From a virus: a DNA stretch of 44,429 bases. Below are positions 1 to 44,429 of the stretch, piece after piece. Position numbers and translations under genes: made by a program. Positions within the stretch are counted from its first letter, which is position 1. The number at the start of each line of letters is the position of its first letter. Below the pieces are notes generated by a model that was not told the DNA's origin, did no database searches, and saw nothing but the letters and a program-made list of their open reading frames with translations. Location of the stretch: the IMG/VR virus record IMGVR_UViG_3300025284_000071, positions 1-44,429 of that record; one strand, given 5' to 3'.

Positions 1-8043: not shown

Positions 8044-8661
8044 TCAGAGGTCGCGGGCGGCGTGCTCGGCCGCTGCGGTGCCGGCGTTCAGCGGCGTGCC
8101 CGTGTCGCGGGCCGGGTGGCGCCCTTCGGTCGCGGCCGTGATGTGGCCGGCCTCTATGGCGTCGATGAGCCACTGCCGCATGCACGTCGTCTCCACCGCG
8201 CGCATGCCGTGCATGAAGATCAGTACGTCGCGGGAGATGTCCGAGCCAGCGGCTTCCACGCTGACCACCCGCCAGCCCGCCGCCAGCAGTGCGTTCGCGA
8301 CCGCGTTCTGCGTCTTGGGTTCGCGCCAGCACGAAAGCGTGTCTGCCGGCCGCAGCACTACGGCATTCACGCGCCGGCCATGGCCGCCGACGCGGTGGCT
8401 CATGTAGCTCTGCCGCACGTCGGCGATGTCGATGTAGGCGCCGTCAGCCTGGGCGGCACGCACGATGGCATCGAGCGCCGATAGCTTGTCGGCCACGCAC
8501 CGAAGGTCTGCAAGGCGGGCCGCGTGGCGTTGGTGCTCCTGCAGCAGCACGCGGTCCAACAGTGGAAGGCGCGCGGCCTGTTCGCGCGTGACCTTAGACA
8601 TCTTGGGCACCTCGATGCGCTGAGCGGGCTTGTCGGTGAAGCGGCGGGCGTTGAGAGACAT
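8044..8661 (-). CDS. Hypothetical early phage protein
   Basis: 205 residues from the ATG at 8661 (AGGAG 9 nt upstream). It begins MSLNARRFTDKP, has a helical middle with a heptad-like look (LLDRVLLQEHQRHAARLADL), then a probable alpha/beta part containing GWRVVSVEAAGSDISRDVLI. No recognised family. A minus-strand terminator lies between it and the ogr-like gene, so it begins the replication part of the early region and may need readthrough or its own promoter. Confidence 0.6.
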   Translation of the reverse strand: MSLNARRFTDKPAQRIEVPKMSKVTREQAARLPLLDRVLLQEHQRHAARLADLRCVADKLSALDAIVRAAQADGAYIDIADVRQSYMSHRVGGHGRRVNAVVLRPADTLSCWREPKTQNAVANALLAAGWRVVSVEAAGSDISRDVLIFMHGMRAVETTCMRQWLIDAIEAGHITAATEGRHPARDTGTPLNAGTAAAEHAARDL

Positions 8662-8680
8662 GACTTCGGCTCCTGTGCTG

Positions 8681-8710
8681 AAAAAAGGCGTGAGAAGGGC
8701 CGCACGCCTT
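8681..8710 (-). terminator. Terminator after the ogr-like gene
   Basis: On the minus strand an 8-bp perfect stem AAGGCGTG / CACGCCTT with a 10-nt loop is followed by a T-run (plus-strand A-run 8681-8686). It lies 60 bp after the ogr-like stop and 19 bp before the next start. It would separate the regulatory genes (9912-8771) from the replication genes (8661-1883) unless read through. Confidence 0.75.
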
Positions 8711-8770
8711 GAAAAAGGCGCGTGGCAGGGGTTGGGAGAGAGGGGTGCGCCGCGAGGGCGCGGGACTAGA

Positions 8771-9166
8771 TCAGTCGGGCGGGGCGCCACTCATGGCGCC
8801 GCCCGTGCCCCAGTCGTTGGTGGGCGTGTGCAGGTTTGCGACGTAGGTGGCTTCGTCGTCGGCGACGTTGTCTTCGTCCGCCAGCGCCAGCGCGAGCTGG
8901 CCGCGGCGGATGTGGCGCGAGAGCGGCAGCGAAACGTCAGACGCTGGGATGCTGGAGAGCACCAGCACGCGCTGGAACTCCAGCGTTGCCACGCCCGTGA
9001 AGCCGCACCGCCAGTTGCGGCAGCGGTAGGTGATCTCGCGCATGGTCTTGCTCATGGCGCGGCTGTCGCACGCCACGCACCGGGTGCCGCAGTGCGGACA
9101 CTCGATGGTGATGCGCATGTAGCGGTTGCCGGCTTCGCCGGCCTGCTCGTGAAGGCTCTCGCTCAT
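8771..9166 (-). CDS. ogr: Ogr/Delta-family late gene activator
   Basis: A zinc-finger transcription activator that recruits RNA polymerase to P2-type late promoters. Of 131 residues, C23-x2-C26 and C49-x4-C54 match the Ogr/Delta finger, with SRAMSKTMREITYRC between them as in the family. P2 Ogr is about 72 residues, so this one has a long acidic C-terminal tail ending GAMSGAPPD. The start at 9166 has GGAGGT 9 nt upstream and overlaps the previous stop. An internal Met17 would give a more typical N-terminus. In P2 ogr lies next to gene D; here it has moved into the early regulatory operon. Confidence 0.87.
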   Translation of the reverse strand: MSESLHEQAGEAGNRYMRITIECPHCGTRCVACDSRAMSKTMREITYRCRNWRCGFTGVATLEFQRVLVLSSIPASDVSLPLSRHIRRGQLALALADEDNVADDEATYVANLHTPTNDWGTGGAMSGAPPD

Positions 9167-9372
9167 TGCCGCTTACCTCCCGAGGCAACCAGACGCGGGC
9201 CGCGACGGCGGCCGGTGATGTGTTCGATGCCCTTGCGCAGCCGGGTCCGCACCAGCCATTCGATGGCTTCTGCGACGTCCGCCAGACCTTGCTCCCGGCG
9301 CACCCGGTCGAACACGTCGTGCTCGGCGTCGGTGAGTTCGATCTCTGTGGACGTCATCTTTTCGTCAGACAT
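9163..9372 (-). CDS. Small putative regulator
   Basis: 69 residues from the ATG at 9372. Acidic N-terminus (MSDEKMTSTEIELTDAEHDV), then AEAIEWLVRTRLRKGIEHITG and a basic end (GRRRGPRLVASGGKRQ). The layout (short strand-like part, then two helices) resembles a ribbon-helix-helix protein, but this is weak. It is translationally coupled to the ogr-like gene through an ATGA overlap. Confidence 0.6.
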   Translation of the reverse strand: MSDEKMTSTEIELTDAEHDVFDRVRREQGLADVAEAIEWLVRTRLRKGIEHITGRRRGPRLVASGGKRQ

Positions 9373-9418
9373 TCGGCGTTTGTTGCGCTGGCTTCAGGCC
9401 GCGTTGATGCGGCTGGGC

Positions 9419-9637
9419 TTAGCCCGCGGCGCGGGGCAGACTGGCGTCGGCCTTCGGTTCCTGGCCGAAGAAGGCATCGGCCAGCATTTCCTCGGCCTGG
9501 CGCATGGCCAGCTCGCGGATGAGCGTCGAGGTCTGCGCGCCGGTCATCTTGGACAGGATGCGCAGCAGCTCATCTTCGTAGTCGTCAAACCGGACGGTCT
9601 GGCGGTTGTCGCGCACGCGCTTGGGATCGGGGTACAT
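9419..9637 (-). CDS. Ribbon-helix-helix-like regulator
   Basis: 72 residues from the ATG at 9637, chosen over a TTG at 9658 because AGGA lies at a good distance. RQTVRFDDYEDELLRILSKM followed by TGAQTSTLIRELAMRQAEEM matches the beta-strand, helix, helix pattern of Arc/MetJ-type DNA-binding proteins. It is probably an early phage regulator. The C-terminal 15 residues look disordered. Confidence 0.7.
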   Translation of the reverse strand: MYPDPKRVRDNRQTVRFDDYEDELLRILSKMTGAQTSTLIRELAMRQAEEMLADAFFGQEPKADASLPRAAG

Positions 9638-9684
9638 CGTCGAGAGTCCTTCGGGCAAAGGAGGGGAGAGACTGGTGCGGTGGG

Positions 9685-9912
9685 TCAGGCGGCGGATGTG
9701 GCGGCGCCGGCCTGTTCGGCCTCGTACTGCGCCAGGCCCTTGAGGTAGACGCGGCGCGCGAAATTGCCGAGGGAACGGCCCTCGCGCGCTGCGTATTGCT
9801 GGGTGCGTTCTTTCTCGGAAGGTGCCAAGCGCATCGCGATGGGCGCTTCGTTCACGAGGCGGATCTCTCGCGGAAGCTCTGGGCGACCACGGCGACGGGC
9901 GGTATGGGCCAT
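9685..9912 (-). CDS. Ribbon-helix-helix-like regulator (first gene of the early operon)
   Basis: 75 residues from the ATG at 9912 (MAHTARRRGRP). APIAMRLAPSEKERTQQYAA then REGRSLGNFARRVYLKGLAQY resembles a ribbon-helix-helix fold with a basic leader. It is the first leftward gene opposite the repressor, where P2 has Cox. A Cox-like role in opposing the repressor is possible but not shown by sequence. Confidence 0.7.
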   Translation of the reverse strand: MAHTARRRGRPELPREIRLVNEAPIAMRLAPSEKERTQQYAAREGRSLGNFARRVYLKGLAQYEAEQAGAATSAA

Positions 9913-9958
9913 GCGATTAATATCCGAACGGTTAAATGTGTGTGTGCGGCGGAATTTA

Positions 9959-10028
9959 CACCCACAAAACTGCATGTGTCAAACGGAATGTGCGGTTTCG
10001 TGTGTGTATTGATGCGGTTTTGTGTGTG
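9959..10028. promoter_or_regulatory. Divergent early/repressor control region with three operator-like repeats
   Basis: Between the repressor and the first early gene are two direct copies of TGCGGTTT(C/T)GTGTGTG, at 9991-10006 and 10013-10028. Their starts are 22 bp apart, about two helical turns. An inverted, slightly degenerate copy lies at 9959-9974 (reading TGCAGTTTTGTGGGTG on the minus strand). The arrangement is typical of repressor operators controlling both directions. Promoter hexamers could not be assigned with confidence. Confidence 0.6.
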
Positions 10029-10065
10029 GCCAGGGGGTGTACTGGCTGAGTGTCTAGAGGGCCTA

Positions 10066-10452
10066 ATGCCTGATTTTTCGGAACGCTTGAAGGCTGAGCG
10101 CAGTCGTCTGCAGCTTTCCCAGGCCGCCATGGCCGAGGCGGGCGGGGTCAGCTTGAATTCACAGTCGAACTACGAGAACGGCCATCGGTCTCCCGATGCG
10201 GCATATCTCTCGCGGGTGGCCGCTATAGGTGTCGACGTCGCTTATCTGCTGACGGGCGTTCGCGCGCTTGCGCTCAAAGCGCCGGGAGCGACTGACTCCA
10301 CCGGCGACGCAGCAGGTGATTCCGTGACGCGCGTGGTGACGCGTGAGCAGGCTGCGCTCCTGGACAACTACGAAGCCGCGGATGAGCGAGGCCGCGCGGC
10401 GGCGCGCAGCGTTCTTGATGCGCTCACGCAACCGAAGAGGGCCAACGGGTAG
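10066..10452 (+). CDS. Prophage repressor (XRE helix-turn-helix)
   Basis: A 128-residue DNA-binding protein. Residues about 5-62 form a Cro/CI-type helix-turn-helix (FSERLKAERSRLQLSQ, SNYENGHRSPDAAYLSRVAA, GVDVAYLLTG), as in many phage repressors. The C-terminal half lacks the Ser/Lys protease residues of LexA/CI, so it is a non-cleavable P2 C-type repressor; SOS induction by self-cleavage is not expected. It starts at the ATG at 10066 after AGAGGG. It is divergent from the early operon across the operator-like repeats. The putAbiC gene follows 87 bp downstream in the same direction and is probably expressed in the lysogen from the same transcript. Confidence 0.85.
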   Translation: MPDFSERLKAERSRLQLSQAAMAEAGGVSLNSQSNYENGHRSPDAAYLSRVAAIGVDVAYLLTGVRALALKAPGATDSTGDAAGDSVTRVVTREQAALLDNYEAADERGRAAARSVLDALTQPKRANG

Positions 10453-10539
10453 GTTGGGTCTGGTCCTCTGGACCCTGGCCCGTTGGATGTTGATGGCGAT
10501 GGGGGACGCCGCGACAGAGGCGGCGGAATAGGAGGCCAA

Positions 10540-11580
10540 ATGCGCGGTTTCAAGAAAACGCTGTCTCGTCGAGGTCGCTGGGTCAAGCTTCAGCTGGCAA
10601 AGGCTCTCTCTCGGCTTATTGACGGCTTCTGGTGGCCACCGGTTGCTCTATTCGCGGTGGCCGTTTACTGGTTCTCCGTGGCAAGTGGAATTCCTACGCC
10701 GGCTGAAGAGACCGTAGAGAAGTACGGCGTTTATGGAGACAGCTTTGGCCGACTCACCTCGCTCTTCACAGCGCTTGGTTTTGGCGGCCTAATAATCACG
10801 CTGTTGCTACAGCAAAGACAGATTCGTGCGCAGGAAAAGGCGGCGGAGCGCAACCGCCAGAAGGACGAGAAGGACCGATATGAAGAGGTCCTGTTTAGGC
10901 TCCTAGATATCTATCACGAGACCTTAATGGAAGTTCGTGTTGGTGAGGCAACTGGCCGAGACGTCATAAAACTAGCGCTGGACAGAGTGGATGTCGCTGT
11001 TGTGGAGGACGGTGTAAACGGGTTCCCAAGAGACCTACAAGCGCGATGGGACAGTGGCGCCCTCACAGATGCAGACCAGCAGCGAATTGATTACCTTCAC
11101 TTCCGAAACTTTAAGATCGTAGGGGCCGAGATTCATCCTCAGACCCGCCTTGTCGATACCTTCGAAGTTCTACTAGCTCATTTGCTCAGCGGAGCGCCCG
11201 ATCATTTGCTAATCCACACATACCGAGAGTTGGTATTCGCCCAAATCACGTTTCTCGAATGCCGATACTTCTTCTTGGTTGCACTCTCGCATCCCAGTAG
11301 AGGACGTCTTCGGGACTTGATTGCAAGAACAGGATTCCTTGATCGAATTTCGCGCTCTCAGACACACCAATTGCACCGTGACATGTACAAGGAGTACTGG
11401 GGACAAGCCTTGGAGCGTCGCGAAACGCTGCCAAGTATCCCGATGTCACCCGGTCGCATAAAGCGTGCTCTGCGGGCGCACAAGGCGGGTGGTGGTGTGC
11501 CGAAGACCACCTATACGCCTTTGGGAGTTCGTCGCTCGCAAGCTGCAGCGAAAGCCGACGCTGCCGATGGCTCTGAGTGA
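10540..11580 (+). CDS. putAbiC-family membrane protein (putative phage abortive infection)
   Basis: A 346-residue inner-membrane protein from the ATG at 10540 (AGGAGG 5 nt upstream). Two membrane spans (about 31-49 and 72-90) flank the family hallmark YGVYGDSFGRLTSLFTALGF. A charged coiled coil follows (QQRQIRAQEKAAERNRQKDEK), then a soluble C-terminal domain. This matches the Pfam family called putative phage abortive infection protein; its biochemical action is unknown. It lies just downstream of the repressor and is visibly less GC-rich than the structural genes. That suggests a horizontally gained defence gene expressed in the lysogen. A second, diverged member sits at 41168-42079. Confidence 0.82.
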   Translation: MRGFKKTLSRRGRWVKLQLAKALSRLIDGFWWPPVALFAVAVYWFSVASGIPTPAEETVEKYGVYGDSFGRLTSLFTALGFGGLIITLLLQQRQIRAQEKAAERNRQKDEKDRYEEVLFRLLDIYHETLMEVRVGEATGRDVIKLALDRVDVAVVEDGVNGFPRDLQARWDSGALTDADQQRIDYLHFRNFKIVGAEIHPQTRLVDTFEVLLAHLLSGAPDHLLIHTYRELVFAQITFLECRYFFLVALSHPSRGRLRDLIARTGFLDRISRSQTHQLHRDMYKEYWGQALERRETLPSIPMSPGRIKRALRAHKAGGGVPKTTYTPLGVRRSQAAAKADAADGSE

Positions 11581-11663
11581 AGTTTCAGAGGGCCTGCGGG
11601 CCGTGTAATGTGCAGCTCCTCTTTTTGCCCGCTAGCGAGCGACTTGATCCACGGATCGTCGCG

Positions 11664-12377
11664 TCAGCCAAAGATGGCGCGGGCGAGCTTGTATAGGACG
11701 ATCAGAGCAGCGAAGCTCGCGACGACCGCCGGCCATACCAACGACATGGATGCCTTCGAGTTTGCCAGCACGAACCACCGCGCCCTTCTAATCATCGCGT
11801 CTTGCCGCTTCATGTCGATATAGATATTTAGTTGTTGCTGGGTGACGTGCCCGCTCCCGTGTGCGCCTGCTGTCGGCCACGTCGCAGTCATCGTCATAAC
11901 GTGATTGCCATGATTCATTGAGGCAGGTCCAGGGCCCGAAAATGTCACTTCCGCAGGGCCATGTCCCAGTTGCTGGGACAGCGCATGCGGAACGAGCTGA
12001 GCATATGCTGCGACTAGTTGCGGGTGAGCGTCGCCTGGCAACGAACCGCTTTTGAACCATTGCGTGACCTTCGTCATGTAGTCCGTGCCGAAGAGGATCT
12101 TGTATCGCGCGACAACGCTTTCCGAATAGAGCGCCATCGCCTTTTCAACCTCGTCGGACCACCGGTAACGCCAACTCATGTAGCCGAGCACGAAGGCCGC
12201 GGCCAGCCAGACCTTCAAGCCCGACAACTGCACCGGCGTAGCAGGTGTGCCAGTTGTTTGCTTGATCGAGAACATCCGCTCCAGCACGTCAGGTAGCGAG
12301 ACATCGAACCAGGCGACGCCGATGATGACGGCGCTGGTGACCATGAGGTTGCGGCGGATTTTGTCGTCGTCGTCCAC
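11664..12377 (-). CDS. Unknown three-TM membrane protein in cargo block 1
   Basis: 237 residues using the GTG at 12377, preceded by AAAGGAG 5 nt away. An ATG at 12407 lacks a ribosome site. Spans are predicted at about 12-24 (MVTSAVIIGVAWF), 55-69 (VWLAAAFVLGYMSW) and near the C-terminus (WPAVVASFAALIVLYKL). Between spans two and three is a roughly 140-residue Gly/His/Met-containing segment. I recognise no family. It converges with putAbiC and is divergent from the frameshifted gene at 12574. Its place among defence-like genes suggests a defence or superinfection-exclusion role; this is inference from position only. Confidence 0.65.
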   Translation of the reverse strand: MDDDDKIRRNLMVTSAVIIGVAWFDVSLPDVLERMFSIKQTTGTPATPVQLSGLKVWLAAAFVLGYMSWRYRWSDEVEKAMALYSESVVARYKILFGTDYMTKVTQWFKSGSLPGDAHPQLVAAYAQLVPHALSQQLGHGPAEVTFSGPGPASMNHGNHVMTMTATWPTAGAHGSGHVTQQQLNIYIDMKRQDAMIRRARWFVLANSKASMSLVWPAVVASFAALIVLYKLARAIFG

Positions 12378-12573
12378 GGGAACTCCTTTCGGAGCTCCAT
12401 CTTGCATCAACGCAACCGCTTGTTTCTACAACCGACGGCCGAGGGCGAGGCTTTCGTTTTCAAACGGGGGAGTTTCCCTGCCCTGTGTGGGTACCCCGCC
12501 CGCGCAAAATCCCTCCCCCCATCGCCCTGCGGCCCTTCCACCTGGGCAGCAGTGCGGCAGAAAGGGAAAGCAA
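12378..12573. other. Divergent intergenic region in cargo block 1
   Basis: About 196 bp between two divergent genes and therefore expected to hold both promoters. It contains a strikingly C-rich plus strand (around 12490-12545), but I see no clear hexamers, repeats or RNA gene. Confidence 0.4.
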
Positions 12574-13057
12574 ATGAGCGCCCCTATCCCCCAGCGAGAA
12601 CTTGAAAGCGCAATTGGACGGCGCGTTCAACAGCAAGGCGTCTGCCGAAGCTCAGCGGATTGCCGCAGAGGCCGATCGGAATGCAAAGCGGCGTGCAGCC
12701 CTTCTGGAGTCGGCCCGCATCTTGGAACAGGTGGTGCGGCCTGGCCTCGACGGCTTGGTCGACTATCTCAAGCAACATCGCACCGACGCGGATGTGCATG
12801 TGCAACTTGTGGATGGGCATACCGCCGACGTGAAGTTGGTTTGGGGCCGTGGTGTGCGACCTAGCGTCGTCCGCACAACTCATGCCCAGCAGAACACCTT
12901 CCGCCTCGCCATGAAGCCCGAGGGTGCCTTTACAGTGACGTCTGCGCTTCTAGGCGAAGAGTTTGAGACGCACACTGGGGCGCCGGATCCGATCACGACG
13001 GAATGGGTGCAATCAGAGGCCGTCAAGGTGATCACGCGCTCTGTCAAGCCCTCATAG
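12574..13057 (+). pseudogene. Small hypothetical gene with an apparent N-terminal frameshift
   Basis: An ATG at 12574 with a good AAGGGAAAG site opens MSAPIP and then leaves the frame. The main body is in the next frame from a TTG at 12602 (LKAQLDGAFNSKASAEAQ) to 13057. Removing one C from the CCCCC run at 12588-12592 joins both parts as MSAPIPSENLKAQLDG. The body is about 151 residues: a coiled-coil-like helix (ASAEAQRIAAEADRNAKRRA), then a beta-rich domain (VQLVDGHTADVKLVWGRG). No family is recognised. It may be a real mutation, a sequencing error in a homopolymer, or a gene that simply starts at the TTG. Confidence 0.6.
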
Positions 13058-13090
13058 GCCCCGCTGAATCGGTGGATTGGCCGAGTCAGT

Positions 13091-13107
13091 GCAACTGCTT
13101 CAGTTGC
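13091..13107. terminator. Small hairpin between convergent genes
   Basis: GCAACTG / CAGTTGC, a perfect 7-bp stem with a 3-nt loop, lies in the 106-bp gap between the stops of two convergent genes. No proper T-run follows on either strand (TCTTGG on plus), so termination is only suggested by position. Confidence 0.35.
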
Positions 13108-13163
13108 TCTTGGGCGGCTCGATCGATCTGCAGATGGATGCCCGCCATCCTGAGCGGTGGGCT

Positions 13164-13841
13164 CTAGTGCGTCGCGTGGTTCAAAATTGTCATCACGCGA
13201 CTGCTTCTCGCATATCGTTTCTGTTCCAAGGCATCTATAACGCCAACTGCAACTGCATGCATTGCAAGGGTCGCAGCGTTGGCATGGAGGTCTAGCTCGC
13301 TGCGATCTGCTACTGTCAGCTTTCTCCCGTGTGCAATTTGATTTCTGCTATTTACTAACCTATCCAGTCTCGCCTTTTCCTGGGCGACGGCTGATGAGTC
13401 AAGGTTAAAACGCTCAAGCCAACTAGAAAGTAAGTCCGGCCAAAGATTGGCCACGTTGTCTGGCCGCTCATAGTCCGCAGGTTTCAACAGCTTCGCCTCG
13501 AACTCCGTAAGCAGCTTGGAAAAAAAATCAGAGGGACTGTCAATATTCTTTAGATCAGCCTGCAGTTTGCGAAATGACTGAACTGCAATCGGCCATTTCA
13601 GATCTATAGGGTTGAGCGATAGCGCGACTAAAGCATCAACATAGATACCGAGCGCGAATTTACAGAAGCCTTCATAGTGCGCGTAGATCATAGCCAGATT
13701 CGTTCTCAAGAATGTGGCCTCTTGCGTGCTTCCGATGGTAGTTGAGAGGAGGTGTCGCCGGAGGACCGCAAGCTCTGTTTCGCGCCAATCGAGATCGGCT
13801 TGAATCTGTTGAGCGTACAGGTCAGAGAACGACTGCGTCAT
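13164..13841 (-). CDS. MAE_28990-like HEPN nuclease
   Basis: A 225-residue all-helical protein. The HEPN active site R-x4-H is R166-NQIA-H171 (within NSRNQIAHG). The N-terminal LRTNLAMIYAHYEGFCKFALGIYVDAL is characteristic of the MAE_28990/MAE_18760 HEPN group. HEPN proteins with intact R-x4-H are usually metal-independent RNases, acting as toxins or defence effectors. Its ATG lies 20 bp inside the DUF262 gene, so the two are translationally coupled. I infer that this is the effector of a two-gene defence module with DUF262 as sensor or partner. The region is visibly AT-richer than the phage genes, a sign of transfer. Confidence 0.82.
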   Translation of the reverse strand: MTQSFSDLYAQQIQADLDWRETELAVLRRHLLSTTIGSTQEATFLRTNLAMIYAHYEGFCKFALGIYVDALVALSLNPIDLKWPIAVQSFRKLQADLKNIDSPSDFFSKLLTEFEAKLLKPADYERPDNVANLWPDLLSSWLERFNLDSSAVAQEKARLDRLVNSRNQIAHGRKLTVADRSELDLHANAATLAMHAVAVGVIDALEQKRYARSSRVMTILNHATH

Positions 13842-14949
13842 CGATCGCTTTTGTAATGATCTCGATGCGGCGATTTAGCTTAGGCAGCGAGTTCGCCCCT
13901 GGGCCAGTAACGCTCCGGAAGGCCTGCGATTCAACTGCATCAGCCAGTATTTTTCGAGCCTCGTCGGAATGAAGGCCTCTCAGGTCATTGAGCCGCTCAA
14001 GTGCACCGATCGAAACGGCTTCAAAGTAGGCTGGGGCGACCCCTCCAATGGGCTGTCCTCCGCGATACTTAACAAATGCATATGGCCCGAACTTGTCGGC
14101 CAGAGTGTCGAAGACCGCAACGAACGTTTGGACGTCGTCGTCACCGAATGGGAGGCCGTCAAGGAGCACTGCCTCCATGAAACGATCGAGCCAGTCACCC
14201 ACGTTCCCCTTGAAGAACTCGCGAAAATTCTTCGCCGCGAAAAACCTTAGAACGAGCTCTTCATCGCCGCGGCTCTCGACCGAAGTTTGTGAAAGAAGCT
14301 CGACTGTGATTCGGAAAGCGGGGTGCCGAGCGCATGTCATGAGCGTTTCGTAAAACTTGGCGCCCTGTTCGCCGAGCATGCGTGCGTTCACGTTTCGGAT
14401 ATCTTGGTCGGATAGCTTAGCTCCGCCAGTATTGAGACGTTTAAACATCTCATACCGCAAGAACTGGCTACTCTGCCTCTTGATAATGACAGTTCGGATG
14501 CCGGTCCGTTTCAGTCGCAGGCGCAGCGTGATGGGAAGATCTTCGAAGGTGTGACCATTCAGTTCGGTGACAAGGTCACAGCCCTCAAGCTGCAATGGCT
14601 TGAACGGTGGCTCTTCGCTCGGCTGGCCGAGATCCTCTGCTGCGCTTTGGTTCAGGCTTCCAGCTGAGATGAAATGCAGTAGCGAGCTAACCCGTTGTAG
14701 GCCGTCGATCAACTCTAAGACCCCGGACTCTTTTTCGATCACGAATATCGAAGGGATGGGAAGCTCAAGCAGCAGCGACTCGATGAGCCTCGACCTTTGT
14801 TGAAAGGTCCACCGGAAAAGTCGTTGGAAATCAGGCTGAATAACTAGTTCCCGTGCTTCGTGCAGCGCAATGATTTCCCCGACCGACATGTCAAGACTTT
14901 CGGTCCTGACTTCGCCGATCTTCTTGTCGATGGCATCGATTACGTTCAT
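13822..14949 (-). CDS. DUF262 (ParB/GmrS-like) protein, partner of HEPN
   Basis: 375 residues from the ATG at 14949, preferred over 14955 because AGG lies 6 nt before it. The DUF262 core is intact: QPDFQRLFRW (38-47), QQRSRLIESLLLELPIPSIFV (50-70) and IDGLQR (81-86, the DGQQR motif with Leu in place of the first Gln). DUF262 is a ParB-like NTPase/nuclease fold found in GmrSD and many defence proteins. No DUF1524 HNH nuclease domain follows, so it is not a GmrSD enzyme. The second half (RFFAAKNFREFFKGN, DVQTFVAVFDTLAD) is helical. It is the first gene of a two-gene operon with the HEPN nuclease, between phage gene D and other cargo. Confidence 0.85.
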   Translation of the reverse strand: MNVIDAIDKKIGEVRTESLDMSVGEIIALHEARELVIQPDFQRLFRWTFQQRSRLIESLLLELPIPSIFVIEKESGVLELIDGLQRVSSLLHFISAGSLNQSAAEDLGQPSEEPPFKPLQLEGCDLVTELNGHTFEDLPITLRLRLKRTGIRTVIIKRQSSQFLRYEMFKRLNTGGAKLSDQDIRNVNARMLGEQGAKFYETLMTCARHPAFRITVELLSQTSVESRGDEELVLRFFAAKNFREFFKGNVGDWLDRFMEAVLLDGLPFGDDDVQTFVAVFDTLADKFGPYAFVKYRGGQPIGGVAPAYFEAVSIGALERLNDLRGLHSDEARKILADAVESQAFRSVTGPGANSLPKLNRRIEIITKAIDDAVVL

Positions 14950-14972
14950 GATCATCCTATAGAAGTGGCCAA

Positions 14973-15011
14973 GACTCTACGCGAAAACACGGTGGGGACT
15001 CTACGTTTTCG
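14973..15011. promoter_or_regulatory. Repeats upstream of the DUF262-HEPN operon
   Basis: GACTCTACG occurs twice (14973-14981 and 14997-15005), 24 bp apart. An inverted pair CGAAAAC / GTTTTCG lies at 14982-14988 and 15005-15011. They are just upstream of the DUF262 start in the 202-bp gap before gene D, where the operon promoter should be. An operator is possible but unproven. Confidence 0.4.
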
Positions 15012-15151
15012 GGCACCGAATCAAAGCCGGCGTTCCGGGTGAGCTTGCAAAGCAATAAATCCTTTCTGAATCAAAGGCTTAGTTGCGTCATCGCGCCGTT
15101 AATCACTTGAGAGGCATTGTTCAGCTAGGCCAGCGATCCGGTCGCCGCGCT

Positions 15152-16315
15152 TCATGCTTCGGTGCTTCTGCCTTCTTGCCCTTCAACGCCTGCGGCCTGC
15201 TCGGTCTCAAGCGTGAGTTGGCTGATGTAGCCCGCTTGGTCGATCGTGTGGCGCACGCTGGCCACGATCCAGGGTGTTTGGTCGATCTTCCGCTTGTAGC
15301 CGGCCACTCGCGCGGGCCGCTGCGGCGTGATGTCGGCGCGGCCATAGGCGAGGGTGATCTCGAAATCGAAGATCCCGCGCTGAATGCGCAGCCACTCGGC
15401 GCGGGCTGCGGCCAAGGCGTCCGCTTCGCTCGCGAAGGTCGTGCGCAGTTCCTTCGCGCGGCCACTCAGGCCGGCGATGACGCTGCTGCGGCGCCCAGTC
15501 TTGATGTTGTTCCACCATGCTTTCACACCGCTGTACGCATCGCGATCGGCGCGGCTCCAGCGGTGTCTGTCGCCATCCTGCCGCGTGATGACTACCGGCG
15601 GTAGCACCTTGCCGCTCGGCGTGCGCGCGGCGCGCGCCTGGCTGAACAGGAGCTTGCCGTTCTTCACGGTGCACAGGCAGTCGTAGGTCTGAGCCAGCCG
15701 GCGGAGAAAGGACGCATCCGATTCGCCGAGCTGGTCGGCGTGCTTGACCTTGCGCGAGGCGATTTCCTTGGCGACGACGGCCTCGATGCGGTTGCGCTTG
15801 GCCACGCTGTTGACGATGGCGCCGACGGTGGTCTTGTGCCATGACTCGTCGCGCAGGGTGCGCAGGCTGTCGAGCAGGTTGGCGGCGCGTGCGCGGATGG
15901 TGATCTCGTCGGGCGTGCCGGCGTACTCCACCGCCTGCACGGTGTAGGTGCCTTTCTCGACCAGGCCGACGGGGAAGCCCATCTCTTCGGTGGTGAGCTG
16001 GCGGTAGGGCGCCGCGTTGGGCTCGGCGAGCCAGCCGATGGCCACTTCGACGGTGTCGCCGGTTTCCGGGAGCTCTACGGCGCCATCGTGGTCGCTCACG
16101 ACGAGCTCGACCTCATCGGCATCGTTCTGCCGGTCATCGGTGATGGTCAGCCGCACGAAGCGCGGCAGGATGCGATCCGACACGTTCGCGCCGTTGACGG
16201 TGATGCGCCAGATGGGCGTGAGGTGCGCCGCGGCGCGCCGGGTGTCGCGTCTGCAGCTGTTGGCGCTGACATTGACCGTCGGCAGCGTGGCGGTGATGGC
16301 ATCTACGTCGGACAT
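15152..16315 (-). CDS. D: Tail protein gpD (baseplate hub, T4 gp27-like)
   Basis: A 387-residue homologue of P2 gpD, which forms the hub between tail tube and spike. N-terminal PIWRITVNGANVSDRILPRFVRLTITD, the middle ANLLDSLRTLRDESWHKTTVGAIVN and DASFLRRLAQTYDCLCTVKNGKLLFSQ are typical of the family. It is the last gene of the tail cluster U-T-E-FII-FI, read leftward. The C-terminal tail (EGQEGRSTEA) is short and disordered. Unlike in P2, no ogr gene follows it; cargo genes do. Confidence 0.93.
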   Translation of the reverse strand: MSDVDAITATLPTVNVSANSCRRDTRRAAAHLTPIWRITVNGANVSDRILPRFVRLTITDDRQNDADEVELVVSDHDGAVELPETGDTVEVAIGWLAEPNAAPYRQLTTEEMGFPVGLVEKGTYTVQAVEYAGTPDEITIRARAANLLDSLRTLRDESWHKTTVGAIVNSVAKRNRIEAVVAKEIASRKVKHADQLGESDASFLRRLAQTYDCLCTVKNGKLLFSQARAARTPSGKVLPPVVITRQDGDRHRWSRADRDAYSGVKAWWNNIKTGRRSSVIAGLSGRAKELRTTFASEADALAAARAEWLRIQRGIFDFEITLAYGRADITPQRPARVAGYKRKIDQTPWIVASVRHTIDQAGYISQLTLETEQAAGVEGQEGRSTEA

Positions 16316-16322
16316 GGTCTGT

Positions 16323-16814
16323 TCAAACCGCGCTGGCGCCTACGCCCAGCGACAGGCCCATGTTGTCCGCCGCGTCCTGCAGCAGGGCGCCCAGGTCGCC
16401 CATGCTGTCGGCGATGAGCTGTTCGGCGACTTCCTGGGCGTCTTGGTCGACGCGCTGCAGCGTGAGGGTGAACTCGATGCGGCGCGCCTCGCCGGTCTCA
16501 AAGAAGAGGGTTCGGGTTTCCTGCAGCTCGGTGATGACGAAGGCACCGTAGATGGTGCCGGTGCCTTCCACCAGCACCCATGCGGCGCCCTGGTCGGCCA
16601 TGAGGCGCAGCACCGACAGGCTGGCCGGGGTGCCCGCGAATTCGGGCACCACGATGCCATTGAGCGTGATGATGTCGTCGCCCGGCCCGAGGTACTGCGA
16701 CGCATTGCGCGCGCCCACGAGCGGCTGCGAGGCGTGCTTCCAGCTGCTGCGGCGCTGCAGTTCCTGATAGCTCAGCGTGTCGAGCGAGAAGACGAAGAGG
16801 CCTAGGCAGAGCAT
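16323..16814 (-). CDS. U: Tail protein gpU (tail terminator)
   Basis: A 163-residue gpU family protein. It starts at the ATG at 16814, 8 bp after the T stop, and reads MLCLGLFVFSLDTLSYQELQ. The body contains QRRSSWKHASQPLVGARNASQ, the core P2 gpU signature, and ends with a helical region. It acts in tail assembly, probably capping the tube. The spacing of a few bases to both T and D indicates one operon. Confidence 0.92.
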   Translation of the reverse strand: MLCLGLFVFSLDTLSYQELQRRSSWKHASQPLVGARNASQYLGPGDDIITLNGIVVPEFAGTPASLSVLRLMADQGAAWVLVEGTGTIYGAFVITELQETRTLFFETGEARRIEFTLTLQRVDQDAQEVAEQLIADSMGDLGALLQDAADNMGLSLGVGASAV

Positions 16815-16822
16815 GGCGGGTG

Positions 16823-19486
16823 TCAGTTGTCGTAGTCGATGAAGGCGCCGCGGGCGCGGGCGCGCTTGTCGGCATCGCGCTTGTCCAGCTCGGCACGGAT
16901 GGCGCGCGCCAGCTGCGCGGCATCGGCGCCGGGCGCTGCGGTGATGTGGATGGTGATGGTGTCGCCCTGCACGACGATGCCGCCGGCGGCGCGGCCGGCG
17001 GGTGCTGCGGCGAGTGGCGCGCGCGTGTCGAAGTTGCCGGGGGCGCGGGGGAACTCTGCCGCCATGGCGGGCATGGCCACGGCCGTCGCGCCGGCCATGC
17101 CCAGCGCCGCGGCGCGCAAGAGCGGCCGGGCGCGGTCGATGCCGATGGCGGCGCCCTCGACGATGTTCTCGCCGGCCTGCATGAACACGCGCGAGGGGCT
17201 GCGGATGCCGAGCTTTTCCTTGAACCAGCCGACGGTGGAGTCGGCCGCGCCGTTGATGGCGTCTTGCACGGTGCCGAGCATGCCGGTGATGCCGTTCGCC
17301 AGGCCCAGCATCATCTGCGCACCGAAGGTCGTGAACTTCGCCGGCAGCTCGATGCCGAACCACTGCATGACGCCGGCGAAGGCCTGATAGAACAGGCCGA
17401 GGGGCGACCAGTTGACGATGGCCGATCCCACAGTGGCCAGCGCCGCGGGCATAGAGCCGCCGAGGTACTGCCAGAAACCGGCGAACGCACCTTTCGCGCG
17501 CTCCCAAAGGCCGACGAAGAAGCCGCTGATCGGCCCCCAGTACTTGTAGATCAGGAACGCGGCCGTTGCGATGGCGGTGACGGCCAGGCCGATCGGGTTG
17601 AGCAGCAGTGCGCGGCCGAGCCACATGACGGCGGTCGCAGCGAACCCCAGCACGCGGGTGAGCACGGTGAGCACAGGTGAGAGCACCGCCGCCTTGACGC
17701 CGAAGAGGCCCAGGCCGTAGCGGACGACGGCGAAGGGGCCGAGCAGCGCCGCGGCGCCCAGGCTGAGCGCGCCGAAGCCGGCCGCCAGTAGGCCGACCCA
17801 CAGCACGGTCTTGCCGATGTACGAGGCGAGCACGGGGTGCTCCCGCGCGAACTGCGTGATGCGCTGCAGCGCGCTGCCCGCGGTGTTGAGCAGGCTGATG
17901 TAGGCCGGGAGCAGGGCGCGGCCGGCCGCCTGCATGGCGTCGTGGAAACGGGCCTGCGCTTCGAGTTCCTTCCCGCTCAGGCTGTCTCGCGCCCTGGCGT
18001 CCAGTTCGTCGATCCCGAAGGCGCCGGCGTTGAGCTTCGCGTTCTTGTGGATCTGGTCTCTCATCATGAACATCTGAGAGAAGAGGCTCGACGCCGTGCG
18101 GTTGCTAAAAATGGAGCCGATGGCGTCGTTCACCTGGTCCTGGCTGGTGAGGCCCTTGGCGGCCAGCGCCGGCAGGAGCACCTTCTCCATCCATTCGAAC
18201 TGGTTGGTGCGGAAGAGGTCGCTGCCCTTCAGCGCGCCAGGGTCGAGAAACGAGACCTGCCCCGTCTTGTCGTGCTTCACCTTCGACGGGTCACCGATCA
18301 GGTCGTACTTCATCAGGTTCTGCGCAGCGCGTTTGGTGGTGCGGCCCTGGTAGAGGTTCTGGTAGGCGGACATGGTGGCCACGCCGGCGCTGGCGCCGCC
18401 CATGATCTGCACGATGGGCTCGAGCTGGTAGTACATCGCCTCGCTGGAGAGGCCCTTGGCGGCAATGCCGCCGCGCTTGACGAAGTCGAGCCATTGCGTG
18501 GAGTCGACGCGGCCGCCGGTGGCGGTGATCACGCGCTGCACCATGTCGGCCTGCTTGGTGAACTCTTCCTTGCTGCTCAGGCCGTTGCGTGCCTCGATGA
18601 CTTTGAGCATGTCCATGAATTTGCGTTCGTTCTCGGTGCCTTGCTCCTCGCCGAACATGGCCTTGTTCGCGAACTTCATCTTCGCCATCGCGGGCATGAC
18701 CATTTCGGCGTGGTGCACGTCGGCGAATGCGGTGGTGGCGTCCAGCATCAGCCCGAGGTTGTCGTTCATGCTGGTGCCGTAGGTCTTCATGCGCTTCGCG
18801 TAGTCGATGGCCTTCTCGGACTCTTCCTTGCCCAGGCCCAGCGATTCGATGCGCGCCGTCGTGGTTTCGTATTCGCGGATCTGGTGCAGCGGCTCGGTGA
18901 CGGCGCGGCGGATGCCGTAGGCGGTGCCCACGCCCGCAGCGCCGGCCATTGCCAGATGCCCGGCCGTGGCGCGGGTGCTGTTGAAGCTCTTTTGCAGCAG
19001 AGCCTTGCGGTTGCTCGCGTTGGCCAGCGCTTCGAGGCGCGCCTTCTGCTGGGCGATGGCGCTATTGGTCGAGGTGATCTCCGCCTGCAGGCGGTGCTGG
19101 TCCGCAGACAGCTTGCCGATGCCGCTGGCAGTGGCCGCGGTGCGCAGCTGCACGAGGGCGTGGCGCTGCTTGTCGTAGGCGGCCGTCGCGCGGTCGACCT
19201 GGCCTTGCAGGGCGCGGGCCTGATCGCTGTTCGCACCGTAGGTGCGCGTGACGCTGTCGAGGTTGGCGCGCAGCACCTTCAGGCTGTTGCCCTGCTTGGA
19301 CAGCTCGGCCTGGTACTTGCGGATTGAGTTGACCTGGCCGAGCTGGCCGTTCAGCAGCTTGAGGGCGTCGCGCGACTGTTTCAGGCTCGCGGCCGTGGCC
19401 TTGCTCTGCGCGTCGAGCGGCTTGAGTTCGTTGACCGCCTTGGCCGCGCCGGCCAGGATCAGCTTGAGGGTTAGCGCGGTGGCCAT
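16823..19486 (-). CDS. T: Tape measure protein gpT
   Basis: An 887-residue protein that sets tail length and passes through the tube on infection. The N-terminal 170 residues form long coiled coils (LKQSRDALKLLNGQLGQ, QQKARLEALANASNRKALLQ). The middle holds the phage-related tail protein domain. Hydrophobic segments follow around residues 550-660 (VLWVGLLAAGFGALSLGAAA). An Ala/Arg-rich C-terminus closes the protein. At the usual ratio for such proteins its length predicts a tail of about 130 nm. It lies directly after the E/E' pair, as in P2. Confidence 0.93.
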   Translation of the reverse strand: MATALTLKLILAGAAKAVNELKPLDAQSKATAASLKQSRDALKLLNGQLGQVNSIRKYQAELSKQGNSLKVLRANLDSVTRTYGANSDQARALQGQVDRATAAYDKQRHALVQLRTAATASGIGKLSADQHRLQAEITSTNSAIAQQKARLEALANASNRKALLQKSFNSTRATAGHLAMAGAAGVGTAYGIRRAVTEPLHQIREYETTTARIESLGLGKEESEKAIDYAKRMKTYGTSMNDNLGLMLDATTAFADVHHAEMVMPAMAKMKFANKAMFGEEQGTENERKFMDMLKVIEARNGLSSKEEFTKQADMVQRVITATGGRVDSTQWLDFVKRGGIAAKGLSSEAMYYQLEPIVQIMGGASAGVATMSAYQNLYQGRTTKRAAQNLMKYDLIGDPSKVKHDKTGQVSFLDPGALKGSDLFRTNQFEWMEKVLLPALAAKGLTSQDQVNDAIGSIFSNRTASSLFSQMFMMRDQIHKNAKLNAGAFGIDELDARARDSLSGKELEAQARFHDAMQAAGRALLPAYISLLNTAGSALQRITQFAREHPVLASYIGKTVLWVGLLAAGFGALSLGAAALLGPFAVVRYGLGLFGVKAAVLSPVLTVLTRVLGFAATAVMWLGRALLLNPIGLAVTAIATAAFLIYKYWGPISGFFVGLWERAKGAFAGFWQYLGGSMPAALATVGSAIVNWSPLGLFYQAFAGVMQWFGIELPAKFTTFGAQMMLGLANGITGMLGTVQDAINGAADSTVGWFKEKLGIRSPSRVFMQAGENIVEGAAIGIDRARPLLRAAALGMAGATAVAMPAMAAEFPRAPGNFDTRAPLAAAPAGRAAGGIVVQGDTITIHITAAPGADAAQLARAIRAELDKRDADKRARARGAFIDYDN

Positions 19487-19507
19487 GATGGTTCGAAGGT
19501 GTTGCGG

Positions 19508-19977
19508 TCAGTCGTCGTGCTTGCTCGGGGCGTAGCGTTTGCGGGCGGCCTCGCGCCAGTCCATCAGCTCGGCCAGGGGGAGGCCGTCCATGTCCTGAGG
19601 GCGCCAGTGGAAAACCAGCGCCAGATCCGCCATGGCGTCCTCTACGCGCTCTGCAAGACCGCGTCCCGAACTGCTTTCTTCAACAAAAAACTGATGACGA
19701 CGCCTCCCGCCTCGGACAGGTCCGCGGGGTCGAGCTGCGCGCACTCTGGCGGCGTGAGGCTGGGCGAGGTGATGCGTGGCAGCAGCTTGAGCAGTTCGTC
19801 GGCGTCGGCCGCGTGCAGCCGCTGCAGCGAGAGGCCGCGCAGCTCGCCGGCGTTGGGCTTGCGCAGGACGATCTCGGCGATGGTGGTGGTGCCGCGCTGG
19901 ATGGGCGTGTCGAGCGTGATGGTGTTGGGCACGCTGGGCGCGATGGTGGCGGTGGGCTGTTGGGCGTCGTCGTTCAT
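19508..19977 (-). CDS. E': Tail assembly chaperone fusion gpE+E' (-1 frameshift product)
   Basis: The extended chaperone is made by a -1 ribosomal frameshift near the end of E. Reading starts at 19977. At T TTT TTG (19690-19684) the ribosome slips back and continues from 19684 as GTT GAA GAA to the stop at 19508. This gives about 156 residues. The added part (EDAMADLALVFHWRPQD, LPLAELMDWREAARKRY) is the expected E' region. The same heptamer and arrangement are known for P2 E+E', so the two frames are not a sequencing error. The fusion acts with gpE to guide the tape measure during tail assembly. Confidence 0.9.
19642..19977 (-). CDS. E: Tail assembly chaperone gpE
   Basis: The unshifted product has 111 residues (MNDDAQQPTATIAPSVP to AVLQSA). 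The family pattern is visible: TIQRGTTTIAEIVLRKPNAGELRGLSL-like strand and helix, then DADELLKLLPRIT and LTPPECAQLDPADL. It is more abundant than the fusion and binds the tape measure before the tube forms. It begins 54 bp after FII. Confidence 0.9.
   Translation of the reverse strand: MNDDAQQPTATIAPSVPNTITLDTPIQRGTTTIAEIVLRKPNAGELRGLSLQRLHAADADELLKLLPRITSPSLTPPECAQLDPADLSEAGGVVISFLLKKAVRDAVLQSA
19684..19690 (-). other. Slippery heptamer T TTT TTG for E/E'
   Basis: In the gpE frame the codons are AGT TTT TTG, so the heptamer has the X XXY YYZ phase needed for tandem tRNA slippage. The -1 frame continues open to 19508 with conserved E' content. This is the same heptamer as in phage P2. Confidence 0.9.
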
Positions 19978-20030
19978 GGTGGTGACTCGGTTCGAAGGGG
20001 AAGGGCGGGGGGCGAGGTTGCGGCTTGGCG

Positions 20031-20555
20031 TCAGTTGACGCCGAAGGCCATGCCGATGGCGGCGCGGATGGCGTCGTACTGGTCGGTGCCGCCGACGCGG
20101 AACACCATGCCGGGCACGTCGATCTCCAGCAGTTCCTGGGCATTGACGGTCAGCTTGTAGTAGCTGGCGGCAATGGTGAACTCGTGGTCGTTGTCTTCGC
20201 CGGCTTTGGCCTCGTTGGGGTTCCACTCGCGCAGGCGCCCGCGGATGACGACTTCGGCCGCGGTCACTTGGCCGGTGGATTCGTCCTGGTAGGCGCCAGC
20301 GAACCGGAAGATGTTGGCGCCGACGGTCTGCGAGCCCAGCATCGCGATGAGCTGGGTCTTCAGGCCGCCGGCCTTGATGCCTAGCTCGAGCTTTTCGTGG
20401 CCGAGATCGATCTCGACCGGGCCATGCATGCCGCCGGCGCGGTATTCCTCGGTCTTCTTCGTGATCTTGGGAAGGGTGACGCTGGGGATCTCGCCGACCC
20501 AGCTTTCGCCGTCGCCGAACATGGCGAAGTTCTTGAGTTTCTTGGGCAGTGCCAT
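20031..20555 (-). CDS. FII: Tail tube protein gpFII
   Basis: A 174-residue major tail tube protein. MALPKKLKNFAMFGDGESWVG, the GGMHGPVEIDLGHEKLELGI segment and LTVNAQELLEIDVPGMVFRV are hallmarks of the P2 FII family. It polymerises inside the sheath. ATG at 20555, 37 bp after the sheath gene stop. Confidence 0.95.
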   Translation of the reverse strand: MALPKKLKNFAMFGDGESWVGEIPSVTLPKITKKTEEYRAGGMHGPVEIDLGHEKLELGIKAGGLKTQLIAMLGSQTVGANIFRFAGAYQDESTGQVTAAEVVIRGRLREWNPNEAKAGEDNDHEFTIAASYYKLTVNAQELLEIDVPGMVFRVGGTDQYDAIRAAIGMAFGVN

Positions 20556-20591
20556 GGTGGTGTGCTCCTATGCGTGATGCGTTGACGCCGT

Positions 20592-21788
20592 TCAGGCGGC
20601 CTGCACGGCCGCGGCGAAGTTGGCGAGAAAGTCGTCGGTGATGGTCTGGCGGAAGCCCAGGTCTTCGAGCGGCGGCACCGGCGTGTAGCGGTAGCTGATG
20701 CGCAGGCGGCCGACGAAGAGTTCTTCTTTCGGGTTCAGGTCGGGGTTGATGAAGGCTTCGAAGCCGATCAGGTAGCCGCCCGTGACGAGGTCTTTGCCCT
20801 TGGCGTTGATGTTCTCGAGCATGTCCTTCACGAGCGTGGGGTGCATCGGCTTGTCCACGAACGTGAAATGCGCCTCGGCCATCGTGTCTGCCAGCACTTG
20901 GGCGGTGCGGGTGTAGTTTTCGAAGAAGAACTTCCCGCCCTGGGCTTCGGTGGTGCGGTTGCCCCAGAAGCGATAGCCGCTGCGGTTGATGATGGTCGTG
21001 ACTTCGAGCGCGTTGAGGTAGGTCGTGTCGCTGCTCGGGCTCTGCAGGTCGAAGAACACGTCCGCGCTGATGCCCTGCGGGCCATTGACCACGATGTTTG
21101 ACAGCGTCTTGTGCCAGCCGATCTGCTGGTCGAGCTTGGCGCGCAGGCCCAGCGCGTAGCCGATGGCGGGCACCGTCTCGACGTCGTTGGTGACGGTGTC
21201 CCACGCGAGGAAACTGGGCCAGATGACCATCAGCTCGCGCTTGCCGAACTTGGCGCGGTAGGTGGTGGCCTCTTCCTTCGTGGTGGCGTAGGCCATGCCG
21301 TCGGCCTTGCGCGCTGCGACGTAGCCGAAGCCGCGCAGCGCCTCGGCCACGACGCCGATCTCGACCGCGACGGCCTCGGTGTCGAGGCCGGGCGCGCCGA
21401 TGATGCGCGGCTTGTAGCCGAGCTGGCCCTGTGCGGCCAGCAGCGCCTGCAGGCCGGTCTTCTGGCCGGTGGCGGTGGTGGTGCCGATGACGTTGCTGGT
21501 GGTCGCGGCATCGTCGGCGCCGGGCTCGACGCGAACGACGATGGTGACGGCCTGCGCCTGCTGGCCGATCGCCTTCAGCGCCTTGGCCAGCGTGCCGGTG
21601 GCGCCCGCCTTGCCGACGCTGCCGCCGGGGTTGGTGAGCAGCACCGGGGTGTTGAGCGGGAAGGCCGCCGGGTCGGCCTGCGGGGCGGTGGCCACGAGGC
21701 CGATGATGGCCGTGCTGACGACGCGGATGGTGGCGCCGCCTTCCTCGACTTCGAAGACGCGTACGCCGTGGTGGTATTCGGTGGACAT
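20592..21788 (-). CDS. FI: Tail sheath protein gpFI
   Basis: A 398-residue contractile sheath subunit. Typical start MSTEYHHGVRVFEVEEGG. The middle has TNDVETVPAIGYALGLRAKL and GWHKTLSNIVVNGPQGI. The C-terminal domain contains GYRFWGNRTTE, FVDKPMHPTLVKDMLENIN and NPKEELFVGRLRISYRYTPV. This is full length for the P2 family. The preceding gap of 37 bp is where P2 has its PF late promoter; I see no clear Ogr site here. Confidence 0.95.
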   Translation of the reverse strand: MSTEYHHGVRVFEVEEGGATIRVVSTAIIGLVATAPQADPAAFPLNTPVLLTNPGGSVGKAGATGTLAKALKAIGQQAQAVTIVVRVEPGADDAATTSNVIGTTTATGQKTGLQALLAAQGQLGYKPRIIGAPGLDTEAVAVEIGVVAEALRGFGYVAARKADGMAYATTKEEATTYRAKFGKRELMVIWPSFLAWDTVTNDVETVPAIGYALGLRAKLDQQIGWHKTLSNIVVNGPQGISADVFFDLQSPSSDTTYLNALEVTTIINRSGYRFWGNRTTEAQGGKFFFENYTRTAQVLADTMAEAHFTFVDKPMHPTLVKDMLENINAKGKDLVTGGYLIGFEAFINPDLNPKEELFVGRLRISYRYTPVPPLEDLGFRQTITDDFLANFAAAVQAA

Positions 21789-21825
21789 GGGGGAGTGCTC
21801 CTGTGGTGATTCGGGTTGCCTGCGG

Positions 21826-22461
21826 CTACTCGGCCGCGGGCGGTTCAGTGGTCGAGCCGGCTTGCGCTTCGGCGGGCTCTTGCGCAGACGCTGCGGGCGG
21901 GGTTTCGAGCGGAGGCACGGATAGGCTCGGCAGCAAGCCGGTCAGGGTGCGCTCCGACGGTTCCGCCATGGCGCCGGACTTCACGCGATCGAGCAGTTCG
22001 TAGCAGGCGGCCCAGACTGCCGAGCGCCACGCGCGCAGCGCACGGCCCTCGTTCTGGAACTTGGGCACGGCGGGCTCTTCGGCGTAGGTGACGGCCGTCC
22101 TGATGTCGTCGTAGCCGAGCGACCGGGCCATGGCGTCCATGTATTCCTGCACGTAGGCGCGCAGGGAAGCGATGCGGTCATCGATGGTGCTGGGTGGCGG
22201 AGCCGGGGGCGGCGGCGGTACGACGGGGACCTCCGGTTGCGGTGCGGGCGGCAGGGGTTCCAACGCCCATTTGCCGCGCACCATGCGCGCCCGCATGCCG
22301 CTGGGGATATGCGGCGGCGCGGTTTCGGTTGCCAAGGCGGGATTGAGCAGCGCATAGACCGGCTTGCCGGTGCGCTCCGTAGCGACGGGATCGAGCGGGT
22401 GCACGGACTCGCCCACGAGGAATCCGCTGTCGGGATCGATCAGATAGATGGTCTTGGTCAT
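21826..22461 (-). CDS. Tail fibre partner / assembly protein
   Basis: 211 residues from the ATG at 22461. N-terminal MTKTIYLIDPDSGFLVGESV and the short block MRARMVRGKWALEP are seen in tail-fibre assembly or chaperone proteins. A proline-rich linker (around 69-91) leads to a helical domain (ASLRAYVQEYMDAMARSLGYDDIRTA) and an Ala/Pro/Glu-rich end. It occupies the place of P2 gene G, after the fibre gene. The function is inferred from position and partial resemblance. Confidence 0.7.
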   Translation of the reverse strand: MTKTIYLIDPDSGFLVGESVHPLDPVATERTGKPVYALLNPALATETAPPHIPSGMRARMVRGKWALEPLPPAPQPEVPVVPPPPPAPPPSTIDDRIASLRAYVQEYMDAMARSLGYDDIRTAVTYAEEPAVPKFQNEGRALRAWRSAVWAACYELLDRVKSGAMAEPSERTLTGLLPSLSVPPLETPPAASAQEPAEAQAGSTTEPPAAE

Positions 22462-22474
22462 GGGGGTGTCCGGG

Positions 22475-23605
22475 TCAGTAGCTGATCCACGCCGGGAAGG
22501 CCACGTTGCGCGGGCGTGCCTCGGAGCCGTCCGAATTGATCGAAATGCCCGTGGCGCTGTTGTTGAGCCAGATGCCGGTTTTCCTCGAATCGATACCGAC
22601 GTTGTGCCCGTGCGCGCCGTCGTAGTTGATGGGACGTGGCGAGTCGATGCTGAAGTCGGAGTACTGACCAGTTCCACGATCCGAGTCCGCGACGTTCTGC
22701 GGGACTTGCATGCCGTGGTTGTGCGCCCCCTGCGAGTCGGTCCAGGCGCCATGGACGTGACCCGGATCGTTGACGAAGTGGCCGTGTGCTGGGTCCGTGA
22801 CGCCGTGGGTATGGGCGGCGTTCCCACCCGCCTCGGCCGACCGCAGCACGCGTGATGCATTGACGCCTCGACCGTTGTCCAGGCATCGAATGAATTCGCC
22901 GCGGAGCTCCACGAGCGAGAACGTGCCAGCGCCGGAGAGCCCCAGCCGTGCGACCAAGTCGGGGTAGTTGGCCTGTTCGTAGCTCAGGTCGGCACGCACG
23001 GGCAGATAGCCGGGAATGCTCGACGGGTTGTCGTAGCTGTATAGCAACATGCCGGGCTGATGCCAGGGCGCGCGCACGTAGGCGGTGCCGTTCCAGACCA
23101 TCTGCCGGATATGCGGGGTTTGCACCGTGATGACGGGGCCGAGGTTCACGTTCGGGACCGCAACAATGGGGCCTCGGATGGCGTACATCGGGTGCGGGTC
23201 TGGGTCCGCGAAGTGAGCGGCGAGATCGGCGTCGGTCGCGTACTGAGGATGCGGATTAATCTTGGCTTCGTGCGCAGCCGTCGAGTCGCTGAGCGCCGCA
23301 TTCAGCTCCGCCGCGGTATGGCCCCAGCGCGTCCATTTCGTCGGGTCGCTGCCGGGCGCGACGTTGAGGCTGTCGCCCATGCTGCGCCAGGTGGTGCCCC
23401 CGTAGCTGACATAGGCCGAGTTGGCGGGATAGCTGAAGGCGGGATCCCACGGCGTGACATTGCGCACGCGCAGGAAGCGGGTGCGATTCGCAAGCTCGCG
23501 CGGGGGCCGGTTGTCGATGCCGGAGGGGCCCCCGAGGACCGGGTCATCTTCCTCGATCTGGTAGATGCCGGTTTCCCACTGGTCGGTTTCGTTGAGGTTG
23601 GCCAT
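22475..23605 (-). CDS. H: Tail fibre protein with collar-like receptor-binding tip
   Basis: A 376-residue host-recognition protein. The N-terminal about 150 residues carry LGGPSGIDNRPPRELANRT, a common baseplate-anchoring segment, and an INPHPQYAT / DPDPHPMYA repeat. The middle has the tail-collar motif (GYLPVRADLSYEQANYPDL, LVELRGEFIRCLDNGRGV). The tip is rich in evenly spaced His (AHTHGV, AHGHFV, GHVHGA, AHNHGM), a pattern of metal-binding trimeric fibre tips. It is much shorter than P2 gpH (669 residues). The start overlaps the gpI stop (TGATG). Confidence 0.88.
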   Translation of the reverse strand: MANLNETDQWETGIYQIEEDDPVLGGPSGIDNRPPRELANRTRFLRVRNVTPWDPAFSYPANSAYVSYGGTTWRSMGDSLNVAPGSDPTKWTRWGHTAAELNAALSDSTAAHEAKINPHPQYATDADLAAHFADPDPHPMYAIRGPIVAVPNVNLGPVITVQTPHIRQMVWNGTAYVRAPWHQPGMLLYSYDNPSSIPGYLPVRADLSYEQANYPDLVARLGLSGAGTFSLVELRGEFIRCLDNGRGVNASRVLRSAEAGGNAAHTHGVTDPAHGHFVNDPGHVHGAWTDSQGAHNHGMQVPQNVADSDRGTGQYSDFSIDSPRPINYDGAHGHNVGIDSRKTGIWLNNSATGISINSDGSEARPRNVAFPAWISY

Positions 23606-24183
23606 CAGGCGCTTCCGTGGTTGTAGGCGCCGTCACGTCGCGTGGCGCCGTTGTGGCTGTTGGCGACCGATGCGTAACGCAGCGCGACCAGATGGCAGCG
23701 CGCCGGCGCGACGGACGGCAGGAGCTTGCGCAGGCGCTCGGCCTGGGCGTTGGTGATGGGGCGCTGCAGCGCGACCATGTAGGTCGCCCAGGAGCTGGCA
23801 AGCGATGCGTGCGGATAGACGCCGTTGCGGCGGAACGTGCCGTCGTGGGTGCGCCCGCCGATGCGCTCGATGATGTCCACCTCTCCGAAGCCCAGCGAGC
23901 GGATCAGCAGGCGGATCGCCCAGGGCGTGCCCTTGTGCCGATGGATCTCGATGGAGTTCAGGATCAGCGCACGCTTCGCGTCGTCGGACCTCGCGTCCTG
24001 CCAGGCCTCTACGGAGAGCGTCCACGAGAGCCACGGCAGCAGCGGCGCGAGGCAAAGCATGGCCGTCCACAGGTGCCGCAGACCATCGGCGTCCAGATCC
24101 AGCGGTGAGGCGCCTGCGAGTGCCAGCTCCAGCGGCGTGCGGTTGGGCGGCAGCAGTCGCTGGGAAGGCGTGAGGCTAGACAC
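23605..24183 (-). CDS. I: Baseplate wedge protein gpI
   Basis: A 192-residue P2 gpI family protein: PPNRTPLELALAGA, LCLAPLLPWLSWTLSVEAWQ, then HRHKGTPWAIRLLIRSLGFG with the conserved GTPW-type motif. The start is a GTG at 24183 that overlaps the J stop by 8 nt. No nearer ATG fits the homology. The last residues (NSHNGATRRDGAYNHGSA) form a variable C-terminal tail. Confidence 0.92.
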   Translation of the reverse strand: MSSLTPSQRLLPPNRTPLELALAGASPLDLDADGLRHLWTAMLCLAPLLPWLSWTLSVEAWQDARSDDAKRALILNSIEIHRHKGTPWAIRLLIRSLGFGEVDIIERIGGRTHDGTFRRNGVYPHASLASSWATYMVALQRPITNAQAERLRKLLPSVAPARCHLVALRYASVANSHNGATRRDGAYNHGSA

Positions 24184-25072
24184 GGATCACCTCTTCGAGG
24201 ACGGTGATGGCCGTGACGCGAACCCATTGGGTCTTGGTGCACAGGATGTCCGCCGGCGGCTGTGTGATCTCGACACGGTCAACGCCAGGCTGATGGAGTG
24301 CGGCATCGATGCCGGAGTGCGGCAACCCTTTGCCCAGCCTGCGGATCTGCCGGAGCCACTTCGCCAGCGCTGCCTCGCCGTTCTCCAGGGCCACTTCGCC
24401 CGCAGGCCCCTCGTAGCGGTACACCTTGGCCGTGATCGCGGTCTCGAAGATCTCCGGACCCTGCACGGGCACGTTGTCGCAAAGCGGGCGGATCTTCTCG
24501 GCGTTGAGCGCGGCGCTCACGGTGTTGAGCAGCGATTCGGAGGGAACGCCGGTCGCAGACGTGGAAAGCACGGTGATGCGCACGGTGCCGGGCAGCGGGC
24601 TGTCGACGCTCACGTCGCTGACTTCCGCGCTGGCCGTGAGCGCGTGGTAGCGATAGCTTTCCGTCGGACCGGCGGTCGTGATGCCTTCGGGCGCCAGCTG
24701 GATGCGCTCGCGAAAGCGTTCGTCATCCTCATAGACGGCCTCGACCGGCGGCACCGCGTCCGGGTCGGCAGGCGTGACGATCAGGCGAGAAACGCGATAG
24801 TTCGCGCCCAGGTTGTCGAGGTCCGTTTTCGTGGCGTAGGCGAGCATGCAGGCCTTGGCCGCATCGTTGATGCGCTGGCGCATTTCCAGCTCTTGGTAGG
24901 CCTGCACCTGCAGCAGCTTCATTGCCGGATCGGATTCGAGCAGCAGCGTGTAGTCGAAACCGACCTTTCGGCACTCATCCTGAAACAGAGCAACGCGCTT
25001 GGCGAGAATCGATTCGAAGTCCAGCGCTTCGATGACGGCCGGCGCCGGCAGCAGCGACATGTCCATGCTCAT
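24176..25072 (-). CDS. J: Baseplate wedge protein gpJ
   Basis: A 298-residue baseplate J family protein. MSMDMSLLPAPAVIEALDFES, then YATKTDLDNLGANYRVSRLI, the DDERFRERIQLAPEGITTAG segment and EVSDVSVDSPLPGTVRITVLS are family signatures. The first ATG at 25072 overlaps the W stop as ATGA, so translation is coupled through W-J-I. Confidence 0.94.
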   Translation of the reverse strand: MSMDMSLLPAPAVIEALDFESILAKRVALFQDECRKVGFDYTLLLESDPAMKLLQVQAYQELEMRQRINDAAKACMLAYATKTDLDNLGANYRVSRLIVTPADPDAVPPVEAVYEDDERFRERIQLAPEGITTAGPTESYRYHALTASAEVSDVSVDSPLPGTVRITVLSTSATGVPSESLLNTVSAALNAEKIRPLCDNVPVQGPEIFETAITAKVYRYEGPAGEVALENGEAALAKWLRQIRRLGKGLPHSGIDAALHQPGVDRVEITQPPADILCTKTQWVRVTAITVLEEVIRV

Positions 25073-25413
25073 GCCATGCCCCCGACGGTGACGGTATAGG
25101 TGGTGCTGTCGACGCTGTTGGTGTCGCGGCGAACAATGTGCAGCTGGCACTTGCCCTGTGCGGTGAAGCCCACGTTCACGCTCAGCAGGCGGGTACGTGG
25201 CTCCCACTTCATGATCGCCTGGGCCGTGGCGGCGATGAGCCGTAGGCGATTCGCGGCAGTGGCCGGGTGGTCGACCATCTGCGGCAGGTAGCTGCCGTAG
25301 TTGCGGCGCATCAGGCGCGAACGGATGGGCGTCGTCAGGATGTCATTGATGGACTGCGCGATGTGGTCTCGGCGCGAGAGCATCTTGCCGGTGGTCTTGG
25401 AGATTCCGCTCAT
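25069..25413 (-). CDS. W: Baseplate protein gpW (T4 gp25-like)
   Basis: 114 residues from the ATG at 25413. It has the gp25/lysozyme-like wedge fold signature: IAQSINDILTTPIRSRLMRR, NYGSYLPQMVDHP and AIMKWEPRTRL. Overlaps V at its start and J at its end by 4 nt each. Confidence 0.94.
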   Translation of the reverse strand: MSGISKTTGKMLSRRDHIAQSINDILTTPIRSRLMRRNYGSYLPQMVDHPATAANRLRLIAATAQAIMKWEPRTRLLSVNVGFTAQGKCQLHIVRRDTNSVDSTTYTVTVGGMA

Positions 25414-26165
25414 GCCACTGCACCGCCTGCGGTGCGCCCGCCCGCGTCCTTCTCGATGTGGCCATGGCCTTGCAGGCTGATATTGCCGGCCACGATGTCG
25501 CCGCCATCGGTGGTGATGCCATGGCCGTTGATGAAGGTCATGTCGCCGTCGATCTCGGCGGTCTTGCCGCCGGGGCCGGTGCCGGAGCCGGCCATGCCGG
25601 CGGTGAAGGTGAGCAGGCCCTGCACCAGCAGTTGACCGGTGGCGATGGTCTTCGGCGCGTCGAGGGTGATCTCCTGCGAGTGCACCTTCGCGCTCTCGCT
25701 GGCTGTCACCTTGGCCGTCTTGCATTTCACGGTGATCGCGTCGGGGACCTCGATGTCCGCGGTGCCGGCGGCGGGCAGTGTGACCTTGAGCTTGTGGGCA
25801 GCGTGGTCGTACTCCACGACGGCGCCGTCGGGGTACTTCGTGACGGTCTTGTTTGGGTCGGAGCTGGGCGTCGGATGGCTCTCGGTGGGCAGGCCCGGCA
25901 GCGCATAGCCGCCCTCGGTCATCCCGTTGGGGGAGAGGAACAGGACGCACTCGCCAACGGTCGGCGGGTTCCATGTGCCGGTCTTGCCCGCGCGCAGCTC
26001 GACGTAGGGACGCCAGTCGGTGCTGCCCTTCTCGGTGAGCTGCACACGCACGAGCGGCGGCGTGGCGCTGTGGTCGACATCGGTGATGGTGCCCATGCGC
26101 ACGACGTTCGCCATCTGGCGTTGCAGGTCGGCAAAAAGTTGCGGCGATTCGGTTGGTCCGGGCAT
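25410..26165 (-). CDS. V: Baseplate spike protein gpV
   Basis: A 251-residue central spike. An N-terminal OB-fold (MGTITDVDHSATPPLVRVQL, GECVLFLSPNG) is followed by a beta-helix shaft with repetitive strands (VTLPAAGTADIEVPDAITV). The tip has the HGH motif (LQGHGHIEKD) that binds iron at the spike apex in P2 gpV. The start is at the ATG at 26165; the ribosome site is weak. The 93-bp gap upstream matches the location of the PV late promoter in P2. Confidence 0.93.
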   Translation of the reverse strand: MPGPTESPQLFADLQRQMANVVRMGTITDVDHSATPPLVRVQLTEKGSTDWRPYVELRAGKTGTWNPPTVGECVLFLSPNGMTEGGYALPGLPTESHPTPSSDPNKTVTKYPDGAVVEYDHAAHKLKVTLPAAGTADIEVPDAITVKCKTAKVTASESAKVHSQEITLDAPKTIATGQLLVQGLLTFTAGMAGSGTGPGGKTAEIDGDMTFINGHGITTDGGDIVAGNISLQGHGHIEKDAGGRTAGGAVA

Positions 26166-26258
26166 GCGCCCAATGTGCCGAAACGCTCTCGCGTGCGCGA
26201 GCGAACGCAACGGTGCATGCGGCGAGGACTGAAGGGCGTTGCGCGGCGCCCTCAAGCG

Positions 26259-26729
26259 TCAGCCGCTGGCGGTGACGTGGTGCAGCAGGATGTCGGTCAC
26301 GGCGTCTTCGTCCGCTGGCGTGAACCCCAGCAGCTCGCGCTTCGCATACTGCACGGTAGGGCTGTTCGGCTTGCGCCAATCGACCTTGTCGCGCAGGCCG
26401 CGCTGGTGCACCCGCGCGATGCGCGCGGACTTCCCGCCGATGACGACGGTGGCGCTCTCGGCCGTCGCAGCCTTGCGCAGGTACTGCGCGGTGCGCAGCC
26501 TTTCGAACATCTTGCGGCGGATCTCGCCTTTCTTGTTGCGCAGCTGCTTGCGCGGCTTCCTGGGCTCGTAGGGCGTGCCGTCTGCGTTGAGCTGCGCTCC
26601 GATACGTTCCGCCTGGCTCCGGCGTAGGTAGGTCGAAATCTGCACCATGGCCGCGCGCCGGCGCTCGGGCGAAAGCCCCGCCATCAGGGGAGCGGCCCAG
26701 GTCGCGAGCCGGTTGAGCGCGTCGGCCAC
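26259..26729 (-). CDS. S: Tail completion protein gpS
   Basis: 156 residues, starting at a GTG at 26729 with GAAGG just upstream; no ATG fits. Family features: ALNRLATWAAPLMAGLSPERR, FRMQISTYLRRSQAERI-like segment, DGTPYEPRKPRKQLRNKKG and the IARVHQRGLRDKV motif. Required for joining or completing tails in P2. Confidence 0.88.
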   Translation of the reverse strand: MADALNRLATWAAPLMAGLSPERRRAAMVQISTYLRRSQAERIGAQLNADGTPYEPRKPRKQLRNKKGEIRRKMFERLRTAQYLRKAATAESATVVIGGKSARIARVHQRGLRDKVDWRKPNSPTVQYAKRELLGFTPADEDAVTDILLHHVTASG

Positions 26730-26731
26730 GA

Positions 26732-27217
26732 TCAGCCTTCGTCCAGCGGCTGGATGCGCCACTCCGCCTGAAGGTCGAGCAGCGATTCGACGGGCTCGGC
26801 ACCCGCGAGCCCGGGCTCGCCGATGTGCCGGGTCGTGAGCCGGTTGATGCCGTCGACGGAGCCGCCTTGAACGGCGACTGTCTCCGTGAGGTCGATCTCG
26901 AAGCCGATGTCGGACGTGGCGTGATCGATGATCTCCACCTCGAAGCGGAAAGCTTTCGCGCGCCGCTCGGGGTTCTCGAAGATGTCGGGCTGATTGCGCT
27001 TGAGCCACGCCACGACAGGCACGACGATCACGTCGGTGCTGCCGCTCCAGTCGGTCACGACGACGTTCAGGGTGTACCGGTATTCGAAGGATAGGGCCGG
27101 CGTGCCGGTGTGCACGATGTTGCCGCGCTCGATGAAGACGGTGAGCTTTTCCGGGTTGGTGGCCAGATCCGGGCAGGCGCGGGTGATGTGGTCGCGCAGC
27201 AGCTGCGGCTTCTTCAT
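26732..27217 (-). CDS. R: Tail completion protein gpR
   Basis: 161 residues. MKKPQLLRDHITRACPDLATN, YTLNVVVTDWSGSTDVIVVPV and LKRNQPDIFENPERR are clear P2 gpR signatures. The ATG overlaps the Rz1 stop (ATGA), linking lysis and tail completion genes. S follows after 2 bp. Confidence 0.92.
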   Translation of the reverse strand: MKKPQLLRDHITRACPDLATNPEKLTVFIERGNIVHTGTPALSFEYRYTLNVVVTDWSGSTDVIVVPVVAWLKRNQPDIFENPERRAKAFRFEVEIIDHATSDIGFEIDLTETVAVQGGSVDGINRLTTRHIGEPGLAGAEPVESLLDLQAEWRIQPLDEG

Positions 27218-27531
27218 GGTTCAGGGCTCGTTCGGCTCGGCGGTTGGGGCGTCGACGAAGAGGGTGCGATCGGCCCGGATGACGTCAGCGAGAAGCCCGA
27301 TTCGCTGGTCGCGGTCGACAAGATCAGCGCGGAGCTGTTCAGCCACGCGTCGAGCTTCTGCAAGGCTGCTGTCGAGTCGGGCCGCATGGCTTGCAAGACG
27401 GTCGCGCTCAGCTGCGCCGGCCTTGGACATAGCGAAGTACTGAGCGGTACGCCCTTCGGCGGCGCGCTGCAGGCGCTCAGCATCAGCGATGCGAGCAGCA
27501 CCGTCTGCAGCGGCAGGCGCTTGCGCGGCAT
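27214..27531 (-). CDS. Outer-membrane spanin subunit (Rz1/LysC type)
   Basis: 105 residues in a different frame inside the Rz gene. From the ATG at 27531: MPRKRLPLQT, a hydrophobic stretch, then the lipobox LSAC with lipidated C21, followed by a Pro/Ser-rich chain. This is the expected outer-membrane lipoprotein that pairs with Rz to fuse the membranes at lysis. It extends 7 nt past the Rz stop and its own stop overlaps the gpR start. A Met 12 codons upstream would spoil the signal sequence. Confidence 0.82.
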   Translation of the reverse strand: MPRKRLPLQTVLLASLMLSACSAPPKGVPLSTSLCPRPAQLSATVLQAMRPDSTAALQKLDAWLNSSALILSTATSESGFSLTSSGPIAPSSSTPQPPSRTSPEP

Positions 27532-27754
27532 GGAAGTCGTCGACGGCGCGGGTGAGGCTGTTGGCATGGCCTTGTTCCTTGGTTCGGGACGTGTTGGTCT
27601 CTTCGAGAGCGGCAGTGGCGCGGCTCTTTGTGTCGTTGTCCCACGCCTGCTGTACCCGCGCCGCGCCGTGGCTGTCTCCCACCCAATAGGCGGGCAGGGC
27701 CGAGCCGGCGGCGATCAGCACCGCCGCGGCAAGAGCGATCAGCGCGGTTTTCAT
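27221..27754 (-). CDS. Inner-membrane spanin subunit (Rz/LysB type)
   Basis: 177 residues: an N-terminal membrane anchor (ALIALAAAVLIAAGSALPAY), then a long charged coiled coil in the periplasm (ERDRLASHAARLDSSLAEAR, VAEQLRADLVDRDQRIGLL). This is the inner-membrane partner of the embedded Rz1. The ATG at 27754 overlaps the endolysin stop (ATGA). Confidence 0.85.
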   Translation of the reverse strand: MKTALIALAAAVLIAAGSALPAYWVGDSHGAARVQQAWDNDTKSRATAALEETNTSRTKEQGHANSLTRAVDDFHAAQAPAAADGAARIADAERLQRAAEGRTAQYFAMSKAGAAERDRLASHAARLDSSLAEARRVAEQLRADLVDRDQRIGLLADVIRADRTLFVDAPTAEPNEP

Positions 27755-28371
27755 GACGTGGACAGCAGGGCGTCGAGCGCTCGGTTGCACCGCTCGACGC
27801 GGTCGGCGCGGCCGGCCATCGCCGCGCCGTTGATCCCGCGCGTGATGGCATCGAGCTGCCACCGGTCGGCGAGTGCGTTGAGGCCATTGGCCTCCCAGTA
27901 CCACGCGCCGACCAGCACAGCGGCTTCCGGCTCTGCAACTCGGTCCGGGTTCTGTTCGAGCGGCAAGCCCAGGGCAGATCCTGCCGCGCGATAGTTGCCG
28001 CGGCCGGTGAGGTGCGGGAGGCCTCGGCCGCGGTAGTTCCAACCGTCGCCGCTGGCCTCGCTGCCGTTGCCGTTCCGGTTGGCATAGACCGTGTTTGCGA
28101 GCGCCTTGGGCTGGCGCGTGAAGGCTCGCGCCTTCTCCGCCTCGCGCAGCGCGGAGAACATCTGCGCGATGCGAGCCGGGTCGGTGTAGTAGAGGTTTTC
28201 TTCCAGGCGCGTGAACCCGCTGGTTTCGTGGCTGTACTCGCCGATGAAGGCGGCCATTCGCCGAGGCGTGCCAATCTCGAAGCGATCGAATGCGGCGACG
28301 AGGTGCGGCAGGAAGGCGCGCGCCACGGTCGGCGTAATGCCGGCGGCAATGAGCTGTTGCAGGGTGAGCAT
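27751..28371 (-). CDS. Endolysin, glycoside hydrolase family 19
   Basis: A 206-residue chitinase-like peptidoglycan hydrolase. It has the GH19 catalytic Glu in GEYSHETSGF (E49), the second acidic pair in RLEENLYY (E57/E58), and the GDGWNYRGRGLPHLTGRGNY substrate-binding block. There is no signal peptide, so it needs the holin encoded just upstream. P2 itself uses an unrelated gpK-type endolysin, so the lysis gene has been exchanged, as is common in Burkholderiales phages. Confidence 0.92.
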   Translation of the reverse strand: MLTLQQLIAAGITPTVARAFLPHLVAAFDRFEIGTPRRMAAFIGEYSHETSGFTRLEENLYYTDPARIAQMFSALREAEKARAFTRQPKALANTVYANRNGNGSEASGDGWNYRGRGLPHLTGRGNYRAAGSALGLPLEQNPDRVAEPEAAVLVGAWYWEANGLNALADRWQLDAITRGINGAAMAGRADRVERCNRALDALLSTS

Positions 28372-28378
28372 GTCGGCT

Positions 28379-28918
28379 TCAGGTCTTGGTGGTGATGTCG
28401 GCAGGAGACGCCTGTTCGGGCGCTGCGACCGCAGAAGCCGGCGCGCGCGGGATGCCCATGCCGGCGCGGATCTCGGCGGCAAGCTCGCCGATGTCGCGGT
28501 CTTTGCGGCGCTCCAGCCAGAGGAAGACCGCGGCCACGATCCACGGGCCAGGGATGCTGCACAGGACAAACACGCAGCCGGTGATCACGAAGAAGCCGGC
28601 CTCGGGCGGGAACGTGGCCAGGCGCGCGAGTGCGGCGCCGGCGGTGAAGACATCGGGCTTGTGCTGCATCAGCAGCACGAGCGCGATGGTGCCGAGGATG
28701 AAGGAGCTGGCCAGGCAACCCATTACCCGGTTGATGAGGTCGTTCCACGCCTGCCCGGGACGCAGTGGCACGAAACGGATGCCGAGCCAGAAGGCGATCA
28801 GGCTCGCAATGACGGGCAGCGAGAGCAGGGCCAGCTTGTAGCCTGCAGCGGTGCCGGCGGCTGCGGCGGTGGTGGTGGGCTCGGTCATGGTGTGGTGTCG
28901 TAGGGTTGAAGTGGGCAT
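28379..28918 (-). CDS. Holin-like membrane protein
   Basis: 179 residues from the ATG at 28918, with AGGAGA 8 nt upstream. An ATG at 28888 is the alternative start and could act as a dual start. Hydrophobic spans lie at about 28-47, 66-84 and 108-135, then a charged C-terminus (LERRKDRDIGELAAEI). It sits between gpX and the endolysin, the usual holin position in P2-like phages. The assignment rests on position and topology. Confidence 0.75.
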   Translation of the reverse strand: MPTSTLRHHTMTEPTTTAAAAGTAAGYKLALLSLPVIASLIAFWLGIRFVPLRPGQAWNDLINRVMGCLASSFILGTIALVLLMQHKPDVFTAGAALARLATFPPEAGFFVITGCVFVLCSIPGPWIVAAVFLWLERRKDRDIGELAAEIRAGMGIPRAPASAVAAPEQASPADITTKT

Positions 28919-28929
28919 GGCGATGTCTC

Positions 28930-29142
28930 CTAGTCCCAGAGCTGCACGGTGTCGACGCGAGCAGCATTGGCGGGGAGGTCCGGCAAGACGACGGCAAGGC
29001 CGATCGGCAGGATGGGCCCCAGGTCTGCGAGGCCGGGATTGAGTCGGTACGTGGCTTCGGTGACGCCGGCCGTGGCGCCGAGGTGACGCAGACACAGCAG
29101 GTCGACCGTGTCGTGTTGCTGGGTGGCGACCGTCCGCGGCAT
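28930..29142 (-). CDS. X: Tail protein gpX
   Basis: A 70-residue LysM-like tail protein. RTVATQQHDTVDLLCLRHLG, TYRLNPGLADLGPILPIGL and VLPDLPA are the P2 gpX signature. ATG at 29142, two bases after the L stop. Confidence 0.92.
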   Translation of the reverse strand: MPRTVATQQHDTVDLLCLRHLGATAGVTEATYRLNPGLADLGPILPIGLAVVLPDLPANAARVDTVQLWD

Positions 29143-29144
29143 GG

Positions 29145-29642
29145 CTAGATCAGCTCGACGTTGAGACGAGAGACGCCCAGGATGTCGCGCACGGCCCACG
29201 TGGCGTCACGGCGGTGGTGTTCGGCCTGGTCTTCGCGCGCTTCGTCCTGATCCTTGCGGCGCTCGCGGCCCGTCGTGTCGTAGTCGCTGTAGCGCTCGAT
29301 CAGATTGGCCTTCGCGTGGCAGTAGACGGCGCGGCGGAAGCGCTGCACGTTGACGGACTCGCCGTCGACCGTGAGCGCGGGCACTGCAGACAGCGATTCG
29401 TGGCCTTCGTCCTTGCGGATCCGCGCCCAGGCGTCGAGCTGGGCCACCGTGGCGGCCACCGCCTCCTGCACAGCCGTCAGCAGCCGCGCCGGCGTGATGG
29501 TCCCATCGAGGCGCACGGCGTCGCGCAGGGTTGCGAGGTCGATCTCGGGCCACCATGCGCCGGCAGAGACCTTGCCCAGCTGTGCCGGGTCGCTGGGCGG
29601 CGTGGTGCGCACGAGGGGCGGGGCTGCAGCGATGAGGGACAT
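29145..29642 (-). CDS. L: Head completion protein gpL
   Basis: 165 residues. WWPEIDLATLRDAVRLDGTI, AVYCHAKANLIERYSDYDT and RRDATWAVRDILGVSR are P2 gpL features. It acts in the head-tail connector. A 125-bp gap separates it from M; I see no gene in that gap. Confidence 0.93.
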   Translation of the reverse strand: MSLIAAAPPLVRTTPPSDPAQLGKVSAGAWWPEIDLATLRDAVRLDGTITPARLLTAVQEAVAATVAQLDAWARIRKDEGHESLSAVPALTVDGESVNVQRFRRAVYCHAKANLIERYSDYDTTGRERRKDQDEAREDQAEHHRRDATWAVRDILGVSRLNVELI

Positions 29643-29767
29643 GGTCGGTCTCGGGCTTGAGGTCTCGGCTCGGTATAGGTGGGCGGTGGCCGTGGCGCGT
29701 TGTGGTGATGGCTCAACCTTTCACGCAGCGCCACGGGCCGCCCGGCACGCGGGGGTGCTCGGTTGCG

Positions 29768-30688
29768 CTACCTGGCGGCGGCGCGCTTGCGCGCGGGCGC
29801 CGGCGACTTCCTCGCCGGCGCCGCGCTTTTGCGGTTGCTGGCCGGCGAGGGCGTAGCGGGTTGTTCGGGTGGGGCGGTGGTCGCCGCCTCCGCTTTCGGC
29901 TCGGCGCTCGCGCCGGCCTTGCTGAGCGCGCGCTCGACGCGCTCGATGTCCTTTTTCACGCCGGCATTGCTGTCCAGTTCCAGGGCGCGCTGCAGGCGCG
30001 CGAGGGCCAGCGACAGCGCCGCGGGCTCGATCGCGGAAAGGTCGGGCTCTTCTGCCGTCTGCACCTTGCCGAGCGCCGCATAGGCGATGGCCTTGTGCAG
30101 CTTGGCGCGCGCCTGATCGGGCGCGTCCTGCTCGGCCGTCAAGGTGTCGGCCTCGATGAGCAGCGCTGCCGCTTGCGCTCGTGCGCGGGCGGGGTCATCG
30201 TCGAGCGGCACGGGCGCCAGATGCCGCACGTTCTCGGCGTCGAGCAGCACGAACAGGGGAGACCATTGGCCCTTCAGGTAGGCATTGGCCAGTTCATCGA
30301 TCACGATGGCGGCCGGGCTGCGCTTGTAGTCGTCTGCCATGGCCATGCGATGGCGGATGACATAGGCCGCGATGTCCAGGCCCAGCCGGTAGGCGCCGGC
30401 GTCGAACGCCCACACCATCACCGTGGTGAGCACCTGATCTACCGCGCCCTTGCCTGTGTCGAGCGAGGTGTAGATCCAGTCGAAGTACTCCGGCAGCAGC
30501 CGGGCCTTCATTTCGGCGCGTCGCTCGTGCGACTGGATCTGCGACAGGCGTGTTTTGTCCTGCGAGAGCTTGACGCGCATGAGGCCGTAGGCGTCGCCCT
30601 GCAGCTCGACGCCGTAGGGGCTGGCGGCCTGGGCCTGTTCTTGCAGGACGCGCGCGCGGTGGCGCTGTGCGGGGCTGAGTGGGCGCAT
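29768..30688 (-). CDS. M: Terminase small/endonuclease subunit gpM
   Basis: 306 residues. SPAQRHRARVLQEQAQA at the N-terminus, LLPEYFDWIYTSLDTGKGAV and the VWAFDAGAYRLGLDIAAYVI block match P2 gpM, which with gpP cuts cos and packages DNA. The C-terminal 50 residues are a Lys/Ala/Pro-rich low-complexity tail (ARKSPAPARKRAAAR) absent from P2 gpM. It may bind DNA. Confidence 0.93.
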   Translation of the reverse strand: MRPLSPAQRHRARVLQEQAQAASPYGVELQGDAYGLMRVKLSQDKTRLSQIQSHERRAEMKARLLPEYFDWIYTSLDTGKGAVDQVLTTVMVWAFDAGAYRLGLDIAAYVIRHRMAMADDYKRSPAAIVIDELANAYLKGQWSPLFVLLDAENVRHLAPVPLDDDPARARAQAAALLIEADTLTAEQDAPDQARAKLHKAIAYAALGKVQTAEEPDLSAIEPAALSLALARLQRALELDSNAGVKKDIERVERALSKAGASAEPKAEAATTAPPEQPATPSPASNRKSAAPARKSPAPARKRAAAR

Positions 30689-30766
30689 AGTGATGTTCCG
30701 GGCTGGTGGAGGAGGGCGTGGTCCGGTCCGGCCCGCGCGGTCTTTCGTCAGACTTTTGGCGCGGGC

Positions 30767-31786
30767 CTAGTCGACGATCTCGATGTGTTCCACGAGGGCG
30801 GCGCTGCCGTAGTCCTCGACGACATAGGCGTCGTTGGAAGACTCGTAGTTCTCGATCTGGTCGCGCTCGGGCACGTCCTTGATGTTGCGGCGGCGCGCGT
30901 CGCGCTGCCAGTACATCGACAGGTTGCTCAGCTTGGTAACCAGCACTGTGCCTGCCGGGAAGAAAGGCACGGTGACGGCCTGCAGGCCGCCCACGCGCTT
31001 CTGGCTGATGACGATGTCGGCGGCCAGCGATTCGGTCGGCGGCTGGTCCTTGTTGACGAGCGGGAAGTACTTGTCGTGCATCAGGCCGCGACCGACCACG
31101 GCCACGAGGTCCGGGTCTTCCTGATTCCACGGGTCGAGCATCGTGATCGCGTCGTACACGATGGCGTCGAGGTTCGCGTAGTCGCTGGTCGCCTTGTCAG
31201 GGCCGACGATGACCTTGCCGGCCTGCTTGCCGCCCGCGGCGAGGACGTTTTCCGGGGCGTGCTCACGCATCTGCTGCAGCCAGCCCTTGTTCACGTCCTG
31301 CAGCAGCGGGTTTGCGGCGAGGTCCGTGGTGGCGGCGATGCTGGTGCCGTTGAAGCCGATGCAGATGCGGTCCAGCGCCTGGCGCCGCAGGATCGCGTCG
31401 CGCAGCAGCGTCTGGAAGTTGGGGAAGCCGGCCCAGGCATCGAGCTGCGCATAGCGGATGGCAGTGTCGAAGTTGGTCTGTACACAGCGGTATTGGTTGT
31501 CGTCGAGCGCTGCGACGTTGCGCGGCTTGCGCGTGAGATTGCCGCTGGTGTCGGTGCGGCTGGCCACCGGGCCGGTGACGCCGACACCGACCTTGGCGGC
31601 CATCTGCTCGGTGACGCCGATGACGTTGATGCGCTGCAGGAACGCGCTCGACTCCTGCATCTTCGCTTCGAGGGTCTGCTGCACGCGCGGCACGACGTTG
31701 AATTTCTGAACGACGCTGGCCACTTCGTTGAGGGTGGCCAACTGGGCGAAGTAGGCGTCGAGGGCCTGGCGGGTTTCTTTGCGCAT
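30767..31786 (-). CDS. N: Major capsid protein gpN
   Basis: A 339-residue HK97-fold capsid precursor. MRKETRQALDAYFAQLATLN, VGVTGPVASRTDTSGNLTRKP, QTNFDTAIRYAQLDAWAGFP and NPWNQEDPDLVAVVGRGL-type segments are all present. P2 gpN is 357 residues. The N-terminal helix is expected to be removed by gpO after assembly. Confidence 0.95.
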   Translation of the reverse strand: MRKETRQALDAYFAQLATLNEVASVVQKFNVVPRVQQTLEAKMQESSAFLQRINVIGVTEQMAAKVGVGVTGPVASRTDTSGNLTRKPRNVAALDDNQYRCVQTNFDTAIRYAQLDAWAGFPNFQTLLRDAILRRQALDRICIGFNGTSIAATTDLAANPLLQDVNKGWLQQMREHAPENVLAAGGKQAGKVIVGPDKATSDYANLDAIVYDAITMLDPWNQEDPDLVAVVGRGLMHDKYFPLVNKDQPPTESLAADIVISQKRVGGLQAVTVPFFPAGTVLVTKLSNLSMYWQRDARRRNIKDVPERDQIENYESSNDAYVVEDYGSAALVEHIEIVD

Positions 31787-31843
31787 GGTGTGTGCTGCCT
31801 GTGTAGTGTTGCGGATGAGGTGCTTGCGGTTGCTCGACTTGGC

Positions 31844-32686
31844 TCAGCAATCGGTCTTCGTGGTGCCGTTGCCGCCGGTGGCCAGCGGGCGAGTGGTGCC
31901 GGTGGGCGTGGTGTCGAGGACCGAGTACTTGGCCTTTAGGTCGGCTACGGCGGCCTGCAGGTCGCTGATGGTCTTGTCGCGGGCGGAGAGCTTCTGCTCG
32001 GTGCTGGTGACGTGGGCCGCAAAGGCGTCGCCGATCTGCTCGAAGCCTTCAGCGACGGCAGCGAAGCGCGCATCGTCGGTGGCGGTCTTTGCGCCGAACT
32101 TTGCCAAGGCGCCTGCGACGGCCGCACGGAACTTGGCCAGGGCTCCTTCGTCGGGTACGTCCTCGAATTCGAGGGAGAACTCTTCGGCGGCCGTGAAGAG
32201 GTCGTCGGGCTTTTCCTTGCGCGCGGCGAAGGGGTTGGAGTTCGGGTTCTTGGCCGCGAACTCGAGCATTTCGGTGCCCAGGCTCGCGGGGTTGTCGGTG
32301 ACGGCCAGGCCGACGAGGTAGGCCTTCTCGCTGTCGGCGAAGCGCGGCCGGACTTCCATCGACGAATAGATCTTCTGGCGCTTCTTGTTGAGGTCGACCA
32401 GCTCATCGGTGGGCGAGATCTGCGCGAACAGGGCGAGCTTCTTGACACCGCCGATCTCGACTTCGCCCGTCTTTACAGCGGTGACATCGCCATAGGCGCG
32501 GAAGTCGCTGTTCGGGCTGTAGCCGCGCATGTGCTCGATGTTGACGCGGGCACCATAGAGGTTCGGGTCGTAGCTGGCGGCGATCTGTTCCAGCATCGCC
32601 CGGTCGATGACACGGCCGTCGCTGGTCGCGCCTTCGACGGCGACGCGGAAGAACTTGGAGACCGGCTTCTTTGCGGGTGTGGACAT
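31844..32686 (-). CDS. O: Capsid scaffold and protease gpO
   Basis: 280 residues from the ATG at 32686. The N-terminal half is the serine protease (FFRVAVEGATSDGRVIDRAM, ARVNIEHMRGYSP, IYSSMEVRPRF); D23, H52 and S108 or S109 fit the Asp-His-Ser triad of P2 gpO. The C-terminal half is the helical scaffold (FAAVAEGFEQIGDAFAAHV, EQKLSARDKTISDLQAAV). It is divergent from gpP across a repeat-rich promoter region. Confidence 0.93.
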   Translation of the reverse strand: MSTPAKKPVSKFFRVAVEGATSDGRVIDRAMLEQIAASYDPNLYGARVNIEHMRGYSPNSDFRAYGDVTAVKTGEVEIGGVKKLALFAQISPTDELVDLNKKRQKIYSSMEVRPRFADSEKAYLVGLAVTDNPASLGTEMLEFAAKNPNSNPFAARKEKPDDLFTAAEEFSLEFEDVPDEGALAKFRAAVAGALAKFGAKTATDDARFAAVAEGFEQIGDAFAAHVTSTEQKLSARDKTISDLQAAVADLKAKYSVLDTTPTGTTRPLATGGNGTTKTDC

Positions 32687-32690
32687 GGGG

Positions 32691-32745
32691 TGGCTCACTG
32701 CTGGTTGAACGGGGAATCGCGTGGTGTTCGCGATGCGGTGAGCCA
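32691..32745. promoter_or_regulatory. Nested inverted repeats in the divergent O/P promoter region
   Basis: Outer arms TGGCTCAC (32691-32698) and GTGAGCCA (32738-32745) enclose inner arms ATCGCG (32716-32721) and CGCGAT (32729-32734). In P2 the late promoters for O and P lie here and are activated by Ogr. A canonical TGT-N12-ACA was not found, so these repeats may be the activator site used instead. Confidence 0.45.
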
Positions 32746-32851
32746 ATGGTGTCGGCGCGTACGTCCGCTCTCAAGCCGCTGCGCATGTGGCAGTGGCGGG
32801 CACTGTTGGACGTGATGGCGATGCTTCGCGCGCGCGGGCAACCTCGGCGGC

Positions 32852-34762
32852 ATGCCCCTGAAATCCGCTGCGTCCGGCCGCACTCGCCGGACTGTTTCTG
32901 TCGCTGCGAAGAAGTCCGCGTCGCACAAGCGTGGACGGGCTTCGAACGTCGCCAAAGTGGCGGCGCCTGCTGCCGATGTTGGCGGCGTCGCGAGCACTGC
33001 GGCGGGCCAGATTGCCACGTTGACGCCGCAGGCGCAACCCCGCACCGCGGCGCGGTTCCTCGCGTGGACGGGCTGGAAGGTCAAGCAGATCGCGGAGCAC
33101 CTGGGCGTGCCGGCGTCGACGGTCTACGGCTGGAAGGAGGCCGACAAGTGGGACGACGCGCAGCCGCTCGACCGCGTGAACGGCGCGCTCGAAGTGCGGC
33201 TCATCCAGCTGATCCTGAAGACCGAGAAGACCGGCGGGGACTACAAGGAGATCGATCTGCTGGGCCGTCAGCTGGAGCGCACTGCACGCGTCGAGAAGTA
33301 CCAGCAGACGGGGCGCGAGGGCGACCTGAATCCGAACATCGCGGCACGCAATGCGGCGCCGAAGCGAAAGCCCAAGCGCAACGAGTTCAGCGAAGACCAG
33401 ATCGCGCTGCTCGAATCGAAGCTGCGCGAGTCGAACTTCCCGTTTCATCAAAACTGGTTCGATCAGCAGTACCAACGGCTGCGCGCCATTCTCAAGGCGC
33501 GGCAGATCGGCGCGACGTTCTATTTCTCGCGCGAAGCGCTGCTGTCGGCTGCGAAGGAGGGGCGCAACAAGCTTTTTCTGTCGGCCTCGAAGGCGCAGGC
33601 GCACCAGTTCCGCAGCTACATCGTCGATTTCGCCAAAGAGGTCGACGTCGATCTAAAGGGCGAGAACATCAAGCTGTGGAACGGCGCCGAGCTGATCTTC
33701 CTGGGCACGAACGCGATGACGGCCCAGTCGTATCACGGCGACTTCTACTTCGACGAGTTCTTCTGGGTTCCGCGCTTTCGCACGATCAACAAGCTGGCGA
33801 GCGCGATGGCCTCGCACAAGCACTGGCGCAAGACCTACTTCTCCACGCCGTCCGCGATGTCGCACGAAGCCTATGGCTTCTGGACCGGTGACGACAGGAA
33901 CAAGGGCCGCGCGAAGAAAGACCATGTCCGCATCGACACGACGCACAGGGCGTTGCGCGGCGGTGCCCTGGGCCTCGATCGGAAGTGGCGCGACATCGTC
34001 ACGGTGGAAGACGCGGTCGCGCTGGGCTTCGATCTCTTCGACATCGCCGAGCTGCGCGAGGAATACAGCGTCGACGAGTTCGCGAACCTGTTCATGTGCC
34101 AGTTCATCGACGACAGTCTTTCGCTGTTCACGCTGGCACAGATGCAGGCCTGCATGGTCGACAGCTGGGAGACGTGGAGCGACGTCAAGCCGCTATGGCT
34201 TCGGCCCTACGCGCATCACCCTGTGTGGGTTGGCTATGACCCTTCGGACAAGGGCGACGCGGCGGCGCTGGTGGTCGTGGCGCCGCCGCGCGTGCCCGGC
34301 GGCAAGTTCCGCATCCTGCACCGAGAGCAGTTCAGGGGCTCCGACTTCGAGGCCCAGGCCGAGGCGATCCGGCGCGTCACGCAGCAATACAACGTCGTGC
34401 ACATCGGCATCGACAAGACGGGTCTTGGCGCAGGCGTGTTCCAGATCGTCGAGAAGTTCTTCCCTCAGGTGAAGGGCTACCAGTACAGCATCGAGGTGAA
34501 GCAGCGCCTGGTGCTGAAGGCGCAGCAGGTGATCCACAAAGGCAGGCTCGAATTCGATGCCGGATGGACCGACATCGCAGCGTCATTCATGGCCATCAAA
34601 CGCGTGCTCACGGCCAGCGGCCGGAATGTGACCTACGACTCGGGCCGCTCGGAAGAGACGGGACATGCGGATCTTGCGTGGGCAACGATGCACGCGCTCG
34701 ACAACGAAACATTGGCCGGCGACGTCGTCGGCGGCACTTCGCGAATGGAGATTTTTGGATGA
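32852..34762 (+). CDS. P: Terminase ATPase subunit gpP
   Basis: A 636-residue large terminase. An N-terminal helix-turn-helix (WTGWKVKQIAEHLGVPASTVYGW) precedes the ATPase with the Walker A-like KARQIGAT (215-222) and Walker B DE at 301-302 (FYFDEFFW). The C-terminal nuclease has GYDPSDKGDAA, HIGIDKTGLG and EETGHADLAWATM. All match P2 gpP. The ATG at 32852 lacks a strong ribosome site; the first 40 residues are basic and low-complexity, so a later start is possible. Confidence 0.95.
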   Translation: MPLKSAASGRTRRTVSVAAKKSASHKRGRASNVAKVAAPAADVGGVASTAAGQIATLTPQAQPRTAARFLAWTGWKVKQIAEHLGVPASTVYGWKEADKWDDAQPLDRVNGALEVRLIQLILKTEKTGGDYKEIDLLGRQLERTARVEKYQQTGREGDLNPNIAARNAAPKRKPKRNEFSEDQIALLESKLRESNFPFHQNWFDQQYQRLRAILKARQIGATFYFSREALLSAAKEGRNKLFLSASKAQAHQFRSYIVDFAKEVDVDLKGENIKLWNGAELIFLGTNAMTAQSYHGDFYFDEFFWVPRFRTINKLASAMASHKHWRKTYFSTPSAMSHEAYGFWTGDDRNKGRAKKDHVRIDTTHRALRGGALGLDRKWRDIVTVEDAVALGFDLFDIAELREEYSVDEFANLFMCQFIDDSLSLFTLAQMQACMVDSWETWSDVKPLWLRPYAHHPVWVGYDPSDKGDAAALVVVAPPRVPGGKFRILHREQFRGSDFEAQAEAIRRVTQQYNVVHIGIDKTGLGAGVFQIVEKFFPQVKGYQYSIEVKQRLVLKAQQVIHKGRLEFDAGWTDIAASFMAIKRVLTASGRNVTYDSGRSEETGHADLAWATMHALDNETLAGDVVGGTSRMEIFG

Positions 34763-35802
34763 GCAAACGCAAGGGAAGCACGCGCCACCAGTCGACCGGC
34801 ATCGCGCCGGCGGAGCCGGCCATGGAGTTGACGACACACGGCGGCGGCTCGGTCGAGGCTTTCAGCTTCGGAGACCCGGAGCCTGTGAGCCGCATCAGGC
34901 TGCTCGACTATGTCGAGAGCATGTTCAACGGCCGTTGGTATGAGCCGCCTTTGCCGTGGGAAGGGCTCGCGAGCGCACTTCATGCGTCGCCACACCATGG
35001 CTCCGCCATCCGTCTGAAGCGCAACCTGCTGAAGTCCATGTTCATTCCTCATCCGCGGTTGTCGAGCGCGACGTTCGGGGCGATGGCGCTGGATTTTCTG
35101 GTCTTCGGCAACGCCTACGCGGAGCAGCCGCGCGCCTTCACGGGCCGCGCACTGGAGCTGCGGCACTCGCTGGCGAAGTTCACCCGACGAGGGGACGAGG
35201 CGGGCCGTTATTTCTTTGTCCGCGGCTGGCATCAAGAGCACGAATTTCCCGAAGGCTCGGTGCTCCATCTTCGCGAAGACGACGTCAATCAGGAGGTCTA
35301 TGGCTTGCCGGAGTACATCAGCGCGCTGCAGTCGGCCTGGCTCAACGAGGCGGCCACCATGTTCCGCAGGAAGTACTACGCGAACGGCTCGCACGCTGGG
35401 TTCATCCTCTACATGACGGACGGGCAGATAGACAACGCCGACGCCGATGCACTTCGGACCGCGCTGAAGAACTCGAAGGGGCCGGGCAACTTCCGAAACC
35501 TGTTCCTGCACATGCCGGGCGGCAAGTCCGACGGCCTGAAGCTGATACCCGTGAGCGAGGTGGCCGCGAAAGACGACTTCTCCGCCATCAAGAACGTGAG
35601 CAAGGACGACATCCTCGCCGCGCACCGGGTGCCACCCGGACTGCTCGGCATCGTGCCGACCAACGCCGGCGGTTTCGGCAACGCGCCCGACGCGCTGAAG
35701 GTTTTCATCAGGAACGAGATCGCGCCCCTGATGCAGCGCTTCCGCGAACTCAATGACCTGGCCGGGGAAGAGCTGGTCCGGTTCCTCGACCTGCCGGAGT
35801 AG
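34759..35802 (+). CDS. Q: Portal protein gpQ
   Basis: A 347-residue P2-type portal. FNGRWYEPPLPWEGLASALH, GAMALDFLVFGNAYAEQP, EVYGLPEYISALQSAWLNEA and VSKDDILAAHRVPPGLLGIV are family signatures. The ATG overlaps the P stop (ATGA). The dodecameric ring connects head and tail and threads DNA during packaging. Confidence 0.95.
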   Translation: MSKRKGSTRHQSTGIAPAEPAMELTTHGGGSVEAFSFGDPEPVSRIRLLDYVESMFNGRWYEPPLPWEGLASALHASPHHGSAIRLKRNLLKSMFIPHPRLSSATFGAMALDFLVFGNAYAEQPRAFTGRALELRHSLAKFTRRGDEAGRYFFVRGWHQEHEFPEGSVLHLREDDVNQEVYGLPEYISALQSAWLNEAATMFRRKYYANGSHAGFILYMTDGQIDNADADALRTALKNSKGPGNFRNLFLHMPGGKSDGLKLIPVSEVAAKDDFSAIKNVSKDDILAAHRVPPGLLGIVPTNAGGFGNAPDALKVFIRNEIAPLMQRFRELNDLAGEELVRFLDLPE

Positions 35803-35838
35803 CCATTGCCGGTCGCGGCCAGTAGCCGCAGCAGCCAC

Positions 35839-35863
35839 AGGGCGCGCATAGCGCCCTTTTTTT
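35839..35863 (+). terminator. Rho-independent terminator after Q
   Basis: A perfect 7-bp stem AGGGCGC / GCGCCCT with a 5-nt loop (GCATA) is followed by seven T. It ends the rightward P-Q transcript. Confidence 0.85.
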
Positions 35864-36167
35864 CGTCCCGGTGTCTCCGCGCCCTGCCGCGCGTCGCATT
35901 GGGCCTCTGCGCGCCCGCCAGAGGCCTTGCCGGCGCTTTTGCGCCCGACCTATCGCCCGCCCCGCCGACGAGCCACCCCGACCCCCTGGCGCGCGGTCTA
36001 GCCCCCACCGAGCCTGCGCGCTTCGGGCAGTGATTTTTACGAGATGGTTGGTAAGCCGCAGGGGCGCGCCAGCGCTGGGGGGATGGCGGTTTCCTGAGGG
36101 CGTTTCTGTTGCCCGTTTTTACGGAATCCGCCGCCAACGTGAGTTGGAAGCTAGGGTCTCACGCCAT
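35864..36167. other. GC-rich non-coding region after Q; candidate cos
   Basis: About 300 bp without a gene between the P-Q terminator and the Eco29kI-type gene. It includes an 8-bp inverted repeat GGCCTCTG / CAGAGGCC (35902-35909 and 35919-35926). In P2 the cos site lies directly beyond the end of Q, so this is the expected place of the packaging cut. I cannot identify the cohesive ends by eye. Confidence 0.45.
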
Positions 36168-36827
36168 TTAGTCGGAGCGACCTAGGAAATGGGCGGATTG
36201 AGGCAGCACGGTGGATGCCAAATACGTGCGGATGTCGCGGAGAACTTCCGCGTCAGTCTCCGGCCTTACCTTGCATTTCTCTGCCCATGCACGCCCTGGG
36301 TGAATTAAGTCCCAGCGCGGCCGCAGGCCTTCATAACGGCCCTTGCCCGGATCGTGGTTGCCAAAGCCCTCGACGAAAAGATTCCACAGTGGCGAGAACT
36401 TCGCGATCATCAGCGACTCCCCTAGCGGAATCCAGATCTCGTCAACCACTAGGTAGCGGCAGGAGAAATCCTCAATTGATAGCGTCTTGGTGGCCGTCAC
36501 CGACTCAGCGTGTTCGATGAGCCGATTGAACAGTGCCTTCGAACGCGTGGGGTCGGCCATTACCTTACCCTTCCGAGCGCCTTGAGGGACAGCCTTACCC
36601 ACGTATATCGGGATGATCGGGTCTTTCGTATCTGCCTTGTTTGGTTCCGAAATCGGCCGGTAGACCTCGAAGTCGCCGTGGTAGTAGATGGCGTAGATGC
36701 CGGTTCCCATGAACGGCTTGATTCGGCCGAGCGAATGGGCCGGCTGACTCACCAGAGCCTCGGCCACGCTTGCGCCGAGGTTCTTCTTGTCCAGCGGGTT
36801 GAACGGGATGATCTCGGCGGTCGTCAC
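36168..36827 (-). CDS. Eco29kI-type GIY-YIG restriction endonuclease
   Basis: A 219-residue type II restriction enzyme. The GIY motif is in GTGIYAIYYHG and the YVG motif in IPIYVGKA. The active-site Arg and His are in RLIEH, the Glu in IPLGESLMIAKF and the Asn in PLWN, matching the layout of Eco29kI (214 residues). Eco29kI cuts CCGCGG, so that is the likely target; this is inference by family. The GTG at 36827 overlaps the methylase stop (GTGA), so the nuclease is made after, and coupled to, its protecting methylase. It lies outside the phage packaging genes as cargo. Confidence 0.88.
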   Translation of the reverse strand: MTTAEIIPFNPLDKKNLGASVAEALVSQPAHSLGRIKPFMGTGIYAIYYHGDFEVYRPISEPNKADTKDPIIPIYVGKAVPQGARKGKVMADPTRSKALFNRLIEHAESVTATKTLSIEDFSCRYLVVDEIWIPLGESLMIAKFSPLWNLFVEGFGNHDPGKGRYEGLRPRWDLIHPGRAWAEKCKVRPETDAEVLRDIRTYLASTVLPQSAHFLGRSD

Positions 36828-38041
36828 GCGGCCGCCCTCGTGTCGCCATGTTTGGAGGAAAGACGACGGCCCTGTGATTCGAGTAAAGCTTGGCCTACCG
36901 AGGAAGCCACCAGCCGCCCTAAGGCGACCGGCACGGCGTTGCCGAGCTGGCGCATCGTCTCTGACCACGAGCCGTGGAATACATAACCGTCGGGGAACGT
37001 TTGAATGCGGGCCGTCTCGCGAGCCGTGAAGTAGCGCACTGAACCATCAGGTAGCACCATCATGTTTTCGCCGCCTGGTACACCGTGGTCTCCAGCCTTG
37101 ATGGTCTTGGCCGGCTGATCGAGCGGGCTGCCCGTGTGGCCTGGGTACGACTTGGCTCCGGCTTGAAAACGGTGGTCGCGGAACTCTCGCGCGGCTCGTG
37201 ATTGCGGATCTGGCAGACCCGCGATCGCGTCACGCACGGTACGCCAAGGCAGTTCGCGAGGCGGGTTGTCGGCCAGTCGGCGAACGCGGGTCACGAGCTT
37301 CTCTGGCATGGTGGGCCGGTCCTTCTTAGGAATGCCGTGGCGTTCCCAATAATCTCCCGTCACCCACTGCGCGAACAGCAGCGCATCCTCGCTATGCGTG
37401 GCATCGGGGAAGTGCCAGTCGATGTCGAGATCAGAGCGCGTACCCACGATAAAAACGCGTTCGCGCTTCTGCGGGACACCGTAGTCGGCGGCATTCACCA
37501 GCGTGGAGGTGACGTTGTATGTGAGGCCAGTTCCGTGCATTCGACCGGAAGTCTTCTCGGTCTGCAAGCGCATGAAGTGGTCAAACCACGTTTCAGTCTT
37601 CCGGCGTGGCGCCTCGGGAAACTCCAGCTGCAGCTTGATGTACTCGAAATAGTTGGCGAAAGTCGAGCGTGTCAGCCCCTTCACATTCTCGAGGATGAAA
37701 GTCTTCGGGCGAAGCTGTCGCACGATCTGCACCGTCGGGGGAAACATGTCCCGCTTATCGTCGTGAGCTTGGTGCTTGCCGCCCATTGAGAAGGGCTGGC
37801 AGGGAGGTCCCCCGGCGAGCAGCTCAATATCTTGCGGGAGAGAAGACCAGTCAACATCGCGCACGTCGCCCTCGCGCAAGGGCCAATGCTCCACTAAGGG
37901 ATATCCCCGGCGCTGGTTCTCGCGAACGGTATCGCAGGCCCACTTATCCCACTCTACGACCGCGAGAGACTCAAAACCGGCGAGGCTTACCCCCATGGCC
38001 AAGCCGCCGGCGCCCGCATAGAGCTCAACTGCGCGCATCAT
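36824..38041 (-). CDS. C5-cytosine methyltransferase of the Eco29kI-type system
   Basis: A 405-residue protective methylase. Motif I ELYAGAGGLAMG, motif IV GGPPCQPFS with the catalytic Cys, ENV motif ILENVKGL, motif VIII QKRERVFIVG and motif X QLGNAVPVALG are all intact. The target-recognition region lies between motifs VIII and IX. It presumably methylates the same site as the adjacent nuclease. The start overlaps the vsr stop (ATGATG). It is not closely related in layout to the orphan methylase at 2146-3150, which lacks ENV and has a phage-type leader. Confidence 0.93.
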   Translation of the reverse strand: MMRAVELYAGAGGLAMGVSLAGFESLAVVEWDKWACDTVRENQRRGYPLVEHWPLREGDVRDVDWSSLPQDIELLAGGPPCQPFSMGGKHQAHDDKRDMFPPTVQIVRQLRPKTFILENVKGLTRSTFANYFEYIKLQLEFPEAPRRKTETWFDHFMRLQTEKTSGRMHGTGLTYNVTSTLVNAADYGVPQKRERVFIVGTRSDLDIDWHFPDATHSEDALLFAQWVTGDYWERHGIPKKDRPTMPEKLVTRVRRLADNPPRELPWRTVRDAIAGLPDPQSRAAREFRDHRFQAGAKSYPGHTGSPLDQPAKTIKAGDHGVPGGENMMVLPDGSVRYFTARETARIQTFPDGYVFHGSWSETMRQLGNAVPVALGRLVASSVGQALLESQGRRLSSKHGDTRAAA

Positions 38042-38460
38042 TTCGCATCTTTCTCGTCATTCAAAAAACATTCCAATCTGGACGCGAGGGCGTCGAGATC
38101 GCGCAGCTCGCATTCCCACACGATCATCGCACTCCAACCCAGCTGCGCGAGTGCCGCCAACTTACGTTGATCGCGAGCTTGGTTGCCGTTGAGCTTGGTA
38201 GACCAAAAATCGATCCTTGATTTCGGCATGCGGGCAAGTCGGCAACCTTCATGTCGATGCCAAAAACACCCGTGCACGAAGATCACTTTTTGCCTTCGAG
38301 GAAACACGAGATCGGGTGAGCCGGGCAGCTTCTTGTCGTGAAGGCGATATCGATACCCACGGGAATGAAGCAGTCGGCGCACAACTAGTTCCGGCTTGGT
38401 GTCTCGGGCACGAACGCGCGCCATGCGCTCCGATCGTTGCTTCGGAGTGAGCGTGTCCAT
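38038..38460 (-). CDS. vsr: Very short patch repair endonuclease (Vsr)
   Basis: A 140-residue enzyme that nicks next to T in T:G mismatches arising from deamination of 5-methylcytosine. Key parts: LTPKQRSERMARVRARDTKP, catalytic Asp in GSPDLVFP, the IFVHGCFWHRHEGC zinc and active-site region, and QLGWSAMIVWECEL. It is the first gene of a vsr-methylase-nuclease operon and protects the genome from mutation at the methylated site. Confidence 0.95.
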   Translation of the reverse strand: MDTLTPKQRSERMARVRARDTKPELVVRRLLHSRGYRYRLHDKKLPGSPDLVFPRRQKVIFVHGCFWHRHEGCRLARMPKSRIDFWSTKLNGNQARDQRKLAALAQLGWSAMIVWECELRDLDALASRLECFLNDEKDAK

Positions 38461-38535
38461 GCTTCGAGATTCTAGAGGGAGTCAGCGACCCCGCGGGCGC
38501 TTTCGATCGGCGCGAAAAGTTTGCCGGGTGGGCGC

Positions 38536-38946
38536 TCAGATCTGCCGAACCTCGAAGTACGCCTCTTCGGTGTCACCGAGATCCCGATAGGCCGCCGTTC
38601 TGGCCGCGTCATAGGCCTTGACCCAACGCGTAGCCAACACGACTTCGTCTTTCGTTAGCTCGGCTTCGCTCGCCTCTGTCACCGACACATAAGCGCGCTG
38701 CGCACGTAGCACCTCCTCGCCCAGATGCTTCTCGAGTTCGCGGCGGAACCGTTGCTCGGCCACTCGCACGATGTCTGCGGTCGGGTGAGGGTAGTCCATG
38801 AAACGCACGATGTAGGCTCCGTGCCCGGCGGCCGAAGCACTCGAAAAGTCTATCGGCTCATCATCGACCGGCGCCTCTAAGGGTTCAGATCGATGTTGGC
38901 GCGGCGCCTGCGGGGGAATCGGGAAGTGAAATTCCGCTTGGTTCAT
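38536..38946 (-). CDS. Hypothetical protein, cargo block 2
   Basis: 136 residues from the ATG at 38946 (GGAG 7 nt upstream). It overlaps the next upstream gene by 62 nt, more than usual, so the start may be further in. Acidic Pro-rich N-terminus, then YIVRFMDYPHPTADIVRVAE and helices (FRRELEKHLGEEVLRAQRAY, TRWVKAYDAARTAAYRDL). No family is recognised. It is the last gene of the leftward string that begins at the LexA box. Confidence 0.55.
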   Translation of the reverse strand: MNQAEFHFPIPPQAPRQHRSEPLEAPVDDEPIDFSSASAAGHGAYIVRFMDYPHPTADIVRVAEQRFRRELEKHLGEEVLRAQRAYVSVTEASEAELTKDEVVLATRWVKAYDAARTAAYRDLGDTEEAYFEVRQI

Positions 38947-39280
38947 GATCAACTCCAGCAGCCTTCTCCAGAAGGCTCAATGACAGTTCTCGGGGGAGGT
39001 CGTAGCACTCGCAGAACCAGACTTGGTAGTACCAGCGTCCGGCCACATGCTCGGCGCCGGCGAAACTGATCGTGTCGTATGCACAGGCGACGATCTCGGG
39101 GCGCCACAGAATTCCTAGCGGAGGCTGTTGGTCACCTGGCCGTGCGTGCCAGAGCCCGAGCTGCAGGCGGTCATCTACTGTTCGCAGCTCCAGCATGCCG
39201 CAGGCCCACTTCTGATCCACGAACTCACGCTTGCTGAGCTTGGTGCCGCCTCGGTAGCGGCGGCGCATCTTCACTCGCAT
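38885..39280 (-). CDS. Hypothetical protein, cargo block 2
   Basis: 131 residues from the ATG at 39280 (TGAGG upstream). Basic start (MRVKMRRRYRGGTKLSKR), then a Trp/Tyr/Cys-rich centre (VDQKWACGMLELR, WYYQVWFCECYDL) and an acidic or Ser/Pro tail. Not recognised. It lies 7 bp after the paralogous small gene and is probably co-transcribed with it. Confidence 0.6.
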   Translation of the reverse strand: MRVKMRRRYRGGTKLSKREFVDQKWACGMLELRTVDDRLQLGLWHARPGDQQPPLGILWRPEIVACAYDTISFAGAEHVAGRWYYQVWFCECYDLPRELSLSLLEKAAGVDHEPSGISLPDSPAGAAPTSI

Positions 39281-39287
39281 GCTGGCC

Positions 39288-39512
39288 TCAGGACTTCGCC
39301 GCAGGCTTGGGCATGAACCCAGGCAACTCATGCATCACAGCGCGGATGTGGTCACCGGCGTTGCGGTCCCAGTCGCCGTACAGGTCACCGATGCGCGCGC
39401 AGCGCCCGGCGACCTCGTCGGCGAAATCGCGCAGGGTGGGGCGCATCGGATCTTCCGGGCCGAGTTCACCGACCCTGCGCGCCATTTCCACCAGCTCAAC
39501 CTCAATTTCCAT
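39288..39512 (-). CDS. Small hypothetical protein, paralogue of the next gene
   Basis: 74 residues from the ATG at 39512. The C-terminal half shares FA--V----CA-----D and NAGD-IRA----LP with the product of 39534-39941. The two therefore come from a local duplication, the smaller one lacking the long N-terminal part. Helical; no known family. It is 21 bp downstream of its paralogue in the leftward string. Confidence 0.65.
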   Translation of the reverse strand: MEIEVELVEMARRVGELGPEDPMRPTLRDFADEVAGRCARIGDLYGDWDRNAGDHIRAVMHELPGFMPKPAAKS

Positions 39513-39533
39513 CACGTACTCACTGGGGCAGGG

Positions 39534-39941
39534 CTAGAAGGGCAGGCGTCCATAGAGCGCTCTGATGCGGTCGCCAGCGTTGCCCTTTTTCGGGTGCCCG
39601 AACCCGTCGGCCGTCGCGGCGCACAGCTCGACGACATTGAAAGCGAACTCTTGCAGGGCGGGATTCAGCTTGTCGCCATTCATGATGATCTCGGCGCGCA
39701 TCGCCAGCTTCTCGAACTCTCCCACAGGGTCGCGAACGAGGTCTTCGCTATCGGAGCTGCAGTTCTTGAAATGGACGGCGGCAATCTCTTTCGCAGGGTG
39801 GCCGCCAACGACCCTATGCAATGCGAGACCCTGGGAGAACAAGCTCTCGTAGTCTCCGCGGCCTTCGGCCAGCAGCAGCCATTCCGAGGCGAACAGGGAG
39901 GCCCAGACGACGTAGCTCGGCTGCGGGGTGATTTCAGGCAT
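39534..39941 (-). CDS. Hypothetical protein behind the LexA box
   Basis: 135 residues from the ATG at 39941 with AGGAG 6 nt upstream. EWLLLAEGRGDYESLFSQGL, DLVRDPVGEFEKLAMRAEII and the C-terminal NAGDRIRALYGRLPF. The last is shared with the neighbouring 74-residue paralogue. It is the first leftward gene from the LexA box at 39958-39977, only 16 bp away, so it is very likely SOS-repressed. No function is recognised. Confidence 0.68.
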   Translation of the reverse strand: MPEITPQPSYVVWASLFASEWLLLAEGRGDYESLFSQGLALHRVVGGHPAKEIAAVHFKNCSSDSEDLVRDPVGEFEKLAMRAEIIMNGDKLNPALQEFAFNVVELCAATADGFGHPKKGNAGDRIRALYGRLPF

Positions 39942-39957
39942 TTCTAGCTCCTAAAAG

Positions 39958-39977
39958 TACTGTATGGATTTACAGTA
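39958..39977. promoter_or_regulatory. LexA (SOS) box between divergent genes
   Basis: TACTGTATGGATTTACAGTA keeps CTGT-N8-ACAG and matches the E. coli-type consensus at 17 of 20 positions by my count. It lies 16 bp before the leftward gene and about 50 bp before the SRAP start, so LexA could repress both directions. Confidence 0.85.
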
Positions 39978-40029
39978 TCTTCCCAGGGTTTATGACCGTC
40001 AACCAATTTCCCGACGCAAAATGTCAGTC

Positions 40030-40800
40030 ATGTGTACTCGTTACATATCCCCTGAGGATCGCGAGATTGAGGCCGCCTGGTACATCGGTGCTCGCAGCGC
40101 CGAGCGGTGGCTCCGCAGCATGCGGCCGATGTACACGGGGGCGTTCATGCGTCGCGCCGTCGACAAGACGGAGTACGAGCGGGAGATCGCGGTAGGGCAG
40201 TGGTCGCTGATTCCAGCGTGGTCGAGCAGCCATGTCCCGACGGCGCCCCCGCGCAAGGGCGAGACGAAGGGCAAAGAGCTGGCCACGCACAATGCCCGCT
40301 TCGCCGGCATCGAGAAGAAGCCGGCCTTCAAAGACGCATGGAAGCTCAGCAGGCGCTGCATCATTCCGGCCTGGAGTTTCGATGAGCCGAACTGGGAGTC
40401 GGGCAAGAACCAATGGTGGCGGTTCCGCCGCGCGGACGGTCGCCCCTGGGGCCTGGCCGGCCTGTGGAGCACCTGGCAGGATCTGGAGACGGAGCAGGTG
40501 TGGGAGAGCTACACCATGCTCACGATCAATGCGAACCTGCACCCGATCATGTCGCGCATGCACAGGCCCGAGATCGACAGGGCGACGAAGAAGCCGCTCG
40601 AAGTGCAGGACAAGCGCTCGGTGGTCGCGATCGAGGAGCACGACTTCGACCGGTGGCTGACGTGCACACCTGAGGAGGCGCGGGAGATGGTCCAGCTGAT
40701 CCCGGTGGACCTGATCGACGCAGGGCCGGCAGCGGCTGAAGAGCTTCGAGAGGCGCAGGTGGCGCCTACTGATGCCGACGAAGAAGAATTGCCGTTCTGA
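40030..40800 (+). CDS. SRAP / HMCES (YedK-like) abasic-site protein
   Basis: A 256-residue protein that forms a DNA-protein crosslink with abasic sites in single-stranded DNA. The catalytic Cys must be residue 2 after Met removal, so I chose the ATG at 40030, giving MCTRYI with C2 and R4. An upstream ATG at 40021 would give MSVMC and block this. Other family blocks: LATHNARFAGI, LSRRCIIPAWSFDEP and LTINANLHPIMSRMHRPEI with the active-site His. A LexA box upstream predicts SOS induction. It may protect phage or host DNA in damage. Confidence 0.88.
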   Translation: MCTRYISPEDREIEAAWYIGARSAERWLRSMRPMYTGAFMRRAVDKTEYEREIAVGQWSLIPAWSSSHVPTAPPRKGETKGKELATHNARFAGIEKKPAFKDAWKLSRRCIIPAWSFDEPNWESGKNQWWRFRRADGRPWGLAGLWSTWQDLETEQVWESYTMLTINANLHPIMSRMHRPEIDRATKKPLEVQDKRSVVAIEEHDFDRWLTCTPEEAREMVQLIPVDLIDAGPAAAEELREAQVAPTDADEEELPF

Positions 40801-40811
40801 GCGGTGGCGGC

Positions 40812-41090
40812 TCAGTGCAGTCCCGGCCGGCGGCGCGGTGGCGGTGGCTCGAATGGTTCTTCAAGCTCGTAGCCTGGCACTTCGTAATTGAGCGTCGCGA
40901 AAGCCACGGCAGCGGCCTCGCGCGGATCTCGATCGACGTGGAAGGGGTAGAGCGTTGCGGTCAGTCCATTGAGCCAATGCTCATCGATTTCGTCGTTGCA
41001 CAACTCGTGGAAGGCGTCCTTGAATACGCGCCACCACGTCTCCTGATCTGTTGGCGTGACGCCGCCGCTAGCTTTGGCTTGCTTGCGCAT
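40812..41090 (-). CDS. Hypothetical protein, cargo block 2
   Basis: 92 residues from the ATG at 41090. Basic start (MRKQAKASGG), then WWRVFKDAFHELCNDEIDEH and DPREAAAVAFATLNYEVPGY, ending with a Pro-rich tail (EPPPPRRRPGLH). Convergent with SRAP, divergent from the second putAbiC gene. Not recognised. Confidence 0.55.
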   Translation of the reverse strand: MRKQAKASGGVTPTDQETWWRVFKDAFHELCNDEIDEHWLNGLTATLYPFHVDRDPREAAAVAFATLNYEVPGYELEEPFEPPPPRRRPGLH

Positions 41091-41167
41091 GCTCCCATGT
41101 TACGGCGATGGAGCGATGCCCGTGCTCCGGCTACGATCCCCTCGAATCAAAACACGAGAGGAAGAGG

Positions 41168-42079
41168 ATGAAAGAAATGCCCGGATTGAAGCAATGGTGG
41201 ATTGAGATTCGACAGATAGCTCCCTGGTTTCTTGGCATTTTGGCCGCCGTTCTCTTTGTGTGGGTCGTCTACGCTAAGGCCGTCGTGCCATGGCTTTCGA
41301 AGTCAATGATCACCACAGAAACTGGCACCGCATACGGGCAGTTTGGAGATATGTTCGGCGGGCTAAACACCCTCTTTGCAGGGCTCGCCTTTGCATTTGT
41401 TGCGGTTGCTGCATATTTCCAGCGGCAGACCATGCACTCACAGAGAGATGAACTGGAAGCCACCAAAGCCCAGGGAGCATTGCAGGCGTTCGAGCCATTG
41501 TTTTTTCAGTTGCTCAAACTCTTCCGGGAATTGCAAATGCAAGCGCATGTGGGGGTGCCTGCTATTGCGGGCAGCCGTGGCTGGGATTTGCCTCTTCAGC
41601 ACCCCGACTCGGTGGAACTCATCAGGGAAATAGCGATGAAGGCCAAGTTTCAATACTCAACTGGTCTCCGAACAGAGGAGGCAAAGAGGAGAGCGGAGGA
41701 ACAAATCCGAACAGAATACCTAGCCGTTCATAGACACAGCGAAGGGCATTTGGGGCCAATGTTTCGCACCTTTTACCATGCTGTCCGATTGATTGCAGAT
41801 TCTGGCCTTCCCCCAGAGACACAGGTACGGTATGCGAACATCGCCAGGGGCCTTTTAGGAGGCGACTTTTTAATGTTGCTGATGCTGAATTGCTTAAGCG
41901 AGCCCGGCGTGGGGTTTAAACCCTTCGTAGAGCATTTCGGACTACTCAAACACATTCGTCGAGATCCTCGCGAACTCGATGAGTTCATCGCATCATTTTT
42001 TGAGCCGAGCGCGACGCTCGGGTATCGCGAACGACTGACACACTGGGGGGCGGCGGGAGCGCCGCAGCTACCTAAATGA
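41168..42079 (+). CDS. Second putAbiC-family membrane protein
   Basis: 303 residues from the ATG at 41168 (an ATG at 41177 is also possible). Membrane spans at about 19-37 and 66-84 flank the family motif AYGQFGDMFGGLNTLFAGLA. A charged helix follows (QRQTMHSQRDELEATKAQG), then a soluble domain with FEPLFFQLLKLFRELQ. It has the same architecture as the protein at 10540-11580 but is clearly diverged, so it is not a recent duplicate. It is the last gene before the right att repeat, a typical site for late-gained cargo, and its DNA is visibly AT-richer than the phage core. Confidence 0.82.
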   Translation: MKEMPGLKQWWIEIRQIAPWFLGILAAVLFVWVVYAKAVVPWLSKSMITTETGTAYGQFGDMFGGLNTLFAGLAFAFVAVAAYFQRQTMHSQRDELEATKAQGALQAFEPLFFQLLKLFRELQMQAHVGVPAIAGSRGWDLPLQHPDSVELIREIAMKAKFQYSTGLRTEEAKRRAEEQIRTEYLAVHRHSEGHLGPMFRTFYHAVRLIADSGLPPETQVRYANIARGLLGGDFLMLLMLNCLSEPGVGFKPFVEHFGLLKHIRRDPRELDEFIASFFEPSATLGYRERLTHWGAAGAPQLPK

Positions 42080-42105
42080 TCACGGCCATCGTTTTGGCCG
42101 GTGGG

Positions 42106-42116
42106 ATGGCCGGTAG
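42106..42116 (+). repeat. ATGGCCGGTAG copy near the right att
   Basis: Identical to 631-641 beside the first int. It lies about 50 bp inside the right att repeat. Possible integrase arm site. Confidence 0.4.
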
Positions 42117-42164
42117 AGGTGATTTAGGTCTCAAAACCCGCATCGGTCTTGCCTAGTTCGGGGA

Positions 42165-42180
42165 CACACTCTCCGCCAGG
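42165..42180 (+). repeat. Right att-like repeat (tRNA-Ser 3'-end-like)
   Basis: CACACTCTCCGCCAGG, identical to 493-508. It is followed, as on the left, by a terminator hairpin and an integrase gene. The T-loop-like GTTCGGGGA before it is more degenerate than the left copy. This is both the right end of the prophage and the left end of the next element. Confidence 0.7.
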
Positions 42181-42201
42181 AACATCTTTTTCGACACACC
42201 G

Positions 42202-42225
42202 AAACGCGCCTAAGGGCGCGTTTTT
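42202..42225 (+). terminator. Terminator beside the right att
   Basis: AAACGCGCC / GGCGCGTTT with loop TAAG and a T-run, the same as 530-553 except for one loop base. Confidence 0.8.
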
Positions 42226-42288
42226 CATTGGAGGAGTGCCTATACTGGCCCGCCTTAAGTAGCCGTAACGCACCGTGAAAGTGCTTGA

Positions 42289-42312
42289 GGGATGGCCTAT
42301 GGGATGGCCTAT
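42289..42312 (+). repeat. Perfect 12-bp tandem repeat before the second int
   Basis: GGGATGGCCTAT occurs twice without spacer, just upstream of the int start at 42319. It belongs to the same ATGGCC motif group as 619-641 and 42106-42116. Confidence 0.55.
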
Positions 42313-42975
42313 AGAACAATGCCCAAGCGCTCACGTGAACTATCTGCAATCGAGGTCGGACGCCTTCGCGCCGAAGGGGCGCATGCCGTTGGCGGGGTGC
42401 AGGGGCTCTACCTTCAGGTAATAGCCGGATCGAGGTCTTGGGTGCTGCGCTACGTGTTCGGTGCGCGGCGCCGCCGCATGGGGCTGGGAAGCTTCCCCTC
42501 TGTACCCCTCGCCCAAGCCCGGGAGAAGGCCCGTGAGGCCCGCAAGCTGATCGACGAAGGGGTAGACCCCGTCGAGGCCCGAAAGGCCGTTAAAAAGGCT
42601 GCGGCTGCATCGCAGGCGCGCGCGCTGACGTTCAAGACCGCCTGCGAGCGCTTCATCGCTGCGAAGGAATCCGAATGGCGCAATGCCAAGCACCGGGACC
42701 AGTGGGAAAACACGCTCGAAACCTACGCCGAGCCCGTCATCGGACATCTGGGCGTGTCCGAGATCGGCCAGGATGAGGTGCTCCGCGTGCTCGATCCGAT
42801 CTGGCGAACGAAGACAGAGACCGCGAGCCGGCTGCGCGGGCGCATCGAGCAGGTGCTGGACTGGGCGAAGACGCGCGGACACCGCACGGGCGAGAACCCG
42901 GCGAGCTGGCGCGGCCATTTAGAGTAGCTAACAAAACATGTCATCGCCGGAAGCCGTACGGGCGTTTGACGCTGC

Positions 42976-43410
42976 ATGGCTCGAAACAAGAACAAGAAAA
43001 TCAGCACTGCGCTGTGGCAGAAGATCGAGCCGCTGCTGCCGCAGGTCGTGCCCTCGCTCAAGGGCGGGCGCCCACGAGTGAGCGACGAGATGGCACTCAA
43101 CGGTATCGTCTTTGTGCTGCGCACCGGCATCCCGTGGGAAGAACTGCCCCAGGAACTGGGCTTCGGCAGCGGCATGACCTGCTGGCGGCGTCTGCGTGAC
43201 TGGCAAGCAGCAGGCGTGTGGCATCGCCTGCATCTGTTGTTGCTGGCCGAGTTGCGAGGAGCCGGCAAGCTGGACTTCAGCCGTGCCAGCATCGATGCGG
43301 CCAGCGTGGCCAGCCCCCGGGGGGCCAGTACACCGGCCCCAACCCGACGGACAGGGGCAAGCTCGGTAGCAAGCGCCACATCATCACGGAGCGCCAAGGC
43401 ATCCCGCTGA
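42976..43410 (+). CDS. IS427-group transposase, first frame (OrfA)
   Basis: 144 residues as read without shifting. The DNA-binding N-terminal domain (WQKIEPLLPQVVPSLKGGRP, LNGIVFVLRTGIPWEELP, CWRRLRDWQAAGVW) continues to the first catalytic Asp in ASIDAASV. The frame then drifts into non-homologous sequence after the C5G6 run at 43314-43324. The active enzyme needs a -1 shift there to join OrfB. Confidence 0.88.
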   Translation: MARNKNKKISTALWQKIEPLLPQVVPSLKGGRPRVSDEMALNGIVFVLRTGIPWEELPQELGFGSGMTCWRRLRDWQAAGVWHRLHLLLLAELRGAGKLDFSRASIDAASVASPRGASTPAPTRRTGASSVASATSSRSAKASR

Positions 43411-43787
43411 TCTTCTGCGTCACGGGCGCCAATCGGCACGACTCGGTAGTGTTCGAGCAACTGGTCGATGCTTTGTCGACGGTGCGCGGCTATCGCGGTC
43501 GGCCCAGACGCTGGCCGCACAAGTTGCATGCCGACAAGGGCTATGACTTTGCGCGTTGCCGCGCCCATCTGCGCAAGCTGGGTATCACGGCGCGCATTGG
43601 CCGGCGTGGCATCGAGCGCAATGACCGGCTCGGGCGTCATCGCTGGGTGGTCGAGCGCACGCACGCCTGGTTGGCTGCCTTCGGCAAGCTGCGTACTCGC
43701 TTTGAGCGCCGCATCGACATTCATGTCGGGCTGCTTTCTCTGGCTTGCTGCGTCATCTGCATTCGCAAACTCACCCCGTTTTGTTAG
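43218..43787 (+). CDS. IS427-group transposase, second frame (OrfB)
   Basis: The homologous part starts at about 43323 (GQYTGPNPTDRGKLGSKRH) and runs to 43787. It contains the second catalytic Asp in HADKGYD and the Glu in RWVVERTHAWL, completing the DDE triad. The -1 fusion with OrfA gives about 270 residues, the normal size. Upstream codons of this frame are not meaningful and it has no start of its own. Confidence 0.88.
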   Translation: MASPASVVAGRVARSRQAGLQPCQHRCGQRGQPPGGQYTGPNPTDRGKLGSKRHIITERQGIPLIFCVTGANRHDSVVFEQLVDALSTVRGYRGRPRRWPHKLHADKGYDFARCRAHLRKLGITARIGRRGIERNDRLGRHRWVVERTHAWLAAFGKLRTRFERRIDIHVGLLSLACCVICIRKLTPFC

Positions 43788-44429
43788 CCTCTCTTAGACA
43801 AGCTACTGCCGAAGCCCGAGAAGATCGCCAAGGTCAAGCATCACCCTGCGGTGCCAGTGGCGGACGCCGCGACCGCGATCGAGGCGATCAGTCGCGTCGA
43901 TGGGGTCAGCGTGCAGGCCCTGTTGTTTCAGGTGCTGACCGCCGGGAGGTCGGGCGAGATCCGTGGCGCCCGGTGGGCGGAATTCGACTTGGAAGCGGCG
44001 CTATGGGACGTGCCCGAGGAACGCATGAAAGGGAAGCGGCCGCACCGCGTACCCCTTTCAGCCCAGGCGATCGCGCTGCTGCAGTCGTTGCCGCGATACG
44101 AGGATTGCGACCTGGTGTTTCCGGGTCGGCAACTGCAGCAGCTGTCGGACATGTCTCTGACCGCGTGCATGCGCCGCCTCGATTTCCGTGACTCGGCTGG
44201 GCGGGTGTGTGTGCCCTACGGCTGGCGTTCCACCTTTCGGGACTGGGCTGCGGAGCACACCCACTACCCCCCGGAAATGGCTGAGATGGCGCTGGCTCAC
44301 GCGATCGAGAGCAAGGTAGAGGCGGCGTACCGTCGTGGTGACATGCTCGCCAAACGGGCTGCGATGATGCAAGACTGGGCCGACTACTGCATTCCTCCGC
44401 CGTTGTCGTCGGCCCAGAAGAAAGACTAG

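What the first reader, a model, noticed from the sequence alone, without database searches (positions are those of the whole stretch)
39534..40800. SOS-controlled SRAP gene inside a prophage
A LexA box with 17 of 20 consensus positions controls, in both directions, an HMCES/YedK-like abasic-site protein and an unknown gene string. The prophage repressor lacks self-cleavage residues, so damage would induce these genes without necessarily inducing the phage. Carrying a DNA-damage tolerance gene as phage cargo is notable.
Basis: partly seen in the sequence, partly recalled or inferred. Interest (0 to 1): 0.65.

Follow-up and report, generated by a model that had tools for sequence, protein, structure and literature searches.

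The report
Damage-switched DNA-protection gene in prophages
A virus dormant in a Variovorax-like bacterium carries an intact gene for a protein that shields sites of lost bases in DNA, placed under the host's own DNA-damage switch, and the same wiring recurs in most related virus copies of this gene in Burkholderia-type bacteria, so it looks like a conserved survival kit rather than chance.

Summary
Observation confirmed. A 17/20 LexA box (39958-39977, perfect CTGT-N8-ACAG core) lies between an intact SRAP gene (40030-40800 +; MCTRY start; catalytic C2/N88/E119/H178) and a leftward string of small unknown genes. It is the only such site in the window (25.8 bits, next best 10.1). In two Variovorax genomes the same motif precedes lexA, recA, imuA and a DinG-like helicase, so it is the host's SOS operator.

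The wiring is conserved: all 19 close viral relatives, 3 Variovorax chromosomal copies, 42/75 wider viral SRAP loci, 72/80 Burkholderia-phage-type loci, and phages KS9, Mana, Magia, AP3, BgManors32. Genome SRAPs of the host family: 2/30. Acinetobacter (no LexA) and Stenotrophomonas phages lack it.

Phage SRAP as such is known (2013), and one Acinetobacter prophage SRAP is damage-inducible. The conserved LexA divergon in Burkholderiales phages and its unnamed helical partner family appear undescribed in the library searched. No binding or induction was measured.

The parts
39958..39977 (.). LexA (SOS) box TACTGTATGGATTTACAGTA, shared by two divergent transcription units
   Evidence: conserved at -72 in relatives, invariant CTGTAT/ACAGT in alignment A3
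40030..40800 (+). SRAP (HMCES/YedK-type) gene, 256 aa, Cys2 after start, N88/E119/H178 conserved
   Evidence: Pfam SRAP; translation; invariant columns of A1; nearest solved relative PDB 1zn6, E 5.8e-28
39534..39941 (-). Divergent partner: 135-aa two-domain helical protein of an unnamed family
   Evidence: no Pfam/PADLOC/NCBIfam hit; family alignment A2; AlphaFold2 mean pLDDT 83, pTM 0.47
39288..39512 (-). Second leftward gene, 74 aa, like the C-terminal half of the partner
   Evidence: alignment A2: shares A100, V103, C107-A108, D112, A122-G123, I126-R127
38885..39331 (-). Third leftward ORF, unknown
   Evidence: conserved in relatives
38536..38952 (-). Fourth leftward ORF, unknown
   Evidence: conserved in relatives
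39974..40002 (-). Predicted leftward sigma-70 promoter TTGACG-N17-GATACT; its -10 hexamer overlaps the LexA box
   Evidence: only promoter-like hit in 38380-41120; its GTCAA (-35, other strand) is largely kept as far as Burkholderia phages
493..508 (+). Likely attL core (16-bp direct repeat)
42165..42180 (+). Likely attR core (16-bp direct repeat)
10067..10452 (+). Putative prophage repressor, HTH only, no S24 peptidase

Best explanation
This is a LexA-controlled divergent accessory module of a P2-like Variovorax prophage. In the lysogen, host LexA bound to one operator represses SRAP on the right and a small-gene operon on the left. When damage loads RecA on single-stranded DNA, LexA cleaves itself and both units come on, whether or not the phage's own HTH-only repressor is lifted. 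SRAP then traps abasic sites in single-stranded DNA as a stable Cys2 cross-link, protecting gapped or rolling-circle replicating DNA of host and phage from strand breakage until repair. Shown here: the box, its match to the host LexA motif, its conservation, the intact SRAP active site. Inferred: LexA binding, induction, cross-linking by this protein, benefit to the lysogen or phage. The partner's role is unknown.
For: Box present once, 17/20, 25.8 bits, above the scores of the Variovorax lexA and recA sites. The same palindrome in two Variovorax genomes precedes imuA, a DinG-like helicase and radical-SAM repair-type genes, and related sites precede recA and lexA. Found at all 19 close viral SRAP loci and 3 Variovorax loci: 15 viral ones at -72 to -75, four displaced to -285, -691, -692 and -780 by an extra upstream gene. 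Burkholderia phages KS9, Mana, Magia, AP3, BgManors32 have it at -68 to -87 though their SRAPs are only 29-36% identical. 42/75 and 72/80 IMG/VR SRAP loci have the perfect core within 350 bp; for the 75 the shuffle mean is 0.17; other windows of the same loci 13/811 and 8/682. After thinning at 80% identity: 12/28 and 9/11. Genome SRAPs of the Variovorax family 2/30, Fisher p 1.8e-6. Acinetobacter and Stenotrophomonas phage SRAPs lack it, as expected where LexA is absent (PMC7273328) or, from my own knowledge, has another motif. Active-site residues match YedK C2/N75/E105/H160 (PMC9436759).
Against: No binding or expression data. The rightward promoter has no clear sigma-70 match. A good part of the wider viral SRAP loci (33/75) shows no perfect box nearby. 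The viral and genome sets are not matched by phylogeny. Host identity is inferred from nearest relatives only.
Confidence: 0.78

Rival explanations
1. The divergon is the SOS induction switch of the prophage: one of the LexA-controlled leftward small proteins is an antirepressor that inactivates the non-cleavable HTH repressor, as Tum does in coliphage 186, and SRAP is expressed along with it.
For: The repressor has no S24 domain. 186 Tum is driven by a LexA-regulated promoter and lifts CI (PMC7708051). The module sits next to the portal gene, the slot equivalent to the cos end that holds tum in 186 and tin/old in P2 (map position from my own knowledge). The partner gene stays with SRAP across diverged loci.
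Against: No family hit for any of the leftward proteins. The divergent gene differs between phages, and in some it is umuD-like. A broken SRAP copy lies near a LexA box in a Variovorax chromosome with no phage shown around it.
Confidence: 0.15
2. SRAP is kept as a counter-defence gene: it shields abasic sites made in phage DNA by host glycosylase-type defences, and the LexA box only ties it to attack-induced SOS.
For: Glycosylase defence that makes abasic sites in phage DNA exists (PMC11078745). This prophage is rich in defence cargo: Eco29kI-type restriction-modification with Vsr, an NsnA/PD-T4-2_A plus HEPN pair, an AbiP/putAbiC-like gene.
Against: Nothing links SRAP to such a defence here; repression in the lysogen and a slow SOS response fit poorly with protecting an incoming genome.
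Confidence: 0.05
3. The palindrome is an operator of another regulator or a chance relic, and SRAP is constitutive or silent.
For: No experiment shows LexA binding. Some viral SRAP loci have no box.
Against: The same motif precedes lexA, recA and imuA in the host genus; expected chance rate 8e-5 per window; conserved core in otherwise poorly alignable promoters.
Confidence: 0.02

Closest known systems
SRAP family (E. coli YedK, human HMCES, PF02586)
   Same: Pfam match over cut-off; Cys2 and the N/E/H catalytic residues conserved; PDB 1zn6, annotated as a phage-related protein, is the nearest solved relative
   Different: Phage-borne and preceded by a LexA box; has insertions (about residues 65-85 and 180-190) relative to shorter phage SRAPs; no activity measured
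Temperate-phage SRAPs noted by the 2013 SRAP paper (SPBc2, Burkholderia prophage; PMC3765255)
   Same: SRAP carried by a temperate phage; damage link proposed
   Different: That paper proposed a damage sensor for the lysis switch; the passages read describe no LexA operator upstream of phage SRAP and no divergent partner
A. baumannii prophage CP9 SRAP A1S_2014 (PMC3978071, PMC7273328)
   Same: Prophage SRAP, mitomycin C-inducible and recA-dependent
   Different: Controlled through UmuDAb/DdrR in a host without LexA; lies with umuC
Coliphage 186 tum / p95 (PMC7708051)
   Same: LexA-controlled accessory promoter in a P2-type phage, apparently in the same genome slot
   Different: Encodes an antirepressor; the leftward proteins here show no detectable relation to any family

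Membership tests
SRAP (HMCES/YedK) protein | Pfam SRAP match over gathering score | tested here: met
   81.1 bits, cut-off 27.1
SRAP (HMCES/YedK) protein | Cysteine directly after the initiator Met | tested here: met
   MCTRY..., ATG 40030; invariant in A1
SRAP (HMCES/YedK) protein | Active-site Asn, Glu and His (YedK 75/105/160) | tested here: met
   N88, E119, H178 invariant in 11 phage SRAPs; YedK roles in PMC9436759
SRAP (HMCES/YedK) protein | Cross-link to abasic site in ssDNA | not testable with these tools
   needs purified protein
LexA/SOS regulon gene | Box matching the host LexA motif near the promoter | tested here: met
LexA/SOS regulon gene | Box conserved in orthologous promoters | tested here: met
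LexA/SOS regulon gene | LexA binding and recA-dependent induction | not testable with these tools
   bench work
P2-like prophage | gpA replication initiator, contractile tail, P2-type terminase and portal | tested here: met
   Phage_GPA 9.3e-70; sheath, baseplate, scaffold, terminase, portal families
186 Tum-like antirepressor module | LexA-controlled promoter in the slot beside the portal gene | tested here: met
   coordinates of portal 34759-35802 and box; the slot equivalence rests on known P2/186 maps
186 Tum-like antirepressor module | Sequence relation to Tum/DinI or another antirepressor family | tested here: not met
   no Pfam family for the leftward ORFs at E up to 0.1; no NCBIfam hit
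186 Tum-like antirepressor module | Inactivates the prophage repressor | not testable with these tools
   bench work

The most novel reading that the evidence does not exclude
A mobile LexA-run SOS divergon is a standing accessory module of Burkholderiales temperate phages, in which SRAP works together with a co-induced new protein family (the two-domain helical partner), either to handle SRAP-DNA cross-links or, Tum-like, to make phages with non-cleavable repressors SOS-inducible.
Probability: 0.2. Interest if true: 0.7.

Novelty: new variant of a known kind. Interest (0 to 1): 0.5.

Why it matters
Why temperate phages carry abasic-site protection proteins has been an open guess since 2013. 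A host-LexA operator that is kept in front of phage SRAP genes across diverged phages, and is absent in the tested phages of hosts without that LexA motif, says the gene is meant to be used during the SOS response. It makes the question directly testable in a laboratory Variovorax or similar lysogen, and it points to a partner family with no known role.

Tried and rejected
Start codon at 39964 proposed by the ORF list: rejected, since it lies inside the LexA box and would bury Cys2; 40030 is used. First pass that called L006, L011, L020, L021 and L024 box-less: wrong, as the box lies further upstream of an extra gene. First pass over genome SRAP loci used the wrong strand for minus matches, redone. 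Partner function by fold: the AlphaFold2 model matched nothing in the PDB, best E 1.7. Second TACTGT-like hit at 39176-39195 (2 mismatches): rejected, 10.1 bits and inside a gene.

Full report
What was checked. The window is one IMG/VR virus record of 44,429 bases. It holds a P2-like prophage: integrase 684-1886 +, excisionase-like 1883-2101 -, gpA 5624-7666 -, tail and head genes about 15-33 kb, terminase 33020-34762 +, portal 34759-35802 +. A 16-bp repeat, CACACTCTCCGCCAGG, at 493-508 and 42165-42180 is the likely att core, so the finding lies inside the element, between the portal gene and attR. The closest SRAP relatives in named genomes are in Variovorax (93% in V. paradoxus 110B), which I take as the host genus by inference.

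The observation. The box TACTGTATGGATTTACAGTA is at 39958-39977, 17 of 20 to consensus, and is unique in the window. SRAP is a full-length gene at 40030-40800 with the family match over its cut-off, the N-terminal Met-Cys, and N88, E119 and H178 invariant across 11 phage SRAPs, which correspond to YedK N75, E105 and H160 (PMC9436759). To the left, 39534-39941 starts 16 bp from the box, followed by three further small ORFs, then Vsr, a C5 methyltransferase and an Eco29kI-type endonuclease on the same strand. The sole promoter-like match in 38380-41120 points left, with its -10 hexamer overlapping the box. A clear sigma-70 promoter for SRAP was not found.

Is the box a LexA box of this host? In two Variovorax genomes the perfect 12-letter palindrome occurs only twice each in about 7 Mb. 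The pattern CTGTAT-N6-ACAG occurs 5 and 8 times on the forward strand with no hit for the reversed control. By my reading of the ORFs, the sites lie upstream of imuA (14-15 bp), a DinG-like helicase, two radical-SAM repair-type genes and small unknown genes. lexA, found by family, has two CTG-N10-CAG sites, and recA, found by family, has TACTGTTCAAGCATCCAGCC. A matrix from these sites gives the window box 25.8 bits, against about 17-24 for the lexA and recA sites left out one at a time. Part of the training set was found by pattern, so the score leans towards the motif; the lexA and recA sites do not share that bias.

Conservation. Of 19 viral SRAP loci, 15 have the box at -72 to -75 and four have it displaced to -285, -691, -692 and -780, upstream of an extra gene; none lacks it. 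Three Variovorax chromosomal loci have it too (-61, -72, -284). Three chromosomal MAG loci (Piscinibacter, Ideonella, a Burkholderiaceae bacterium) do not. Named Burkholderia phages BgManors32, Mana, KS9, Magia and AP3 carry it at -68 to -87; Bordetella PHB09, Stenotrophomonas S1 and two Acinetobacter phages do not (PHB09 has only 167 bases of upstream sequence in the record). In the alignment of 15 promoters the CTGTAT and ACAGT halves are invariant while most of the rest is not.

Numbers. A wide scan found 502 viral stretches encoding SRAP; of the 80 kept, 75 have 350 bp upstream and 42 have a perfect core there, against a shuffle mean of 0.17 and 13 of 811 other windows. A scan with Burkholderia-phage SRAPs gave 72 of 80 at -60 to -87, three of the other eight being one core letter off, against 8 of 682 other windows. 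After thinning at 80% identity: 12/28 and 9/11. SRAPs from genomes of the Variovorax family: 2/30. The genome set is ranked by Pfam score and not matched by phylogeny, so the contrast is indicative.

The partner. The leftward 135-aa protein belongs to a family that stays divergent from SRAP even where it has drifted to about 35-40% identity. It has no family hit, two predicted helical domains and no PDB fold match. The next gene resembles its C-terminal half. In other phages the place opposite SRAP is taken by unrelated small families or by a umuD-like gene. In P2-like relatives the region right of the portal is variable; about ten of 55 carry SRAP with the box, and some have a LexA box with other genes.

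Interpretation. The most likely working is a host-LexA-run divergon that turns on SRAP in damaged lysogens and in induced cells. That the phage itself stays silent is not shown. Its repressor is HTH-only, and no S24 peptidase is encoded, but 186 shows that such phages can be SOS-induced by a LexA-controlled antirepressor (PMC7708051), and the unknown leftward genes are candidates by position.

What is known. SRAP was named for its link to SOS operons, and its presence in SPBc2 and Burkholderia prophages was noted with a proposed sensor role (PMC3765255). The A. baumannii CP9 prophage SRAP is damage-inducible through recA and UmuDAb (PMC3978071, PMC7273328). A Marinobacter phage SRAP was suggested to protect viral replication (PMC8424206). 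I found no paper in the held library on a LexA operator in front of phage SRAP genes; subscription papers are mostly missing from it. Hence a new variant of a known kind, of moderate interest.

Noticed in passing
window 36168-38460 (-): Cargo restriction-modification set: Eco29kI-type endonuclease, C5 methyltransferase and Vsr, directly downstream of the SOS-controlled small-gene string; no strong terminator seen between them, so damage might also raise their expression.
   Followed up: partly
window 13164-14955 (-): HEPN protein plus GmrSD_N protein (PADLOC NsnA / PD-T4-2_A), a likely defence pair.
   Followed up: partly
window 41108-42079 (+): putAbiC/AbiP-like protein next to SRAP, likely abortive-infection cargo.
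   Followed up: partly
window 42292-44429 (+): A second, related integrase just beyond attR, split by an insertion element (about 42928-43800): apparently a tandem element with a broken integrase.
   Followed up: partly
G001:C4 59542-60188 and L035: Variovorax IB41 chromosome has a broken SRAP about 0.8 kb from a LexA box, a likely remnant of the same kind of divergon.
   Followed up: no
L207, L211, L043, L035: A small protein family (MDDEIPT.../MENIPAT...) follows a LexA box both in P2-like phages and in Variovorax chromosomes: an unnamed SOS gene.
   Followed up: no
L037, L040: Another small conserved Variovorax ORF (MTTASPPAP...) follows a near-perfect LexA box upstream of an RNA-ligase-like gene.
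   Followed up: no
L230, L231, L259: KS9 gp27-like small genes next to a LexA box in P2-like phages without a SRAP on that promoter.
   Followed up: no
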